A stretch of 64,000 nucleotides of DNA from Pseudanabaena sp. FACHB-2040 (GTDB lineage Bacteria > Cyanobacteriota > Cyanobacteriia > Phormidesmidales > Phormidesmidaceae), in contig NZ_JACJQO010000014.1 in NCBI RefSeq assembly GCF_014696715.1, positions 1-64,000 on the forward strand. The letters run 5' to 3'. A program made the position numbers and the translations under genes. Position 1 is the stretch's first letter; each line of letters opens with the position of its first letter. This document shows, piece after piece, positions 1 through 64,000 of the stretch. The notes beneath the pieces were generated by a model. That model worked only from the letters and a program-made list of their open reading frames with translations, had not been told where the DNA came from and made no database searches.

Positions 1-47
1 TCATCTACAAAACCAACGGTCTGACGGGCAAGGCGAGGGACAACCAT
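1..47 (-). CDS. N-terminal stub of a gene leaving the left edge
   Basis: An ATG at 47-45 on the minus strand opens a frame (MVVPRLARQTVGFVD) that runs off the window. A purine-rich AGGGG lies about nine bases upstream of the ATG. Fifteen residues are too few to name a family. It points the same way as the NAD(P)-binding gene at 113-736 and lies 65 bases downstream of it, so they could be co-transcribed. This is only a possible start. Confidence 0.3.
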   Translation of the reverse strand, partial: MVVPRLARQTVGFVD

Positions 48-112
48 TGTTCCTACCCCTACTACAGTTCTTCTTCCTTCACTTTACTTCCCCTGAAGTG
101 ATTAAAGAGGGA

Positions 113-736
113 TTAGCTGTTTGCGATCGTAACGGCTCGGTTCACATGCGTGTCTGTGGTCAACTGCTCTACGACGAACGCGGCCAGATCGGCGCGGGTT
201 ACCTGGTGGCCCTTCTCTACACCTGAGAGCACACGTACAGAGCCGACAGCGGGCTGGTCATTCAACACGGCGGGGCGAACTAGCACATAGGGGATTTCTG
301 CCTGTGCAATCTCCCGTTCCATGGCGGTTTTATCAGCCGTAGATCCCCGCAGGAATGTGGGCAGCAGCAGCAGCCGGAACGGTAGTGTTGCCTGTGCCGT
401 GCTGTCCCCCACACCCAGAGCCGAGATCGCGATGATCCGGCGTGTGCCGTTCTTCTTTGCGGCTGCAACGACAGCGCGGGCAACCTTTTGTTCGATCTCC
501 GTCTTTTTCCACGGCGTCTTGCCGCCGACTGTATCGATCACAGCGTCCTGACCAGCTGTCGCGTGGGACATCGCCGCTTGGTCGGTTGCATCCCCAGTGA
601 AAACGCGAACGTTAGGCGGGGCATTGTAGTGAGTACTATCGCGCATGAAGGCCGTCACGGTGTGGCCGGCGGCAAGCGCCTGATCCACCACCTGTCTTCC
701 TGTCTTGCCCGCTGCTCCGATCACTAAGACATTCAT
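113..736 (-). CDS. NAD(P)-binding atypical SDR (NmrA/SDR_a5-like)
   Basis: The 207-residue protein starts with a Rossmann dinucleotide-binding motif (VLVIGAAGKTGRQV, residues 4-17), the GxxGxxG form of atypical short-chain dehydrogenases that bind NAD(P)H. A central IIAISALGVG strand and the VLVRPAVLND segment also fit this family. There is no clear YxxxK pair, so it may be a redox sensor or an isomerase or reductase of unknown substrate rather than a classical dehydrogenase. It is soluble, without a signal peptide. The length is normal for the compact subgroup. The neighbours are small redox and hydrolase genes on the same strand, but gaps of over 150 bases argue against a tight operon. Confidence 0.85.
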   Translation of the reverse strand: MNVLVIGAAGKTGRQVVDQALAAGHTVTAFMRDSTHYNAPPNVRVFTGDATDQAAMSHATAGQDAVIDTVGGKTPWKKTEIEQKVARAVVAAAKKNGTRRIIAISALGVGDSTAQATLPFRLLLLPTFLRGSTADKTAMEREIAQAEIPYVLVRPAVLNDQPAVGSVRVLSGVEKGHQVTRADLAAFVVEQLTTDTHVNRAVTIANS

Positions 737-893
737 CGTGGTACCTCTTTGGGGTGTATCGCAAAACTAGGTTAATGGTTAGAGGGAAAAGCCTAAAACT
801 TCCCCCACTGCTTGCTATCCCTACTGCTTCTCTGAAATGACGGCACTTTTTGCCTAATGTCTTTCAGAAGTTTTTGCAGCACAGCCAGTTTCT

Positions 894-1715
894 CTACTCT
901 GCAGTTGCAGCATGCTCGATGACTCTAACGACGGCATCTGGATAAGAAACCATCACTACATGCGATGCGCCATTCACGACAACCGTTTCCTTCGAGCTGG
1001 CACGCTCCGCCATGAAAGAGAGAGCTGCCTCTGGAATATTTAAGTCGCGATCGCCATAAATGAACCACGACGGGGTGGACTTCCATGCAGGAGTACCAGA
1101 GGCTTCGTTAAGAGCAGCTTCCGTGATAGGCCGTTGGGTGCTAGCCATTAACTGTGCCGCTGCGACAGGTACATCCGCAGCAAACTGAGCGTGGAACTTG
1201 TCTTGCTGGATATAAAGGTCTTGACCCCCATCAGGTATTGCAACAGGTGGCGCGAGCGCAGGCCCAAGTGTGCCGCCAGGATAACGTCCTGAGAGTTCGA
1301 CGGCAGTTTCCCCTGCATCCGGAGCGAAAGCCGCAACATAGACGAGTGCCTTCACATTGTCGTTGTCATTGACCGCGTTGGTGATCACCGCACCCCCATA
1401 GGAGTGTCCGACTAACACCGTAGGGCCCTCAATGCTCTTGAGGACACTGGCAACATAATTCGCGTCGCTCTTCACTCCACGTAGAGGATTGGCTACGGCA
1501 ACCGCCGGGTAACCCTTCTCATGCAGTTGGGTCAATACGCCATTCCAGCTAGAAGACTCAGCGAATGCACCGTGAACAAGAACGATAGTGGGTTTGATGT
1601 CTTGTGCGTTTGTGGTGTTCATGACAGTTCCTAATGAAGTGATTAGAGTGGTTCCTAAAAAGAGCGCGGCGATCAAAAACAAGCGGGTGCCGCTTCTGAG
1701 AGTGGGCATGTTCAT
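894..1715 (-). CDS. Alpha/beta hydrolase with N-terminal signal-like segment
   Basis: A 273-residue alpha/beta hydrolase. The nucleophile elbow GHSYGG puts Ser at about residue 105, the oxyanion region is VLVHGAF (45-51), an acid lies in YGDRDLN (about 222) and the catalytic His is in SHVVM (about 252). Residues 11-37 form a hydrophobic segment ending in a polar stretch, which suggests export. An internal ATG at residue 32 with AGGAAC upstream could give a cytosolic form of the usual family length. The start overlaps the stop of the ORF at 1712-1984 by four bases. The 3' end of this gene and its downstream flank are duplicated at 3823-3947. The substrate is unknown. Confidence 0.85.
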   Translation of the reverse strand: MNMPTLRSGTRLFLIAALFLGTTLITSLGTVMNTTNAQDIKPTIVLVHGAFAESSSWNGVLTQLHEKGYPAVAVANPLRGVKSDANYVASVLKSIEGPTVLVGHSYGGAVITNAVNDNDNVKALVYVAAFAPDAGETAVELSGRYPGGTLGPALAPPVAIPDGGQDLYIQQDKFHAQFAADVPVAAAQLMASTQRPITEAALNEASGTPAWKSTPSWFIYGDRDLNIPEAALSFMAERASSKETVVVNGASHVVMVSYPDAVVRVIEHAATAE

Positions 1716-1984
1716 GCCTTGGGCTCCTTTATGTCCGTTTCCTGATTGAATACTCCCACGATTTCTCCTCTAGTGGTGAGAGCAAATACGTGAGCATGAT
1801 TGATACCTATAGCTACCTTTGTTTGGGGAAGGCTTTGCTGAATCAAGAAATGAACTTGTAGAGCATCAAACCTTTCAGGCTCCCTAAATTCCCCTTTCTT
1901 GAATGCCTGGAGGCCTAATTCTGGGAGCTTTGAGTTAATCTGGTTCCCTCTCTTGAATGCCCATACGGCTAAGAATCGGGGCAA
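1712..1984 (-). CDS. Hypothetical protein upstream of the hydrolase
   Basis: A 90-residue ORF whose stop overlaps the start of the downstream hydrolase (ATGA overlap), which suggests translational coupling. It has no recognisable domain, signal peptide or membrane segment. Its DNA contains the stretch TCTTGAATGCC twice, about 60 bases apart, so part of it may be duplicated non-coding sequence. The coupling supports it as a gene, but composition and lack of family recognition leave it uncertain. Confidence 0.4.
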   Translation of the reverse strand: MPRFLAVWAFKRGNQINSKLPELGLQAFKKGEFREPERFDALQVHFLIQQSLPQTKVAIGINHAHVFALTTRGEIVGVFNQETDIKEPKA

Positions 1985-2024
1985 GGAGGGCTTTCATATC
2001 TGTGTTGAGCAACACCGTCCGGTG

Positions 2025-2849
2025 TCAGTCCTTTAGAAACGATAAAAGGTCGTTGTTGAGTTGTTCCTTGTGCGTGTCGGTTAAACCGTGGGGTGCGCCG
2101 GAATAAATTTTCAGGGTGGAATGCTTCACCAGTTTGGCGGCTGCGATCGCAGCTGCACCAATCGGCACAATCTGGTCATCATCACCATGAATGATCAGCG
2201 TTGGCACATCAAACTTTTTGAGGTCTTCTGTGAAGTCGGTTTCAGAAAAGGCTTTGATAGAGTCGAATGCATTCTTGTGCCCCGCCTGCATTCCTTGAAA
2301 CCAGAACCAGTCAATCATGCCCTGAGAAATTTTGGCACCTGGACGGTTGAAGCCGAAGAAGGGGCCGCTAGCGAGATCTTTGTAGAACTGCGAACGATCA
2401 GCCAGGGAGGCAGCGCGAAGTCCGTCGAACACGTCGAACGGCAGTCCGTCAGGATTATTCTCTGTCTTCAGCATCAGCGGCGGTACAGCAGAGATCAGTG
2501 CAGCTTTTGCAACTCGCGCTGTGCCGTGGCGACCAATGTAGCGGGCAACTTCACCGCCGCCTGTGGAGAACCCTATTAAGGTAGCTCCCCCTAGGTCTAG
2601 CGTTTCAATCAGCGTCGCGAGGTCGTCGGCATAGGTATTCATCTCGTTGCCGTTCCAGGGCTGGCTGGAGCGTCCATGCCCCCGACGATCATGAGCGATG
2701 GCCCGAAACCCGTGGTCTGCCAGAAACAGCATTTGAGCTTCCCAACTGTCAGAATTCAGGGGCCAGCCGTGGCTGAAGACAACAGGTTGTCCTGCACCCC
2801 AATCTTTGTAGTAAATCTGTGTGCCATCTTGCGTTGTGATTGTGCTCAT
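2025..2849 (-). CDS. Alpha/beta hydrolase, non-haem chloroperoxidase-like
   Basis: A 274-residue cytosolic alpha/beta hydrolase close to the cofactor-free haloperoxidase/esterase group. [11 protein letters not shown] forms the oxyanion loop (28-38). The nucleophile elbow is GFSTGGGE with Ser at about 95, the acid is in HGDDDQIVP (about 224) and the His is in APHGL (about 253). The ATG at 2849 ([11 protein letters not shown]) is chosen because homologues begin just before the GTxIYYKDWG strand. The frame stays open 26 residues further upstream, but that extension runs into a repeat shared with 6549-6713 and is probably not coding. These enzymes usually act as esterases or perhydrolases; the substrate cannot be read here. 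Confidence 0.88.
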
Positions 2850-2872
2850 GGGACTTTTCCTCAATCGGTATG

Positions 2873-3035
2873 GGTTGAATTCAAAGGAACGAAGGCGTTG
2901 ACTCGGCAGTTGCTTCGTTGTCCTCATTCTTCAACAGACGTCCCATTGAGACCACGCAAGTTACTCCAGTTAAGCCGCAACTTATGGTAAAGCGTGATAT
3001 TTTTCAGGGAAAAAGAGCCTGATTCAGTTGTTTCC
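2873..3035 (+). repeat. Dispersed repeat, copy A (matches 6549-6713)
   Basis: About 160 bases match, by eye at roughly three quarters identity, the sequence directly upstream of the NB-ARC-WD40 gene, in the same orientation. Shared blocks include CATTCTTCAACAGA, ACCACGCAAGTT and CCGCAACTTAT. It is followed about 95 bases later by a copy of that gene's C-terminal tail (3129-3210). The pair therefore looks like the two ends of a deleted paralogue. Confidence 0.75.
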
Positions 3036-3128
3036 AAGCATCATCTACCCGACATCAGCCGCGCTTCTGGTTGATTTTGCTAGTTGCGATCGCGCAAATA
3101 AAGTTTTCGCCGTTTACGAAGCCTGCGG

Positions 3129-3210
3129 AGCGATCAGCTCTATGAAGGCATGAATATTGGAGGCGTAACGGGGTTGACGAATGCTCAAGAAGCAACACTG
3201 GGAGTATGAG
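3129..3210 (+). pseudogene. Relic of the C-terminal tail of an NB-ARC-WD40 gene
   Basis: The stretch reads approximately LYEGMNIGGVTGLTNAQEAT, closely matching the last 30 residues of the WD40 protein ending at 10518. The DNA block TCTATGAAGGCATGAATATT is identical at both places. No WD40 repeats precede it. Together with the upstream-flank copy at 2873-3035, it is best read as the collapsed remnant of a second copy of that locus. Confidence 0.75.
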
Positions 3211-3377
3211 GGGCACTAGCACAATCATTACCACGCTGTAATGCTCCAGCCTCTGTAGTGGAAAATCGCTCTAACCTGTCGTTTAATTAGTGAATATTGA
3301 TTGGTGCAGTTGGGTAAAGTTTTACAAACTAACTTTATGTTGCATCAATCTTTAATTATCACTGGGATGTCTCGAAG

Positions 3378-3821
3378 ATGTTTTTTAGGTTTGCCATATC
3401 TGTTATCACCGCAGTGTTGATTATTGCAACCTCAATTATGCTTCCGGGAATCACCGCAGAGGTGTTGCCGGGAATTACCGCAGAGAAAACGGCGAAACCT
3501 CAAGTGCCAGGTGTCTATCAATTCGAGTTAGGCGATTTCACAATTACCGCCCTCAGCGACGGCACAGTACCCTTGGATTTGCATCCCATCCTGACCAATA
3601 CAAACCAGGCAGAAATCGATCGCCTCCTACATCACAGCTTCCTTGAAAACCCCGTTGAAGCTTCGATCAATGTGTTTCTTATCGATACTGGAGACAACCA
3701 GGTGTTGGTAGACACAGGTTCAGGGGAATTGTTTGGGGAATTGGGCGGCAAGCTACCGATGTCGTTACAGGCAGCAGGCTATACAGCCGACGAGATCGAT
3801 ATTGTTCTCATTACTCATATC
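3378..3821 (+). pseudogene. Truncated metallo-beta-lactamase-fold hydrolase
   Basis: The protein begins with a hydrophobic signal segment (residues 1-25), then a typical exported MBL-fold N-terminus: YQFELGDFTITALSDG, then NVFLIDTG and VLVDTGSGELFG. It ends at VLITHIS, exactly where the zinc ligand motif HxHxDH should start, so no zinc ligands remain. From 3823 the sequence becomes a copy of the 3' end of the hydrolase gene at 894-1715, in antisense. A 24-base tandem duplication near the signal peptide repeats LPGITAE. Family members are about 300 residues, so roughly half is gone and the product should be inactive. Confidence 0.8.
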
Positions 3822-3822
3822 A

Positions 3823-3947
3823 GCACTTTTTGCCCAATGTCATTTAGAAAATTTTGCGGCACAGCCAGCTTCTCCAGGCTGCGGTTGCTGCGTGTTCTAT
3901 GACTCTAACGGCGGTATCTGGATGAGAAGCCATCACTACATGCGATG
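3823..3947 (-). pseudogene. Duplicated 3' fragment of the 894-1715 hydrolase
   Basis: On the minus strand this reads SHVVMASHPDTAVRVIEHAA, matching the C-terminus of the hydrolase at 894-1715. The match continues into that gene's downstream flank (841-966 against 3823-3947, about 80% identical by eye). It carries only the catalytic His region and no start. It replaces the 3' half of the metallo-beta-lactamase-like gene. Confidence 0.8.
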
Positions 3948-4045
3948 ACATTAACCCTATTTTTCAAACGGTCGAGGGCTCAAGAGCACACGCTTCGATT
4001 CATTCGTGAAGCAAGCGTGGTATTTTTCAGACTTTTAGCATCGTA

Positions 4046-4079
4046 TTGACATATATCCGTAACGGATATAGTTTAAGGT
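4046..4079 (+). promoter_or_regulatory. Promoter with palindromic operator for padR
   Basis: TTGACA (4046-4051) and TATAGT (4067-4072) form a plausible promoter with a short 15-base spacer. Between them lies the palindrome TATATCCGT-A-ACGGATATA (4052-4070), with perfect 9-base arms. A repressor bound there would block RNA polymerase, so autoregulation by the PadR protein encoded just downstream is likely. The start codon is only eight bases after the -10 box, so the transcript may be leaderless. Confidence 0.65.
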
Positions 4080-4445
4080 ATGGCTAAAAAGAACACACCC
4101 AATAAACCCCTTACGCCAGCAGTGTTTCATATCCTTCTCGCCCTCTCCATACAGGAGAGCCATGGCTATGAAATCATGAAGCAGGTCGAGTCGGATTCAC
4201 AGGGAAAGGTAAAGATGGGGCCTGGAACGCTCTACGGCTCGATTGGTCGCATGATTGAGGCGGGATTGATCCGTGAGAGCGACAAAAAGATAGACCCAAA
4301 AATGGACGACGAGCGGCGGATCTACTACACAATCACCGCGCTCGGTAAAAAAGCACTCGCTGCGGAATTGGAGCGATACCGCGAAATTCTAATGGTTGCT
4401 CAACAAAAACGGATCTTTCCGAATACTTTTGCGTACGACACATGA
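4080..4445 (+). CDS. PadR-family transcriptional regulator
   Basis: A 121-residue PadR winged-helix repressor. Residues 13-40 (FHILLALSIQESHGYEIMKQ) and the LYGSIGRMIEAGLI recognition-helix/wing region are diagnostic, followed by RRIYYTITALGKKAL and a short C-terminal dimerisation helix. PadR proteins sense small molecules or membrane stress and repress neighbouring genes. The stop overlaps the start of the next gene by four bases, so the two are translationally coupled. The promoter contains a perfect palindrome that is probably its own operator. Upstream spacing is very short, with at most a weak AAGG before the ATG. Confidence 0.9.
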   Translation: MAKKNTPNKPLTPAVFHILLALSIQESHGYEIMKQVESDSQGKVKMGPGTLYGSIGRMIEAGLIRESDKKIDPKMDDERRIYYTITALGKKALAAELERYREILMVAQQKRIFPNTFAYDT

Positions 4446-5212
4446 ACGAACGCTTAATACGACGATATCGGTACTGGTATGCAAAACTGCTTCGTCTCTA
4501 CTCGAAGCCTTACTATGAGCGCTTTGGTGAGGGGATGAAGCAAACTTTCACCGATCTTCTCCGAGAGCGTGCAGAGGGAGGACGAGGATTATTTGGTTAT
4601 GCTCTTTGGCTGTTCGTCGAAACATCCGCAGGAATTATGAGAGAGAACATAACATCTATCATTATGCAAAATAAAAACATTATTTACCTTGCACTGGGAA
4701 CAGCATCCATATTGCTGATGCCCTTGATAGCGATGCTGTTTACCAATCAGGTAGTTTGGGATCTATTCGACTTCATTGTCGCTGGTACCCTCATCTTTGG
4801 CACGGGTCTCGCCTATGAACTAGTAGCGAAGAAAGGGGGCACTATGGCATACCGCGTAGCTGTCGGCATTGCACTCGCGGCAGCGTTCCTCCTCGTCTGG
4901 ATGAATCTTGCTGTTGGTATCATTGGGTCTGAGGACAACCCTGTTAACCTGATGTATTTCGGAGTGGTCGCCATTGGAATCCTCGGTGCCACCATCGTGC
5001 GTTTACGGCCACAGGGAATGGCACGTACGTTGTTTGCAACAGCACTCGCTCAAGCATTGGTTCCCGTGATCGCACTGATTATCAAGAAGCCCCAAGTGAC
5101 CTCGGTAGAAGCCTCCATGGGGGTGTTGGGTGTATTGGGTCTGAATGCTTTTTTCGTCATGATGTTTATCGGGTCCGCTTTGCTGTTTCGACGCTCCAGA
5201 ATCAGGCTATGA
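4442..5212 (+). CDS. Membrane protein coupled to PadR
   Basis: A 256-residue protein with an amphipathic, charged N-terminus (residues 1-60, including YSKPYYERFGEGMKQTFTDLL) and about six hydrophobic helices from residue 80 on. The N-terminal segment resembles the cytoplasmic prefix found in membrane proteins that travel with PadR regulators. It overlaps padR by four bases and is clearly in one operon with it. By analogy with such pairs, it may be an envelope or permease-like protein under PadR control. No catalytic motif is visible, so the function is unassigned. Confidence 0.8.
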   Translation: MNERLIRRYRYWYAKLLRLYSKPYYERFGEGMKQTFTDLLRERAEGGRGLFGYALWLFVETSAGIMRENITSIIMQNKNIIYLALGTASILLMPLIAMLFTNQVVWDLFDFIVAGTLIFGTGLAYELVAKKGGTMAYRVAVGIALAAAFLLVWMNLAVGIIGSEDNPVNLMYFGVVAIGILGATIVRLRPQGMARTLFATALAQALVPVIALIIKKPQVTSVEASMGVLGVLGLNAFFVMMFIGSALLFRRSRIRL

Positions 5213-5337
5213 ATTGGAGCTGATTCTATGCAATGCCGCAGTGTTGATTCGCTAATGTTAAAGACAGTTTGGAGGTACATTGGAAAACTCTGATATCCGC
5301 CTCAATAATTAGGCTATTTGTTAGCCAAAAGATTCTT

Positions 5338-5365
5338 TAATTGAGGTGCGATCGCACCTCAATTA
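5338..5365 (+). terminator. 28-bp perfect palindrome centred on HIP1
   Basis: The arms TAATTGAGGTGCGA and TCGCACCTCAATTA are exact reverse complements and the centre contains the HIP1 octamer GCGATCGC. It lies between the convergent genes ending at 5212 (+) and 5402 (-), where a bidirectional terminator would be expected. There is no strong T-run on either side, so the terminator role is an inference. Confidence 0.5.
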
Positions 5366-5401
5366 CCACACTAGAGAAAGTCCACAGCCAATCTGATGTA
5401 A

Positions 5402-6433
5402 CTAGCTAGGTTCCTCTGAGACTTTAACGACCAGTTTTCCCTTCTTGTTACCGTCGAAAAGTTTTAGAATTGCTTTCGGTGCATTTTCCAAGCCCTCGAC
5501 AACCTCCAGAGAATATTTAATTTTTCCCTGATTGAGCCACTGTCCAAGGTCGCTAATCGCTTCAGACCATCGGGGAATATAATCGAGGATAATAAACCCC
5601 TGCACATGAATACGCTTCATCAGAATTTGGCTGTAATTATAAGGGCCGGGAACAGGCTCTGTTGCGTTATAAGTTGAGATCAAACCGCATAGAGGAATAC
5701 GTGCGTGCAGATTAGTTTTGGTCAGCACAGCATCAAGAATAGAGCCCCCAACATTATCGAAATAAACGTCAATTCCATCGGGGCAGGCTTGTGCGATCGC
5801 ACTTTCCAAGTCAACGGTTTTATAGTTAATCGCTGCATCAAATCCAAGTTCTTCAACAAGCCAGCGGCATTTCTCATCAGAGCCAGTTATACCCACCACA
5901 CGACAGCCTTTAATCTTGGCAATTTGTCCAACAATGGAACCAACTGCGCCTGCTGCTGCTGACACGACCACAGTTTCCCCTTCTTTAGCCTGTCCAATAT
6001 CCAAGAGCCCAAAATAAGCCGTACAACCCGTAAGTCCTAGGGGTCCCACAAATGCCGTGAGCGGACAGGGCAAAGGGTCAGGTAGTCGTGTGAGGGAAAA
6101 GCCACTGTTCCCTTCAGCGATCGCATAATCTTGCCAACCCAGCAGACCCGAAACCAAATCTCCCTGTTTAAAGTTTGGATTCTTAGATTCTTCAACCACA
6201 CCGATAATAGCGCCGCGCATGACTTCCCCAATTTCAACGGGAGGCATATACTGCTCCATGTCGCTCATCCAAATGCGATTGGTGGGGTCTAGCGAGAGAT
6301 AGATAGTCCGTACCAAGATCTCACCTTCTTGAGGGCTGGGGATTGGTTCTTCCCGATACTCAAAATCGCTTTCCTTGATATCACCAACCGGACGGGATGC
6401 CAAGCGTAACTGCCGATTTATCCCTGTTTTCAT
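5402..6433 (-). CDS. NADP-dependent oxidoreductase (zinc-free MDR, CurA/PTGR-like)
   Basis: A 343-residue medium-chain reductase without the zinc ligands of alcohol dehydrogenases. The N-terminal part carries YLSLDPTNRIWM, typical of the leukotriene B4 dehydrogenase/CurA group. The cofactor motif AAAGAVGSIVGQ is near residue 160, followed by GCRVVGITGSDEKCRW, and the C-terminus holds the substrate-loop region GFIILDY. These enzymes reduce the C=C bond of enones and enals with NADPH and act in detoxification of reactive carbonyls. It is convergent with the padR operon, and its upstream flank holds repeat copy B. The length is normal. Confidence 0.92.
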   Translation of the reverse strand: MKTGINRQLRLASRPVGDIKESDFEYREEPIPSPQEGEILVRTIYLSLDPTNRIWMSDMEQYMPPVEIGEVMRGAIIGVVEESKNPNFKQGDLVSGLLGWQDYAIAEGNSGFSLTRLPDPLPCPLTAFVGPLGLTGCTAYFGLLDIGQAKEGETVVVSAAAGAVGSIVGQIAKIKGCRVVGITGSDEKCRWLVEELGFDAAINYKTVDLESAIAQACPDGIDVYFDNVGGSILDAVLTKTNLHARIPLCGLISTYNATEPVPGPYNYSQILMKRIHVQGFIILDYIPRWSEAISDLGQWLNQGKIKYSLEVVEGLENAPKAILKLFDGNKKGKLVVKVSEEPS

Positions 6434-6548
6434 AACTTTATCCTTGAGTAATCCTATTCATAAGTACTTGCACAGCTTCACCAGTTTTTCAAAAACGGTA
6501 GCCCAACATTCGCAAGTACAGCCCCTTTCACTTTTGAATGAATGTCAT

Positions 6549-6713
6549 AGGTTAAATTCAATGCGAACGAAGGCACTAACTCGACATTATTTATTTCGTT
6601 GTCATCATTCTTCAACAGATATTCCATTGACACCACGCAAGTTCCTCCAGGTAAACCGCAACTTATCGTGAAGCGTGGTATTCTTCGGGAAAAAAGGCCC
6701 TAATTCGGTGGTT
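6549..6713 (+). repeat. Dispersed repeat, copy B (upstream of the WD40 gene)
   Basis: This is the partner of 2873-3035, lying between the reductase gene and the NB-ARC-WD40 gene. It is probably the native leader or promoter flank of the WD40 gene. A further 90 bases without similarity separate it from the start codon. Confidence 0.75.
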
Positions 6714-6801
6714 TGCCATTCGTACAAAAGGATTCGGCCCCTCATAAAAAATAAAAAAGTAAAAAGACTCGCTTTGCTCTTTAAAATCCGGCAATTTGCT
6801 T

Positions 6802-9800
6802 ATGGATACCAGTACCAAGAAATCCAAGCGCAGTAAAGTTGCCTCTACACGAGTGAGAGGGGTGGTTCTGTCGCCGCATGGATGGCAGCGGTTTCAAGCG
6901 GCAAAACAGCAGGCAGAGTCGGAGGAAGCCTGGGGTAAGCGGTTCACGCAGGAAGATCTCATCGAGCGCACAGAACTATCCTCCAACACTCTATCCCGGA
7001 TCCTCAATCGCGAACTTGGTGTCGATCGGCAGTCGCTAGAGATCCTTTTTCAGGCATTTGGGTTAGAACTCACAAAGGCTGATTATGCACCCCCTGTCGC
7101 AGCCTCCAAAACGCTAGAGTCGCAGCGAGAAGATCCTCAGCAAGACTGGGATAGTGCGGTTGATGCCTCAGTGTTTTATGGTCGCGAAACCGAATTGGCG
7201 CAACTGTGGCAGTGGGTAGTGGCTGAACGTTGCCGCGTAGTTGGGCTACTGGGGCTTGGTGGGATTGGCAAAAGTACGATTGCCGTCAAAGCAGCGCTAC
7301 AGATGCGGTCTGAGTTTGAGATTGTGGTGTGGCGATCGCTTGCCAACGCACCCTCGTTTGATGGGCTTCTGACCAGCCTGCTGAAATTTCTGATGCCGAT
7401 TCAGGGAGATGATCCGATTATCCCGGCTACGCTCGATGAGAAGCTTGTCCTGTTGATGCAGTACTTGCGATCGCAGCGGTGTCTCTTGATTTTAGATAAC
7501 GCTGAAACCATTCTGCATAGTGAGCAGGTGGGCCAGTGGAAATCGGGCTATGAAGCTTATGGACAGTTTTTGAGGACTCTAGGAGAAACGCCCCACCAAA
7601 GCTGTTGCTTGCTAACCAGTCGCGAAAAGCCACGGGAAATCGCCCTGCTGGAGGGCGGACAGAGCGTAGTGCGATCGCTTTCTCTAAGTGGACTCACCCC
7701 CGATAATGGACGCGCCATTTTTCAGCAAAAAGGAGCGTTTACAGGTTCACAAGCCGAGTGGCAAACCCTGGTCAATCACTATGGCGGCAACCCTCTAGCG
7801 CTGAAGTTGGTTGCAGCTGCTACGCAAGATTTGTTCGACGGCAGTGTTGCAGAGGTTCTAACCTATCTTGAGCAGGGCGTTTTTGTCTTTGAAGACATCC
7901 GCGATCTGCTCGATCGCCAATTTAATCGCCTATCGGTAGAGGAACAGAAAATTCTCTACTGGTTTGCTATTCACCGAGAGCCGGTTGCGATCGCAGAGAT
8001 TCGTGAAAACGTTATCGGTACAGCCTCACAACAAACCATTCCCCAACAAGTGAATTCACTGCTCCGGCGGTCGCTACTCGAAAAAACAGACGGATTATTT
8101 TTCTTGCAGCCCGTTGTATTGGAATATGTCACAGAACGGCTGATACAACAGCTCTGTACAGAATTTACAACCCGACAGCTTGATGTATGGCACAGTCATT
8201 CATTGATTCGAGTACAGGCAAAAGACTATATCCGAGCAATGCAACTGCGATTAATTTTGCAGCCTGTAATGGAATGGCTTTTATCGGCTTACCGAAATGT
8301 GTCGGAAGTTGAAAATAGAGCAAGGCTACTTCTCGCACAACAACGGTCAGAATATGGAGCAGGATATGCGGCGGGGAATTTGATCAATCTGCTGGTGCAA
8401 CTCAAAGTAGATTTGCAAGGTTCCGATTTTTCTGAACTCGTAGTGCGGCAAGCCGACCTGCGGCAGATTAATTTAGTAGGGGTCAATTTTCAAAATTCTG
8501 ATTTAGCAACATGCCTTTTTTCAGAGACTTTGGGGGTGCCAACATCGGTTGATATCAGCCCTGATGGCCAAGTTTTTGCCGTCGGCGATATCAATGGTTT
8601 TGTGTATTTATGGAACGTTGTATCCCATCAACTCATTGCGACGTTTGAGGGGCATCGCGGTGGAGTTTGGGCGGTTGCCTTTAGTCCCAATGGCACGACA
8701 CTGGCGAGTGGTGGTAATGATGCGACGGTGCGGTTGTGGAATGTGCAAAGTGGTCAGTGTTTGTGGACTTCGACAGGGCATACGAGTCGAATTTGGTCTT
8801 TAAGCTTCAGCGCTAATCGTCAATGGTTAGCCAGTGGTAGTGATGATCAAACCGCAAGAGTGTGGAATTTACAGGGTGACTGCTTGCACGTTTTGAAAGG
8901 ACACACCAAAAACGTTTATTCCGTTCACTTCTCACCCAACCATCCAATTTTAGCCAGCGGCAGTAAGGATACCTCGATTCGGCTTTGGGATGTTGAGACT
9001 GGAAAATGCCTAAATGTGTTGGAAGGACATTCTTCCGGTATTCGCTGCGTGCGCTACAGCCCGGATGGTCAACGATTGGCAAGTGGCGGCCTCGATGGCT
9101 GCATTCAACTATGGAGTCATCCGCCTAGTTCTAAAACTCATTCATGTAATCTTGAATCATCACTGCGGGGGCATACTAACTGGGTTCGGAACACTATATT
9201 TAGTCCAGAGGGTGACACTTTAGACTGGGTTCGGAACATTGTATTTAGTCCAGAGGGTGACACTTTAGTAAGCAGCAGTGATGATGGCACCCTTCGGCTT
9301 TGGAATGTCCAAGATGGATACTGTACAAATATTCTGGGCGAGCAGACGGTATCTGCTCTAGCGCTCGCCATCAGTACCGATGGTCAGGTCTTGATCAGCG
9401 CCAACCAGGATCGAACCGTGCGGCTGTGGCAGATGCCGAGTGGGCAAAGCCTCAAAACGTTAAGCGGCTTTACCTATGGAGAACACGCCTTAAGTTTTAG
9501 TCCTGTCACAGTTACGGCAGCTCAAAATCAGAATGATTCTGCCTCAGCGGGAACTGGATCGCCGAATCAACTGTTTGCCAGTAGTAGTAGTCAAACGGGA
9601 ATGATTCACTTATGGCAATGGCCGGTAGATAGAGAGCCATTAAGTTCGCTTCCCTACAGAACCCTCTACAGAGAAACCAGCCTAATCTCAAATTTGAGCT
9701 TTAGCCCGGATGGTCAAACGATCGCCACCAATGGGGAAGATGGCTCCATTTTTCTATGGGATGTGCAAACAGGACAGGGTGATCGCTGGATTGCTCACGA

Positions 9801-10518
9801 TGCTCCCGTATTAGCGGTGCTGTTTAACCCCGTTGGGCAAACCCTGGCAAGCAGCAGCCGTGACCGAACAGTGTGTCTGTGGGATGTACAAACTCACCAA
9901 TGCTTACATGTGCTACAGGGTCATCAGAGCAGCATGCGGACGATTGCCTTTGATTCCCAAGGTCAAACTCTGGCAAGTGGTAGCTATGACCAGACGATTC
10001 GGCTATGGGACGCGCAGACCGGGGAGTGCCTACGGGTACTGGAAGGACACAAGGGCGGAGTTTACGCGCTAGCCTTTCATCCAACCGAGCCGATTCTAGC
10101 AAGCGGCAGCTTTGACCAAACCATCCGATTGTGGAACGTGCAAAGCGGAGCCTGTCTAAGAATATTAAAGGGGCATACCAGCATCGCGTTTACCATTGCT
10201 ATTAGCCCTGATGGTCAAACTATTGCCAGTGGTAGTGATGACCAAACCGTTCGCCTCTGGAATCTGGAGACAGGAGAATGCCTTCATGTGATGGGTGGAC
10301 ACGCCAGTTGGATTTCATCAGTTGTCTTCAGCCCTGACGGTCAAATTCTATTGAGTGGGAGCTTCGATCGCACCATAAAACTGTGGGATGTCCCTACAGG
10401 GCACTGTATCAAAACGGTGAAAGGCGATCGCCTCTATGAAGGCATGAATATTCAAGGCGTAACAGGGTTAACAACTGCTCAAAAAACAACATTAAGGGCC
10501 TTAGGAGCCATTTCATAG
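6802..10518 (+). CDS. STAND protein: HTH-like domain, NB-ARC NTPase, 14 WD40 repeats
   Basis: A 1238-residue signalling NTPase. Residues 1-85 form a helical HTH-like module ([21 protein letters not shown]). The NB-ARC domain follows, with P-loop GLGGIGKST (Lys about 157), Walker [10 protein letters not shown] and [10 protein letters not shown] linker helical domain precedes a pentapeptide-like stretch and then 14 WD40 units (LWNV/LWDV ends) from about residue 577, enough for two seven-bladed propellers. The sixth unit carries a 45-base tandem duplication (around 9178-9268). ATG 6802 is preferred to TTG 6796. STAND proteins use a repeat domain as ligand sensor and oligomerise on ATP binding. 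No effector such as a protease or nuclease is fused here, so the HTH-like module may be the output. Both its upstream flank and its last codons are found again at 2873-3210. Confidence 0.93.
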
Positions 10519-10776
10519 TGAAGCGTTTGTCTACAGCACTACCTGCTTCGACTCATAGCTCCTTATCGCTGATTCACCTAAGCTGAACCAGATTTTCTTC
10601 AGTCAAAGTGTGATTGATGGAAACAGCAGCGAGCGTCCCACTCGCGACTGCTACGGCGATCTGTGAATAAGGGCTAGACACATCGATTTAAGCCTTTACA
10701 GTGCGTCTGAAAAATTGCTAGCGATGGCTGAACGGCGACGTTGAGTGTGCTACGACCACCCCACCAAGACCGAGTG

Positions 10777-11169
10777 TTAAAGCAAGTTTTTTAGCGATTC
10801 TTTGTCCCGTTGTCGATCAACTAACATTAGCAACGCAGGAGGGATAATCAGCCAAAATCCCGAAAAAGGTTCAAGCGTAACTCCAACAGCAGCCGTTAGC
10901 AAGAGAATCCAACCTGGAAAACTGGGTAAGCGAATACCTCTTGTTTGTGCCCAACAACATAACCATCCGATGATCAGGAGAAATGGCGTTATCATCATGC
11001 ACCAAAACGCATCTTCTCGATCATAAAAAGGATCTGACGGATTGGGAGCGATCGCATTAAACCAACCATCCTGCACAATATCCATCAAAGGTTTAGCAAA
11101 AAGCCATCCGTGGACAAGGGGATGGAGAATACCGATAGCAATTAACCAGTACCCACTCACTCGAAGCAT
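10777..11169 (-). CDS. Small membrane protein, DUF6463-like
   Basis: A 130-residue protein with about four hydrophobic helices (residues 5-25, 55-75, 85-100, 103-118). The layout WLIAIGILHPLVHG, then DAFWCMMITPFLLIIGWL, then P-S-FPGWILLLTAAVGV matches a family of small membrane proteins usually found next to TetR-type regulators. Two palindromic boxes (11219-11232, 11267-11280) lie just upstream of its start, so a regulator likely bound there. The function is unknown. Confidence 0.75.
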   Translation of the reverse strand: MLRVSGYWLIAIGILHPLVHGWLFAKPLMDIVQDGWFNAIAPNPSDPFYDREDAFWCMMITPFLLIIGWLCCWAQTRGIRLPSFPGWILLLTAAVGVTLEPFSGFWLIIPPALLMLVDRQRDKESLKNLL

Positions 11170-11218
11170 CTTTATCTCCTTGGTTCTAAATAATTTTGCC
11201 GTATTAAATTACTTTTAG

Positions 11219-11280
11219 ATACGCTACCGTATGGTTATAGATTAGTGATCTATCTTGTAGATGTCAATACGCCATCGTAT
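11219..11280. promoter_or_regulatory. Pair of ATACG-N4-CGTAT operator boxes
   Basis: Two 14-base boxes, ATACGCTACCGTAT and ATACGCCATCGTAT, lie 48 bases apart, and each is followed by GGTTA. They sit in the 5' flank of the membrane gene at 10777-11169, and the second overlaps an ATG on the plus strand (11279). The symmetry fits a dimeric TetR-type repressor. The plus-strand frame beginning at that ATG runs only about 18 codons before the group II intron relic, so the cognate regulator gene may have been interrupted there. Confidence 0.55.
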
Positions 11281-11331
11281 GGTTAAGCAGAATGAGATTT
11301 CCAAGCCTGGACAGCAAGCCTGGATTAACTT

Positions 11332-11406
11332 GTTAAACTCATCGCCGGGGTCGCCCCCGACGATGGTCTACAGGACCGAACGTGAAAGTTTCCCAGCATC
11401 GGGCTC
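11332..11406 (-). ncRNA. Group II intron 3' end: domains V and VI
   Basis: Read on the minus strand, positions 11406-11373 form a 34-base domain V: it begins GAGCC, has a GAAA tetraloop at positions 15-18 and a CACG bulge side on the 3' half. Next comes a long hairpin (11340-11365 on the plus strand), 11-base arms closed by a GCGA tetraloop, as in domain VI. The element ends with GAGTTTAAC, where the similarity to the copy at 31124 stops, giving a 3' terminus at 11332 with the usual AC ending. It follows the HNH part of an intron-encoded protein. The 5' half of the intron was not found, so it is a dead remnant. Confidence 0.75.
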
Positions 11407-11830
11407 CTCAACGATTGGTGAGTGACGATCATACCTCCCTACTGCGGGCTGAATTTTGCTTAGCGACAGATTTGACGTGGTGACAATGTCTGTGGAGGAG
11501 TTGCCAGTTAGAGGAAATATCAAGACCGCCGAGAGAGCAGGAAATGATGTGGTCGAGTTCGATGACGTCTGCGTCCGTGAAAACCAAGTTGCAAGCGTTG
11601 CAGCCGCCCTTCTAGCAGTTGAGCGGTTCTAGGCCGAATGAGCGGTGAGTTACCGTTTCTAGCGGCCCAGTAGAGCCAATTAGGTGCTAGGTAACCCGTT
11701 ATTCCGTTACCTAGGACAATTTGGGTGGCGTGGGTATTTAGAGAACCAGTAAGCGAGCGGAGACGGAGTGATTCAGTTCGATAGGCGACCGTCGCAATCT
11801 GAGAGGTGGGTTTTCTGCCAGTGGTGGTGC
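11407..11830 (-). pseudogene. Group II intron-encoded protein, C-terminal HNH remnant
   Basis: On the minus strand one frame reads GCNACNLVFTDADVIELDHI, then LLHRHCHHVKSVA. This is the zinc-binding CxxC and HNH endonuclease region of cyanobacterial group II intron maturases. A preceding frame contains LAPNWLYWAARNG and RPRTAQLLE, matching the maturase segment before the HNH domain. The two frames are joined by a frameshift near 11600. The reverse transcriptase domain is absent. The fragment lies directly 5' of domains V and VI, in the correct order. Confidence 0.75.
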
Positions 11831-11854
11831 AGCGTGGATGGAGGTCTCGAGCCG

Positions 11855-11996
11855 GGATGAGATCGCAAAGCAGGGTTAATTCAGAGTGAGATCGCAAGGG
11901 GTTTAAGAGTTTGAGTGGCGGTTCGCATTGCGGTCTTGCAGGGGACAGTTGCGTTGGTTCAGGATGAGATCGCAAAGTAGGGGGATAACTCAGAGT
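11855..11996 (+). repeat. Two copies of a 33-35 bp direct repeat
   Basis: Copies of GGATGAGATCGCAAAG-YAGGG followed by TAA and TCAGAGT lie at 11855-11887 and 11962-11996. A third partial GAGATCGCAAGGGG is at 11888-11901. The core is a degenerate HIP1 (GATCGC). They lie between the intron relic and the Uma2 pseudogene. No function is known. Confidence 0.6.
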
Positions 11997-12217
11997 AGAG
12001 AAGCGATTGAGAGTGCGATCGCATCTTGAATAGTGGTGGCTAGCTCATCTCATGGGTGAGGTCATTGGACAGCGTCTGTAGGGGCACGACGCAGATCAGC
12101 TTTTTGGGAAGTCGAGGTTGAGGGCCTGGGCGAAGAGGAAGGGTGCGATCTCAGTTTCGGAGGGGCTAATCGTCCTAAGTTCCCTTGTCAAAGAACCGCT
12201 GCGGTTCAATGCAAAAC

Positions 12218-12859
12218 ATGGTTGTACAAATTCTGGTTCGGCAGATTCAGGTACCCCTAGGACAGCGAGTGCTCTTTCAAGGGGTTGGTTGGGATGCCTT
12301 TAAGGCCATTTTGACCGAGCTAGGCAATTGTCAGAACCTCTCGAGAGTCTTATTGTGACGGCACCTTGGAGATTATGACGCCGCTGCCAGAACATGAATA
12401 TTTCAAGCAAACGATTAGCATTGCCATTGAAGATATGGCTGAAACACTCCAGCTAGACTACAAGAGCTATGGCTCTACCACCTGGCGAAAGCAGGCGAAA
12501 CAGGCAGGTTTAGAAGCGGACAATTGCTTCTATTTTCAAAATGAGGCCAGGGTGGGCGGCAGGGAAGATATTTACCTGAGCCAAGACCCGCCTCCCGATC
12601 TAGCTTTGGAGATTGACTTGACGAGTAAGCCTCTAGAGCGGTTTCCCATCTATGCACGGTTGGGCGTGCCCGAAGTCTGGTGCTACGACACCGGGGAGCC
12701 GAAGATTTATCACCTCCAGGCTGGGGAGTATGGAAAGCAGTGCAAAATCGGGTGTTTCCGGGGTTGAACGTGAGGGTGCTGCCACAGGTGATTGAGGCAA
12801 ATCGAAGTTTGGGGCGGTTGACCTTGCGGCGGGCGGTGAGGGAGTGGGTGCGGGGCTAG
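12218..12859 (+). pseudogene. Broken Uma2-family (PD-(D/E)XK) endonuclease gene
   Basis: Three frames joined together give a nearly full Uma2 protein. The N-terminus MVVQILVRQIQVPLGQRVLF starts at 12218. A middle part from about 12366 reads EIMTPLPEHEYFKQ, then YGSTTW and DLALEIDLTSK with the catalytic acid strand and YARLGVPEVWCY. A C-terminal part ends VREWVRG at 12859. A deletion/frameshift lies near 12350 and a second frameshift near 12730. Uma2 genes are abundant in cyanobacteria and associated with mobile DNA. The product should be inactive. It converges on an intact Uma2 gene. Confidence 0.85.
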
Positions 12860-12898
12860 CTGGGGCGGTCATCATAGCAGCGGGGAGGAATGGTGCAG

Positions 12899-13468
12899 TT
12901 AGGTGGGCAGTTCCACCTCTTCGTAAAGCAGATCACCGGGAAATTCAAAATCAACACTGGTGAGTTGAATGGTGTCTCCTGCGCTGTAAGGGGTCAGTTC
13001 CCATTTGCTGTGTTCATTGAGCCGAAAGATATCCACGCTCATCTGGTCGGAACTGATCAAAGCGTATTCACGCAAGCTTTCTAGGCGACGATATTGTCTG
13101 AATTTAGCGCCTCGGTCGTATGCTTCTGTGGTTTGGGAAAGCACTTCTACGACCAAACAGGGAAACTGAACAAATTTGATGGCTCGTCGGTCGCGTTCGT
13201 CGCAAGTCACCAAGACATCTGGATAGAAAAATGGGCCTTGCTCGGTAATAGCGACCTTGGCATCTGAGCCTAATACTCGACAGGGGCCTCCACGTACATG
13301 GTTGCGTAGGGCGGCAATGAGGTTGATTGCGATCGCATTATGAGGGATGGTGCCGCCTGTCATGGCATAGGCTTCACCCTCTGCGTATTCGTACCTCAGC
13401 TCTTGCTGGGCTTCCCACTCAAGGTAGGCTGCTGGGGCCATGTAATGTTTTTCAGGGGATGCAATCAT
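12899..13468 (-). CDS. Uma2-family endonuclease
   Basis: A 189-residue intact Uma2 protein with the restriction-endonuclease fold. Typical segments are MAPAAYLEWE near the N-terminus, RYEYAEGEAYAMTGGT, the acidic strand PFFYPDVLVTCDERD with the catalytic Asp, and CLVVEVLSQTTEAYDRG carrying the ExK-like catalytic element (V-E-V-L-S). Family members have a predicted nuclease fold, but biological roles are poorly known. The ATG at 13468 is preceded by GGAGAGCC. It belongs to a different Uma2 subgroup from the broken gene at 12218-12859 and converges on it. Confidence 0.9.
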   Translation of the reverse strand: MIASPEKHYMAPAAYLEWEAQQELRYEYAEGEAYAMTGGTIPHNAIAINLIAALRNHVRGGPCRVLGSDAKVAITEQGPFFYPDVLVTCDERDRRAIKFVQFPCLVVEVLSQTTEAYDRGAKFRQYRRLESLREYALISSDQMSVDIFRLNEHSKWELTPYSAGDTIQLTSVDFEFPGDLLYEEVELPT

Positions 13469-13796
13469 GACGGCTCTCCTTGAAACGGTGGATGCAGTCT
13501 ACACTCCATTGTGCTAGTTCAGCACTGAGATACTTGACCAGTACCCGATAAAGATTCGATGCGGTCGCAGATAGAGTGTTGGTGTGCGATCGCTATTCAG
13601 TCTCAGTAGATCGAAAAGGTTCGTGAAAGGCTTGCCTGCTGAACGTTTCAAATGAGAGGCTATCCTGGAAACCTTCTCACATAAGCTTTATGGGAGAAGG
13701 TGTGAAGCTTCTACTGCTGTCATGTATGGTAGTGGGGCGTAATCGCATTGGGCAAAACCCTGATTAATTCGTGAGTTTGTGATCTACTGAACCTAC
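13469..13796. other. Intergenic stretch without a gene
   Basis: Apart from the hairpin at 13671-13701 and one HIP1 core near 13588, I see no coding frame, repeat or clear promoter in this stretch. Confidence 0.6.
13671..13701 (+). other. Near-perfect 31-nt hairpin
   Basis: ACCTTCTC-A-CATAA, a GCT loop, then TTATG-G-GAGAAGGT form a stem of 13 pairs with one A/G mismatch and a 3-base loop. No T-run follows, so a rho-independent terminator is doubtful. It may be an IS or MITE end or an RNA processing structure. Confidence 0.55.
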
Positions 13797-13880
13797 TTAA
13801 CTGCAGTTACGGCACAGAAACCTTTGTTTATCCGTGTGAATGCGTCCGTTCTTAACCGCCTGAGTTGGTCTCCTAGAGAT
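13797..13880 (-). pseudogene. Possible IS1-type transposase N-terminal relic
   Basis: The minus strand reads AVKNGRIHTDKQRFLCRNCS, like the zinc-ribbon start of IS1-family InsA proteins (KNG-(x)-GKQR-(x)-CxxC). The usual CPxC half is lost and a stop follows at once. It is short and weakly supported, but lies in a stretch full of IS debris. Confidence 0.35.
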
Positions 13881-14020
13881 TGCCCAAACTGCTTGAAAAT
13901 CTTCAGCCCACCATAAATGTCGTGACAAGATAGGCTTAACCCAAGCTGCTTTGGCTCTGTTCCCGTGTGACATTCTGGCGGACTGCAGGAACACTAGGGG
14001 CATACATAGCGGCAAAACCG

Positions 14021-14203
14021 ATGCGAGACCTGACAGAACAGCAGAAGAACGACCTAGTCGACCTGCTAATGGCCGGAAGTGATGAGGAAGTTGAAGCTTA
14101 CGTCAATGCCCTACCAAAGGATCTTCAGGGGTTGGCCTCCGACTTTCTGCTGTCCATCTTCATTCCCTCCTCCCGGCTGAGTTCTGGCAGTTCAACCAGC
14201 TAG
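14021..14203 (+). CDS. Small hypothetical protein
   Basis: A 60-residue ORF starting MRDLTEQQKNDLVDLLMAGS. It is acidic and helical in its first 45 residues (DLTEQQKNDLVDLL, then DEEVEAYVNALPKDL) and ends in a serine-rich tail. No signal peptide or known domain is seen. The amphipathic, low-complexity-free N-terminal half looks coding, but there is no family support. The frame stays open upstream to 13967, overlapping IS debris, so the shorter start is preferred. Confidence 0.4.
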   Translation: MRDLTEQQKNDLVDLLMAGSDEEVEAYVNALPKDLQGLASDFLLSIFIPSSRLSSGSSTS

Positions 14204-14366
14204 AATCGCCTGGCTCGATTTAGCGATACCGCTGAAACCGTCTTCGACACGTGGACAATCAGTCCACCGCAGAATGTTGGTTGAGGCCACCCTGGAACCT
14301 TAGTGGACAACTCCTATCTCTGATTCCGCACAGCTGTAACAGTCAAACTTGAGGGGGTAACCCTAG

Positions 14367-15644
14367 TTGACTGACAAAACTAGGAAACTGGAAAACGGCT
14401 CAGGACAGTGAATTAACGTTCAAAAGAGCGTTTCAGTTGCCGCTTAGAGGGGATGGCCGGTTGAGAGTCAGGCCGACTCGATAGGAACCGAACCAGTTGA
14501 ATGTGCCACTGCTGTGTGATGGCAAGACGGATCCAGTTCCAGCCCAACTTGAAATAGCTCATGCCCCTTGCCAGTGAGGGTCAACCCGCTGGCGCTGACC
14601 CGATTCAACTACCTGGGTACCCTGAAGCACCAAAAACAAGGTGGTTAGCGCCAACACTCCACAGAGCTGAGAAAGGGCAAAGGGGTCGCGCAACCGTGAC
14701 GCTTCCAGGTTAAAGCCAGCCGACTTGAGGTTAAGAAGGATTCTCCACTTGGAACCTCAGTTGATATTGGGCAAAGGTCTGCAAGGTCGTGGGTTTATCA
14801 CTGACAATCACCCAAGTCTGGTCGCTCGGCGCATCATGGGCAAAGGCCAGGTAAAGATTGGGGTAGGGCTTGATTTTACCGAGTGAAACAGGGCCTGTGA
14901 AGTGAGCCCCTCCAGGCTGTAGATGCACAGATGAGACCTAGTGCCACTGGCCTTGCCTCTGAAATTAGAAGGAGCGTTTGATGCGGATACGAAAGTGCCA
15001 GGCTAGCGTCTCCCTGAGATATTTTATCAACTTGCCATCGGCAAAGCCCCGGTCTGTCAACAGCACGACAGCCGCATTCTCGGGTAGCACCCGCTGAGCT
15101 TGCCTGAGCACCCGTTGAATCGTCAACAGTCTGACGGTGCTGCTCGATTGGCGCACGGCTTTCCAGGCAATCGGAACAGTTCTTCCCCGATAAACCACGC
15201 CTACCCAAACAATACAGAAGCAGTTCCACGCTAGTGTTGTGTCCAAACTCATATACAACCGACACTGGCCCCATTACGATAGGGCTTGTCTCACCAGAGC
15301 GTGATGGGCTGCCATACTATCGATGCGCCTATTCGAGAGCCATCGGCGAAACCGCCGTTGATGCGACTGGGCTTGCCGGGCACGGCTCTTGACGTACACC
15401 CCAAATCCACTGAGATGGACATTCTAGCTTTGGATGATGCCGATGATCATCCAGCAGAGCGTCTCAACAGGACGTCTATCGCGCCACCTAATCTCGCATT
15501 GACGCACAAATCTATTCAACGCATCATAGAGGCGGGAAGTCGGAGTCATTGCTGCAGCTGTTTGGTGTGGTAACTTCTCAGCTTAAACCAGGCTCCACTT
15601 CCCTCCCTACCTCACTTTCAGCCTCTACATCTTTTGTCAGTCAA
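14367..15644 (-). mobile_element. Degenerate IS4-like element with 13-bp terminal inverted repeats
   Basis: TTGACTGACAAAA at 14367-14379 and TTTTGTCAGTCAA at 15632-15644 are perfect inverted repeats about 1.28 kb apart. They bracket a decayed DDE transposase. No target duplication is obvious at the outer edges. The same terminal 14-mer TTGACTGACAAAAG occurs alone at 18925-18938. The element is non-autonomous now because its transposase has several stops. Confidence 0.8.
14430..15549 (-). pseudogene. IS4-like DDE transposase, multiply interrupted
   Basis: One minus-strand frame starting MTPTSRLYDALNRF at 15549 reads through helical N-terminal segments (ARQAQSHQRRFRRWLSN), the first catalytic Asp region MSLDTTLAWNCFCIVW and the second AAVVLLTDRGFADGKL. 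It continues to FRIRIKRSF, then VSSVHLQPGGAHFTGPVS and a QLRFQVENPS segment. At least four in-frame stops and C-terminal frameshifts interrupt it. The product is certainly inactive. It lies inside the terminal inverted repeats at 14367 and 15644. Confidence 0.85.
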
Positions 15645-15658
15645 TTAAGGTCTTATCC

Positions 15659-18490
15659 TTAATATAGCTGCACTGATCGCACAAATCGCTGAAGTTGCCG
15701 ACTTTCTAATTCTAAAACTCGTCGGGCAAAATCAGGATCGCGGTCAAGTAAATCATCAAAGGCATCAACAGAAATAGCCAGAATCCGGGTACTGTCGTTG
15801 CCGGTAACAATCGTATTTTCTGAGTTGCTATGAGCTAAAACCTCTAGCTCATCTAGGGTTTGTCCAGGATGAAGCTTTTCCACCCGAACCTCAGATCCAG
15901 TTTGGTAGTGAATTCTGGCATCGCCTTCCATCAACAGCAACAATTCTCGACAAGTATCTCCTGCTTCTGTGATCACGTCTCCTCGGTTGTAGGTTCTCAC
16001 CTCTGCCCGCTCAGCAAGAGCAATGAGCGTTGCACTCTGCATCCGATGGAAAAAGTCGCTATTGAATAAATAAACCAATTTCTCTAACGTTGGGAATTCG
16101 GTCAAAGATGAGTTTGCTGTTGATGATGGGTGCCAAGACAGTAGCCGATTGATAGCTTCCTGAACGACATGGGAATTGAACTGGTGACGACAATTTCGAG
16201 CGATCGCCTGACTGCGTTCTGCATCCAATTGAGCAATGACATAGAGCGCTGCCGCCTGAGTTATAGGATTTTGCTCCTGGAGCAAAGCTTCTAGATGCTC
16301 TAGAATTTCCTGAGGAGAGAATTCTAGTGAACAGGAAACAGGCATTGCTCCTGGTTGGGTTAAACATTGCAGGATCTCTGACGGCAGTCGATCGCCCCAA
16401 TTCTCCTGATCTAAAATCTCCCCTAAAATAGCAGGTGAAGCCTGTTGTAAAGACTGTGCCAAGCTTAAGGCTGCTGAATCAGACTGGAGAAGTGACAGGT
16501 TTTCCAGAATTGATCGCACAATCAGTTCTTTTTTATGAATGATGTTTTCTTGTAGCAGGGTTAAAACCGCTTTGTGCTTGTGCAGCATCGGTTGATTCAG
16601 GGCGCGGTAGCAGCCGATCAATTCCGGTAGCTGAGCAAGAAGAAACTCTGCCTTTTTGACACTACTAGAGTTGCCCGAAAATCCGCTCAGAATCCACTCT
16701 TCCTCTTGGGGAGTGATGGAATATTGGTAGCGCAGAGAACGAACAGCGGCTGAATCCTGAAATGACAACTGCTCAAATGCGGTACGGTCAGGCTGCTTGC
16801 GTTGCAGCAGTATTAACCGCTCCAATGATTTGCGGTAGCCGCTCAAGCGGATCTGATTTTCTAAGCTGCGTTGACGATCCGGATTGAGCAACTCTGGATC
16901 TTCAATACCCAATTCCTCCAACACAAGGCGGTGTTCGTCATCCGTAATGCCCAACTCCTGACGCATCTGCTGCAAAACTTCTAGACTGCTGGAGTAGTTC
17001 ACATAACCTTCTTCCAGTGCTTCTCGCACAACTCCCTTGTAGGCATGATGTCGTTTCTCTCGGGTAAAACCAGGCAGCACTTTAGCTAATACATACACTT
17101 CATGAGTATTGAGATCGCTCAGCGTCCGCCCTTCCAAAAACTGTGAAACATTAAACTGCAATTTCTCTAACTGTTTGCGGAATCGATTGGCTAGATTTTC
17201 ACGGGAATAAAGATCAGGACTGCGCCGCCAGGTTTTATAGAGCCAGAGGGTACTCAGCGTCACTAAACCCAGGTCGTAGAGGTATTGCACCGACAAAGGG
17301 AGAAGCTGTACTAGGGGACGACCCCCAAAGATGAAGAAAAAGTTGAAGATACCAAAGGTCCATAGGGTAAATAGGCGATGTCGAATGATTTCGGTCGTCA
17401 GATTTGCTTGATGTTGCTGGTTGTAAGCTTTAGCACGTTTTTCGATCCACCGTCCTCCCCAATACCCAAGTGCCGTGCATCCACCCAGCACTGCTGGAAC
17501 CGCAACCAACTTAGGAATATTAATTGCCTGTCCAAACAGGTAGAGTCCAGGATCAAGTAGTGAAGCGAGCTGATCGCTTTGCCGTAGCCACGCCCCAGAG
17601 AAGTAATAATTCCAGTTGCCCGCATAAAGATAGTAATAGCCAAAATAGCCAATCACCAAACCCACATAGCCATAGCGCAGAAATGAGGTTTCGGGTTTGT
17701 TTAAGCTGTTCCAATAGGTACGTTCAGCGTCAATATCGATGCAAGGATTTTGACAGGCTACGCAAGCACTCTGCTCTTTACCATCTGGTAGCACAGTGCG
17801 ACACATGGATTGGGTAACGAGCTGCTCGCTCGTATGGGCTTTGCTGCTCAACAAGCCTCCCGGTTCACTGTAGATACTTTGAACAGGAGCCATTGGGCAA
17901 AAGTACTGACACCAGGACTTGCCGCCGTACCAATAACCAACGGCAATCGCCGCTGCCACTGTGAACAATAACCAACCCGCTAGCACCAGGCGATCAGCGT
18001 TGAAAAACAAGATTCGCCCACATAAGCCTGCAAACAACCAGCCAAATTGCACATAGGGATAGTTCCGACCCAACCATGAATTCGGGTCAACCTTTGCCAA
18101 CTCGTAGCGCACTTTGCCAGTCTTTTTGTTCTCTCGTTTGAATTGTCGTTGCCATCCCAAAGCACGAGGAATTTGAGATAAAAAAGAGAGCGGACAAATC
18201 CGCCGCCATAACTCATGCCCAAACACCAGCAAAATAAAGATTGCGGCTGGTACAATTGCTCCCCAGAAGAGGGTAGTTCCTAACGGATAGGGCTGCTCAG
18301 ATAAGCATTTCCCCTGCACTTGTATACAGGTATCAGGAATCCGCAAGGGGCTCCAGGGGTGATCGGATACGGTGAGTGCCGATGTCCAGGGGTCATAAAA
18401 TAGGGAGGCAACGATCAGTAGCCAGCCAACAGTCAACGTCCAGCGAATCCAGTGCATTCGCCGCTCTGGCAGTTGTGCAAACATAGACAA
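15659..18490 (-). CDS. Polytopic 4Fe-4S membrane protein fused to a cyclic-nucleotide-binding domain
   Basis: A 943-residue protein. The N-terminal half resembles NapH/NosR-type membrane ferredoxins: helices near 17-31, 73-90, 145-165, 168-187 and several more to about 430. It has cysteine motifs CP at 99-100, CxxxCP at 194-199 and CVACQNPC (243-250) with Cys 230 as a likely extra ligand. A long helical linker (430-780) follows, then a C-terminal cNMP-binding beta-roll (NRGDVITEAGDTCRELLLLM, about 830-930), where the usual phosphate-binding RxA arginine is not obvious. Such proteins probably pass electrons across or along the membrane under ligand control. The upstream region has three imperfect 40-bp repeats. 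Its substrate and partners are unknown. Confidence 0.85.
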   Translation of the reverse strand: MSMFAQLPERRMHWIRWTLTVGWLLIVASLFYDPWTSALTVSDHPWSPLRIPDTCIQVQGKCLSEQPYPLGTTLFWGAIVPAAIFILLVFGHELWRRICPLSFLSQIPRALGWQRQFKRENKKTGKVRYELAKVDPNSWLGRNYPYVQFGWLFAGLCGRILFFNADRLVLAGWLLFTVAAAIAVGYWYGGKSWCQYFCPMAPVQSIYSEPGGLLSSKAHTSEQLVTQSMCRTVLPDGKEQSACVACQNPCIDIDAERTYWNSLNKPETSFLRYGYVGLVIGYFGYYYLYAGNWNYYFSGAWLRQSDQLASLLDPGLYLFGQAINIPKLVAVPAVLGGCTALGYWGGRWIEKRAKAYNQQHQANLTTEIIRHRLFTLWTFGIFNFFFIFGGRPLVQLLPLSVQYLYDLGLVTLSTLWLYKTWRRSPDLYSRENLANRFRKQLEKLQFNVSQFLEGRTLSDLNTHEVYVLAKVLPGFTREKRHHAYKGVVREALEEGYVNYSSSLEVLQQMRQELGITDDEHRLVLEELGIEDPELLNPDRQRSLENQIRLSGYRKSLERLILLQRKQPDRTAFEQLSFQDSAAVRSLRYQYSITPQEEEWILSGFSGNSSSVKKAEFLLAQLPELIGCYRALNQPMLHKHKAVLTLLQENIIHKKELIVRSILENLSLLQSDSAALSLAQSLQQASPAILGEILDQENWGDRLPSEILQCLTQPGAMPVSCSLEFSPQEILEHLEALLQEQNPITQAAALYVIAQLDAERSQAIARNCRHQFNSHVVQEAINRLLSWHPSSTANSSLTEFPTLEKLVYLFNSDFFHRMQSATLIALAERAEVRTYNRGDVITEAGDTCRELLLLMEGDARIHYQTGSEVRVEKLHPGQTLDELEVLAHSNSENTIVTGNDSTRILAISVDAFDDLLDRDPDFARRVLELESRQLQRFVRSVQLY

Positions 18491-18674
18491 ATTCTTTCCC
18501 TTCCCTGGTTTTCATCAATTGTGTACAAAGGCAACCAGGGTCTGCCATTAGTTTTCTCTAGGTTAGGTATTAAATTTCTCAGCACTTCATGACACCCTCA
18601 ACTTGAAAGCCCAAAAAATAGTTTCACAATGCCGTTTTAACCTAAAGTCAAATTTCCACCTAGTATCCTGATTC

Positions 18675-18775
18675 GAGTAATTAGGTAGAGGTAATTTTGT
18701 CTAGTCACCTTGTAAAGTTGATGAGACAGGAATACGTCAGCCTAGACGCCCTGTAGAGTTAATTAGATAGGAAGT
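18675..18775 (-). repeat. Three imperfect ~40-bp tandem repeats upstream of the Fe-S/cNMP gene
   Basis: Units end with AATTAGGTAGAGGTAA (to about 18692), GATGAGACAGGAA (18732) and AATTAGATAGGAA (18773) and begin with CCTAGT, TCTAGTC and CCTAGAC. The period is 40-41 bases, about four helical turns, so bound factors would sit on one face of the DNA. They lie 185-285 bases upstream of the start at 18490. Confidence 0.6.
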
Positions 18776-18924
18776 TTAGTACAACTGCCTCTCTCCTTCT
18801 CCTGTAATGCTAGGCGGCATACATTTTATTTAGTGATAGGATCACCCTCCTCTGAGTCCGATGTCTTCATAATCCAACAGACTAGCTTTTTTGTAGTAGT
18901 TAACAAGCAGACTAGTTTTGCTGG

Positions 18925-18938
18925 TTGACTGACAAAAG
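18925..18938 (+). mobile_element. Solo terminal repeat of the 14367-15644 IS
   Basis: TTGACTGACAAAAG is identical to the 14-base right terminus of the decayed IS 3.3 kb away. No transposase sequence adjoins it. It may be what remains after deletion of another copy. Confidence 0.45.
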
Positions 18939-19062
18939 TTAGTCAGGATCACGTCTTTCCCATTCCCGAGCTAGAGCGAGGCTTTCAGATATTGATAGCA
19001 CTTATGAACTTGTTTCGCGGAGTTCCTAAAGCTGCTCTACACAAAATTCCCTCTGCTTAGAG

Positions 19063-22000
19063 TTATCGAAGAGCGATAGTTGGGATAGAAGAGTTAGGGT
19101 TGTTTGATTGCTTGTGAAACAGCCAGATCCCAAGGGCAGCACTAAAGCCAGAAATAACTAGTAGGCCGACCAGCCAAAACTTGATATGGCGATTAAGGTT
19201 TCTATCTGGGTGATTCTGATTGGGTTGAGGGGTATTACCAGAATATGCCCTATGAGATAACAGGTTAGTTTCTACTAGGGCTTGACTCAAAGTTTCGAGT
19301 GCTGCTGCATCGGTTAGATAGCTAAAATGATGGCAGGCTACTTCCATTGACCTCGGTATAGGGGACCGTTGTGGCGGTAAGGATCGAATGCTGTAGACTG
19401 TCGCTGCTAGGTCATTTGATTGGCTCATAAAGGGAAACTCTACCACTGTCCGGCCTACTCGATCTAGCAACCGAATGACCTGGTTGCGAGTAGCCATATT
19501 TGGTAGGGGAATGAGCGATGCATTACCTGCTATAACGGTGTAAGGAATTCCTGGGTCAGTACTATCAGCAAGAGACTTCAAGAAATCTGAGCCTGGCTTC
19601 ATCTGATCGAGGGTAACATCGACCAGCTCAATGACAGCCATCAGGCTGCCCAGCGCTTTGACAGGTAATGCAACTGAAGACAAGCTATTAAGGCCAATGG
19701 TTAGGGCGGCAGTTGCCCAGTCCTGAAGGGTCGGCCAGGGAGATCCAGCATTGGGGGTACCCAGCATAATCAAATGTTGCACAACCTGATGCCCATCCTG
19801 TTGCTCAATGAAACACCGAGCAACTAATCCCCCTAGGGAGTGAGCTATCACGTGCAAGGTTTTGCCGTGGTTGGGAGTTAGCCCTACAGTGGCTAGGCGA
19901 TCCTTCAACTGTTTGGCTAGATCAGAGATGGAGGTATTGAGGTTTTCATAGTCAAAGGTCAGCACCAAATCATACAGGCTAAGCAGAGACTGGCCTTCTT
20001 CGCCCTGGGCCTGACGGACCCCTAACACCATGCTTTGCGTATCACCAGCAATCCCGTGAAGCAGCAGCAAAATTGTCTGAGCGGCCGATATCTTCTGCGC
20101 AACAGAGCTTCGATCAGCCTCGTAGCAAAGCGTTTCCTCTATTCCTTTTCCCACTGCAGCCAGAATGGGATAGGGAAACTCAAGCCCCAGCTTTTGCGCC
20201 ACTACTTTTTGGAAGAAAATACGGATGCTGCCTCCCAGACTCCGAGTTCCTTCACCGATTGGATTTGGCAGCCGCTCTAGATAAATTTCGGTTTGGTTGC
20301 CGTGGGCCTGCCCTCGGCCTAACGGCAAAAAGAACTCTCCGTCAAAGGCAATGGGTAAAACATATTCGTGGGGTTGGAGGGCAATCGGGGCAACCAGCGT
20401 TAACGGTTGCGCGGGGGTCACAGTCTCAGCGTTGATAACGTTCTTTAGCTCAAGGACATTCAAGTCAGATTTAACGTTGCGGCTGGTTGCGAACTGCAGC
20501 GGCTGAGAGACCTGAGGATCTGCTAAAAGGAGGGGGGGCAAGCCGGGTTGATGGAGGTTACGGGTTGCGGTAGCCGTTGTTAGGCAGGCAGTACCTCGCA
20601 AACTGGGGTGCGGTTTGAGGGTTACCCCCTGCCCCAAGTCGATAGCTTGGGCCGCGTCAATCGGCGCAGTTGGTTGGGGACGGACAATGGTAAAGGTGAT
20701 TTGACTTGTCATCCAATCGTCATAAATGGTGTCTTCGGTTGCGGGGGTGAGGCTCAAGTGCCGGGTCATAACTCGCTGCATCAAACGATTTAGAGTACCC
20801 CCTCGAGTTTGGGACTGTGTTAGCGAACGCTTTAAAGGATGGCCTAGCTCATCCTGCTCTAGCAGAGTCGCATCGAAGTCGGCGGTGCAGGCAATGGCTT
20901 TGAGAATGTCGCAAAACTCGGTGACGCCCTGTTGCCACAAAACTTTGGACACATTGCCATAGATGGGCTGTCCCTGAGCGACCCAGACCTCTTCTCTGGG
21001 GTTTAGCCGCACGGTGCCCCCAATCAGTAGAGACGTGATTTGAAAGGTTTCGGTTAGGTCGTAGAGGGCGCAAAACAGCGTGAGGTCACTCTGGTTAGAG
21101 AGCTTAATGCGAAAGGTTGGCTGTTGCCACTGTTTTCGGCTGGCGTCCCATTCGTAAGCCAAACGAATCTGGGGCTGAGTCAGAGGTTCTGCCTGATTGC
21201 CGCGATAGATTTGAATGCGCAGGGCATCCGCTGGAATTTGACTGATGGTGGGGGGAGCGAGATCGGCAACGGTCATCCACCGGGCTAGCTGTTCTAGCTG
21301 GTGCACAGTTTTTGCTGCCTGATCGAGCGTATATCCCTGCAGCGGGCTCACTAGCGGAGCAGCATCGGCGGGGCGGAGGATGCTGTAAGTATTATCCTGG
21401 GCCAACACTCTTATCTGAGTTAGCTCGGTTGTCGCTGGCTCTCGCAGGTAGGGGGAGGGCTGACCGTTGGGGCTAGCGGTTTGTAGGGCTTGGCGGATCA
21501 GCTGAACAGCATCAGCATCCCCATCCAGAGAAACGGTTGTGGCTGGCAGGGGCACTGCGGTCAGCACTGCCTTGAAAACAGCCTGTGTATCGGTCAAATG
21601 CTCGCTGCCATGGGTGATACGCAGTTGGCTGAGTTGGGGAAACACTGCGACGATCTCGGCCTGTGCGATCGCACCCCCAGCATCCTTCAATAAGTCTGAG
21701 GCGATATGGAAGGGAAAGATCGCTATCTGGGGCCATTCATCAGCGCTAGGGATAGGAATGCCGTGGACGCTGCCGCTGTTGATGATCCAGCCGTGGTCAG
21801 CGCTGTAGGAAACGGTGTAGTAGACATGCGATCGAGCAATGGCTCCCCCTAAAAAGGGCTGATCTAGATCGGCTGCATGGGTGGCCTCCAGCTGAGGCGA
21901 CTGAGCGGCAACTTGACTCTGCACCCGGGCCTGAGTGCGCCTAAAGAGGTCGCGGTAGGTAAGTGGCCCACTGGTCTGTTTTAGAGTTTCCAGCAGAAAG

Positions 22001-22707
22001 TATGAGAAGGCTCCCCGGTGGGTGCCGCCGCCAAAAAATTCTCGGGCCTCTTCGTGCTCGCGGCAGGCGGCCAGCAAGACGTGACGACCTCTGGAAAATT
22101 GCCCTTGGGTAGCAGCGGGATGGGCACTCCGGGCTGCCGCAAGGGTAGAGAGGTCAGCGGACGTTAGCAGGAATGTGTCAAAAGGGCGCTGCCGCGTATC
22201 GGCTGGAACTTGCCGGGTTGCAACCGACTGTAGCGTCTTGCGCGTGCCTGTTCCAGAATGACAGCAGTCCAAAATCACGATGATGTGGGGATCGGCTTGG
22301 GCGACTTCGGCAATCAGGGCGGCTAGCTCTTTATCAGCTAGATCCCACTGCCCCTCCAGGCGGCTATCCCAGCAGACCAGGGTTTCGTTAAACCGATCGG
22401 GCTCGATGGCCCAAAACTCGGGGGGTGACGGAGCCTGAGAACCGTGCCCGCTGTAGTAGAACAGGGCGACATCGCTCGACTGGGCCTGACTCAGGTAGGT
22501 GCGAAAGCCCTCGATTATGGCTTGTCGGGTTGCCTGTTGATTGACTAGTCGGTGGGGCGGCTGTAGCACATAGCCTGAGTTATCTCGAACCCACCCGTGC
22601 AGGTATTGCTCGAAAGCTTCGATGTCATTGATGCAGCCCCGCAGCGGAGACAGAGGGCTGGGATACTGGTCAATGCCCACCAAAAAAGCGTACACATTGC
22701 GAACCAT
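19063..22707 (-). CDS. Caspase-like protease fused to lipase-type alpha/beta hydrolase, C-terminal membrane anchor
   Basis: A 1214-residue multidomain protein. Residues 1-290 form a peptidase C14 domain: VYAFLVGIDQYP, LRGCINDI, catalytic dyad His 88 (YYSGHGS) and Cys 149 (ILDCCHSG). A long middle region (300-830) has no recognised domain and looks beta-rich. A second enzyme follows at about 880-1090: TILLLLHGIAGDTQSM and the nucleophile elbow AHSLGG with Ser 957, as in lipase/PGAP1-like hydrolases, with LGTPNAGSPWP after it. A single transmembrane helix lies near 1177-1197 and a short tail follows. A protease and a possible lipid hydrolase would thus sit together on the membrane. It is divergent from the TPR/CHAT operon, with 142 bases between starts. 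The substrates are unknown. Confidence 0.9.
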   Translation of the reverse strand: MVRNVYAFLVGIDQYPSPLSPLRGCINDIEAFEQYLHGWVRDNSGYVLQPPHRLVNQQATRQAIIEGFRTYLSQAQSSDVALFYYSGHGSQAPSPPEFWAIEPDRFNETLVCWDSRLEGQWDLADKELAALIAEVAQADPHIIVILDCCHSGTGTRKTLQSVATRQVPADTRQRPFDTFLLTSADLSTLAAARSAHPAATQGQFSRGRHVLLAACREHEEAREFFGGGTHRGAFSYFLLETLKQTSGPLTYRDLFRRTQARVQSQVAAQSPQLEATHAADLDQPFLGGAIARSHVYYTVSYSADHGWIINSGSVHGIPIPSADEWPQIAIFPFHIASDLLKDAGGAIAQAEIVAVFPQLSQLRITHGSEHLTDTQAVFKAVLTAVPLPATTVSLDGDADAVQLIRQALQTASPNGQPSPYLREPATTELTQIRVLAQDNTYSILRPADAAPLVSPLQGYTLDQAAKTVHQLEQLARWMTVADLAPPTISQIPADALRIQIYRGNQAEPLTQPQIRLAYEWDASRKQWQQPTFRIKLSNQSDLTLFCALYDLTETFQITSLLIGGTVRLNPREEVWVAQGQPIYGNVSKVLWQQGVTEFCDILKAIACTADFDATLLEQDELGHPLKRSLTQSQTRGGTLNRLMQRVMTRHLSLTPATEDTIYDDWMTSQITFTIVRPQPTAPIDAAQAIDLGQGVTLKPHPSLRGTACLTTATATRNLHQPGLPPLLLADPQVSQPLQFATSRNVKSDLNVLELKNVINAETVTPAQPLTLVAPIALQPHEYVLPIAFDGEFFLPLGRGQAHGNQTEIYLERLPNPIGEGTRSLGGSIRIFFQKVVAQKLGLEFPYPILAAVGKGIEETLCYEADRSSVAQKISAAQTILLLLHGIAGDTQSMVLGVRQAQGEEGQSLLSLYDLVLTFDYENLNTSISDLAKQLKDRLATVGLTPNHGKTLHVIAHSLGGLVARCFIEQQDGHQVVQHLIMLGTPNAGSPWPTLQDWATAALTIGLNSLSSVALPVKALGSLMAVIELVDVTLDQMKPGSDFLKSLADSTDPGIPYTVIAGNASLIPLPNMATRNQVIRLLDRVGRTVVEFPFMSQSNDLAATVYSIRSLPPQRSPIPRSMEVACHHFSYLTDAAALETLSQALVETNLLSHRAYSGNTPQPNQNHPDRNLNRHIKFWLVGLLVISGFSAALGIWLFHKQSNNPNSSIPTIALR

Positions 22708-22849
22708 AGAGCCGGGAGGGTGAGATGTGAAGTTTTCGGGAATTGTCCGTATTTTCGCTGAAATCTCCTACTAAAGTAATCTGCAGAGATTGCTTCTCCT
22801 AAAATCGTCACAGTCTGTCAAGCTCGCTCATTCCATCCCAGAATGCCCT

Positions 22850-24733
22850 ATGACACTGACTGCCCTGATTGCTCGCCCCCAGCAATCGTCTTTGCGCGTT
22901 TTTCCAGCCATTACTGCTGATTTCTATAGCTCATCTTCTGTGCCTGAAGCAGCGACCCCTGATCGGCAGGCGGCGGTTAATCTGATTGCCTTGGCTTACC
23001 GTAATCTGACTAAGGCGCAACTCTTTTTTGCCCGCAACCTTAGTCCTCAAGATCATCTAGCCCGGTTGCTAATTCAGCATCGGCTGGGCTTTGAGGCCGA
23101 ATTATCGGCCCAATGGCAGCGGGCCGATTTTTACTGGCAGCAGGTTCAAAATCAGCTTATTGCTCTCAGGAAACAGGGCTTTTTTTGGCAGGCTTTGGCT
23201 GACGATCTGGCGCGGGACTACCCAGATGCTGAAGGGCTCAAAGACCCTATTACCCTCAGGCAGCGGTTGGTAGAGGAGCTGCTGATCGATACCCACTGTG
23301 GGTTTTACAACGGGCTGAACCAGTTGCAGCAAAAGGCGGCAGACAGTTCTCAAGCGGGGAGCGGGTGCGATCGCAACTTTGCTCACCTCTGCTTCCTAGA
23401 AGCCCTCCTGCCCCAGTCTTCCTTACCTTCAGAGAGCTGGCTGGCGATGCTGGCCCTGCCCTGGCAGCAGCAGATTGAGCGCTACCGAGCTGACCAAAAC
23501 TGGCGAGAGGCCATTCGTCTCTGTCGCCATCGCCTCAGCGTCTATCCCAAATCTATTGCTTACCAAACAGAACTGGCGGAGGTGGAGGGGGCAGCTATTT
23601 TGGCGACCCTCAAAAAAAGGGAGTCGCGGCAGCAGTTTAGGGCCAATGCTCGCTGTCTGCAAAAAGGCATTCGTCAGTTTGAAACGCTGGTCAAAACCTA
23701 CCCCTACAATTGTGTGCTCTACGACTACCTAGGGGATCTGCATCATCTCCACGCGATTCAGCTGGGCAATGCTGGAGAGGTGGCTGCAGGGCTAGTTGCG
23801 GTGGAAAAAGCCCTGACCTATGCCCCTCAGCTTAAGGGAGCACTCTCCACTCGCAACGACCTCGCCCAGCTGATGAACCAGATCCAAGATCAGGTAGCGC
23901 AGATAAAGGCAAATCTTAAACGACAGCCCAATGCTCGCCTCACGGCTCAGGGACAGCAGCTCATAGCTCAGGCGAAGAAAGGCTTTACCTCAAGAGACGC
24001 CTATGTGAAGTCGCCGCAGGTCATTGCTATTCAGTCATCGGTGAAGCTGGCCCAGGCAATGGAGGTCTGGCGCACCCTGCCCGGGTTTCCCCCTGATCCG
24101 ACTGAGCAGCAGGCCCTTGCCCTCTACAACAGCCTTAGCCAAATTCTGCAGCAGCCCCCTCCAGATAAAGCCTCCCTAACGGACGACTGGCAGCGGGTGA
24201 GTCGGGCGCATCCTGACCTGGCGGTGCTTCCTTCAGGCCCTATCTGTGCCTTTTTAGAGCAGCGCCTTTGGAAAACTGGAGCCGCCATCCCGATTGTGAC
24301 GCCCCCGCCGCCTATCGAAAACCCCGTTGTGCTGCCAACTCAACTTGACCCTCAGCCCAGCCACGAACCGCTGCTGCCCTGGCTATTTAGCCGCCAAAAC
24401 CCGGTTCTAAAAACCCAGATGGCGCTTGCGATCGCAGCCCTTCTAGCCGCAGGTGGTCTAGGTCTCTACGAATTTTCGGTGCGCACGACCCGCGCTCGGG
24501 CCTATGCCGAACTGGTGACCGCTGCTCAGGCCGATCGGCCCCTGGTCGTGATGGAGAGCGCCGAAACCTTTTTGTCTCGCTCTACCCTAAGCGGCAAAGA
24601 TGCCCGCGAAGCCCAGGTCAAGCAGCTCTATACCCAGGCTTTTGTTAGCTGGTTCTTGCAGCAGCCCAACTCGCCCGAAGCCGCTACCCTACAACGCTAT
24701 GGACAGCGATATCGGGAACTGACAGCAGAATAA
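22850..24733 (+). CDS. TPR-like protein with one transmembrane segment, first gene of the CHAT operon
   Basis: A 627-residue protein of unknown family. Helical pairs with TPR character run through residues 30-350 (LIALAYRNLTKAQLFFARNL, NWREAIRLCRHRLSVYPKS, YDYLGDLHHLHA and others), followed by a proline-rich linker (PPPPIENP). One hydrophobic helix is near 522-543 (MALAIAALLAAGGLGLY) and a helical tail follows. ATG 22850 is preferred to TTG 22790 because the longer form has no support. It heads an operon with the 1123-residue protein (42 bases on) and the CHAT protein, divergent from the caspase-lipase gene. A scaffold role is inferred from repeats and position only. Confidence 0.75.
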   Translation: MTLTALIARPQQSSLRVFPAITADFYSSSSVPEAATPDRQAAVNLIALAYRNLTKAQLFFARNLSPQDHLARLLIQHRLGFEAELSAQWQRADFYWQQVQNQLIALRKQGFFWQALADDLARDYPDAEGLKDPITLRQRLVEELLIDTHCGFYNGLNQLQQKAADSSQAGSGCDRNFAHLCFLEALLPQSSLPSESWLAMLALPWQQQIERYRADQNWREAIRLCRHRLSVYPKSIAYQTELAEVEGAAILATLKKRESRQQFRANARCLQKGIRQFETLVKTYPYNCVLYDYLGDLHHLHAIQLGNAGEVAAGLVAVEKALTYAPQLKGALSTRNDLAQLMNQIQDQVAQIKANLKRQPNARLTAQGQQLIAQAKKGFTSRDAYVKSPQVIAIQSSVKLAQAMEVWRTLPGFPPDPTEQQALALYNSLSQILQQPPPDKASLTDDWQRVSRAHPDLAVLPSGPICAFLEQRLWKTGAAIPIVTPPPPIENPVVLPTQLDPQPSHEPLLPWLFSRQNPVLKTQMALAIAALLAAGGLGLYEFSVRTTRARAYAELVTAAQADRPLVVMESAETFLSRSTLSGKDAREAQVKQLYTQAFVSWFLQQPNSPEAATLQRYGQRYRELTAE

Positions 24734-24775
24734 ACCCCAACCCCCATCGTGCACTACAGCTTAAAGCCCCCTGCT

Positions 24776-27700
24776 ATGAGAAAACAATTCCGCATCCTCA
24801 GCTATATCGGGCTTGCGATCGCAACAGCCCTGATGATCCTGCTATTTGCCAACGGCATTCCAGCCGGATCGACAAGCCGAGCCATTGCCTTAGACAAGCC
24901 CTTCAATGACTTTCCTGAAAACGAGACTCAATTTGTTGACTTTCGCCTAGACGAACTCAGCTTTGCTGACTTGAGCGATCGGGAAAAGCAGGATCAACTC
25001 AGAGATTGGCTACTGTTTACCATTGCCTCCGATCACAGTCTGACAGCCGAGGAAATCAATCAGGGGCTCTACGACCTCTCAACCGTGCGGCAGGGCTACA
25101 TGCGCCCGGTCTCAAATTTTGAGTACGGCACCACCCGGTCGCTCCATGTGGGTAACGGCGAGGTCGTCGCCCTAATTCCATCTGAGCTAGAGGCGGGGCA
25201 ACGGTCGGATGCGCTGGCCCACATTGCTGATAAGCACCGCAAGGATTTGGGGCAAATGCCCAGCAGCTTAGTGGTCTTTGAATACGAACTGCACCCCGAG
25301 CAGCAGTATGGGCTACTGACCCGTCGGGAAGTGGTGGATGCCGAGCCACTATTTACAGCAGCAGCAGGCTACACAGAAGCCCGCATTGAAATCCTGCCAG
25401 ACCTGCAGCAGTTCATGAACGAGATTGATGACCTCACCTATGCCCGACAGCAAGGAGGGGGCCTGATTCTCGGCGGGCGCAAACTGCAGGGACGCAGCTA
25501 TCGCGGCATTCGGGTTGAGGATGTGGCCGCCATCTGGCAGTCTGAGGAGAAAATTCGCCAGAACTTTGCAGCCTTTGAGGCCAAGTGGAATGCCAGGCTG
25601 AATGAAGCCTCTCCTCTTGAGCGCGCCGAGATTGAGGCACAGGCTCACCAGGAAATGGCTGAACTGGGCTTGGTCAGCGGCAGCGGGTTTTCCCTCGATC
25701 CAGCCTATGACTTTCGAGCATTTGAGGCAGCCTTTGATCAACTCAGCTCTGATTTAAGGGGCTACATTGCTCTCGGTGGTGCCCCGATTACCGAGGAGGA
25801 TGTGCAAAGCGCTGAGGCAGGGCTAACCGCTGATGATGAGGTGCCCTACCTGATTTTGGTGGACAAGCTCAAAACCAGTAGCAATCTCAACGATCAATAT
25901 CTGGGTGATTACTTACAAGAGCAGGAAAAAGCTTTTCAGTTTCAGCAGGCCCGGTACGATGGTGACTTAAAGGGCACCGAAGTGGGTATGGTGTTGTTCT
26001 ACACTGATCTGCTGGCTAAGCTCTGGTCCCAAGACCATCGTAGCAGTGCCCCCCAGGAAGCCGTTCCTGACTTCTTGCCCTCCACTCAAATTACCAGCAA
26101 CATTGCTTCAATCTACAAGCAGGAAACCCTCGACTTTCCCAACACTCGGATTTGGTTTGGGCCGCAGGACAAGGGCTTTCAAATCACAGATGCTGACAAC
26201 AGCCTGTTGTTTGCCCGCAATGCAACTCGCATCTATGCCGCCTCTTCCAATCCGTTGCGCCCCGGAGAAGAAACCGTTGCTTCTGCCCGCTCAGAAGCTT
26301 TTATCGGCTGGTGGAACGACCATTACGAAGAAGTCGCCGCCTATGAGCCTGAATATGAGCGGTTGAATCAGATTATGAAGTGGAGCCTGCTGATTGGCTG
26401 GCTTAACAATGAGGGACAGAGTCACAAACTCGACCTTCTCAAGACGGTGTCGGTCAAGCGGGATGCGTGGTTCCCAGACTGGGCCAGAGCCAACCAAGAT
26501 CGCCTCAAGTTTAAGGACTGGGACAGCGTCGGTTTTTACAAGCAGGGGTATTTGGGCACCACCACTGAAGCCATGCCCATCCTGTACTCAGAGACTTTCA
26601 CTTTCTTTGGAGAACCCAACTGGTTCATTCAAGGAGGCGTCTCCTTAGCCGATGAAGCTCTCTTTCAAGGCCGTAAAGCTTTTTCCAACGTCGATGACTT
26701 GAATACCCTGGCCTATCGTTCAACCATTGACTACAGCACTCTGCAGACAGCCGATGATCAGCTCAGCTTTACCACGCTGGAAGGAACGGTCTATCGCCTG
26801 TTTGACCAGCAGCCAACCCTGGCCTCTGTGGCGGCTAAGGCCAAAGAAGGCAGCAAGCTGCGGAGTCGCCTGAGCGAGCTGTCGAATCTGGAATTTGTTC
26901 GCAACCTGGTCCGCACAGATGACGGCCTCAGCGTTAGTACCTTCATAGGGCAAACCGAACTTGGGCGCTTGAAGACAGCCCGTACTGGCAATGGATTTAA
27001 GGTAGGCTGGCACGGGCGCGACATCGATGATGGTCAATTACTGGTGCAGCAGATCCAGCAGGTTACCGACCAGCCCCTCGATAGCGTGCTAAAAAATCAC
27101 CCGATGGTGGCTGCCGCTGCGCAGATGAGTGACGGCAGCTATGCAATTAAATTGCAGGGATCGGATGACTGGATGCAGATGGCCGCAGGGGGCGGCGGCA
27201 GCGACCTTCCTCCAGACTGGCATGCGCGCGTCGGCAGCTTACCAGATGACCCTAGTGCTGTCAGCAATGTCGTGCTGCGCTGGCTTGATGATGAGCAGAT
27301 GTCAGGGCAGGTAGCTAGTCGCAGAGCCCAGATATTTGTAGATAAACGATTTGACTCGTCCGCAGATCTGAATGCCGATGACCTGATGCAAAACCTAAAG
27401 CAGCGAAACTATGCTCAGGTGGCGCAGCAGATTGCTGACGATCCGCAAAAAGTTCAGGCAGTTGCTCGGGAGCACATCAAAGCAGAGCTGAAAGTTATTG
27501 ACGCGCTGCACCGAAACCGACAAACGGCTGGGGCGCTGCAGCGGTTAGACGATCTCATTGATATTTACGGCCGACAGCCTGAGCTAATGGTGAAGAGGGC
27601 TTTGCTGGATATCGATCGCAGTCGGCTCTCGGTGCGGCGGATCGATCCCAATGGTGCGATCGCAGATCCCATTCGCAGCCAGGAAGACTTTTATGCTGTC

Positions 27701-28147
27701 ATCAACCAGATTTACGGCAGTTCTGACGCCAAGGCTCACTTCAAAGCAATGGTCACCTCGAACGAAGTGATCTATATCCAAGACTCCCCCAGCTTCAATA
27801 ACGTTGACCCCAGCATCCCCATTGCAGGGGCCTTTCCCTTTGGCTCCGAAGCCCGCGCGTATCGGCTGGAGGCAGGCAGCATTGGCAATGCTCACATTGG
27901 TGGCGGTGGGTATGACGATCCGATTGGAGCCTTCTTGACGGGTAGTGATGGCGTTAACAGCACCGCTCCCGACACCTTTAATCTGAGCAATTACGCCAAT
28001 CTCCCTACAGGGGGTGCCGCCGACAGCGAGGAAACCTGCGAAGAGGAAATACTCACAGCAAATCAAACTGCTGCCGCCCAACCCACGCAGGGCCGCATCC
28101 GCTGTCCCCACGACGTCTACATCATCATCGACGAAACTACCCTATAG
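24776..28147 (+). CDS. Large membrane-anchored or exported protein of unknown family
   Basis: The 1123-residue protein starts MRKQFRILSYIGLAIATALM, a charged N-terminus and one hydrophobic helix ending near residue 30 (a signal anchor or uncleaved signal peptide). The rest is soluble, acidic and mixed helix and strand. A helical part runs about 75-460 and a beta-richer part about 460-830, with repeated aromatic stretches such as GWWNDHYEEVAAYEPEYERL. A glycine-rich loop (AAGGGGSDLP) follows, then a C-terminus containing two cysteine clusters (EETCEEE and IRCPHD). No known catalytic motif was recognised. It sits between a TPR-like protein and a CHAT protease, four bases before the latter, and could be their substrate or effector. 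GTG 24749 is an alternative start. Confidence 0.75.
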   Translation: MRKQFRILSYIGLAIATALMILLFANGIPAGSTSRAIALDKPFNDFPENETQFVDFRLDELSFADLSDREKQDQLRDWLLFTIASDHSLTAEEINQGLYDLSTVRQGYMRPVSNFEYGTTRSLHVGNGEVVALIPSELEAGQRSDALAHIADKHRKDLGQMPSSLVVFEYELHPEQQYGLLTRREVVDAEPLFTAAAGYTEARIEILPDLQQFMNEIDDLTYARQQGGGLILGGRKLQGRSYRGIRVEDVAAIWQSEEKIRQNFAAFEAKWNARLNEASPLERAEIEAQAHQEMAELGLVSGSGFSLDPAYDFRAFEAAFDQLSSDLRGYIALGGAPITEEDVQSAEAGLTADDEVPYLILVDKLKTSSNLNDQYLGDYLQEQEKAFQFQQARYDGDLKGTEVGMVLFYTDLLAKLWSQDHRSSAPQEAVPDFLPSTQITSNIASIYKQETLDFPNTRIWFGPQDKGFQITDADNSLLFARNATRIYAASSNPLRPGEETVASARSEAFIGWWNDHYEEVAAYEPEYERLNQIMKWSLLIGWLNNEGQSHKLDLLKTVSVKRDAWFPDWARANQDRLKFKDWDSVGFYKQGYLGTTTEAMPILYSETFTFFGEPNWFIQGGVSLADEALFQGRKAFSNVDDLNTLAYRSTIDYSTLQTADDQLSFTTLEGTVYRLFDQQPTLASVAAKAKEGSKLRSRLSELSNLEFVRNLVRTDDGLSVSTFIGQTELGRLKTARTGNGFKVGWHGRDIDDGQLLVQQIQQVTDQPLDSVLKNHPMVAAAAQMSDGSYAIKLQGSDDWMQMAAGGGGSDLPPDWHARVGSLPDDPSAVSNVVLRWLDDEQMSGQVASRRAQIFVDKRFDSSADLNADDLMQNLKQRNYAQVAQQIADDPQKVQAVAREHIKAELKVIDALHRNRQTAGALQRLDDLIDIYGRQPELMVKRALLDIDRSRLSVRRIDPNGAIADPIRSQEDFYAVINQIYGSSDAKAHFKAMVTSNEVIYIQDSPSFNNVDPSIPIAGAFPFGSEARAYRLEAGSIGNAHIGGGGYDDPIGAFLTGSDGVNSTAPDTFNLSNYANLPTGGAADSEETCEEEILTANQTAAAQPTQGRIRCPHDVYIIIDETTL

Positions 28148-28151
28148 CACC

Positions 28152-31079
28152 ATGTCAACCGAATCGGCTTATCAGCGACAGGCGGCCCTTGAAGTTGCGA
28201 TCGCAGCCGCTGAGCGTAAACGCAGCCAGGGCGATCTGTTAGGAGCCTATGCCGACTATCAGGCCATTGCTGCTGAGCGCCTGGGCGGCGACTACACAGC
28301 TGCCGATCTCACGATTCTGCAATCCCTGGCAGATCTGGCAGTGCTGTGCGGTGATTTTCAGCCAGCCGATGATGTGTTGGTCAGCCTGGTCGCTCTGTGC
28401 CGGCAGGCCAAGAACCTACACCGGGCTGACTTTGCCACTCTCAAGCGGATTCACTTGGCGCTAGATCGGGGGCAGTTGCGACAGGCCACTGTCCTGTTTG
28501 AGGAAATGGCTGCTCGCATCGGCTCTATTGAGGCGATTGACATCACTCCCCAGGGGCTGCTGACCTGGGAGCGTAAATGTCGCTGGCCCAATACAGATAT
28601 GGCTGATCGAACGGTGCTGTTCACCTTGCTCTATCTAGAAATGGGGCGGCTGCTTAGCGCTCTGGGGCAGTACCGAGATGCCCTGGAAATGCTGAACCGG
28701 GGGCTAACCCACGCCACACCCGGCGACTCTCAAACGATTCCTGTGCTGGCGCGATCGCAAGTACCCTGGCTGCAGCTAGCAATTGCCCAAGCTTGTTTAG
28801 AGTCAGGGCTACTGCCGGAGGCAGAGGCAGTTTTAACCGTGCTGCAGCCATTACTCGGAGCTCAGCAAGAGCGGATTCTACAAATTCAGTGGCATACACT
28901 GGCTGGCAAGCTGGCACTACTTCGAGGCGTGTTTGGAGACGCGTTAGACCATTTTCAGAAGATTCTAACCCTGTGCCACCAGCTCAAGATTCAGCGGGGA
29001 GTTGTCATTGCCAGCCTAAATTTGGCCCAAGTGCTGATTGTGCTGAACCAGAACCAGCTTGCCCAAGAGCATCTGATCAGCATTGCCGACGACATCGAGC
29101 ATTCCCAAGATACCCATCTCAAGGCCCGGCTGGCGCTGTTGCAGCGGCTGGCCCAAGCCCGCAGCCAGTCTTTAGTCGCTGGCAGTACTTTCTCGGTGTC
29201 TGATTTGCTGCAGGCAGGGCCGCCAGATTCAGAGCCCACTCAGGCCGATGCCAGTTCGCTGCAAGACGAGGAGAGCTTTACCTTCGACCGCAGCCAGTCA
29301 CCTAACTACCTAACCTTTTTTGAAGATCGGGTGCTGGAGTTTCAGTGGTATCTCAGTCAGTCGGATCTGGGGGGAGCCACCACTCTGCTAGCCCACATTC
29401 AGGCAGTCTTTGTCAGCACTGATTCCCAGCTCATTCTGGCCAAAATTAAGGCCTTACAGGGCATGCTGTCTTACTACCGGGGACTGCAGCAGATTCATGC
29501 TGGGGATCAGCGGGAGGGTGAGCAGCAGATTCGGTGGGCAGCGGTGACTTTGGAAGAGATGCGATCGCACCTCGCCCGCATGGGTCTCAAGCCCGAACAG
29601 TGGCAGGCACAGCGAATCCTAGGATGGTGCCTAATGCAGCTGCACCACCCTACCGAGGATCAGGAAAAGATGGCAGCAGCAACGACCCAGCTGCTAGAGC
29701 AAATGACCCAGTCCCTGTCCCCCGAACAGCAGGTTATCTTTCTGCTCAATAAATGGACTGCCGACGAAGAATACATCGCTACCCAGATCGTGCACCTGCA
29801 ACAGCTGGTGCAGCAACTGCAAACAGCGCCCCTGCACCAGCGTCCTCGCCTGGGGTGGCAGCTCCTACAGCGGCTCAATGGGCTGATCAGCCACATCGAT
29901 AGCTACCGAGGCATCCTCGTCAAGCGGACGCTTCAAGGCAGCAATTCTGAAGCAAGCCCGGTACCAACCCCATCCCTCTGGAGACGACTGCTAGAGCAGC
30001 CTTGGCGACGAGCAACGCTCTCCTTTCTGGTGCTGCCCGACCAGGTATTCGTCGTGCGAAACTGGCGCTTTTGGATCGACTTTTCAGTGGTTCCTCTTAC
30101 CCGGCTAGAACTGCGTAACCTGATCCAGCAGTGGTACAAGCCATTGCAGCCTCAGTCTACCCGTCGAGGTCTGAGCCTAGAGCCAGAACCAGAAGACGAA
30201 GAAGCTCTGCAAACGCTGCCCACCAGCGAAACCATTGCCCAGACCCTAACAGAGAAACTTAACCTGCCTGCGCTGCTAAGGTTGCCGAACTATATTCGTC
30301 GTCTGACTATCGTTCCGGATGATGTCCTGCATATCTTTCCCTTTGCAGTCGTAAGACACCAAAATCGCTACCTGATCGAGACCTATGCGTTGAGCATTGC
30401 TTACGAATCCCTCAAAACAGAAAACCCTCCGTCTCCGCCTTTACCTAAGCAACAAACACTGCTTGTCGGGGTCTCTCAAGGTTCAAAACATTTCGCTGCC
30501 CTACCCGGGGTTAGCAGCGAAATCAAGTCAATATACACTTGTCTCACCCGGCAAAAAATCATTCCCCAAGTTTTGATGGATGCTGACGTCAGTAAAGAGT
30601 CTTTGCTGGCAACTTTGGAATCTACTTCATTTCTGCACATTGCCTGTCACGGCGTCTTTCACCACAACCAGGCTGACCAATCAGGATTGGTGCTCGATCC
30701 TCAGGTAATACCCCCTGGCGTGCTCAGCCTACGAGAAATCTCTCAACTCAACTTAACAAGACTGCGCCATATCACCTTATCGGCTTGCTCTTCCGCTGAT
30801 CACTTGGTGCTGCCTGGTCGCTGGGTGATTAGCTTGCCTGAAGCCCTATGGCGATCGGGTACCCACAGCATCCTAGGCAATCTCTGGGAAGTCTACGACC
30901 AATTGGCGGTTGCCTTTATGAAGCAATTTTATGACTACTTACAGACATTACCTCGCGATGAAGCCTTGCGACAGACTCAACTCGACTGCTTACATCAGCG
31001 GCTACCTGGCACTGAAAGGATGAACACCTGCGATCCTAAGTATTGGGCTGGGTTTACCTTGTATGGTCAACCTCAGTAG
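28152..31079 (+). CDS. TPR-CHAT caspase-like protease
   Basis: A 975-residue protein with TPR-like helical pairs over residues 1-650 (RSQGDLLGAYADYQAIAAER; LGQYRDALEMLNRGL and others). A C-terminal CHAT domain covers about 690-970, with the catalytic His 833 in HIACHG and Cys 879 in TLSACSS, the WAGFTLYG end motif and the GNLWEVYDQLAV element. CHAT proteases are caspase-fold cysteine peptidases activated by partner sensing through repeats. It begins four bases after the preceding gene, so the three genes form an operon. The longer upstream frame from 28014 overlaps the neighbour and is not used. The cleavage target is unknown, with the 1123-residue neighbour as an obvious candidate. Confidence 0.9.
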   Translation: MSTESAYQRQAALEVAIAAAERKRSQGDLLGAYADYQAIAAERLGGDYTAADLTILQSLADLAVLCGDFQPADDVLVSLVALCRQAKNLHRADFATLKRIHLALDRGQLRQATVLFEEMAARIGSIEAIDITPQGLLTWERKCRWPNTDMADRTVLFTLLYLEMGRLLSALGQYRDALEMLNRGLTHATPGDSQTIPVLARSQVPWLQLAIAQACLESGLLPEAEAVLTVLQPLLGAQQERILQIQWHTLAGKLALLRGVFGDALDHFQKILTLCHQLKIQRGVVIASLNLAQVLIVLNQNQLAQEHLISIADDIEHSQDTHLKARLALLQRLAQARSQSLVAGSTFSVSDLLQAGPPDSEPTQADASSLQDEESFTFDRSQSPNYLTFFEDRVLEFQWYLSQSDLGGATTLLAHIQAVFVSTDSQLILAKIKALQGMLSYYRGLQQIHAGDQREGEQQIRWAAVTLEEMRSHLARMGLKPEQWQAQRILGWCLMQLHHPTEDQEKMAAATTQLLEQMTQSLSPEQQVIFLLNKWTADEEYIATQIVHLQQLVQQLQTAPLHQRPRLGWQLLQRLNGLISHIDSYRGILVKRTLQGSNSEASPVPTPSLWRRLLEQPWRRATLSFLVLPDQVFVVRNWRFWIDFSVVPLTRLELRNLIQQWYKPLQPQSTRRGLSLEPEPEDEEALQTLPTSETIAQTLTEKLNLPALLRLPNYIRRLTIVPDDVLHIFPFAVVRHQNRYLIETYALSIAYESLKTENPPSPPLPKQQTLLVGVSQGSKHFAALPGVSSEIKSIYTCLTRQKIIPQVLMDADVSKESLLATLESTSFLHIACHGVFHHNQADQSGLVLDPQVIPPGVLSLREISQLNLTRLRHITLSACSSADHLVLPGRWVISLPEALWRSGTHSILGNLWEVYDQLAVAFMKQFYDYLQTLPRDEALRQTQLDCLHQRLPGTERMNTCDPKYWAGFTLYGQPQ

Positions 31080-31123
31080 ATCAAAAATTCGGTAGTGCTG
31101 AATAGTAATGCCCACGAATGAAG

Positions 31124-31290
31124 GTTAAACTCATCACCGGGGTCGCCCCCGACGATGGTCTGCAGAACTGGACGTGAAAGTTTCCCAACATCGGGCTCCT
31201 CAACGATTTGGTGAGTGACAGTCATACCTTTCAACTGGGTGCTGAATTTTGCTCAGCGGCAGATCTGGCGTGGCGACAGTGTCTATGTGA
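31124..31290 (-). ncRNA. Second group II intron 3' end relic (domains V-VI)
   Basis: This repeats the 11332-11500 sequence with the same orientation. The 34-base domain V (31198 to 31165 on the minus strand) keeps the GAGCC start and GAAA tetraloop. The following hairpin keeps the GCGA loop, and the similarity ends at the same GAGTTTAAC terminus. Only about 90 bases of the maturase 3' end remain 5' of it. The 3' flanks differ from those at 11332, supporting two separate insertions. Confidence 0.7.
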
Positions 31291-31368
31291 AATTTGTGAG
31301 AATTGAGGGTCTTTGCTTCTCGGAGTGTTTGGCTCATATCTTTGCTCCATCAAAGTCCTGCAAAACGA

Positions 31369-31419
31369 AAACACGAGATTTACCTCGTATTCTGAAAATG
31401 CGAGGTAAATCTCGTGTTT
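31369..31419 (+). repeat. Perfect 19-bp inverted repeat with 13-nt loop
   Basis: The arms AAACACGAGATTTACCTCG (31369-31387) and CGAGGTAAATCTCGTGTTT (31401-31419) are exact reverse complements. It has no flanking T-run. It stands between the intron relic and a TetR pseudogene, whose presumed start lies 20 bases downstream. It may be an operator, a terminator or a mobile-element end. Confidence 0.7.
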
Positions 31420-31440
31420 GTCAATCTACGACCTGAAATT

Positions 31441-31664
31441 ATGACAGACATTTCCAATCAGTTCCGCTCTGGCACGTACCGCAGCAAGCTCGTAGCTGGG
31501 AGCGACTTCATCGCATTCTTGCCACAGCGGCTAACTTATTTGTTGAGATTGGCTATGAATCAATCACAACGGATGAAATTGCAGCAAGAGTCAATCCCCA
31601 GGTGGAGGGCTATATCGTTTCTTCCCAGACAAGGTAGTAGAAGCAGCCATAAGCTGATATAAAC
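31441..31664 (+). pseudogene. TetR-family regulator remnant
   Basis: The start MTDISNQF is followed, after a frameshift near 31475, by RILATAANLFVEIGYESITT and DEIAARVN, the TetR helix-turn-helix. A second frameshift near 31600 gives GGLYRFFPDKVVEAA, the end of the DNA-binding domain. The ligand-binding half is missing. Homologues have about 200 residues, and only some 70 are left. Confidence 0.8.
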
Positions 31665-31700
31665 TTTATTGACAAAATCCACAACTCTTCTTCTTTTTTA
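31656..31700 (+). repeat. Dispersed 45-bp repeat, copy 1
   Basis: ATAAACTTTATTGACAAAAT plus a CTTCT-rich stretch ending TTTTTTAG is repeated at 38202-38246 in the same orientation with a few changes. It borders the truncated TetR gene here and the truncated YCII-like gene there, which suggests a mobile-element end or deletion junction. Confidence 0.6.
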
Positions 31701-31883
31701 GGAGAAACAGGTTTATCTGTGAGCACTCGTGGCCCCGAGTAGCGGCGAGAGATGATGTGTATTCATTTTTATTTTCACTTCCATGCATACCTAAAAAATT
31801 GCTCACCCATCCACATTCATGTATCTGTATTTACGCAACTATATTCATGAATCTATATCCGTACATCTGCATTTGCTTTGGGG

Positions 31884-32837
31884 TTAACCATTCACGGTTC
31901 TGTCTTTAGCTTGCGTATAGGACAAATCAGGCTCATTTGTCTTCAAACATTTCTCGGCTACAAAGTCACAGAATGCGCGAACCTTAGCGGAAAGCGGTGA
32001 TAGGTTGAGCCGACGCAGGCACAGTGTGCCTTCTCGAAATGCCCAATCTGTTAAAACGCGGTCGAGTTGTCCGAGCTTAATCGGTTCACCAAGGAGTGAG
32101 TTGGGTAAGTAAGCAATTCCTGAACCCGAGATCGCCGCTTGTCTTGCCAAAATCAAATCATTGGAAACTAAACGACCCATTACATTTACTGTTTCAATCC
32201 TTCCGGTAGGATCTATCAGTTGCCAGGTCGTGTGACTTGCAAAGGGTTGACTGCAAACCCTAATGCAGCGATGGTGAGACAGTTCTTGTGGAGTTTTAGG
32301 TTTTCCATACTGCTCTAAATAACTTGGGCTAGCGCAAAGCCAATAAGACACTCGGTAGAGCGATTGGGTATCTAGCGATGAACTCGCTAACGGCTGAGTT
32401 TGCCAGGAAAATGCAATGTCAATATTTTCAGAAACTAGATCAATCAGTTGATTGGTGAGGAGAACCTCTACCCTGATCTGCTCATACTGCTGTAAGAAAT
32501 CAGCAATCCATTGACTCAAAAAACATGTTCCAAAAACAATAGGTGCTGTAATTCTCAGAGTTCCCTGGGGTATATCTTGCAAAGAAGTAATCGCTCGATT
32601 GGCGTCTTCTACTTCATCGAGAATATGACGACAGCGCTGAAAGTATATATTCCCTGCCTCCGTTAGATACAGCTTGCGTGTGGTGCGGTGCAGAAGAGGC
32701 GTCCCTAAATCTGTCTCTAGCTCTGCCACTTTGCGGCTCACCGTTGCCTTAGGAATATCTAATTGTCGGGCGGCTTGTGAAAAGCTGCTCATTTCAACTA
32801 CTCGAACAAAAATGGTCATTGAATTGAGATCTACCAT
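31884..32837 (-). CDS. LysR-family transcriptional regulator
   Basis: A 317-residue LysR regulator. The winged HTH occupies residues 1-60 (MTIFVRVVEMSSFSQAARQL, then IPKATVSRKVAELE) and the periplasmic-binding-like effector domain follows (RITAPIVFGTCFLSQWI onward). It is of the CrgA/DhcR-like type that often controls adjacent oxidoreductase genes. ATG 32837 (MVDLNSMTIF) matches family starts and the longer frame to 32891 is unlikely. It is divergent from the NmrA-like gene at 33073, with 235 bases between them holding the palindrome AGGAC-N5-GTCCT. Regulation of that gene and of the following isochorismatase-like gene is likely. Confidence 0.9.
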   Translation of the reverse strand: MVDLNSMTIFVRVVEMSSFSQAARQLDIPKATVSRKVAELETDLGTPLLHRTTRKLYLTEAGNIYFQRCRHILDEVEDANRAITSLQDIPQGTLRITAPIVFGTCFLSQWIADFLQQYEQIRVEVLLTNQLIDLVSENIDIAFSWQTQPLASSSLDTQSLYRVSYWLCASPSYLEQYGKPKTPQELSHHRCIRVCSQPFASHTTWQLIDPTGRIETVNVMGRLVSNDLILARQAAISGSGIAYLPNSLLGEPIKLGQLDRVLTDWAFREGTLCLRRLNLSPLSAKVRAFCDFVAEKCLKTNEPDLSYTQAKDRTVNG

Positions 32838-32953
32838 CCCATTGTTTCTCTGGTGAGACAATGCATTCCATTCTAATGGGCTAGTCTTCAAAGTGGAACA
32901 GTGTTACGGTATCTGCTAGTGGGTTATTTGACAGAGGCAGAAGCCTTTTAAGA

Positions 32954-32968
32954 AGGACTAATTGTCCT
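32954..32968. promoter_or_regulatory. Candidate LysR operator palindrome
   Basis: AGGAC-TAATT-GTCCT lies in the divergent region between the LysR gene and the NmrA-like gene. LysR proteins bind interrupted palindromes in such positions. It is short, so the assignment is tentative. Confidence 0.35.
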
Positions 32969-33072
32969 AACGAGCAAGTGTTTAGCAACCCAGTAATGAC
33001 TATATTGAAGGCAAATGATCCATGATGGCATACCTTAAATCGGCGCTAAGATTCCACATCATAAGTTTTTAG

Positions 33073-33939
33073 ATGCTTAACTCAATTTTGGTGATCGGTG
33101 CTACGGGTAACGTTGGTAGCCAGGTAGTTCATCAACTACTGGCAACAGGAGTTAAGCCTAAAATTGGGGTACGCTCTCGATTGAAATCGGCAGACCTCGT
33201 TGCAAGCGGAGCAGAGCTGATCGATCTAGATATGGGTAACTTGGACAGCTTAAGTGCTGCGTTTAAAACGGTCGATAAAGTTTTTTGGGTCAGTCCTTTT
33301 GTCCCAAATATGGTTGAATTATCTACACAAGTTGTAAAAGCGGCACAACAGTCCAACATTCAACAGATTGTGCGCTTGTCTGCTATGGGAGCAGGGCAAG
33401 AATCTCCTCTAACATTAGGTCGGTGGCATGGACAGATTGATCAGATGGTTGTGGATGCTGGAATTCCACTGACAATTCTGTGCCCCAATGGATTTATGCA
33501 AAATTACAGCAATGCCTACGTTCAAACTATCAAAACGCAAAATGTTTTTTATCAGAATCTAGGCGATGCGGCTGTTAGTTACATCGATGTCCGTGATATC
33601 GCAGCTGTAGCGGTAACTACCCTAGTTGAAGATAGTCATGTGGGCAAAATTTATGAACTTACTGGGCCAGAATCGCTATCCAATTCGCAGATTGCTAAAA
33701 TTTTGACACGGTGTCTGGGACGCACAATTCACTATGCCAATATACCGGACGAGGTCGTCCGAGCCGGAATGCTCAAAGCTGGAATGGCAGAGGTGTTAGT
33801 CGATGCCATTCTAAACTTAAACAAATTTTACAAGACAGGAGCAGCTGCTCAAGTATTACCAACCGTTAAACAGGTGACGGGGGAGCCTGGGCGATCGTTT
33901 GAGCAATTTGTCAGCGATTACCGAGATATTTTTTCATGA
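33073..33939 (+). CDS. NmrA-like NAD(P)-binding protein (atypical SDR)
   Basis: A 288-residue atypical short-chain dehydrogenase of the NmrA/quinone oxidoreductase-2 type. The dinucleotide motif is VIGATGNVGSQVV at residues 7-19, with IGVRSRLKSADL as the NADP-side loop and RLSAMGAG in the central strand. LCPNGFMQNY and YIDVRDIAAVAV lie in the typical second half. The YxxxK pair is absent, as usual for NmrA-type redox sensors and quinone reductases. It is divergent from a LysR regulator and followed 48 bases later by an isochorismatase-fold gene. Confidence 0.9.
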   Translation: MLNSILVIGATGNVGSQVVHQLLATGVKPKIGVRSRLKSADLVASGAELIDLDMGNLDSLSAAFKTVDKVFWVSPFVPNMVELSTQVVKAAQQSNIQQIVRLSAMGAGQESPLTLGRWHGQIDQMVVDAGIPLTILCPNGFMQNYSNAYVQTIKTQNVFYQNLGDAAVSYIDVRDIAAVAVTTLVEDSHVGKIYELTGPESLSNSQIAKILTRCLGRTIHYANIPDEVVRAGMLKAGMAEVLVDAILNLNKFYKTGAAAQVLPTVKQVTGEPGRSFEQFVSDYRDIFS

Positions 33940-33987
33940 CCTGATGGGTATCTAGAAAAGGTAACATCTCACATCACAGGAGAAACA

Positions 33988-34632
33988 ATGATGGAACAGG
34001 CATTTGGGCTAGAAATTCCTCAAACCCTATCCGAAATTTGTCAGCCACAACGCATCGCCCTGCTCGTATACGACATGCAAGTTGGCATTCTCAGCCAGCT
34101 ACCCCCAGAACGCACTCAGTATGTTACAAGGCAAGTTCTCAAAATACTGAACGCTGCACAAGATGCGGGAATTCGAGTTTTTTTTAGCCGTCATCTCTCT
34201 TTACCCGTTGAAGTGGCTGGAGTCTTTCAACTGCGGACAGCGATGGCATGGCAACGGATCACTCATGTGAGTGAAATCAAACCCTGGTTCCTTCGAGATG
34301 CACCAGGTTTTCAATTAATTCCAGAGCTTAAACCCCGCTCCTCAGAGGTCATCTTTGACAAAATCGCGATGTCGGCATTTGAAGGAACCCTTCTCAATCT
34401 TGCGCTACGCGACTGCGGCATTAACGCTTTGATGATTGTCGGTGTTGCAACAGAGGTTGGTATCGAACCAACAGCTCGCCATGCCGCTGATTTGGGTTAC
34501 ATTCCCGTTGTTGTGACGGATGCTTGTAGCGGTGGAAACCAAGAAGCGGCTCAACGTTCTATTGAGAGCCTCAAGTTTGCGGGTGACGCAGTGATAACGG
34601 ACACAGCAACACTGTGTGAACTGCTTAAATAG
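33988..34632 (+). CDS. Isochorismatase-fold hydrolase without the catalytic cysteine
   Basis: A 214-residue protein of the isochorismatase-like fold. The catalytic Asp lies in LLVYDMQ and the Lys in FDKIAMSAF. In the third motif, GVATEVGIEPTARHAAD, cysteine hydrolases have TxxCV, but here Gly takes the cysteine place. Lack of the cysteine is the rule in true isochorismatases such as EntB and PhzD, so this fits the vinyl-ether hydrolase branch more than the amidase branch. An AGGAGA element precedes the ATG. It follows the NmrA-like gene and is probably co-transcribed. The substrate is unknown. Confidence 0.85.
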   Translation: MMEQAFGLEIPQTLSEICQPQRIALLVYDMQVGILSQLPPERTQYVTRQVLKILNAAQDAGIRVFFSRHLSLPVEVAGVFQLRTAMAWQRITHVSEIKPWFLRDAPGFQLIPELKPRSSEVIFDKIAMSAFEGTLLNLALRDCGINALMIVGVATEVGIEPTARHAADLGYIPVVVTDACSGGNQEAAQRSIESLKFAGDAVITDTATLCELLK

Positions 34633-34787
34633 CTCTTTTAGGAAAACTCAAGCGCCTTTGTCTGGTAGTAGTGCGATTGCAATTAATCAAGGAGCGTTGC
34701 GTAATAGCGGAATAAACTTGAACTAGACTGCTGTGAAATGCCCAGATTGTGCCTCTACTCTCTCAACGAGTAAATGTATTGTCTAGT

Positions 34788-35249
34788 TTACGTTAATTGC
34801 TCCGCCAGCTTGCCGAGTTGATCGATGCAGATGCCCCATCCCTCTTCAAAGCCCATGTCTTTGTGCTTTTGATGGTCTGCCTTGTTCTTGTGAAGTGCAC
34901 GGGCTGTGTATTCCGTTCCTTCGGGATGATCGGCGAGAGTAATAATGGCTGTGAAAAATGGCTCTGATGAAGGACGTCAGCCCTCTTCTAGCGTGTCTGT
35001 GAACACGATTCGTTCGCGTTCGACGATGTCAAGGAAACAGCCCTTGTCAGGGAATTCCGTGCCGTCTTCCATTCGCATAACGGTGTTAAAAGCTCCACCT
35101 GGATGCATTTCCATTTTTTGAACAGTCGTCTGGATGGGAGCCGGTGCCCACCATTTCTCAATCTGCTTGGGATCCGTCCATGCACACCAGATTGCTGATC
35201 GGGGTGCTTTGATGATACGGGAAACGGTTAAGTCGTTGGTTTCAGTCAT
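34788..35249 (-). pseudogene. SRPBCC (AHSA1-like) gene with one in-frame stop
   Basis: Reading from the ATG at 35249 gives VSRIIKAPRSAIWCAWTDPK and MHPGGAFNTVMR, the start of an AHSA1-type START-fold protein. At 34979-34977 a TGA stands where homologues have Trp. The same frame then continues with RPSSEPFFTAIITLADHPEG and GFEEGWGICIDQLGKLAEQL to a normal stop at 34788. The full frame is 153 codons, as expected. A single nonsense change, true or by sequencing error, inactivates the gene. It lies 40 bases after an equally damaged aldo/keto reductase gene. Confidence 0.85.
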
Positions 35250-35289
35250 TTGGATCTATCCCCATTGCTTCTTGTGTTTCGACTTTGTC

Positions 35290-36233
35290 TCAACGGCAGT
35301 TGGCATTTGCTGTTGCGGCTAACCCTGGTAGACGCACCTGACCATTGAATTGTTTACCGGGGTACCAAGGCATTTGAGCTAGATTGCCAAATCCTGGAAG
35401 GCTCTCCATGTGTTGAACCATTCGCGATCGCATTTCCTGATCGGGTGGCAGCCCCCTCAATGCCCTAAGTTTTCAACGACATGAGCAGGATTAGTGGTGG
35501 CTGGAATGGCGCAAGTCACGGCCAGATGGGAGATGACATACTTCAAGAAAAACTGTGCCCAATTTTCACACCCAATGTCACGGGCAAACTCTGGCAAGGG
35601 TTGCCCCTGCACCACTTCAAATAACCGGGCTTTTTCAAACGGCATGTTGACCAGAACGGCTGTCTCTTGATCCGCTGCTGCCGGGAGAATTCTCTCTTCA
35701 ACACCTCGCTCGAAGATGGAATAGCGAACCTGCACAAAGTCTAAGTCTCCATTCTCGATCCAGCGCGTGACCGGGTTAGCATACAAGGGCAAGTCATGGT
35801 GGGTAACACCCAGGTAACGAATTTTGCCCTCTTGCTTCCATTCACGCAAGAGCGGCACCATCATTTCCATATTCACCAGGCTGTGAACCTGTAGAGTATC
35901 GATGCGATCGCGCGACAACCGCTGCATCGATTGTTCTAGCCGGCGCAGAGCCTGACTGTCATCCCCTAGATATTTACCTGTTGCCCAAATTTTGTTGGCG
36001 ATAAACAATTCATCGGTGATGCCAAGAGTAGCGGCTGGCTCACCCACGTTTACCCCTGACATGCCATAAAGCGGCGAGACATCAATCATGCGCCCCCCCG
36101 CTTCCCAAAATTGGCGCATCACCTGTTGAAGTTGATCGCGAGGTTGATCGGGCAACACATCAAAGGTCAGAAAGGTTCCCATGCCGATAGCGGGAACCCT
36201 TTCATTCGTGCGCGGAATGACTTTGGTAATCAA
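35290..36233 (-). pseudogene. Aldo/keto reductase with one C-terminal frameshift
   Basis: The frame from 36233 encodes AKR motifs: GMGTFLTFDV, the catalytic region MIDVSPLYGMSG (Asp and Tyr of the tetrad), IANKIWATGKY with Lys, LQVHSLVNME with His, and CAIPATTNPAHVVENL. It stops at 35457. Adding one base near 35463 opens the expected tail (ALRGLPPDQEMRSRMVQ to PGLAATANANC) up to a TGA at 35290. The complete protein would have about 314 residues. All tetrad residues precede the lesion, so partial function is possible but stability is doubtful. The SRPBCC pseudogene follows. Confidence 0.85.
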
Positions 36234-36277
36234 TGGCTGACTAGGGTTTGATAGTTCTCGAGAATTTTGAGCGATCG

Positions 36278-36484
36278 AGTAACGCTGGCATTACATTTGT
36301 GTTGTCGGATATGCAGGCGTTAAGTGCAAAGGATGTGGTTTATCGACCTTTGGACGAACGTTTTCCGACGTTAAGGTTAGCGCTGGTCTGGCGGCGAACA
36401 GAGTCGTCGCCCGTCGTGTGTAAATTGATCAAGCTGCTCAAAACAACCGTGTTGTCTGCGAAACGCAAACTCGAGACGTCGTAA
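36278..36484 (+). pseudogene. C-terminal fragment of a LysR regulator
   Basis: DVVYRPLDERFPTLRLALVW and RRTESSPVV match the end of LysR effector domains. Neither HTH nor the rest of the effector domain is present. It is head to head with the aldo/keto reductase gene, where its regulator would be expected, so it is probably the truncated regulator of that gene. Confidence 0.65.
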
Positions 36485-36572
36485 CCGATATCAGAGGTTT
36501 TAGTCGATTTGCTGATTAATCGAGGCAAATAGCGGTGCTAGCTCCTGCTCTATTTTTCAAGGATGGGATGGA

Positions 36573-36773
36573 TCAATACTTTGCGGCGATCGCCCGGATC
36601 ACGTTCACGCCTGGCAAACTCAACTTTTTCCAGTCGGTCAACTTAGGCCAGTAATGGCCCCTGTCGTCAGTCCACTCAGCCGGTTGTCTAGCCGTTAACG
36701 CCTCGGCTTGACTGAGCGGATCTGAGCTTTGTGCTCTCAGGCCAACCCGCTCAGCAATTGCCGCATGATACAT
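36573..36773 (-). pseudogene. Possible MarR-like N-terminal remnant
   Basis: The frame, extended upstream, reads QNSQLVLARTLMYHAAIAER and VGL, similar to the first helix of MarR regulators. The following 50 residues do not match a MarR wing, so if real it is truncated and fused to unrelated sequence. Support is weak. Confidence 0.25.
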
Positions 36774-36827
36774 CAGCGTGCGAGCACTAGTTGACTATTT
36801 TGTCGAAAGCGGGGTGCTCCCACGGAG

Positions 36828-37238
36828 TTAGTCAATGCGAGCGCAGTTAATCATCCACGGAGTGCCGAATTGATCGACTAGCATACCAAAGCGGGCTGCC
36901 CAAAAGGTTTCCTGAATTGGCATCTTGACGGTGCCGTTTTCGGCTAGGGCTTCAAAGATACGCTCTGCCTCTCCAGCATCTTCAATGCTGAGTAGCACAG
37001 AGGTACCTTTGGGTTCTTCAAAGTATTCTGACATACTGTCACCCCCCATCAATTCTTGATCGCCCACAGTTATCTGAGCGTGCATGATTTTGTCGTGCCA
37101 TTCAGAAGGCGTTTGCTCGGCCATAGGCGATTTGCCATAGGTCATGATGTCGCCAATTTTGCCGCCCAAGCACTGTTCGTAAAACTTAAATGCGGTTTCA
37201 CACTGACCATTGAAATTCAGGTAAGGGATCAGTTTCAT
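36828..37238 (-). CDS. VOC-family protein, PhnB-like
   Basis: A 136-residue glyoxalase/bleomycin-resistance fold protein of the PhnB type: LIPYLNFNGQCETAFKFYEQ, then LGGKIGDIMTYG, KIMHAQITVGDQELMGGD and the C-terminal FGMLVDQFGTPWMIN. Two beta-alpha-beta-beta-beta units are present and the length is normal. Substrates of this subgroup are unknown, and such genes cluster with YCII-like, sigma-factor and SRPBCC genes. Here a second VOC gene and NTF2-like and YCII-like remnants lie in the same direction upstream. Confidence 0.9.
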   Translation of the reverse strand: MKLIPYLNFNGQCETAFKFYEQCLGGKIGDIMTYGKSPMAEQTPSEWHDKIMHAQITVGDQELMGGDSMSEYFEEPKGTSVLLSIEDAGEAERIFEALAENGTVKMPIQETFWAARFGMLVDQFGTPWMINCARID

Positions 37239-37305
37239 GGGGGTCTCCTAGGGCTAAAGAATGAGTTGCTGCTTTGAGTTAAGGGGGCTGAGTTCGGATT
37301 TGGTC

Positions 37306-37710
37306 TTACCCATCAACGGCGCTGGGGTTCATGTACATCAGTTCCCAATTGTGGCCATCTAAATCTTGAAAGCCGTGGCCATACATGAATTCGTGGTCTT
37401 GCGGATCGCTGTAGGTCTTGCCACCGGCATTAACCGCTTGGCGCACTATAGTATCGACCTCGTCGCGGCTGTCGCAAGATAGGCACACCAGCACTTCGGT
37501 ACTTTGGGTAGTGTCGCAGATGGCTTTGGGGGTAAAGGTTTTGAACTTGTCGTGGGTCAGTAGCATGACGAAGATATCTCTGCTGACAATCATGCAGGTA
37601 GCGGTTTCATCGGTAAACTGAGAATTGAAGCTAAAGCCAAGCTTGGTAAAGAATTCAATCGACTGATTGAGGTCTTTGACGGGTAAGTTGACAAAGATTT
37701 TACGGGCCAT
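37306..37710 (-). CDS. VOC-family protein, glyoxalase-like
   Basis: A 134-residue protein of the vicinal oxygen chelate fold: FVNLPVKDLNQSIEFFTKLG at the N-terminus, VMLLTHDKFKTF in the middle and FMYGHGFQDLDGHNWELMYM at the C-terminus, where the final Glu (WELMYM) is the usual metal ligand position. It may act on small electrophiles, but no substrate can be inferred. It lies 67 bases upstream of the PhnB-like gene and is probably co-transcribed with it. Confidence 0.9.
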   Translation of the reverse strand: MARKIFVNLPVKDLNQSIEFFTKLGFSFNSQFTDETATCMIVSRDIFVMLLTHDKFKTFTPKAICDTTQSTEVLVCLSCDSRDEVDTIVRQAVNAGGKTYSDPQDHEFMYGHGFQDLDGHNWELMYMNPSAVDG

Positions 37711-37795
37711 CGTGGGTCTCCTGAGTAATTAGAAAACAATTCGAGGGGCTTGAATAACTGACCATTTCTAGGTCAGAAGATGTCAGTTTGGGCAT

Positions 37796-37950
37796 TACAC
37801 TGCCTTGACGTCAAAGAGGACGACATCTGGGCTATAGGGGGTCATGATTTGATCCAAGTTTTTGACGCAGATGGCGCTAGCTTGCTCGGTGGTGAGCTGT
37901 CGAACTTAGGCTTCATCACGGGTAATAGTGGCTGTGGTTGGGCTGGTCAT
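37796..37950 (-). pseudogene. NTF2-like (SnoaL/DUF4440 type) N-terminal remnant
   Basis: From an ATG at 37950 the frame gives MTSPTTATITRDEA, a stop, then VRQLTTEQASAICVKNLDQI and SPDVVLFDVKAV before a final stop. This is the first helix pair and first strand of NTF2-like small enzymes; about two thirds is missing. It points the same way as the two VOC genes. Confidence 0.65.
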
Positions 37951-38097
37951 GGGACGGTCTCCGATGTTGATTAGGGTTAGGGAGCTGATTGAACCTAGCG
38001 GCTCCCGGCTTTATCAATTAGTCGAATTGAGGCGTGGGAGATCGACAGGTAGGACCGATCCTTTTTTGAGAAAATTGAAAAGTTCTGGCTGAGGGGT

Positions 38098-38200
38098 GGA
38101 GATGGCCTCTACTGCCCCGATGGCAGGCCGGCCAGTTCTACGATGAGTCGAATCTCGATGGTGCCTTTGTGCGCAGAGGGAATGCGTCCGGCAATTGAGT
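38098..38200 (-). pseudogene. YCII-like (DGPF) C-terminal remnant
   Basis: The minus strand reads VNSIAGRIPSAHKGTIEIRL and IVELAG before a stop. The pattern (A-R-x-P-S-A-x-x-G-T-I-E-[IV]-R) is the end of YCII-related proteins. The N-terminal half is absent, and the truncation lies at the repeat 38202-38246. Confidence 0.5.
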
Positions 38201-38201
38201 T

Positions 38202-38246
38202 GACATAAACCTTTATTGACAAAATTTGAAACCCTTCCTTTTTTAG
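38202..38246 (+). repeat. Dispersed 45-bp repeat, copy 2
   Basis: GACATAAACCTTTATTGACA, then AAAT and a CCTT-rich stretch ending TTTTTTAG, matches 31656-31700 in the same orientation. It borders the truncated YCII-like fragment. Confidence 0.6.
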
Positions 38247-38747
38247 AAAAAATAAATCAAAGGCGATACAGCCTGATTCAACACGAGTGATAGCAAGCAG
38301 ACTCAGCAGATCCCGCTAAATTCGATCTTCCAGGCTGGTGTACAGTGCCAAATTAAATGACATTGAGACAAATTCGTGTTGTTGAACACTCTGCACGAGG
38401 GTTGAAAACCAGCACAGTCCTTGGATAGGGACTGCCCTGTGGAAGAGAGGCCTAAATGGCTTTAAGTTGCGTCTCACTATTAACTACTGCTGATCCCTTA
38501 GCACCTATTCAAGTCGCTGCTTAATTGTATGCCTTATGTACTACAAGCTGCTTGTTGATGGTGGCTTACCTATTTTGGTGCCCAGATTCCTAACAACCAG
38601 ACCGCTGTATAAGTTCGAGCCCGCCAGCAATAGGAATGACTGGACGAACCGCCATTGTAAAGCTATGTAAAGAGATGCATATTTAGCGTTTTTCTGGTGT
38701 GAGTAGCGGTTAGAAGCCTCAGTAGGCTTGGAGCCATTTTGAGATTA
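38247..38747. other. 500-bp stretch without a recognisable gene
   Basis: No credible coding frame was seen. A small hairpin (CAGTCC-N8-GGACTG, 38415-38434) is the only structure noticed. The right border is the terminal repeat of the IS copy at 38748. Confidence 0.5.
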
Positions 38748-39925
38748 CTCACATCTTGCACCAGGGGGGAGAGGGATGAGAAAAAGGGCGTGAAACCAAT
38801 ACTCTGCAAGAACAATGGAAATTCTTGCCCACGCCCAAGCGCTAATTTACCAACTCCTGGAGGCGATGCCGAGCCCCTACCAAAGGGAGAGCCTCAATGC
38901 CTTTCTGGAACTGTTCCTCAGGGCTCAAGGCTCACCTCTGCCCCAGCACAGTAGGTTGAAGTCAGCCAGCGCCCTGAGCCGTTTCCTCAATCACTACGCT
39001 TGGTCAGTGCGAGGGGTGATTCGCCAAGTGCGAGGGGCGCTTCGAGAGCAATTGCAACGGTATCGGCCCCGAGGCCGTCGTCCTCACCTGCAGGTCATCC
39101 TGGATTTGACCACGCTAGAGAAACGAGGCAAGTTTAAGGCCTTCAAGCCCTTGGTGAGTGTCTTGAACGGTAAGCGGGGAGTGCATCTGGTGGTGATGTA
39201 CCTGGTAGTTGGTCCCTGGCGCATCCCGTGGAGCTTCCGCCTCTACCGTGGCAAGGAGAGACCCTCCCCTGTCCAACTGGGCCTGCGGTTGGTGCGCCAG
39301 TTACCCCGTTGGCTCAAAGCGAGCTTCAAGCTCATAGTCCTAGCCGATGCGGCCTTTGGCACCGTGACCTTTCTCAAGGGCATTAGACGGCTCAAGCTGC
39401 ACGCCATTACGGGAGTACGGTGTGACCGCAGGCTGAGCGATGGCAGGCAACTGGTCCATCTGCATAAGCCCGGCCAGCAGGTCTATTTGCAAGGTCTACC
39501 CTTCCCGGTGACGATAGCCTGGTTCTATCTCAAACGCGACGGCAAAAAGCTCAAGCGTTATGTGCTCTCCACCAAACCCCTCAAAGCGAGCACCCTCGTC
39601 TGGTGGGGAAAACATCGCTAGCAGATAGAGGGTTTCTTCAAAACTGCCAAGCACCGCTTTGGCCTGCACCGCTTTGGTCAACAGAGTTTGCTTGGGATGT
39701 ATCGCTGGCTGGTGCTCTCTTTAGTTGCCTTTATCTTGGCCCACTGGGGCTACCTCTCGATAGGCACGATAACTCTGCCTGATTGGGCTCAAGCCGCCAC
39801 TGTTATCCTCGAAGCCGCTTTATCAGATCTCGTTGTAGTCCTGCTCCTGCAGGAAATTGAGCGCAAGCAGCACTTACTACAGAGCCATGGATTTCAGGTC
39901 CATATCTCTAGGTGCAAGATATGAG
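38748..39925 (+). mobile_element. IS element copy 1 (IS4-superfamily type), complete ends
   Basis: Terminal inverted repeats CTCACATCTTGCACC (38748-38762) and GGTGCAAGATATGAG (39911-39925) bound 1178 bases containing one transposase frame. The frame has a single in-frame stop. Its right terminus directly abuts the truncated, oppositely oriented copy 2. No target duplication can be seen because the neighbouring DNA is rearranged. Confidence 0.85.
38815..39924 (+). pseudogene. Transposase of IS copy 1, one in-frame TAG
   Basis: A 369-codon DDE transposase frame beginning MEILAHAQALIYQLLEAMPS. Catalytic regions are VILDLTTLEKRGKF (first Asp), LIVLADAAFGT (second Asp) and QIEGFFKTAKHRFGL (Glu). 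At 39619-39621 a TAG replaces the Trp codon that copy 2 keeps (RHRWQIEGF), just before the catalytic Glu segment. The rest of the frame is open to the right terminus. The element is therefore probably immobile unless the stop is suppressed. Confidence 0.85.
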
Positions 39926-40813
39926 GAAGCCTTCTATCTGCCAGCGATGCCGCCCCCACCAAACAACGGTGGCTGCTTTGAGTGCTTTAGTGGAGAGCAC
40001 GTAACGCTTGAGCCGTTTGCCATCTCGTTTGAGATAGAACCAGGCTATCGTCACTGGGAAGGGTAAACCTTGCAGATAGACTTGCTGCCCCGGTTTGTGG
40101 AGATGAACCAGTTGCCGCTTGTCGCGCAGCCTACGGTCACAACGTACTCCCGTAATGGCATGCAGTCTGAGTTGTCTGATTCCCTTAAGGAACTCCACGC
40201 TGCCAAAGGCCGTGTCGGCTAAGACCATGAGCTTGAAGCTTGCTTTGAGCCAGCGAGGTAGTTGGCGCACCAACTGGAGGCCCAGTTGGGCAGGCGAAGC
40301 CGTCTCCTTGCCACGGTAGAAGCGAAAGCTCCAAGGGATGCGCCAGGGACCAACTACCAGGTACATCACCACCAGATGCACTCCCCGCTTACCGTTCAAG
40401 ACACTCACCAAGGGCTTGAAGGCCTTAAACTTGCCTCGTTTCTCTAGCGTGGTCAAATCCAGGATGACCTGCAGGTGAGGACGACGGCCTCGGGGCCGAT
40501 ACCGTTGCAATTGCTCTCGAAGCGCCCCTCGCACTTGGCGAATCACCCCTCGCACTGACCAAGCGTAGTGATTGAGGAAGCGGCTCAGGGCACTAGCTGA
40601 CTTCAACTCGCTATGCTGGGGCAGAGGGGAGCCTTGGGCTTTGAGAAACAACGCTAGAAAGGCGTTGAGGCTTTCGCGTTGATAGGGACTCGGCATGCTC
40701 TCTAGGAGTTGGTAAATTACTTCTTGGGCGTGGGCAAGAATTTCCATTGTTCTTGCAATGTATTGGTTTCACGCCCTTTTTCTCATCCTCTTACCCTTGG
40801 TGCAAGATATGAG
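39926..40813 (-). mobile_element. IS copy 2, inverted and 3'-truncated
   Basis: The left terminus GGTGCAAGATATGAG is at 40799-40813. The transposase frame (40747 down to 39908) is nearly identical to copy 1 through KALKAATVVWWGRHRWQIEG, but is cut right after this point by the end of copy 1. It lacks the catalytic Glu region's remainder and the right terminus. With copy 1 it makes an inverted repeat of about 870 bases on each arm, separated by some 300 bases. It interrupts a HlyD-type gene whose tail follows at 40814. Confidence 0.85.
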
Positions 40814-41084
40814 GCTAGAAACCTTTCCCTACCAGGAATTCGGCCTGCTCCAGGGCACGGTCGAGAGTATCAGCCCCAACTCAATTCAAGAACAAGAACT
40901 GGGACTGGTCTACCCAGCCCGCATCAAGATCGATCAAACCTTTACGACCATCCAGGAGCAAGAGGTGCCCATCACCCCAGGCATGGCAGCTACTGCCGAG
41001 ATTGTCACTCGGCAAAAGACCATCCTGTCATTTCTTCTAGACCCCATCCTTGAGCATTGGGATAGAGCCTTTTCACTCCGCTGA
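40814..41084 (+). pseudogene. HlyD-type membrane fusion protein, C-terminal fragment
   Basis: The frame after the IS end reads RLETFPYQEFGLLQGTVESI, then PARIKIDQTF, VPITPGMAATAEIVTRQKTI and LLDPILEHW. This is the final beta-barrel and C-terminal helix of HlyD adaptors of type I secretion systems. The ORF's first residues come from the IS terminus. Everything upstream (coiled coil, lipoyl domains, N-terminal helix) is missing on both sides of the IS pair, so this is a deletion remnant. Confidence 0.85.
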
Positions 41085-41247
41085 CTAAGCCCTTTCCAAG
41101 AATCAAGATTAGAGGGAATGCTCGTGTGCCTTGAGTAACCGCTCAACGTACATATTTTTGGTACAAACCAGCCTACCTAGATAATTCCCTGTGAAGATTA
41201 CGGGGTCTTTGAATAGGTGGGCGTGCTTCAGAAATAGAAGACAATAC

Positions 41248-42231
41248 ATGGCCTATTTCAGCCTTAAAGTGATGAATAATTTACTTAAAAAAGTAGCTTA
41301 TCCAGTATTGGTCTTAGCGTTTCAACCCGTCTTTTACGGGAATGTGCTGGAGGATCGCTCTTCACAAGTCGAGGCGCAGGCGAACGGCATTTCGCCTACA
41401 CCCCTAGTGCGGTTAGAGGACTCGTCTGACTTGGAACTTAATCTCGCTGCTGGCAGCCAGATTCCGGCTGGACTCAGCCAGTCCGACAACCCCGCTGCAG
41501 GCAGACGCGGCGTGATTAATGAAGATGACCGAGTTCTAATGACGAGTCAATCGTTTCCCTGGACCGCGGTTGGCCGCATCAACGGGATCACTGCTGAGGG
41601 AGAGAACTACATTTGCACCGGCACCTTAATTGCCGATGCGGTGGTGCTGACCAATGCCCATTGCGTGCTCAATCCAGACACTGGTATGCTCAGCCGCTCA
41701 ATCGTTTTCTTGCCCAACTTAATCCACGGTCAGGTCGCCAGCGAGGCCGATGTCGGCCAGGTTGAAGCAGTATTAGTCGGTACGGATTTTCGCGATCGCA
41801 ATCAGCCTCCCCATCCCGATGACTGGGCTTTGCTCAAGCTAGATCAACCTTTAGGGCAGAAATACGGCACAGTGGGGCTGTCAAGGTTAGATGCTGAGGC
41901 GCTGGCAACAGATCCTTTCACAGAGCAGCTCATCATGGTGGCTTACTCTAGTGATTTTCCGGCGGCGGCGGCGGGAGAGACCGCTAGTGCCCATTTGGGG
42001 TGCAGCATTGTCGGTGAAACAGAAGAAGAGGTAATTGAGCACGCCTGCGATACCCATGGCGGTTCATCAGGCGGGCCAATTTTCGCCATCATCAATGGTG
42101 AGCCCAGAATTGTCGCACTCAACGCCGCTGAGGAAGTTGACCCCGATTCAGAGGTAGGAATCGTAAACTACGCCGTCAAAATTGAGCGCATCGTAGCAGC
42201 AATTGAGGCTGAGTTAGCCACTGATCGGTGA
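41248..42231 (+). CDS. Exported trypsin-like (V8/glutamyl endopeptidase type) serine protease
   Basis: A 327-residue protein. The catalytic triad is visible: His 138 in VLTNAHC, Asp near 192 in PDDWALLKL, and Ser 274 in GGSSGGPIF. Residues 10-30 form a signal-like hydrophobic segment (VAYPVLVLAFQPVFYG) and a prosegment of about 80 residues follows before the protease core (FPWTAVGRING). ATG 41248 has AGAAG eight bases upstream; ATG 41272 is an alternative that starts at the signal segment, and a longer frame to 41191 is unlikely. It lies downstream of the HlyD remnant, but being Sec-exported it need not depend on it. The membrane gene at 42253 follows 21 bases on. Confidence 0.88.
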   Translation: MAYFSLKVMNNLLKKVAYPVLVLAFQPVFYGNVLEDRSSQVEAQANGISPTPLVRLEDSSDLELNLAAGSQIPAGLSQSDNPAAGRRGVINEDDRVLMTSQSFPWTAVGRINGITAEGENYICTGTLIADAVVLTNAHCVLNPDTGMLSRSIVFLPNLIHGQVASEADVGQVEAVLVGTDFRDRNQPPHPDDWALLKLDQPLGQKYGTVGLSRLDAEALATDPFTEQLIMVAYSSDFPAAAAGETASAHLGCSIVGETEEEVIEHACDTHGGSSGGPIFAIINGEPRIVALNAAEEVDPDSEVGIVNYAVKIERIVAAIEAELATDR

Positions 42232-42252
42232 CCTCTAACCCTTCCCGTTGCA

Positions 42253-42897
42253 ATGACACTAAAGATTTTAGAGAGAACACCACAACGCCTGATCATCCAG
42301 CGCGAACAGCTGTCTTCCTTTGATCTGGTTTGGCTAGCCGTCTGCGTGAATTTTCTAGTCACCCTGTGTTTCACTAAAATGCAGGAACGTTTGGGGCACA
42401 CAGAGCCTGTAGCCTTATTTGTCGCTGTTTCTGCTGGCTGGCTATTAATTCATTGTCTGCTGGCTGAGTCAAGACAAAAACAACAGGGTGAATATTGGTT
42501 TGCGGTTGCCTTCGGCGCTATTCCTTACTTGGGAGTATTGCTTTTGTCTCTTGCTGCTATTGGCCTGTTTGGCTATGAGTTCCGGTTTCCGCCGAAAATC
42601 TCTCTAACGCTTGATCAGAACGAGAACCGTCTGACTATCAAATCCCAGTTTCTACTTTGGTTTCCTACAACTCAGTACCCGCTTGATGAAATTATAGGCG
42701 CTACCCAAGGTACAGAAAGCATCTATACAGGTTCAATGAGTGTCTCCGTTGTCATCACCTTAAATTTGATTCACAGACGAAGACAGGATGGAAAACTCTC
42801 TCACAAAAATACCGGTCTATGTGGATCAGTAGAAGAAATTCAGAATGCAGTGAACTTGATTAATCAATTCTCCTCCAGGTATGGGGGAAATCTGTAA
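42253..42897 (+). CDS. Membrane protein of unknown function
   Basis: A 214-residue protein with a polar start (MTLKILERTPQRLIIQRE) and three hydrophobic helices (about 24-42, 50-68, 82-105). A soluble C-terminal half follows with strands NRLTIKSQFLLWFPTTQYPL and SVSVVITLNLIHRR. The pattern suggests a PH-like or DUF-type membrane-associated domain, but no family was recognised. It follows the serine protease by 21 bases and is likely in its operon. A diverged copy of its first 42 codons lies after the TPR-CHAT gene at 46924-47049, which shows this module was once duplicated around that gene. Confidence 0.7.
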   Translation: MTLKILERTPQRLIIQREQLSSFDLVWLAVCVNFLVTLCFTKMQERLGHTEPVALFVAVSAGWLLIHCLLAESRQKQQGEYWFAVAFGAIPYLGVLLLSLAAIGLFGYEFRFPPKISLTLDQNENRLTIKSQFLLWFPTTQYPLDEIIGATQGTESIYTGSMSVSVVITLNLIHRRRQDGKLSHKNTGLCGSVEEIQNAVNLINQFSSRYGGNL

Positions 42898-43065
42898 GAC
42901 AACTCGTTCATTAGCTTTAGGGCAGCGGTTCATATAGGGCTGCATCCAGGCACAAACGAGTTACCAGATGCCCTATGGTTAGAGTCGAACTCAACCGCTG
43001 CTGAATAGGCTCGACCCGATTAGCAGTATGAAGAATTGGACTGTAGTACGACCTGGAGAGAAGTC

Positions 43066-46000
43066 ATGCCCCAGCCGCAGACGGCTCGATTGCCCCGACG
43101 TTCCCAGAAGCCCCCGCTGGCAGCGGGTTTGCAGCAGATCTGCCGCTTAGGCCTGGGGGCGACTGCGGCCCTTCTGGCTCTTAAGCTCCCCCTAGTAAGC
43201 CAAGCAGCACTCCTGCCGTCTCCAGTTCTGACGCAGTCACCCTCCCCCCAGACTGCTGCTGTGCTCAGTAATCGCCTAGACGAGACCAGCGAACGCCTAG
43301 ACGACAGTCACTACATCAATGGGTATAGTTTTGCAGGCGTGGCTGGGCAAGCCATTACCGTTGATCTGAGCAGCGAAACGTTTAATGCGTACCTACTGCT
43401 AGGTCCTCCCGACGGCACCGTGGTCGCCGAAGACGACAACAGTGGCGAGGGCAGCCACGCCCGCATTGTTCTCGCCCTACCGACCACAGGCAGCTATGTT
43501 GTCGGGGCCAACACTAGTTACGCTGGAGAAAGCGGCCCCTATGAGTTTACCTTGCAGGCTGCAACCGTTGCAGAGGTGGCCCAGGCAGAGCAGCTCGCCG
43601 AGGCCCAACGTCTTGATCAGCAAGTTTGGCAGCTCTACCAGGCGGGCCACTACGAGGCGGCCATTCCCTTAGCGCAACAGGCGCTAGCGATGCGAGAGCA
43701 GATGCTGGGCGCAACCGATCCAGATGTAGCGAATAGTCTGAATATATTAGCCAGGTTGTACTACGTTCAGGGTCAGTATGAGCAAGCTGAGCCCTTGTAT
43801 GTGCGATCGCATCAGATCTACGAAGCGACCTTAGGGGCAAACCACCCCGATACCGCAAATAATCTCAGCAATCTAGCAGATCTCTACCGACAACAGGGAA
43901 ATTATAGAGAGGCAGAATCGCTTTTATTGAGATCGCTCGCTATTTACACAGCCACCTTAGGAGAAGCCGATCCAACGGTTGCCCTAATCCTCAACAATCT
44001 GGCAGAACTTTATCACAATCAAGGCCGTTATGGGGAAGCAGAATCGCTCTTTTTGCGCTCGCTCGCCCTCCATGAATCTGCCCTAGGAGAAGCCCATCCG
44101 GCTGTGGCTTTGCCTCTTAACAATCTGGCATTACTTTACCACTTCCAGGGCCAGTACGAAAATACAGAAGCCCTTTATCTCAGGTCTCTGCGTCTCTATG
44201 AAGAAGCTTTGGGAGAAAACCACCCTTACGTTGCCACCAGTCTCAATAACCTGGCATTACTCTACGTAGAGCAGGGTAACTACGAGGTCGCAACTCCTCT
44301 CTTAATGCGCTCTCTGGCAATTCGCGAGAGGGTACTTGGCGAGACTCATCCCGATGTTGCCCAAAGCCTCAATAATTTAGCTTCGCTTTATCAAGACCAG
44401 GCCCAATACAGTGAAGCAGAGCCCCTCTACCGACGGGCTTTAGCGATTTTGGAAACAACGCTCGGAGCAGATCATCTTGGCCTTGTCCAAACCATCAACA
44501 ACTTAGCTTTGCTTTATCAACTCCAGGGCAACTACAGCGAAGCGGAGACTCTCCATTGGCGCTCCATATCCATTCGGGAACGGGCATTAGGTAAGAACCA
44601 TCCTGTTGTTGCCCTCAGCCTCAATAATCTGGCAATGCTCTATCAATATCAGGGTAATTACGATGGGTCGGAGCCTCTTATTATAAGCGCTTTGAATAAT
44701 TACAAAGCAGCTTTTGATGACAATCATCCTGTTATTGCCTTGCTCTTAAATAATTTAGCCCTTGTGTACAGGGAACAGGATAAATACCAGGAGGCTGAAT
44801 CCCTTTTTCTGCAGGCGCTGCACATTTATGAAACAGTGCTGGGCGAAAATCATCCTCACCTTGCTTCTACCTTTGTTAACCTGGCTGGACTTTACCAGGA
44901 TCAAGGCGACTATAGCAGAGCAGAACAGGTTCTTTTGCAGGCGCTAACGATTTACGAAGCAGCTTTTGGAGAGAACCACCCTAGTACTGCCGTCACGCTA
45001 AGCGGGTTGTCAAGGGGCTACTACAACCAGGGCAAATACGCAGAAGCGGAATCGCTGCTTTTGCGTTCACTTAATATTCAAACAACAGCTTTGGGAGAAA
45101 ACCATCCTAATGTTGCTGTTAGTCTCAACAGTTTAGCGTGGATTGATCTAATTCAAGGCGACATTCTCCAAAGCCTGGCCTCTCAGCAGCGAGCCGCTAC
45201 CATCGAGGAAACCTATCTAGGCCTTAACCTGGCAATGGGATCAGAAATCCGTAAGCGAACCTACGCTGCAACCCTAACGGCCAGCACCAACATTACCCTT
45301 TCTCTCCATTTGCAGCACGCGTCTACCAATCTTGAGGCGGCGCAGCTAGCCTTAAACACGGTGCTACGCCGTAAGGGGCGCGTGCTCGATGCCGTTACCG
45401 ATTCACAGCAGCGCCTGCGTCAGAACCTCAGCCCAGAAGCAGCCTCTCTCTTAAATGACTACACCACAACCCAAAGTCAACTGGCAGCGTTGCTCTACGG
45501 CGGGTGGAGCGGGCAAGATCCCACAGTGTATCAAACTCAGGTTGAAGCGCTGCAGCAGGAGGTGAGCCGTCTCGAAAATGAACTGGCTCGTCGCAGTGCT
45601 GAGTTTCGAGTCGCCACAGAAGCCGTCAGCATTGAGGCTGTACAGGCCCTGATCCCAACTGATGCAGCCCTAGTGGAGCTGGTGCAGTACAGCCCGCTTG
45701 GCCCTACCCAAAGCAGCGTGACAAGATGGGAACCGCCGCGCTATGCAGCTTACGTACTGCAAGCATCAGGTGAGCCTCAGTGGATCGATTTGGGCGATGC
45801 CCAGACTATCAATGAGGCGGCTTTTGCCTTCCTCAACACCCTGCGCGATCCGGGCGCTCTCGAAGCCACTCGCGCTGCAGGACGAGCACTCGATGAGCTG
45901 GTAATGCAGCCTATCCGGCCCCTGTTAGGCGACGCTACCCACCTGTTGGTAGCTCCCGATAGCCAGCTTAATCTAGTTCCCTTTGCCGCCATGGTGGATG

Positions 46001-46908
46001 AGCACAACCGCTACCTGGTGGAAAGCTACACCTTTACCCACCTCACTAGTGGCCGTGACCTGCTGCGGCTGCAAAACCGCTCTCCCAGTCGTCAGTCTGC
46101 CGTCATTATGGCCAATCCTGACTACACCACGGTGGCGACAGGCGCGACAGCCAGAAATGGTGCCGGAGCAGCAGCCTCTCCCCAGCCCCGCGGTATCGCA
46201 GATCTGCGCTTTGGGCCGCTTCCCGGGACAGAGGTTGAGGCCAATGCGATCACGCCCCTCCTCCCCACCCCCCTCCTCCTCACCGAAGCCGCAGCCACCG
46301 AAAATGCTCTCAAGCAGGTACAGGCCCCTAGCATTTTGCACATTGCGACCCACGGCTTCTTCCTAGAAGACCTAGAGTTTGTGCCACCTGTCGGGAGCAG
46401 CCGAGGCGAGATTGAGATTGTCTCTGCCACCTCTACCGAGTTCAGCGCCCCGCCCTCGAGCAACCGCCCCACTAGCAGCGAAAATCCTCTATTGCGCTCT
46501 GGGCTAGCTCTTGCGGGCTTTAACGGCAGAGCCAGCGCTGGAGAAGACGGCGTTTTAACTGCGCTAGAGGCCGCCAACCTCGATTTGCACGGTACTCGAC
46601 TGGTGGTACTTAGCGCCTGCGAAACTGGCTTAGGTGCCGTGTCCGTTGGGGAAGGGGTCTACGGACTGCGCCGGGCTTTTGTGATGGCGGGGGCCGAAAG
46701 CCTGCTGATGAGCTTATGGTTGGTCGATGACCAGGGCACAGCCGATCTAATGACGCTTTACTACCAACGATTGCTGAACGGTGAGGGGCGCAGCGAAGCC
46801 CTACGGCAGGTGCAGCTAAATATGTTGGCCAGTTCAGACTACGAGCACCCATTTTATTGGGCCGCTTTCATGTTTTCCGGTAACTGGCTGCCAATCGATG
46901 ACCTCTAA
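43066..46908 (+). CDS. Exported PPC-TPR-CHAT caspase-like protein
   Basis: A 1280-residue protein. A twin-basic, hydrophobic N-terminus (residues 20-50) suggests export. A PPC-like beta domain follows (about 60-165, INGYSFAGVAGQAITVDLSS and GSYVVGANTSYAGESGPYEF). Then come about 13 kinesin-light-chain-like TPRs of 42 residues (GENHPxVAxSLNNLAxLYxxQGxY pattern, about 190-720), a helical linker and a CHAT domain (870-1280). His 1096 (IATHGFF) and Cys 1185 (LSACETGLG) form the protease dyad, and LLMSLWLVDDQGT and FYWAAFMFSGNW close it. ATG 43066 replaces TTG 43036. The 42-residue repeats are similar enough to change number by recombination. It probably senses partners through TPRs; the target is unknown. 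Confidence 0.93.
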   Translation: MPQPQTARLPRRSQKPPLAAGLQQICRLGLGATAALLALKLPLVSQAALLPSPVLTQSPSPQTAAVLSNRLDETSERLDDSHYINGYSFAGVAGQAITVDLSSETFNAYLLLGPPDGTVVAEDDNSGEGSHARIVLALPTTGSYVVGANTSYAGESGPYEFTLQAATVAEVAQAEQLAEAQRLDQQVWQLYQAGHYEAAIPLAQQALAMREQMLGATDPDVANSLNILARLYYVQGQYEQAEPLYVRSHQIYEATLGANHPDTANNLSNLADLYRQQGNYREAESLLLRSLAIYTATLGEADPTVALILNNLAELYHNQGRYGEAESLFLRSLALHESALGEAHPAVALPLNNLALLYHFQGQYENTEALYLRSLRLYEEALGENHPYVATSLNNLALLYVEQGNYEVATPLLMRSLAIRERVLGETHPDVAQSLNNLASLYQDQAQYSEAEPLYRRALAILETTLGADHLGLVQTINNLALLYQLQGNYSEAETLHWRSISIRERALGKNHPVVALSLNNLAMLYQYQGNYDGSEPLIISALNNYKAAFDDNHPVIALLLNNLALVYREQDKYQEAESLFLQALHIYETVLGENHPHLASTFVNLAGLYQDQGDYSRAEQVLLQALTIYEAAFGENHPSTAVTLSGLSRGYYNQGKYAEAESLLLRSLNIQTTALGENHPNVAVSLNSLAWIDLIQGDILQSLASQQRAATIEETYLGLNLAMGSEIRKRTYAATLTASTNITLSLHLQHASTNLEAAQLALNTVLRRKGRVLDAVTDSQQRLRQNLSPEAASLLNDYTTTQSQLAALLYGGWSGQDPTVYQTQVEALQQEVSRLENELARRSAEFRVATEAVSIEAVQALIPTDAALVELVQYSPLGPTQSSVTRWEPPRYAAYVLQASGEPQWIDLGDAQTINEAAFAFLNTLRDPGALEATRAAGRALDELVMQPIRPLLGDATHLLVAPDSQLNLVPFAAMVDEHNRYLVESYTFTHLTSGRDLLRLQNRSPSRQSAVIMANPDYTTVATGATARNGAGAAASPQPRGIADLRFGPLPGTEVEANAITPLLPTPLLLTEAAATENALKQVQAPSILHIATHGFFLEDLEFVPPVGSSRGEIEIVSATSTEFSAPPSSNRPTSSENPLLRSGLALAGFNGRASAGEDGVLTALEAANLDLHGTRLVVLSACETGLGAVSVGEGVYGLRRAFVMAGAESLLMSLWLVDDQGTADLMTLYYQRLLNGEGRSEALRQVQLNMLASSDYEHPFYWAAFMFSGNWLPIDDL

Positions 46909-46923
46909 TCCCTGTTGTGAACC

Positions 46924-47049
46924 CTGACCCTGAAGGGTTTAGAGAGAACACCCCAGCAGTTAGTCATTCAGCATGAAGCTCCTTCCTGGTTTGACTTGAT
47001 TGGGCTAGCAGGTAGTGTCAATCTTCTAGCCACCATCCTTTTTGTTTAG
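46924..47049 (+). pseudogene. Duplicated N-terminal fragment of the 42253 membrane protein
   Basis: The frame TLKGLERTPQQLVIQHEAPS, then WFDLIGLAGSVNLLATILFV, aligns without gaps to the first 42 codons of the gene at 42253, with a CTG in place of the start codon and a TAG at its end. It lies 15 bases after the TPR-CHAT stop, as the intact copy lies just before that gene. Confidence 0.8.
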
Positions 47050-47110
47050 CTCCAGTAGTTGAACCGAGAAGTCTGACGCGACATGATTGGGTCGTGTGCA
47101 ACAGAATAGA

Positions 47111-47136
47111 CACCTACACCTACACCTACACCTACA
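47111..47136 (+). repeat. Hexanucleotide microsatellite (CACCTA)n
   Basis: Four CACCTA units plus a partial unit. The stop codon of the GNAT gene on the other strand lies within the array (47132-47134), so unit changes could alter its last codons. Confidence 0.85.
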
Positions 47137-47608
47137 GCAAATATTCAGTACTCTGATACTTCTCCATGAATAAGAGCGATAAGTTCTTGTTTATCTTTTG
47201 TTTTTTGAATATTTTGTATCCAAGCCGCTCGTAAAGATGGATATTGCGTTCACTCTTATGTCCAGTGAATAATTGAAAACGCTGCACCCGATCAAAGCAT
47301 GATTCGATTTGCACCATGAGCGCCGTGCCAATACCTTGACCTTGAAAATCAGGATGAACAATAAGCCGCCCGATGAAGCAAACATTTTCCTCTTGATACC
47401 CTCTAACCGAGCCTGTAATATTGCCCTTAATTGAAGCCTTTAGAAAAACTTTACTCGTGATGTCGCTCCTCATCTCGTCTAAACTTTGAGCTAGTGGCGG
47501 AATATTGAAGTCATTGTAAAGCAGTGCCTCACTTTGATACGCCAGCTTTTGTAGTTCTAGAAGTGTCACCGCATCTTCCAATGAAGCCCGTGTGATGTTT
47601 TCCATCAT
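47132..47608 (-). CDS. GNAT-family N-acetyltransferase
   Basis: A 158-residue acetyltransferase with the acetyl-CoA signature IGRLIVHPDFQGQGIGTALM (Q-x-x-G-x-G pyrophosphate loop near residue 95). It is preceded by VRGYQEENVCFI and followed by LFTGHKSERNIHLYERLGYK, all normal for small GNAT enzymes. The acyl acceptor is not predictable. The gene stands alone and converges on the TPR-CHAT region. Its 3' end is in a hexamer microsatellite. Confidence 0.9.
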   Translation of the reverse strand: MMENITRASLEDAVTLLELQKLAYQSEALLYNDFNIPPLAQSLDEMRSDITSKVFLKASIKGNITGSVRGYQEENVCFIGRLIVHPDFQGQGIGTALMVQIESCFDRVQRFQLFTGHKSERNIHLYERLGYKIFKKQKINKNLSLLFMEKYQSTEYLL

Positions 47609-47944
47609 CTAAAATTATCACTTTCTAAAACTTTGCATATGTCGATTAATGCGATGTATGGCCCGGTTAAGGAATTAAATGGTCGTTGAGGAAAGGGCTA
47701 CAGACCTTGTGGAGGATGGCTTTGAGTGGATTAAAAGTAGATGAGCGATACTAGAAAATTAAATGACTAAAAGTTAGGAATCTTTGCTCTCCTGTGAGTG
47801 AGGCAGCCAGCTTGGAGTGTGAACTGAACAATCTGGAGGATGCGATCGCACTGCCCTAACGCAGGTCCAACCACAGCCTGGCTGTCTTTACCGGCTGCTG
47901 TTCGAGCAAATGTACAGTGCTATATTTCACCTCGCGTAGCACTG
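47609..47944. other. Intergenic stretch, nothing recognised
   Basis: One HIP1 core lies near 47849. No coding frame with family support and no strong repeat or hairpin was seen. It may be eroded CHAT-gene sequence, since a CHAT pseudogene adjoins it. Confidence 0.5.
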
Positions 47945-48330
47945 CTCACTAGCGCCACCCCTGCCTCATCGGCAGTGTCGTAGTCTGAGTTAGCAAAGAT
48001 GATGGTAGGCTGGCGGCTGGGTTTTGTAGCTGCAGCAGATCACGCCCAGTCGTGAGGTGAGTGAAGATGTAGGTCTCGATCAAGTAGCGATCCTGCTCAT
48101 CGACCAGGGCCGCGAAGGGAATGGTGTTGAGCTGGCTGTCGGGGAAGAGCAGTAGATGGTGGCACTGCCCAAGAGGGGGCGAATAGGTGCCATTACCAGT
48201 CGATCCAGAGTGCGGTAAAAGCGGCTTCATCAATGGCTTTGGCATCGCCAGACCGACCCATTGGGGGTCGCCAGAAGCATGAAGGATGTAGGCAGCATAG
48301 CGGAGGTGCGCCCCAACTTCGGATTGGCTA
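47945..48330 (-). pseudogene. CHAT-domain protein fragment, frameshifted
   Basis: On the minus strand, RYAAYILHASGDPQWVGL, then LLLFPDSQLNTIPFAALVDE, RYLIETYIFTHLTTGRDLLQ and LQNPAAS align with residues 905-1020 of the TPR-CHAT protein at 43066-46908. At least two frameshifts separate the blocks. Catalytic His and Cys regions are missing. It is the trace of a second gene of the same kind. Confidence 0.8.
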
Positions 48331-48510
48331 GCAGTTGGGTCAAATGGATTGATGGTGCAGTAGTAACAAAAGAGGGGATATTCACTTTTGCCCCAAGAGT
48401 TCTCAGAAACTCACTTTTTGTCTAAAAACGGGTTTCGGCTGGTTGGTGCTACATTCAGCTGCTTTTTGGGGCTTGAGAACTAGAACTGGCAAACAGGCTA
48501 GTTACTCCAT

Positions 48511-49200
48511 TTATTTCCCCGTTTTCTCTTGAGGGCAGAAGATTTGGATCAGCTCTGCCTGCCCTTCCCGCATCTCCTCTGAGGGGTTGCTAACTGAAAA
48601 CAGCTCTTGTAAAGCATCGGAGGCGAGTTCTTGCTGGGTAAAGTAGGCTGCCCGAGCCAGGGCAATCGTTTCGGCATCGGCTCTTTCAGCCTCCAAGTCT
48701 GCCTGCAAGGTCTCAAGTTCGGCTGCGATGCGCTCGTAGGCCTCGTCATCCATAATTTCAAACGAGGTGGCGTATACGTGCGTTGGCGCAATCATGAAGA
48801 ACTGCCAATCATAGGTTCCGGCTTCGAGGGGCGCTCCAGAATGTGCAACCCGGTACACCTGCTCCTCTCCTGCTGTTGCAGTCTCCTGCCAGAGGATTCC
48901 TTGATTAGGGCTGCTTAGTCCTACTCTGTTTAACCCTTGCCAGATGAAGAGGGGAGTCCGATTCCATACCAGCTGGTCTCTAGGGGTCAATTCACACTGA
49001 CCAGGTATCCTGGGGCCTCCATTTCTGCTCTCTCGACGATCTTCCGCTTCACGGCGGAGAAAACTCCATATTTGCTGCCGAGCTAGCGGCACAGGAGGCT
49101 GCAAGCTCTGAGCTGTAGCTGCTGTGGATAGGGTGGAGATGCTAACAGCGGCGATCCCGACTAAGTTCAGACAGGTCCGTAGCAGTTTATGTAGATTCAT
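48511..49200 (-). CDS. DUF928-family exported protein
   Basis: A 229-residue protein with a signal peptide (LVGIAAVSISTLSTAATAQS, residues 13-32) and the DUF928 layout: CELTPRDQLVWNRTPLFIWQ, then YRVAHSGAPLEAGTYDWQFF and helical YERIAAELETLQADLEAERA. DUF928 proteins are cyanobacterial envelope proteins of unknown function often next to CHAT and CHASE2 genes. Its start overlaps the end of the CHAT-CHASE2 gene by 14 bases, so it is the last gene of a four-gene operon. Confidence 0.88.
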   Translation of the reverse strand: MNLHKLLRTCLNLVGIAAVSISTLSTAATAQSLQPPVPLARQQIWSFLRREAEDRRESRNGGPRIPGQCELTPRDQLVWNRTPLFIWQGLNRVGLSSPNQGILWQETATAGEEQVYRVAHSGAPLEAGTYDWQFFMIAPTHVYATSFEIMDDEAYERIAAELETLQADLEAERADAETIALARAAYFTQQELASDALQELFSVSNPSEEMREGQAELIQIFCPQEKTGK

Positions 49201-51589
49201 GGGAATTGTTTCTCAATAAGGGCAGTAGATACAAACTTGCGGTAGCAGAGGGCAGGAACCAGGGCACTAGAACCAGCCCGCTGACATAGAGTTGTAGGCA
49301 CAGCAGTCCATAGCCTGCAGTTGCCCCGGCAAAGATCCAGCGCGATCTCACTGGGTAGCGCTTAAACTGATGGCCTAAACCTAGTAACAGTGCCTTGCTG
49401 CCAAGAGCAGCGGCCAATACCATCCATAAATCTGGAATAGGCATCACCATGTGCCCTGTCAAAAAGTGGTGCGCCATATAGGCATGGGCTTCTCCACCAC
49501 TGAGCACCCCTACCGCTTGGTCTCGCCAGTAGGCAACTGCAGAGGGCAGAGGCCAGGTATCTTCTCCAACTTCGTCGTAACCCCCAGCTATCACGATCAC
49601 CACTTGCCCTTGAAGAGTCGACAGGCCTGCCTCCTGTAGTCCCCGGTTGGGTTCTTGCAATAGTTGCCAGGCTGGTATGGTCTTGTAGACCTGCTCAGGG
49701 GGAAGGGAAAAATCTAGGATAGGATGCAGCCAACGCTGGTATATCCAGCGCGACAAGTTGGTGAAAATGCTCAAATTAGCCCGCTCCGACAAAGGCGGTT
49801 GCCCTCCATGGGTAGCTTCCCAGTACCCTTCCACTAAAGCTTGAAGTGATTTTTGGCTTTGCAGATTGGGGCGGGGAATATCTGAGGTCTGGTGCTCGGG
49901 TTGGGTGAGGTAGTGCGCGATCGCAAGCTGGTAGCTAAAGGGCAAAGGGCGCTCTGACCAGCCCCGCAGATGGACGTGCCACCAAGGCACTCGAATATCT
50001 CCTGTCAACACCCAATTAGTAGAAGCAACATCAGGGTAGACTGTGAGCCAATCCCCCGGATCGTTGCGCTTAGTGGCAAAGACAAACCACTGCTGGTTTT
50101 GCTCTACTCCCTGCTCTAGGGCCTGCCTCAACTCAGCATCATTGTCTGTGGGTCGATCAAGCAAATAGTCAATGCCTACAACTTTGGCTTCTAGAGCGGC
50201 CAGCTGGGTAACAATATCGGTTAACAGGGTGCGATCAATGGGGGATGGTCTTAGAATGCGGCGTTCTTGGAGGGTGCGATCGTCGATTCGTACCAGCACA
50301 ATTGGGGTAGCTGCTGGGGCTAACTGAGTCGTCACATCCCGGTAAACGGCCTGAGCCCACACTCGTTGGCTCAGCAACCAGTCTTGCACTGGGGGCAGTA
50401 GGCTTAGTACCGCTATGACCCCAATGGCCGCTGCTTCCCAAGGGCTGGGCCGAAAGTGCTGCAGGGCTTTTCGCAACCCGGCGGGCTGCACCCGGTAGGG
50501 CACCGACTCAGGATGGCGAAAGAGCGAGGGCACCAGGTAGGCTGATGGGTAGGTGAGATTTTGCTCCAGCTTCAAAAACTGGCAGGCTCCTAGCAGAGCC
50601 TCCTGCACATTTTCATAGCGGGCCAATCGCTGCAAAAGCTGCACCAGAAATGCCTGGGCCACCTCGTTGTGAATGGGCTCCCGCATGATGGCTACTTGGC
50701 TTAGCCCCAGGTCAATTAGCGCGTTGGCAATGTCCAAACCGCTGCAGGAGTTAAACAGGGCAAACTGCAGCCCTCGTTGCTGAGCCTGCTTGAGATAGGG
50801 ACTGAGCTCCTTGATAGAAATAGTGGTTTTGGGTGCGATCGCAACCTGCCCATCGAGCAGCGCTGCTTCATTGCTGTGGCCTGCAAAAAACAGCACATCC
50901 CAACCCAGGGGATCAGCTATTTCTCGGCAAATGCGTTCCCTGAGGGAAGCAGTATTTTCCCCTGGCTGCCAGCCGGTATAGTGAATATCGAGCAGCTTTT
51001 TCTGGGCATTGAGGGCATTGCGCTCCTCCTCAAAGTTCAGCCCTGTTTCGTCGCCTAAAATAGCCAGCACCCTTGTCTTACCTCGGCGGAAGGGCTGTCG
51101 GTCTACCGTTTCTGAACGAATATTGGCAGGCGATCGCACGATTTGCATGTGTTGGCCAAATTCCCAAGTTTCCCAGGGCAGGCGGGCCATCTCCAAGGGA
51201 GTGCAGGTCAAGAACAGCTCTGCCTTAGCCGCTCCAGGTGATTTGCTAGAACCCGCAGCAACTTTCTCAGAAGCTTTTGTCAGCTCCGCCCGCAGGTCAA
51301 ACAAGTCGCCATGCTTCAACCACTTGTGAAATTCAGAGAGGAGCCTGGCTTCAGCTAGGACTAGATTGCTGTGCCAGTTGACATCCAGTGAGGTGACCTG
51401 GCCTATTGCCCCTACCCGCCCCCGTAAAGCCTGCTTGTAGTAGCCCAGGTAGGCCCGCCGCCAAGTGTCATAAAGCCCCATAAGCTGTGCTGGAAAGGCC
51501 AGACTAGCTGTCAACCGCTGTCCTTTGCCCCAAGCCAATTCAAACAGGCAGCTCTGGTCAATTTTATGAACATTTAGCCGGTAGGTCAT
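49187..51589 (-). CDS. CHAT-CHASE2 membrane sensor protease
   Basis: An 800-residue protein. The N-terminal CHAT domain (about 1-370) has His 238 (FFAGHSN) and Cys 282 (FNSCSG) as a plausible caspase-like dyad. A transmembrane helix near 383-400 leads to an extracytoplasmic CHASE2 domain (about 405-680: PIVLVRIDDRTLQERRILRP, then VVGIDYLLDRPTDNDAELRQ). Three C-terminal helices follow (about 715-795). CHASE2 is a sensory domain, usually joined to kinases or cyclases; here the output is the CHAT protease. An external signal could so control proteolysis in the cytoplasm. It is the third gene of the operon after the HTH/sigma-like and DUF1822 genes. Confidence 0.92.
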   Translation of the reverse strand: MTYRLNVHKIDQSCLFELAWGKGQRLTASLAFPAQLMGLYDTWRRAYLGYYKQALRGRVGAIGQVTSLDVNWHSNLVLAEARLLSEFHKWLKHGDLFDLRAELTKASEKVAAGSSKSPGAAKAELFLTCTPLEMARLPWETWEFGQHMQIVRSPANIRSETVDRQPFRRGKTRVLAILGDETGLNFEEERNALNAQKKLLDIHYTGWQPGENTASLRERICREIADPLGWDVLFFAGHSNEAALLDGQVAIAPKTTISIKELSPYLKQAQQRGLQFALFNSCSGLDIANALIDLGLSQVAIMREPIHNEVAQAFLVQLLQRLARYENVQEALLGACQFLKLEQNLTYPSAYLVPSLFRHPESVPYRVQPAGLRKALQHFRPSPWEAAAIGVIAVLSLLPPVQDWLLSQRVWAQAVYRDVTTQLAPAATPIVLVRIDDRTLQERRILRPSPIDRTLLTDIVTQLAALEAKVVGIDYLLDRPTDNDAELRQALEQGVEQNQQWFVFATKRNDPGDWLTVYPDVASTNWVLTGDIRVPWWHVHLRGWSERPLPFSYQLAIAHYLTQPEHQTSDIPRPNLQSQKSLQALVEGYWEATHGGQPPLSERANLSIFTNLSRWIYQRWLHPILDFSLPPEQVYKTIPAWQLLQEPNRGLQEAGLSTLQGQVVIVIAGGYDEVGEDTWPLPSAVAYWRDQAVGVLSGGEAHAYMAHHFLTGHMVMPIPDLWMVLAAALGSKALLLGLGHQFKRYPVRSRWIFAGATAGYGLLCLQLYVSGLVLVPWFLPSATASLYLLPLLRNNSHEST

Positions 51590-51639
51590 GGCAGAGAAAG
51601 AAGAGGGGAACAGAAACGGGGAACTTACCCAGGGGCAGG

Positions 51640-52818
51640 CTAAGCATCTGGCCTAAAGACAAAGGGGGGCCAGTGGAGGGCCGTCCCGCTGGGGAGTTCA
51701 ATCGTGGCTGTGAACTGCTCATCCCAAGTACCGATTACCTGGGTGTAGAGGTAGGCTGACTCAGCTTCCTGGTTCAAGGTTTGCTCGGCCAGCGTGGTTG
51801 TGTCGTCTCGCACAGTTAACCGGGTGCCAATGGGCAGTTGCTCTCCGGGAACCGGACCCAAAAATAGGAATAGGGACCACTCTGGGGCCTGTGAGTCAAA
51901 CAGGGTCCAGGTCAGGGCATACAGGCGAAAGGGCAGTCCCAGGGGCTGCAGGTCAGTATAGGCTCCCCGGGCCTGGGGTGAAATCGTAATGCCCGAGGGC
52001 TCAAGTTCTCGTAAGACGGCTTCTAGCTGTTCAGTTGGGGTGCGGATAGACATTAGTGCGTTGGCCGGGGCCAAGGGCGGCATCAGCCTCCAGGCCAAGC
52101 TATCGGCCACGGCATCGAGCTGGTCTTGCAGCCAGCGGCCAGTATTGATTAGGCCGCCTGCTGCTGAGGTTAGGGCTTGCAATCTGGTTTGGTTTGTAGC
52201 TGCTGGCTGGGGAGCCGTTAGGTGTCGTGGGTTGAGGCATGACAGGTATAGCAGCACGTCCTCTGGGGCAGTGTCAAAGCATTGGACTGGAATGCTGTAG
52301 GTGCCATTATTGCTGGCAGTTAGCCCAACTTGCTGATGATAGGCCAACAGGCGGTCGCGCCGTAGCCCATTGAGAATTGTGACTTGGTCAGCCTCTTCCT
52401 GCACCTCGGCCAGGATATAGAGATGGGCGAAGTTGCTGGCGTCATCGAGGGTGGCTTGGGGAACGGCAACGACTGTATCGCTGAGGCTGCCTTGGGCGAC
52501 TAAACAAAGGCGAAAATCGCTGACCCGGCAGTTGACCTCCAAAGCCGGGGGCCGGTGCAAGTCGTAGTAAAGAGCGATATCTAGGGCACCGGCTTCGAGC
52601 CATTGCTGTAGGCCCTTTAGGGCCATCGCCCGCAGAAACGTGGGCCACTGCTGATCTGTCTCGGGCGCTTGCTGGCTCATTTGAATAGCCCAATCGACTG
52701 CCGCCGCAGACAGCCTGAGCGTCGTGGGCCGGAGGGGGTCAAACTCGAAATCGGGTGGCTCGGCGGAATAACTCATAGAACTTAGGTTAGCGGGTGGGTG
52801 TGAAGAGGAAAAAACCAT
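51640..52818 (-). CDS. DUF1822-family protein
   Basis: A 392-residue soluble protein of the cyanobacterial DUF1822 family. It has the hallmark N-terminal LSAAAVDWAIQMSQQAPETD, WPTFLRAMALKGLQQWLEAG, the beta-rich middle (FDTAPEDVLLYLSCLNPRHL) and the C-terminal WTLFDSQAPEWSLFLFLGPV segment. No catalytic motif is known. DUF1822 genes nearly always lie between a sigma-like gene and a CHASE2 or CHAT gene, as here, so a role as adaptor or anti-sigma-like partner is a reasonable inference. It starts five bases after the preceding gene and ends 50 before the next. Confidence 0.9.
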   Translation of the reverse strand: MVFSSSHPPANLSSMSYSAEPPDFEFDPLRPTTLRLSAAAVDWAIQMSQQAPETDQQWPTFLRAMALKGLQQWLEAGALDIALYYDLHRPPALEVNCRVSDFRLCLVAQGSLSDTVVAVPQATLDDASNFAHLYILAEVQEEADQVTILNGLRRDRLLAYHQQVGLTASNNGTYSIPVQCFDTAPEDVLLYLSCLNPRHLTAPQPAATNQTRLQALTSAAGGLINTGRWLQDQLDAVADSLAWRLMPPLAPANALMSIRTPTEQLEAVLRELEPSGITISPQARGAYTDLQPLGLPFRLYALTWTLFDSQAPEWSLFLFLGPVPGEQLPIGTRLTVRDDTTTLAEQTLNQEAESAYLYTQVIGTWDEQFTATIELPSGTALHWPPFVFRPDA

Positions 52819-52823
52819 AATTT

Positions 52824-54206
52824 TTACTCCGAATCAGGCATGAATTGATGAATGGTGGAGCAGAGCTGGTGAGCAAACAGGCTTTTGGCGCTACGTCCTT
52901 TAGGAATTTGGGCTTCGGTGGTGGCGTCTTTGATGATTTGGTCTACCTCCTCAGTCAGGAGGTGCTCTAGAGTGTGGTCGATGGCGTGTAGCCGGTCTGC
53001 TGAAATGTAGCTGAGGGCTTGGTGACGAACCCTTTCGCAGAGTTGGGCAATTAACTGATGCCGCACGTCTGAGCGCAGGCGCTTGAGCTGTAGCAGCCGG
53101 TTAACCTGAACTTGAGTGCTCAGGCCAATCTGAGCTGCCAGCTTGCCCATCGCCAGACCCAGGCAGTGAAACAGATGCAGCCCCTGTACGTAGGCTTGAT
53201 CTTGGGGGGGCTGGCGGGTTCGCAGTCGGGTGATGTTGTGCTGGATGACGTGTGCGATCGCATCCCCTAGACAGTTCTCTAGCGCCTGACGGTAAGCCTG
53301 CAAAAACTCGTCCTGCTCATCGGGTGTATCCGAGGGGGCAGGAATTTGCCCCCAATCAGTGTCTTCTGAGTAGGGCACTGGGTTACCACCCCGGACGTGG
53401 ATGCGATACTGGCGCAGCTGGCTAGCGAGCTGCTGTAGTCGCACCAGGACTGTTTTAGGATCTTGCTCAGGGACCATCTCCTGTAGCTGCTTTGAGGTAG
53501 GAGTTTGACAGCGACGAGGCCCCCCCGATTGGCGTTGGGAAATGCGATCGCGGCAGTAGACCCGCTGATACTGCTCCAGCAACGCTGTTCCCTGGGCAAC
53601 TTCGTACTCACTACAGAGATGATAAGTCCGCAGAATGCGCTGCCCCTGCTCTGGGCTGGTGTCATTGAGAATAGCCCAATCGCTGGCCCGATATAGCCCT
53701 TTTTCTAACAGCAGTCGGTTGAGGGCTGGGTGGTTGCAGGTCAACCGGCTGCTCCAGGTACTCAGTGCCGATTTGATAGGGTCATAGCTCTCCAAGATTT
53801 CGAGAGTAAAGGGGCGATAGTCAGCGGCAACTCGTCCATCATCATCAAGCACTTGGGCAAGTAGTTCTGGGGCAGTAAAGCCGTAGTCTTCACCAAACTG
53901 ATTGGTCAAGCGAATACAGGCCCCTCGAATTTGATGGGTAATAAAGCACCGCAAACTAAGCTGAGCTAGGGCGGCATCCTCTGTGCCTGACTGCCAGAGC
54001 GTGATGAGGGGCTTTTGCAAAGCGTTCTCTAGAGGATCCGGGCTAATCATCAAGTTAGAGAAGGTTTGCTGAATCCAGATTTGCACCTGGGGTAGTACCT
54101 GAATCTGGTGGCGACCTGAGCTGGTCAAACAGACTAGTTGCCAATATTGAAATGCCGTGTCCATGATTTTGGGGGCTGAGCTGTTACTAGTTTTGCATTG
54201 AGTCAC
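52824..54206 (-). CDS. HTH/sigma-70-like cyanobacterial protein, first gene of the DUF1822 operon
   Basis: A 460-residue helical protein. The segment YRPFTLEILESYDPIKSALS, then WSSRLTCNHPALNRLLLEKG and SDWAILNDTSPEQ, is typical of a cyanobacterial family paired with DUF1822 and CHAT genes. Near 345-380, MGKLAAQIGLSTQVQVNRLL followed by KRLRSDVR looks like a helix-turn-helix of sigma region 4. I infer a sigma-like or DNA-binding regulator, but core-binding regions are not clear. ATG 54164 is an alternative start. It heads the minus-strand operon and is divergent from the Tat metacaspase. Confidence 0.75.
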   Translation of the reverse strand: MTQCKTSNSSAPKIMDTAFQYWQLVCLTSSGRHQIQVLPQVQIWIQQTFSNLMISPDPLENALQKPLITLWQSGTEDAALAQLSLRCFITHQIRGACIRLTNQFGEDYGFTAPELLAQVLDDDGRVAADYRPFTLEILESYDPIKSALSTWSSRLTCNHPALNRLLLEKGLYRASDWAILNDTSPEQGQRILRTYHLCSEYEVAQGTALLEQYQRVYCRDRISQRQSGGPRRCQTPTSKQLQEMVPEQDPKTVLVRLQQLASQLRQYRIHVRGGNPVPYSEDTDWGQIPAPSDTPDEQDEFLQAYRQALENCLGDAIAHVIQHNITRLRTRQPPQDQAYVQGLHLFHCLGLAMGKLAAQIGLSTQVQVNRLLQLKRLRSDVRHQLIAQLCERVRHQALSYISADRLHAIDHTLEHLLTEEVDQIIKDATTEAQIPKGRSAKSLFAHQLCSTIHQFMPDSE

Positions 54207-54565
54207 GGGAAATCCATTGGGGCTGTAGCGGCTAGGAAAGCAAGGCTAGCTGCCGGAGTACTAGCGTTGCTGCGTGAGTGTCATCATCCCCTATGGCTAA
54301 GCCTTGAGGACTTATTCACGGCCCCTTCCCCGTCAGGCTGCATCAAAGATCGGCCCGTTGGCTCCACTGCCATTCCCTATGACAGCTAAATCGTAGACGT
54401 GGGAATTCTGCAGCGCTCTAGGCTGAGGAATAGGGGGTGGCTGAGGCTTTCAAGCTGCCTTAAGTTTTGAGAGTGAATAAGTTGCCGCCTGCTAGATGTA
54501 TGGGACAGTACGAGCACAAGTTGTGGCTCACCTTGCTGTTTCTCGCTATCTGAGGAGTTCTGACC
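54207..54565. promoter_or_regulatory. Divergent control region between the DUF1822 operon and the metacaspase
   Basis: 359 bases without a gene separate the two divergent starts, and promoters for both must lie here. A clear ribosome-binding site, GAGGAG, precedes the metacaspase ATG by eight bases. I could not fix -35/-10 boxes or an operator with confidence. Confidence 0.5.
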
Positions 54566-56857
54566 ATGCCCAGCATCAAGCGTCGTCAGTTTCTGCAGTT
54601 TGCCGGGTCGGCCTTGGCCGCAGCTGGTTTGAGCCAGCTCGATGTGCGGCGGCAGGCCGACCGCTATGGCCGAGCCCTAGCCCAGAGCCCGTCTCGTAAG
54701 CTGGCGCTGCTGGTGGGAATTAATGAGTATCCGGCTGAAGTCACCTCTTTGCGGGGCTGCTTAAACGATGTGCGGATGCAGCGGGAACTGCTGGTGCACC
54801 GATTTGGCTTTAGCCCAAACGATATTTTGATCTTGACGGATGCGGCAGCTACCCGCCAGAACATCCTCGATGCTTTTGAGTCGCATCTGATTGCTCAGGC
54901 GCAGCCAGGAGATGGGGTGGTATTTCACTTTTCAGGGCATGGCTCGCTGGTGAGAGACCCTGACCCCATTGCTTTGCCAGAGGGGGCAGGCTATGACGGG
55001 GTCGAGGGCTATAACGGTACCATGCTGCCCTACGATGCCCGAACCAATACTCGTGATAGCCAGGTCAACGACATCATGGGCAAGACCTTATTTCTACTGA
55101 TGTCGGCGCTCAAGACCGACCAGGTCACGGTGATGCTAGATAGCTGCCACTCGGGAGGGGGCACCCGAGGGGACTTGCTCGTCCGGGCGGTTGAGTCACG
55201 GGTAGGGCTCGGAGAAGCAGGCCCTAGTGATGAAGAAATTGCCGCTCAGGAAAAGTGGATGACGCATCTGGGATGGTCGCCCCGTGAGCTGAAAGAGCGG
55301 CGTACTCGCGGCATTGCCAAAGGGGTTGCCCTGGGATCGGCTCAGGCCAATCAGCTAGCGGCAGACGCTTCCTTTGGGGCTGCGGGGCCGGGGCAGTTCT
55401 ATGCTGGGGCGTTTACCTATGCGCTTACCCGCTACCTCTGGCAGCAGCCGGGTAGTTTGCCCCTAGAGCGAGTCTTTGTCGATCTGGCGCGAAGTACGCG
55501 GGATGTGGCCAATAGTGCCCGCATTGTGCAATCGCCCATCTATGAGATTGAACCCGGCCGCAACTATGATCAAGAGCCGCTATATTTCAGCCGCCCCCAG
55601 GTTCCGGCGGCAGAGGCGGTGATCTTAGGCACTGAAAATGGGGAGGTCAGGTTTTGGCTGGGAGGCGTTTCATCTCAAAGTTTGGATGCCTTTGAGTCAG
55701 GAGCGATTTTTTCAATTACCGATGCCAATGGTAATGAGACGGGCCAGATTGAGCAAACTCGGCGCGTGGGTTTAGAAGGCTATGGGGTTTTGAAGGGCGC
55801 ACGCTCTGTTCCTCAAGCCGGAATGCTGCTGCGCGAGCGAGTGCGGGGCGTTCCGGCTGATTTGACCCTGCGAGTAGGCTTAAATCCTTCCCTAGGCTCA
55901 GACCTCGTGGAAGCGCGATCGCAACTTGCCCGATTCAACCGGATCGAACCTGTCGCCGTGAATGGGGAAAATAGCCCTCACTACCTGCTGGGACGGATGA
56001 CCGAAGCAGGGCGTGCGATCGCAACCGCTGAAGCTGTCCGGAATGTGGGTGAGATCGGCAGCATTGGTTTGTTCACGCCGGGGCTAGTGGCCATTCGCGA
56101 TAGCTTTGGAGAACCCAATGAGCCCATTGCTGCCGGCATCGAGCGGCTCAATGCCCCGCTCAAGCTGCTGCTTGCCGGACGGGTGCTGCGCTCTGTCCTC
56201 AACAGCGATACTTCTAATCTCAGCGTCAATGTGGCCGTACAGCCTGTAGATAGTGCGGTAGCAGTGGGACGCAGTGCCAGCCGAGGCAGCCAGGAGGGTT
56301 TAGTGGCCCAGCGTCTCGATGGCCCTGTGCGAGAGTTGAGGTCGGGCACAGAAATTGTGGTGAATGTCACCAATGCCGAGGATCGCAACCTCTATATCGG
56401 CATTCTGGCCATCGGGGGATCTGGCCGGATCACGGTGCTGCATCCTACTGACTGGGATGCCCCCGAAAGCGAGTCTCTTTTAGAGCCGGGGCAATCGGTG
56501 ATGATTCCCCGTCAGGAACTGAGTCGCGATCGCAACCGCAACTACTGCGCCGACCCCAGCGAAGCCTTTCACCTGTGTCTCAGCAGCTCTGGTTATGCTG
56601 AGATCTTGACCATTGCCAGCACCAGCCCCTTGCGGGATGCCCTGCGTGGCCTGCAGCAAATCGCTGAGGAAAATCAAACTCGCAGCGGCAACCCTATCGG
56701 GTTGCAAAACGATGAACCTGTAGACGTAGTCGAAAACCTGCTAGGCGATATTGACCGCAACACACGGGGAGACGTTGAAGTTCGAGGTGGGGCGCGAGGG
56801 GTAGATACTACCAAACTTGCCGCCCTGTCTACCCTGGTTCGCATCGTGGCAGACTGA
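54566..56857 (+). CDS. Tat-exported metacaspase-type protease with DUF4384-like C-terminus
   Basis: A 763-residue protein with a twin-arginine signal (KRRQFLQFAGSALAAAG, residues 5-21). The peptidase C14 domain spans about 44-330: LALLVGINEYP, LRGCLNDVRMQ, catalytic His 125 (HFSGHGS) and Cys 194 (MLDSCHSGGGT). A middle region of beta character follows (about 345-590). The C-terminal part (about 600-740) contains GTEIVVNVTNAEDRNLYIGI and ITVLHPTDWDAPE, like DUF4384 domains attached to cyanobacterial caspases. Export in folded form places it in the periplasm or thylakoid lumen. It is divergent from the CHAT-CHASE2 operon and followed by a small LuxR-type HTH gene. Orthocaspases usually cut after Arg or Lys; that is family knowledge. 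Confidence 0.93.
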   Translation: MPSIKRRQFLQFAGSALAAAGLSQLDVRRQADRYGRALAQSPSRKLALLVGINEYPAEVTSLRGCLNDVRMQRELLVHRFGFSPNDILILTDAAATRQNILDAFESHLIAQAQPGDGVVFHFSGHGSLVRDPDPIALPEGAGYDGVEGYNGTMLPYDARTNTRDSQVNDIMGKTLFLLMSALKTDQVTVMLDSCHSGGGTRGDLLVRAVESRVGLGEAGPSDEEIAAQEKWMTHLGWSPRELKERRTRGIAKGVALGSAQANQLAADASFGAAGPGQFYAGAFTYALTRYLWQQPGSLPLERVFVDLARSTRDVANSARIVQSPIYEIEPGRNYDQEPLYFSRPQVPAAEAVILGTENGEVRFWLGGVSSQSLDAFESGAIFSITDANGNETGQIEQTRRVGLEGYGVLKGARSVPQAGMLLRERVRGVPADLTLRVGLNPSLGSDLVEARSQLARFNRIEPVAVNGENSPHYLLGRMTEAGRAIATAEAVRNVGEIGSIGLFTPGLVAIRDSFGEPNEPIAAGIERLNAPLKLLLAGRVLRSVLNSDTSNLSVNVAVQPVDSAVAVGRSASRGSQEGLVAQRLDGPVRELRSGTEIVVNVTNAEDRNLYIGILAIGGSGRITVLHPTDWDAPESESLLEPGQSVMIPRQELSRDRNRNYCADPSEAFHLCLSSSGYAEILTIASTSPLRDALRGLQQIAEENQTRSGNPIGLQNDEPVDVVENLLGDIDRNTRGDVEVRGGARGVDTTKLAALSTLVRIVAD

Positions 56858-57068
56858 GACATTCTGCTCGCTTCCCTGTCGGCACAGGGCTGCCATTCTA
56901 GTAGAACCGCTGGGGCTGGTAGAGAAGGATCTGCTGAGCTCTTGCAAATTCAAAAGGATGCGATCGCCTCTTTCGTGACTTTCGTCAGGGTCCGTCAGAG
57001 AAATTTTAATAGATGATAGAAAGATGAATTAGCCCTGACTGAGACATTGAAGACAAGAAGGGTTGACA

Positions 57069-57290
57069 ATGAGTTATAACCTTCAGAATGTGCAATTTAG
57101 AGACCGCGAGCTTGAAGTTCTAAATCTGATTGCACAAGGCTTCAACAATCGCGACATTGTGAATCATCTTTTTATTTCAGAAGGAACCGTCAAGAACCAC
57201 ATTACTCGAATCTTAGGTGAACTTGGCGTTTCCAGCCGGCTTCAAGCAGCTCTATGGGCACAACAGACATTGCAAGAGTTGGGGGATTGA
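57069..57290 (+). CDS. Stand-alone LuxR-type HTH protein
   Basis: A 73-residue protein consisting of a GerE/LuxR DNA-binding domain only: [20 protein letters not shown], then [20 protein letters not shown] and [11 protein letters not shown]. No receiver or ligand domain is present. Such free HTH proteins may be truncated NarL-type regulators or act with a partner. ATG 57069 is preferred to TTG 57063. It lies 211 bases downstream of the metacaspase on the same strand. Confidence 0.88.
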
Positions 57291-57402
57291 TATAACTAAA
57301 ATAATTCCTGACGTGGAAACTTGGGCATCCCATGTTGTTTCCTGTCACTCTTGTCTTATTTATAAGACTTACACATATTAATAGTTTAGATTTTTTCTGC
57401 AC

Positions 57403-58419
57403 ATGCTGAATAACTTGAAACGTATTGCGCCTGCAATCGGACTATTCCTTCTCTCGCCTCTAATCGCAGAATTTCTGCTGGGTAATATATCAATTGACCT
57501 GCTGCTCACTGCTGGACCGTTTGTTGCGCTGGGGTATGGCACTGGGGCACTTTTGATCCGCGAAGTTACGCGCCGCACGAACCGAGGCTGGCGGACAATG
57601 ATCTTGCTTGGATTAGCATATGCCGTGTTTCTAGAAGGACTCGTCAATCAAACGTTATTCAACCCCTCGATTTTTGGCTTGAACCTGCTGGATACCGCTT
57701 ATATTCCCGCAATCGGCATGGGTGCGTGGTGGACGCTGATGGTCCTGACCTTACACACTGTTTGGAGTATGAGTGTGTCGATCGCACTGGTTGAAACCTT
57801 AGTTCCCAACCGAAGAACGACCCCCTGGTTAGGCAAAGCTGGTTTAGCAGTCACGACCCTTCTGTTTTTCTTGGGTGCAGCGCTAGGTTTCGTCGCCTTT
57901 TATTTCCAGGAACGTTTTCTAGCCTCTCCCCCACAGTTGATTGGAAGCTTGATCGCGATTGTCGCCATCGTCGTTTTTGCCTTTAAGGTTCGTCCCTATC
58001 TGCGATCACAGATCACACGCAGAGCACCGAGTCCGAGAGTTGTGGGTCTAGTTTCACTGCTCACGTCGAGTGTGTTTATGGCATCCAATTTAGTGGTTGA
58101 TTTCGTCCCTGGCTGGGCACTCGTCGGGATGTACCTTGTTCTATATATTCTGATGATCAAACTCGTCTCTTATTGGTCGCGATCGCAAGAGTGGGGGAAT
58201 GCACATCAGCTAGCACTTGCAGGTGGAGCACTGCTGACTTATGCCTGGTATGGCTTCCCTCAACTTCCGACTATTGGTTCCAAGGGTGTTGTTGATCTCA
58301 TCGGTAACGGAATATTCGCAATCGGCGCGTGCGTTTTACTCGCGATCATCAATCGCACCGTGCATCAGACAGATCAACGTGCGTCAGACCAATCAAATCA
58401 CGATAGTTCCTTGAATTGA
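57403..58419 (+). CDS. Multi-pass membrane protein of unknown function
   Basis: A 338-residue protein with about nine hydrophobic helices and very short loops (IAPAIGLFLLSPLIAEFLLG at the start, later TLMVLTLHTVWSMSVSIALV, LAVTTLLFFLGAALGFVAFY and others). A conserved-looking motif LLIREVTRRTNRGWRTMILL lies after the second helix, and the tail is polar. No transport signature was recognised. It follows the LuxR-type HTH gene by 112 bases and might be controlled by it. Confidence 0.8.
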   Translation: MLNNLKRIAPAIGLFLLSPLIAEFLLGNISIDLLLTAGPFVALGYGTGALLIREVTRRTNRGWRTMILLGLAYAVFLEGLVNQTLFNPSIFGLNLLDTAYIPAIGMGAWWTLMVLTLHTVWSMSVSIALVETLVPNRRTTPWLGKAGLAVTTLLFFLGAALGFVAFYFQERFLASPPQLIGSLIAIVAIVVFAFKVRPYLRSQITRRAPSPRVVGLVSLLTSSVFMASNLVVDFVPGWALVGMYLVLYILMIKLVSYWSRSQEWGNAHQLALAGGALLTYAWYGFPQLPTIGSKGVVDLIGNGIFAIGACVLLAIINRTVHQTDQRASDQSNHDSSLN

Positions 58420-58529
58420 TGGCCAACTCTACAATTTTAAGGTGGTAGATAAGATGATTAAGTACAAAAGCAATTGCTCAACTGGATTGACTGTTCTCAA
58501 CTGATAAAGAAGGATGGTAAGCTTTTGCC

Positions 58530-58611
58530 ATGACAGACCTACCGCCGCTAGAAGGCCTCGACTCAGAGGAAAAAGACGCTCTCAGCCGAGGCTTGTGGTA
58601 AGAGCTGCAAG
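58530..58611 (+). pseudogene. IS66-type transposase N-terminal relic
   Basis: MTDLPPLEGLDSEEKDALSR followed by GLW and a stop, then ELQALL, resembles the very start of IS66-family transposases. It is cut after about 27 codons by the IS630-like fragment on the other strand. Confidence 0.5.
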
Positions 58612-58613
58612 CC

Positions 58614-58985
58614 TTACTGGTTGTTAGTAGTCATTGCCAAATTGACCCCTGCTTCATCGACAAACACCAGATTGCGTGGGTCAATTGTAAAACTCCAATC
58701 TCGGTAGTCAAAGCGTAGTTGTACTACGCAAGGAGTCAGTTGCTCACTGCCAATGAGCGTTCTTTTTTGACGCTCAGGTTGAGGTACTGTACGGTTCGAT
58801 GCATCGTTGTAACGCTTACCCCTTCGGCTTAATATCTCCGCTTTCGCGGTAGCGGCGCAGCAGGTCTCGAACAAAGGAGAGGCTCACTTTGAAGCGCTGG
58901 GTCAGTTCACGTTGCGAGCCTTCATTGACTTAGTAGGCAGCCACGATACGTTGGCGCAAATCAGTCGAGTATGGGGTGTGCACAC
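58614..58985 (-). pseudogene. IS630-type transposase remnant
   Basis: The minus strand reads STDLRQRIVAAY, a stop, NEGSQRELTQRFKVSLSFVR and DLLRRYRESGDIKPKG, the HTH of IS630 transposases. A frameshift then leads to LIGSEQLTPCVVQL and LVFVDEAGVNLAM, the region with a catalytic Asp. The rest of the DDE domain is missing. Confidence 0.8.
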
Positions 58986-59061
58986 AGTGTAGGAATATCT
59001 TCACCTCCCTCTACTATGGTTTACTCAACCGCAAGTTACTGTATTGCAGGGTTTTCCTACG

Positions 59062-60027
59062 CTATCGGTTAGATGGGGAGTTACCAAAATTTTCTCCTTC
59101 CTCTAGGCCAAAGGCGTACTTAAACACAATGGGGTCGTAGTACTCTCGAAATAGGACGATTTTGCCGTCTACGACGTGGAACAAGCCGCCGTAGCGCTGA
59201 TCGTAGGTTCGACCCGTGGGCACAATCTCAACGACTCCGTGCCACTCAGCAAATACCATTGTTGGGTCCTGCATAGGATAGAACACAAGTTCACGGGTAA
59301 AATTTGCTTGGCCGCTGGTTTCAGGCCAGCCAGCGTAGTGCCGAATTAGGTTCTCTCTGCCCTCAACGCGTCTGGGAAACCCTTCGGGGGAATAGGGCAT
59401 ATCTTGCACTGCATCTTCTGCCCAGACCTGGGCAAACGCTTCCATGTCCTTGTTCTCAAGACTTGTGAGAAAGTTGCGTACAGCCTGCTCGGTTTGCTGC
59501 CGCTGAAGGTAGCTGACGGGATCTGTCGCAACCCTGGCCGCAGCAGCGTCAAGCAGTGTGCGATCGCCCGACTCGTTTTCAAGATTAAAGGCCATTTCCG
59601 TCACCTGCCAGCCTGCTTCTTCTTTAGCCAGACGGTAGACATACTGACCCGATACCTGCCAGTAACTGTCTCCAAGGTAATGGATGGCAACAACATCAGC
59701 GATTGTCGTGGCAGTGCTGCCGTTCACCTCTACCTGAACATTTGAGAGACTGTGGCGGGTTTGATCGAAGCCGGGCAAAACGTTAGCCCAGGCAGTCATA
59801 AGGCTTTCAGGCGTGTGAGTCTGCGCGGCTCCACCAAAGAGGGAGGTGTAGTCGATCTGCACCTCATCGGCATAGAGGGCCTCTAGGCTCTCAAAATTTT
59901 CCTGGTCGGCCAAGGTGGCAATGCTTTCTACCAAGACTGTAATAGCAGCCTGTTCTATTTCGGTTTGGGCAAACGCGGGAGCAGGGGCTAGGGCCATAAT
60001 GAGCGCTCCAACAACAACAGATTTCAT
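59062..60027 (-). CDS. Exported protein with two NTF2-like domains
   Basis: A 321-residue protein with a signal peptide (VVVGALIMALAPAPAFAQ, cleavage near residue 20). Two SnoaL/NTF2-like domains follow. The first (about 25-150) contains IATLADQENFESLEALYADE, VQIDYTSLFGG and VSGQYVYRLAKEEAGWQVTE. The second (about 175-305) contains TEQAVRNFLTSLENKDMEAF, WAEDAVQDMPYSPEGFPRRV and GGLFHVVDGKIVLFREYYDP. Such domains form a cavity for small hydrophobic ligands; the substrate is unknown. It is the last of three minus-strand genes (hydrolase, SDR, this) opposite an AraC gene, suggesting a small regulated catabolic or detoxifying set. Confidence 0.88.
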   Translation of the reverse strand: MKSVVVGALIMALAPAPAFAQTEIEQAAITVLVESIATLADQENFESLEALYADEVQIDYTSLFGGAAQTHTPESLMTAWANVLPGFDQTRHSLSNVQVEVNGSTATTIADVVAIHYLGDSYWQVSGQYVYRLAKEEAGWQVTEMAFNLENESGDRTLLDAAAARVATDPVSYLQRQQTEQAVRNFLTSLENKDMEAFAQVWAEDAVQDMPYSPEGFPRRVEGRENLIRHYAGWPETSGQANFTRELVFYPMQDPTMVFAEWHGVVEIVPTGRTYDQRYGGLFHVVDGKIVLFREYYDPIVFKYAFGLEEGENFGNSPSNR

Positions 60028-60099
60028 TGCAAACTTGCCTAGATAGGTTGACTTAAAGATTTGAATGCGAACTGAACAGTGAGCGTTTTTCTTTTGGGT

Positions 60100-60804
60100 T
60101 TACCAGGCTACAGGGCGACCGTCACGGAAGAAGCCTCCGGTGGGGCCGCCCTCCGGCAGCAGGGCAGCCCAGAGCACGCTAGCAGCGCCCTCTGCAACGG
60201 GGCGACCACCGCTTCCGCCCATATCGGTGGCGACCCAGCCGGGGCAAACAGCATTTACCAAAATCCCTGAGGACTGCAAGTTGATCGCCAGCATGCGAGT
60301 CAGCGCATTGAGGGCTACCTTGGACACGCTGTAGGCAGGGGTACTGCCGCCCATGTCCTGAAGCGATCCGGCCCCGCTTGAGACGTTAACAATGCGGCCA
60401 TGGGGGCTGTGCTTGAGCAGGGGAATGAAGGCTTGGGAGGTGCGCCAGGGGCCAAAGGTGTTGGTCTCAAGGGCCTCTTGCACTACTGCCAGGTCAGCCG
60501 TTGCGGCTGTCTGCCAGGTGTCGTAGAGAATGCCGGCATTGTTGATGAGAATATCCAGGCGACCGTGAGCCTGCTCTATTTGGCTGACAACCTGCTCGAT
60601 GTCCTGCGGGCGGGTAACGTCGAGCTGGCAGGGTATGATGCTGAGCCCTTCGGCTGCTAGGGCTTGGGCTGCGGCGCGGCCTTTCTCTAGATCACGCGCA
60701 CCCAGGTAAACGGTGATTCCCTTTTGGGCTAGCTGACGGGCGACTTCTAGGCCAATACCGCGATTAGCACCTGTGACCAGGGCAATGGGAGCGTTTTCTG
60801 TCAT
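60100..60804 (-). CDS. Short-chain dehydrogenase/reductase
   Basis: A 234-residue classical SDR. The cofactor motif is TGANRGIGLEVARQL (residues 13-27), NNAGIL follows in the central strand (about 87), and catalytic Ser, Tyr and Lys are in VNVSSGAG, YSVSKVAL (Tyr about 153, Lys about 157). CPGWVATDMGG follows. This arrangement is that of carbonyl reductase-like NADPH enzymes. It starts 24 bases after the alpha/beta hydrolase stop and is clearly in one operon with it. Confidence 0.93.
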   Translation of the reverse strand: MTENAPIALVTGANRGIGLEVARQLAQKGITVYLGARDLEKGRAAAQALAAEGLSIIPCQLDVTRPQDIEQVVSQIEQAHGRLDILINNAGILYDTWQTAATADLAVVQEALETNTFGPWRTSQAFIPLLKHSPHGRIVNVSSGAGSLQDMGGSTPAYSVSKVALNALTRMLAINLQSSGILVNAVCPGWVATDMGGSGGRPVAEGAASVLWAALLPEGGPTGGFFRDGRPVAW

Positions 60805-60828
60805 GACGGACTCCTTTCTGAACCGGCC

Positions 60829-61797
60829 TTACTGCAAAGTTTGACGGAAATGGTCAGTTACCAAATCAACGGCATTGCTAACCAGATCAGGCTGGTCGTA
60901 GTAGTCCATTTGAAAGCCCTCAATCCACTGCATGGATTTAGGCGCATCGACGCTGGCATAGAAGGCTTTGGCATTGTCAGGTATAGCCATTTGATCACCG
61001 TGCACCATAAAGTACGGCACGTCAATTCCATCGGCGGCAGCCAGCGCATCAAAAGTCAGCCAGCCCTCCCAGGCCATGACGGGAAATCGGTTGTCGTACT
61101 GGGAAATCGCCCCCCGATCAGGGCTGGTGTAGTAAAAACTGGGGTCGGCCCAGCGCATGGCAGCCAGATCAATGGTTTCATCATTGGTAGCAGCTATCGT
61201 GTATTCCACGGTGCCCTCGGCTGTATAAAGGGCAGCGGCTTGCTGACTGGCGGCAATCAGTCGATCGTAGCGATCAGGAGTGTAGAGGGCTCTGGCCGTT
61301 TCAGCGTCGTGCAGCCAGGCGGCGACGGTGGCAAAGGACTGTAGAGGGGCACCTTGTGCGATCGCATGTGCCATGTAGCCAGCCGAAGCACAAATCGCCA
61401 GACCCCCTATCTGCTCATCTGCCACCTCAGGCAGCGTTGGCATAAACGTGGCTGCCGCCTGGATATCCTCAATTTTCATCGCAGGGCTCTCCAGCGCCCG
61501 GATTGCCCCTTCACTCTCGCCAAAATTGCGAAAGTCAAATGCCAGTGCTGCAAAGCCGCGATCGGCCAGCTCCTCTGCATAGAGCCCCGACATCTGCTCT
61601 TTAACGGAGGTCCAAGAGCCGGTCACGACAATGCCCGGTAGCTCTTGCCCAGCGGTATAATTATCCGGCAGGTACAGGTTGCCCACCAGCGTCTCACCCT
61701 GGCTTTCGAAGGTGACTTGTCTGACTTGGGCAGCTTCAGCAGTGGCGGCTATGAGGATTGCGGTGGATGCGATCGCAGCACTAAGCAAGTATTTCAT
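60829..61797 (-). CDS. Exported alpha/beta hydrolase (YcjY/DUF-type dienelactone hydrolase-like)
   Basis: A 322-residue protein with signal peptide MKYLLSAAIASTAILIAATA. The core shows LVGNLYLPDNYTAGQELPGI and VTGSWTSVKEQMSGLYAEEL, FDFRNFGESEG and the nucleophile elbow CASAGY (Ser about 143), with MVHGDQMAIPDN as the acid loop. The final His region, usually HxD or GHVD, is not well kept (EGFQMDYYDQPD), so the catalytic His is uncertain. ATG 61797 fits the signal peptide better than 61821. It leads the hydrolase-SDR-NTF2 gene set. Confidence 0.85.
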   Translation of the reverse strand: MKYLLSAAIASTAILIAATAEAAQVRQVTFESQGETLVGNLYLPDNYTAGQELPGIVVTGSWTSVKEQMSGLYAEELADRGFAALAFDFRNFGESEGAIRALESPAMKIEDIQAAATFMPTLPEVADEQIGGLAICASAGYMAHAIAQGAPLQSFATVAAWLHDAETARALYTPDRYDRLIAASQQAAALYTAEGTVEYTIAATNDETIDLAAMRWADPSFYYTSPDRGAISQYDNRFPVMAWEGWLTFDALAAADGIDVPYFMVHGDQMAIPDNAKAFYASVDAPKSMQWIEGFQMDYYDQPDLVSNAVDLVTDHFRQTLQ

Positions 61798-62138
61798 GGA
61801 GTGTCTCCCTATAGAATTCAAAATTCGCTTCTAAACTGAGTGCAAACTGTTTTAGTGGCTAGATTCAACCATAGCGTTGTGCCTTTCAGCGCCTGACAAG
61901 AACTACTATCGAGGAAATCTGCAAACGGATCTTGTATTTACTTGCTAAATCTTGGTAGAAAATTGCTCACGGGTCTGTTGAGAGTTAAATTGATCGCTTG
62001 AACCCAGTAGATGTAGCCACTCCTGCGGCAGTTTTGCTGCTGACAACGCCTTTTACCTTCTCCTGCAATTCCTAAGGGATGCTGCCTTAGCAGCCATGAG
62101 GCGCTTTTAACCTGACCTGAGTCGCTATTTGAACCGCC
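61798..62138. promoter_or_regulatory. Divergent region between hydrolase operon and AraC gene
   Basis: This 341-base divergent region should hold promoters for both directions and the AraC target site. I see no clear -35/-10 pair and no strong direct repeats. Confidence 0.4.
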
Positions 62139-63125
62139 ATGCAAAGCCAGATTGCCTTTGTCGATAGCCAGACTCTAAAGCCCAACCCGGATGTCAACGC
62201 GGGCCGTATTCTGGTGTCGAGCAAAGACTTGCCCTGGGAAGGGATATACCTCGAAAAAGGCGAAAACGAAGGATTTACGCCCCAAGATGTCACCGTCACT
62301 CAGCACTACTTCGCTATGAACACTGGCCCAGCCTTCGAGTGGGAGTGGAAAGACGGCAAGACATTCAAAACTCACCGTTATGAAACTGGCGACCTATGGA
62401 TTAACCCAGCAGGCATTCCGTTCTCCCACCGCATTGGTACTTACAATCAGTTTGCGCTGCTAACGCTTGACCCGGCTAAGATCGCTGATGCTCTAGCTGA
62501 CCATCCTCTAGTTGAGCGCCAGGTATTCAGGCGGCAGCACTAAGCTCAAGACAAGCACATTCAGGTCTTAATGCAGGCGCTGCTGATCGAAGCTGAAAGC
62601 GGCGGCCCCAACGGTAGGCTCTACGGGGATACGCTCACTACCGCGCTGGCGGCGCACTTTGTAAATCACTACAGTACCGCTAGCCCGCTCGATTTTAGCT
62701 CCCTTAAGATCATTGACCGGCAACGGCTGGGCAGTGTGGTTGACTATATCGAAGCTCACCTGAGCGAGGATATCGGCCTTAGCGATCTGGCGTTGGAGGC
62801 GGGTCTGAGCAAATTTCACTTTTCTCGGTTGTTTAAAGCGGCAACTGGGCTCACGCCCCACAAGTACCTGCTGAAACGCCGCATTGAACACGCTGCCCAG
62901 GCCTTACAAAAAAGAGCAATGACTCTTTCTGAAGCCAGCTATCTGTTTGGCTTTACCGATCAGTCCCACTTTACCCGCGTATTTAAGCAGGTTAAGGGCA
63001 TGACGCCAAAGCAGTTTGTGGGCATTTATCCGGATACAGGCTCTAACTCGAAGGCCTCACAGCAAACCGAAGCAGATTTTGCCCGTATTCACGCACGGCA
63101 CACCACAGGAGGTAAGCGACTATAA
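62139..63125 (+). pseudogene. AraC-family regulator with one in-frame stop
   Basis: One frame of 329 codons, broken only by TAA at 62541-62543. The first part is the N-terminal cupin-like domain (FAMNTGPAFEWEWKDGKTFK, LWINPAGIPFSHRIGT). After the stop, AQDKHIQVLMQALLIEAESG continues the homology, followed by the AraC double HTH (LSDLALEAGLSKFHFSRLFK, ATGLTPHKYLLKRRIEHAAQ, then GFTDQSHFTRVFKQVKGMTP). A TCA to TAA change would explain the lesion. An internal ATG at 62571 could still yield the 184-residue C-terminal part with the complete DNA-binding domain. Confidence 0.88.
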
Positions 63126-63319
63126 AAGCCCTTGTCATGTAGCAGCATGCCTGGGCATGGTTGCGATCGCAATACTGCTGACCCCCTCCACAATGACGCT
63201 GGCCTTGGCTTAACCCTATACGTGCTTAGGCAGCTGTTAGTCAATAACCGCTTGGCAATAATGGTGGATAGAATATGGCAATAGAGCGTGTTCTAACTTA
63301 AATAGGTAGTTTAAGATTC

Positions 63320-63341
63320 AAATTCTTTAGTGTAAGAATTT
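63320..63341. promoter_or_regulatory. Inverted repeat upstream of the GST gene
   Basis: AAATTCTT-N6-AAGAATTT lies 49 bases before the GST start. It is AT-rich and symmetrical, as for a dimeric repressor site, but there is no other support. Confidence 0.3.
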
Positions 63342-63389
63342 AGCATGCTAGATACATCACAGCAGACATAGAACGAGTAGAGCAATTTG

Positions 63390-64000
63390 ATGATTACTGT
63401 TCATCACCTGAATAATTCTCGCTCCCAGCGCATTTTGTGGTTGTTGGAAGAGCTGGGGCTGGAATATGACATAAAGTATTATGAACGTGACCCCGAAACG
63501 CTGCTAGCACCAGTATCTCTGCGTCAGGTTCATCCCCTTGGTAAATCGCCAGTTGTCACTGATGGAACAATGACTTTAGCGGAGTCTGGAGCCATCATTG
63601 AATATTTGGTCGATCAGTACGGTGGCGAACAATTGGCACCGCCCTCAGGAACCCCAGAGAGGTGGCGCTACCTCTACTGGTTACATTACGCTGAAGGATC
63701 AGCCATGCCACCTTTGCTGCTAAAGCTGGTCTTCGATCGCATTGAGCAGCAACCCGTACCCTTTTTCGTTAAACCAATTGTGGAGCAGATCGCAAGCCGG
63801 ACTAAGCGTGCTTTCATTGGCCCTCAGATCGCGCTACACCTCAATTACTTAGAAGCAGAATTAGAGAAAAGTCCTTGGTTTGCAGGCAATGATTTCACAG
63901 CTGCTGATATACAGATGAGTTTTCCAATTGAGGCAGCTGCTGCACGGGCAGGTTTGGATAATAGTCGCCCAATGTTGACTAATTTCCTTGAGCGCATTCA
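63390..64000 (+). CDS. Glutathione S-transferase, 3' end beyond the window
   Basis: The frame starts at ATG 63390 with MITVHHLNNSRSQRILWLLE. Ser 11 or Arg 13 lies at the active-site position of bacterial GSTs, followed by HPLGKSPVVTDGTMTLAESG, with the cis-Pro and the ES glutathione-binding pair. The C-terminal helical domain runs to the window edge (WFAGNDFTAADIQMSFPIEA, the N-capping motif). 203 codons are visible of about 215-225 expected. GAGTAGAG upstream may serve as ribosome-binding site. It conjugates or reduces electrophiles with glutathione; the substrate is unknown. Confidence 0.93.
   Translation, partial: MITVHHLNNSRSQRILWLLEELGLEYDIKYYERDPETLLAPVSLRQVHPLGKSPVVTDGTMTLAESGAIIEYLVDQYGGEQLAPPSGTPERWRYLYWLHYAEGSAMPPLLLKLVFDRIEQQPVPFFVKPIVEQIASRTKRAFIGPQIALHLNYLEAELEKSPWFAGNDFTAADIQMSFPIEAAAARAGLDNSRPMLTNFLERI

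Follow-up and report, generated by a model that had tools for sequence, protein, structure and literature searches.

An iron-sulfur-type membrane core with exchangeable C-termini from Pseudanabaena sp. FACHB-2040, found beside cmpABCD in some relatives

The product of one gene of Pseudanabaena sp. FACHB-2040 is, judging by its sequence, a membrane protein with a probable role in electron transfer via an iron-sulfur cluster. The gene lies in the first 64,000 nucleotides of contig NZ_JACJQO010000014.1, and this whole stretch is called the window below. On balance we lean towards a regulated membrane electron-transfer module that is fed by ferredoxin, has a cytosolic gate and, in the branch with a cNMP-type roll, is tied to inorganic-carbon limitation. 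The earlier note on this DNA, made by a model from the letters and their open reading frames, had seen an unusual fusion. What seems to be new beyond the odd fusion is a modular redox family, a reductase partner, and a link to cmpABCD (the genes of the bicarbonate transporter BCT1) in part of the branch.

The gene and its domains

The open reading frame runs from 15659 to 18490 on the minus strand and has 943 residues when counted from a TTG. The earlier note took this whole span. The frame holds, but an ATG at 18484, which is residue 3 of the longer form, is the likelier start because many relatives have a start codon there and a purine-rich stretch lies upstream. Residues are numbered here with the Met at 18484 as 1 (the 941-residue form), and the features are collected in Table 1. 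The genome has one copy of the gene.

A Pfam scan of the protein finds cNMP_binding (PF00027) at E 1.2e-11, with 44.8 bits against a cut-off of 27.5, and the roll is also seen in the structure model. Fer4_5 (PF12801) scores 21.9 bits where the curated cut-off is 22 bits; 6 of 10 relatives pass this cut-off in one set and 9 of 10 in another. From the last model helix (about 419) to the roll (about 830) the linker runs for about 400 residues, which the model shows as mostly helical. The earlier note had put it at some 350 residues. The start of the linker (about 420-560) is absent from L120 and from the short R. leguminosarum form, and the rest of it is variable. Taken as a whole, the fusion of a polytopic iron-sulfur-type N-terminus, a helical linker and a cNMP roll is supported, and its cysteines are conserved.

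Table 1. Features of the core gene and its product, in window coordinates
Feature	Position	Strand	Remarks
CDS, 941 aa: membrane Fe-S core, helical linker and cNMP-type roll	15659..18484	-	
Membrane core, residues 1-430, common to the whole family	17195..18484	-	about 8 model helices, 6 hydropathy peaks
C53-x6-C60 in predicted outside loop	18305..18328	-	invariant in 55/55 cNMP-type relatives, not in all cores
HELWRRICPL motif, invariant C97	18188..18217	-	
GKSWCQYFCPM motif, invariant C192 and C196, Fer4_5-like CxxxCP	17891..17923	-	
C228-x12-C241-x2-C244-x3-C248-x-DID, putative [4Fe-4S] ligands, predicted cytosolic side	17729..17803	-	
Helical domain, residues about 421-560, present with any type of C-terminus in most of the family	16805..17224	-	
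Variable helical linker, residues about 561-800	16085..16804	-	weak HEAT_2 match, E 0.057
cNMP-binding roll	15737..15997	-	Pfam cNMP_binding
Altered phosphate-binding cassette (LDELEVLAHSNSENT)	15812..15856	-	glutamate present, arginine missing

The membrane core

The homologues conserve the cysteine motifs, so the outcome that the earlier note named as refuting its reading did not occur. All seven core cysteines (97, 192, 196, 228, 241, 244 and 248) occur in 79 of the 81 cyanobacterial copies, which are FACHB-2040 and the best 80 of 210 relatives (record titles cyanobacterial). Of the two exceptions, L029 is a fragment and L033 carries a frameshift. The same seven are present in 54 of 54 further copies, including three from Rhizobium/Agrobacterium plasmids; 45 of these were scored by pattern and 9 by eye where a neighbouring residue or the spacing deviated from the pattern. 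They are also invariant in an alignment of 30 diverse cores, namely FACHB-2040 and 29 others that are 35-88% identical to it. Among 55 aligned full-length relatives all nine cysteines, with C53 and C60 included, are invariant (55/55). We infer that C228, C241, C244 and C248 hold a [4Fe-4S] cluster.

The AlphaFold model of the full protein has a pLDDT of 75 and about 8 membrane helices, against 6 peaks in a plain hydropathy scan. The core modelled alone has a pLDDT of 77 and a pTM of 0.81, and its cluster loop is below 50. The loops on one side are rich in lysine and arginine, with 9 (97-136), 6 (187-263) and 6 (420-440). The loops on the other side have 2 (28-67), 0 (162-164), 1 (289-324), 1 (387-396) and none (1-6 and 358-363). 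On this count the seven core cysteines and the whole C-terminus are predicted to be cytosolic, and C53 and C60 would be outside.

The motifs had been called NapH/NosR-like, which holds for one short patch shared with E. coli NapH. NapH/NosR-type membrane ferredoxins are likewise polytopic, with CPL and CxxxCP motifs and further cysteines after them. With E. coli NapH the hhalign match covers just the CxxxCP patch (30 columns, probability 36%). This NapH has two CxxCxxCxxxC clusters, and these are missing here; the FACHB-2040 protein has one C-x12-C-x2-C-x3-C instead. It has the second of the two CxxxCP motifs of NapH, whereas the first has W for the leading cysteine in 30 of 30 cores. The large regulatory C-terminus is a further difference from NapH-type membrane ferredoxins.

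A Foldseek search with the full model pairs it with SLC9C1 and HCN channels (best E 9.6e-9), which also join a membrane part to a cytosolic cNMP roll. We set these full-length hits aside. The TM-scores are about 0.13, so the agreement is probably restricted to the roll and the general layout. With the core alone Foldseek finds nothing below E 0.4, and VIA-align, which only re-aligns Foldseek matches, finds nothing above Z 4.4. We do not claim a new fold because the core model is of middling confidence.

The cNMP roll

Canonical cNMP rolls such as those of PKA and CRP have a glutamate in the phosphate-binding cassette and an arginine nine or ten residues on. The earlier note could not readily see this arginine, and its doubt was justified. 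The residues at these two positions (E+9 and E+10) are S and E in the FACHB-2040 roll. Across this branch all of 55 aligned relatives retain the glutamate, and arginine is found in 0 of 76 at +9 (PKA-like) and 1 of 76 at +10 (CRP-like), where 5 of 81 sequences (L024, L029, L033, L042 and L072) were left out as fragments or frameshifts. Gating by cAMP or cGMP is not supported, as almost no copy of the branch has this arginine. Other branches do retain it at +9 (L111, L114, L122, L124 and L126); it is not present there in L112, L113 and L127. Cyclic-nucleotide binding may thus be ancestral, with loss or change in the FACHB-2040 branch. Since the cassette arginine is missing, the roll of this branch may also bind nothing and serve only as a protein contact.

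A family with exchangeable C-termini

Judged by Pfam, one membrane core carries exchangeable C-termini: a cNMP roll, FHA plus cNMP, EF-hands, a [2Fe-2S] ferredoxin, or none. FHA and cNMP tails are found in L111-L115, and cNMP without FHA in L126 and L127, the former being a divergent branch from small-genome cyanobacteria. EF-hands come as one pair in L107, L110 and L128 and as two pairs in L116. L121 has a fused plant-type [2Fe-2S] ferredoxin (Fer2). Pfam finds no further domain in the C-terminus past the core of L103, L117, L118, L119 and L120. That one core can carry cNMP, EF-hand or FHA domains backs the idea that the C-terminus regulates it.

The EF-hand forms invite a comparison with EF-hand-regulated NADPH oxidases such as NOX5: a cytosolic flavin or iron-sulfur donor would feed electron transfer at the membrane under the control of a Ca2+-binding domain. 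The likeness is in the working, and we claim no kinship. Unlike NOX5, the FACHB-2040 protein has no Pfam flavin domain, and the donor in its family would be a separate protein or a fused ferredoxin.

Of 386 genomes of the phylum, 50 have the core at E <= 1e-10, and by genus it is 35 of 143, so its distribution is patchy. Many of the matches in this search cover only residues 1 to about 575, and some of the 386 genomes may be the same organisms as loci of the 80-locus set. A genome from the same taxonomic family as FACHB-2040 (G215) matches over no more than 43 residues, in a frame interrupted by stops; this is perhaps a remnant of the core. The core is also on 36 plasmid records: 25 from Rhizobium, 7 from Leptolyngbya, 2 from Agrobacterium and 1 each from Synechocystis and Kovacikia. 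The rhizobial ones are conjugative. Synechocystis sp. PCC 6714 has a plasmid copy. The family is mobile and apparently unstudied; a literature search, with most subscription journals outside it, gave no paper that could be tied to it. PMC3516471 calls Synechocystis slr0593 a 'cAMP binding membrane protein'. This may be a different gene, as the neighbours of the S. salina copy do not fit the gene order around slr0593, and the iron-starvation data play no part in our reading.

The link to cmpABCD

Among the best 80 of 210 relatives, cmp genes or their remnants lie within 709 bp of the gene in 11 loci. In seven of them (L015, L022, L037, L064, L069, L076 and L080) the gene comes straight after cmpD and shares its strand; the L022 and L064 contigs carry cmpD alone among the cmp genes. 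It precedes cmpA in L020 and is divergent from cmp in L071. Short or broken pieces of cmpD are beside it in L006 and L051. In the other 69 loci no cmp gene turns up in the available DNA; for 69 of the 80, this DNA extends at least 900 bases on each side of the gene. GC-rich loci such as L069 were partly misread in the neighbour clustering and were recovered by tblastn. A further set of 40 regions around cores was picked by hand from core genomes to cover the forms, so it is not a random sample; 5 of these have cmp genes beside the core (L174, L175, L176, L206 and L209), and the L206 copy is frameshifted.

The cNMP roll is found by Pfam in all 15 scanned of the 16 cmp-linked copies, and none of those seen is of the EF-hand, FHA or tail-less form. 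In a quick tree they are scattered over several branches. One can imagine that the linked operon is instead a nitrate transporter (nrt), but the binding protein of L080 is nearer to CmpA (629 bits against PDB 2i48) than to NrtA (431 bits against PDB 2g29). This makes the operon cmp and not nrt.

The window has no cmp gene beside the core gene, and the Pfam scan of the FACHB-2040 protein itself shows no domain of an ABC transporter or a binding protein. A CmpA-like gene of FACHB-2040 (64% identity) is on another contig, C10. A CmpA-like match at about E 1e-155 is present in 34 of 50 core genomes versus 50 of 336 without the core (Fisher 2e-14), in a census that scored at most four candidates per genome and included lineages without photosynthesis. 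We give this co-occurrence little weight as evidence. No CmpA-like match reaches this level in the remaining 16 core genomes, and genomes with cNMP-type cores (G011, G042 and G284) are among them.

Reductase partners and other donors

In 8 of the 40 chosen regions (L163, L164, L167, L195-L198 and L200) the next gene after the core, on the same strand, encodes an NAD(P)H-flavin-[2Fe-2S] reductase. Pfam finds FHA, FAD_binding_6, NAD_binding_1 and Fer2 in the reductase of 7 of the 8. That of L198 was judged by eye, and 24 bases separate it from the core gene. L210 has a truncated core beside such a reductase (no FHA in the scanned frame) along with a ferredoxin-like match, and in L168 a ferredoxin gene adjoins the core. 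Both arrangements in Leptolyngbya boryana have a protein kinase, the core and the FHA-reductase in tight order; the first of these arrangements has another record in L194. R. etli and A. fabrum have a response regulator, an ATP-binding protein and a cytochrome c peroxidase on one strand, and a core with FHA plus an FHA-less reductase on the opposite strand. On three further Rhizobium plasmids the core stands alone, and the annotation shows no reductase of this kind close by. The regions L199 and L201, whose cores likewise lack a C-terminal domain, have no such reductase, and the eight EF-hand-type regions have neither reductase nor cmp.

At E <= 1e-40 the reductase is found in 14 of 386 genomes, and all 14 are among the 50 with a core match, although that of G278 is a fragment or truncated. 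This co-occurrence has a hypergeometric probability of 6e-14, or 1.5e-9 by genus, neither figure being corrected for relatedness. The two genes are not adjacent in 5 of the 14 (G105, G143, G280, G296 and G346). The other 36 core genomes, FACHB-2040 included, have no reductase at E <= 1e-40 and so would have to draw on a different donor, for which ordinary ferredoxin is the obvious guess. The fused ferredoxin, the neighbouring ferredoxin and the neighbouring NAD(P)H-FAD-[2Fe-2S] reductase all argue for electron transfer. The earlier note had suggested electron transfer gated by a ligand, or a sensor under redox control.

Mechanism and alternatives

We propose that a [4Fe-4S] cluster at C228/C241/C244/C248 would take electrons from a [2Fe-2S] ferredoxin. 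One part of the family would have a flavin-ferredoxin reductase of its own as the donor; in FACHB-2040, where this reductase was not found, the photosynthetic ferredoxin pool is more likely. Helped by the C97/C192/C196 site, the cluster would hand the electrons on to an acceptor that lies within or across the membrane. A quinone is plausible here because all seven cysteines are on the predicted cytosolic side. The cytochrome c peroxidase next to the R. etli and A. fabrum cores would point to an outward acceptor instead. It must also be said that having all seven cysteines on one predicted side counts against an electron-transfer module, that no haem site was noticed, and that the middling confidence of the models weakens the case. 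The C-terminus would be the switch, through Ca2+ in the EF-hand forms, phosphorylation in the FHA forms and a small ligand, not necessarily cAMP, in the cNMP form. In the cNMP branch the protein could be an electron outlet when BCT1 is induced or could exert redox control on BCT1. According to PMC13249358, cmp is induced at low carbon in the light, and by CmpR under low carbon and/or high light; both roles fit this. A bolder form of the proposal has the family as horizontally spread plug-in membrane electron valves, each with a Ca2+, phospho-protein, cyclic-nucleotide-like or built-in ferredoxin module as its cytosolic tail, and with the cNMP branch as the missing redox link of BCT1 that drains or senses over-reduced ferredoxin at low CO2 and binds its ligand in a re-made pocket without the arginine. 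We consider this doubtful.

It is worth asking whether the protein is instead a redox sensor and regulator of BCT1. The iron-sulfur core would sense the redox state of ferredoxin or quinone, and the roll would add a metabolite signal and relay it to CmpABCD so that uptake is switched on in the light. In its favour are the adjacency to cmpABCD, where most linked copies come straight after cmpD on its strand, and the report in PMC13249358 that native BCT1 is inactive in E. coli. However, most loci are not cmp-linked, and relatives with a dedicated reductase resemble electron-transfer enzymes and not sensors. BCT1 also does without the core, given the strong CmpA-like match in 50 of the 336 core-less genomes. 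Thioredoxin-type redox control of plasma-membrane transporters is called unlikely in PMC8438413, and other controls on BCT1, by nitrate on CmpC and by the protein SbtB, are reported in PMC13249358. A sensor of this kind is unlikely in our judgement.

A gene this patchy might also be mobile cargo, an accessory that plays no part in carbon uptake, its linkage to cmp reflecting the transfer of one gene block. It occurs on cyanobacterial and conjugative rhizobial plasmids, the broken cmpD pieces in L006 and L051 suggest broken-up blocks, and horizontal transfer of cmp is itself reported in PMC13249358. Yet all core cysteines are conserved, and the linkage arises in several branches of the tree and in more than one orientation, so we find mere cargo quite unlikely. 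Very unlikely is a reductase of metals or other substrates, or an iron-sulfur maturation factor of the CcoG kind that assembles a cofactor for a membrane complex. The borderline Fer4_5 match and a weak match to CcoG/RdxA/FixG (TIGR02745) speak for it, but the latter is not significant (9.4 bits, E 0.45, residues 164-214 of the 943-residue form, far from the cut-off of 316.7). No metal or oxidase gene is seen by eye in the recurrent neighbour clusters, in which GC-rich loci were partly misread, and the regulatory domains and the pairing with a reductase would be left unexplained. The regulated electron-transfer module is the reading we keep.

Implications

How light switches on bicarbonate uptake in cyanobacteria is still described as elusive in PMC8438413. 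Some cyanobacteria encode a conserved iron-sulfur-type membrane protein next to cmpABCD, which gives this question a concrete candidate. If our reading is true, a single membrane redox core fitted with tails of the EF-hand, FHA, cNMP or ferredoxin kind would amount to a series of regulated electron-transfer proteins made by nature.

Surroundings of the core gene

By eye, one of the two short ORFs near the 3' end of the 941-residue protein's gene resembles a transposase fragment, which may bear on the mobility of that gene. Of two large proteins elsewhere in the window, one has a caspase-like start and, further along, a lipase-like segment, with a hydrophobic stretch close to the C-terminus (again by eye), and the NB-ARC-like protein has a 13-residue segment that is present twice, seemingly by duplication.

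Features in the window and in two loci (L006, L051) from the best 80 of 210 relatives
Feature	Position	Strand	Remark
Short ORF	14965-15258	-	Close to 3' end of 15659-18484 gene
Short ORF	14876-15274	-	Close to 3' end of 15659-18484 gene
1214-aa protein	19063-22707	-	Caspase/metacaspase-like start (by eye)
1240-aa protein	6796-10518	+	NB-ARC-like ATPase, WD40 repeats (by eye)
cmpD piece(s), short or broken	L006 6735-6950		Adjoining core gene
cmpD piece(s), short or broken	L051 5573-5930		Adjoining core gene

Traces in relatives

The cmpD pieces are signs of an earlier block of cmp (bicarbonate transporter) genes at both loci. A genome of the same family, G215, matches the C-terminal end of the protein over 43 residues (67%; contig 45, 3382-3510) in a frame that contains stops, and this is possibly a remnant of the gene.

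Plasmid-borne sets

Conjugative plasmids of R. etli and A. fabrum (L181, L183) carry a core-FHA and reductase pair, with a cytochrome c peroxidase, ATP-binding protein and response regulator set divergent from it. The L. boryana plasmids (L186, L187 and L194, a second record of one arrangement) have the tight order protein kinase, core, FHA-flavin-ferredoxin reductase, and CHRD-domain or calcium-binding proteins are close by. This kinase-core-reductase set looks like a redox operon under phosphorylation control.
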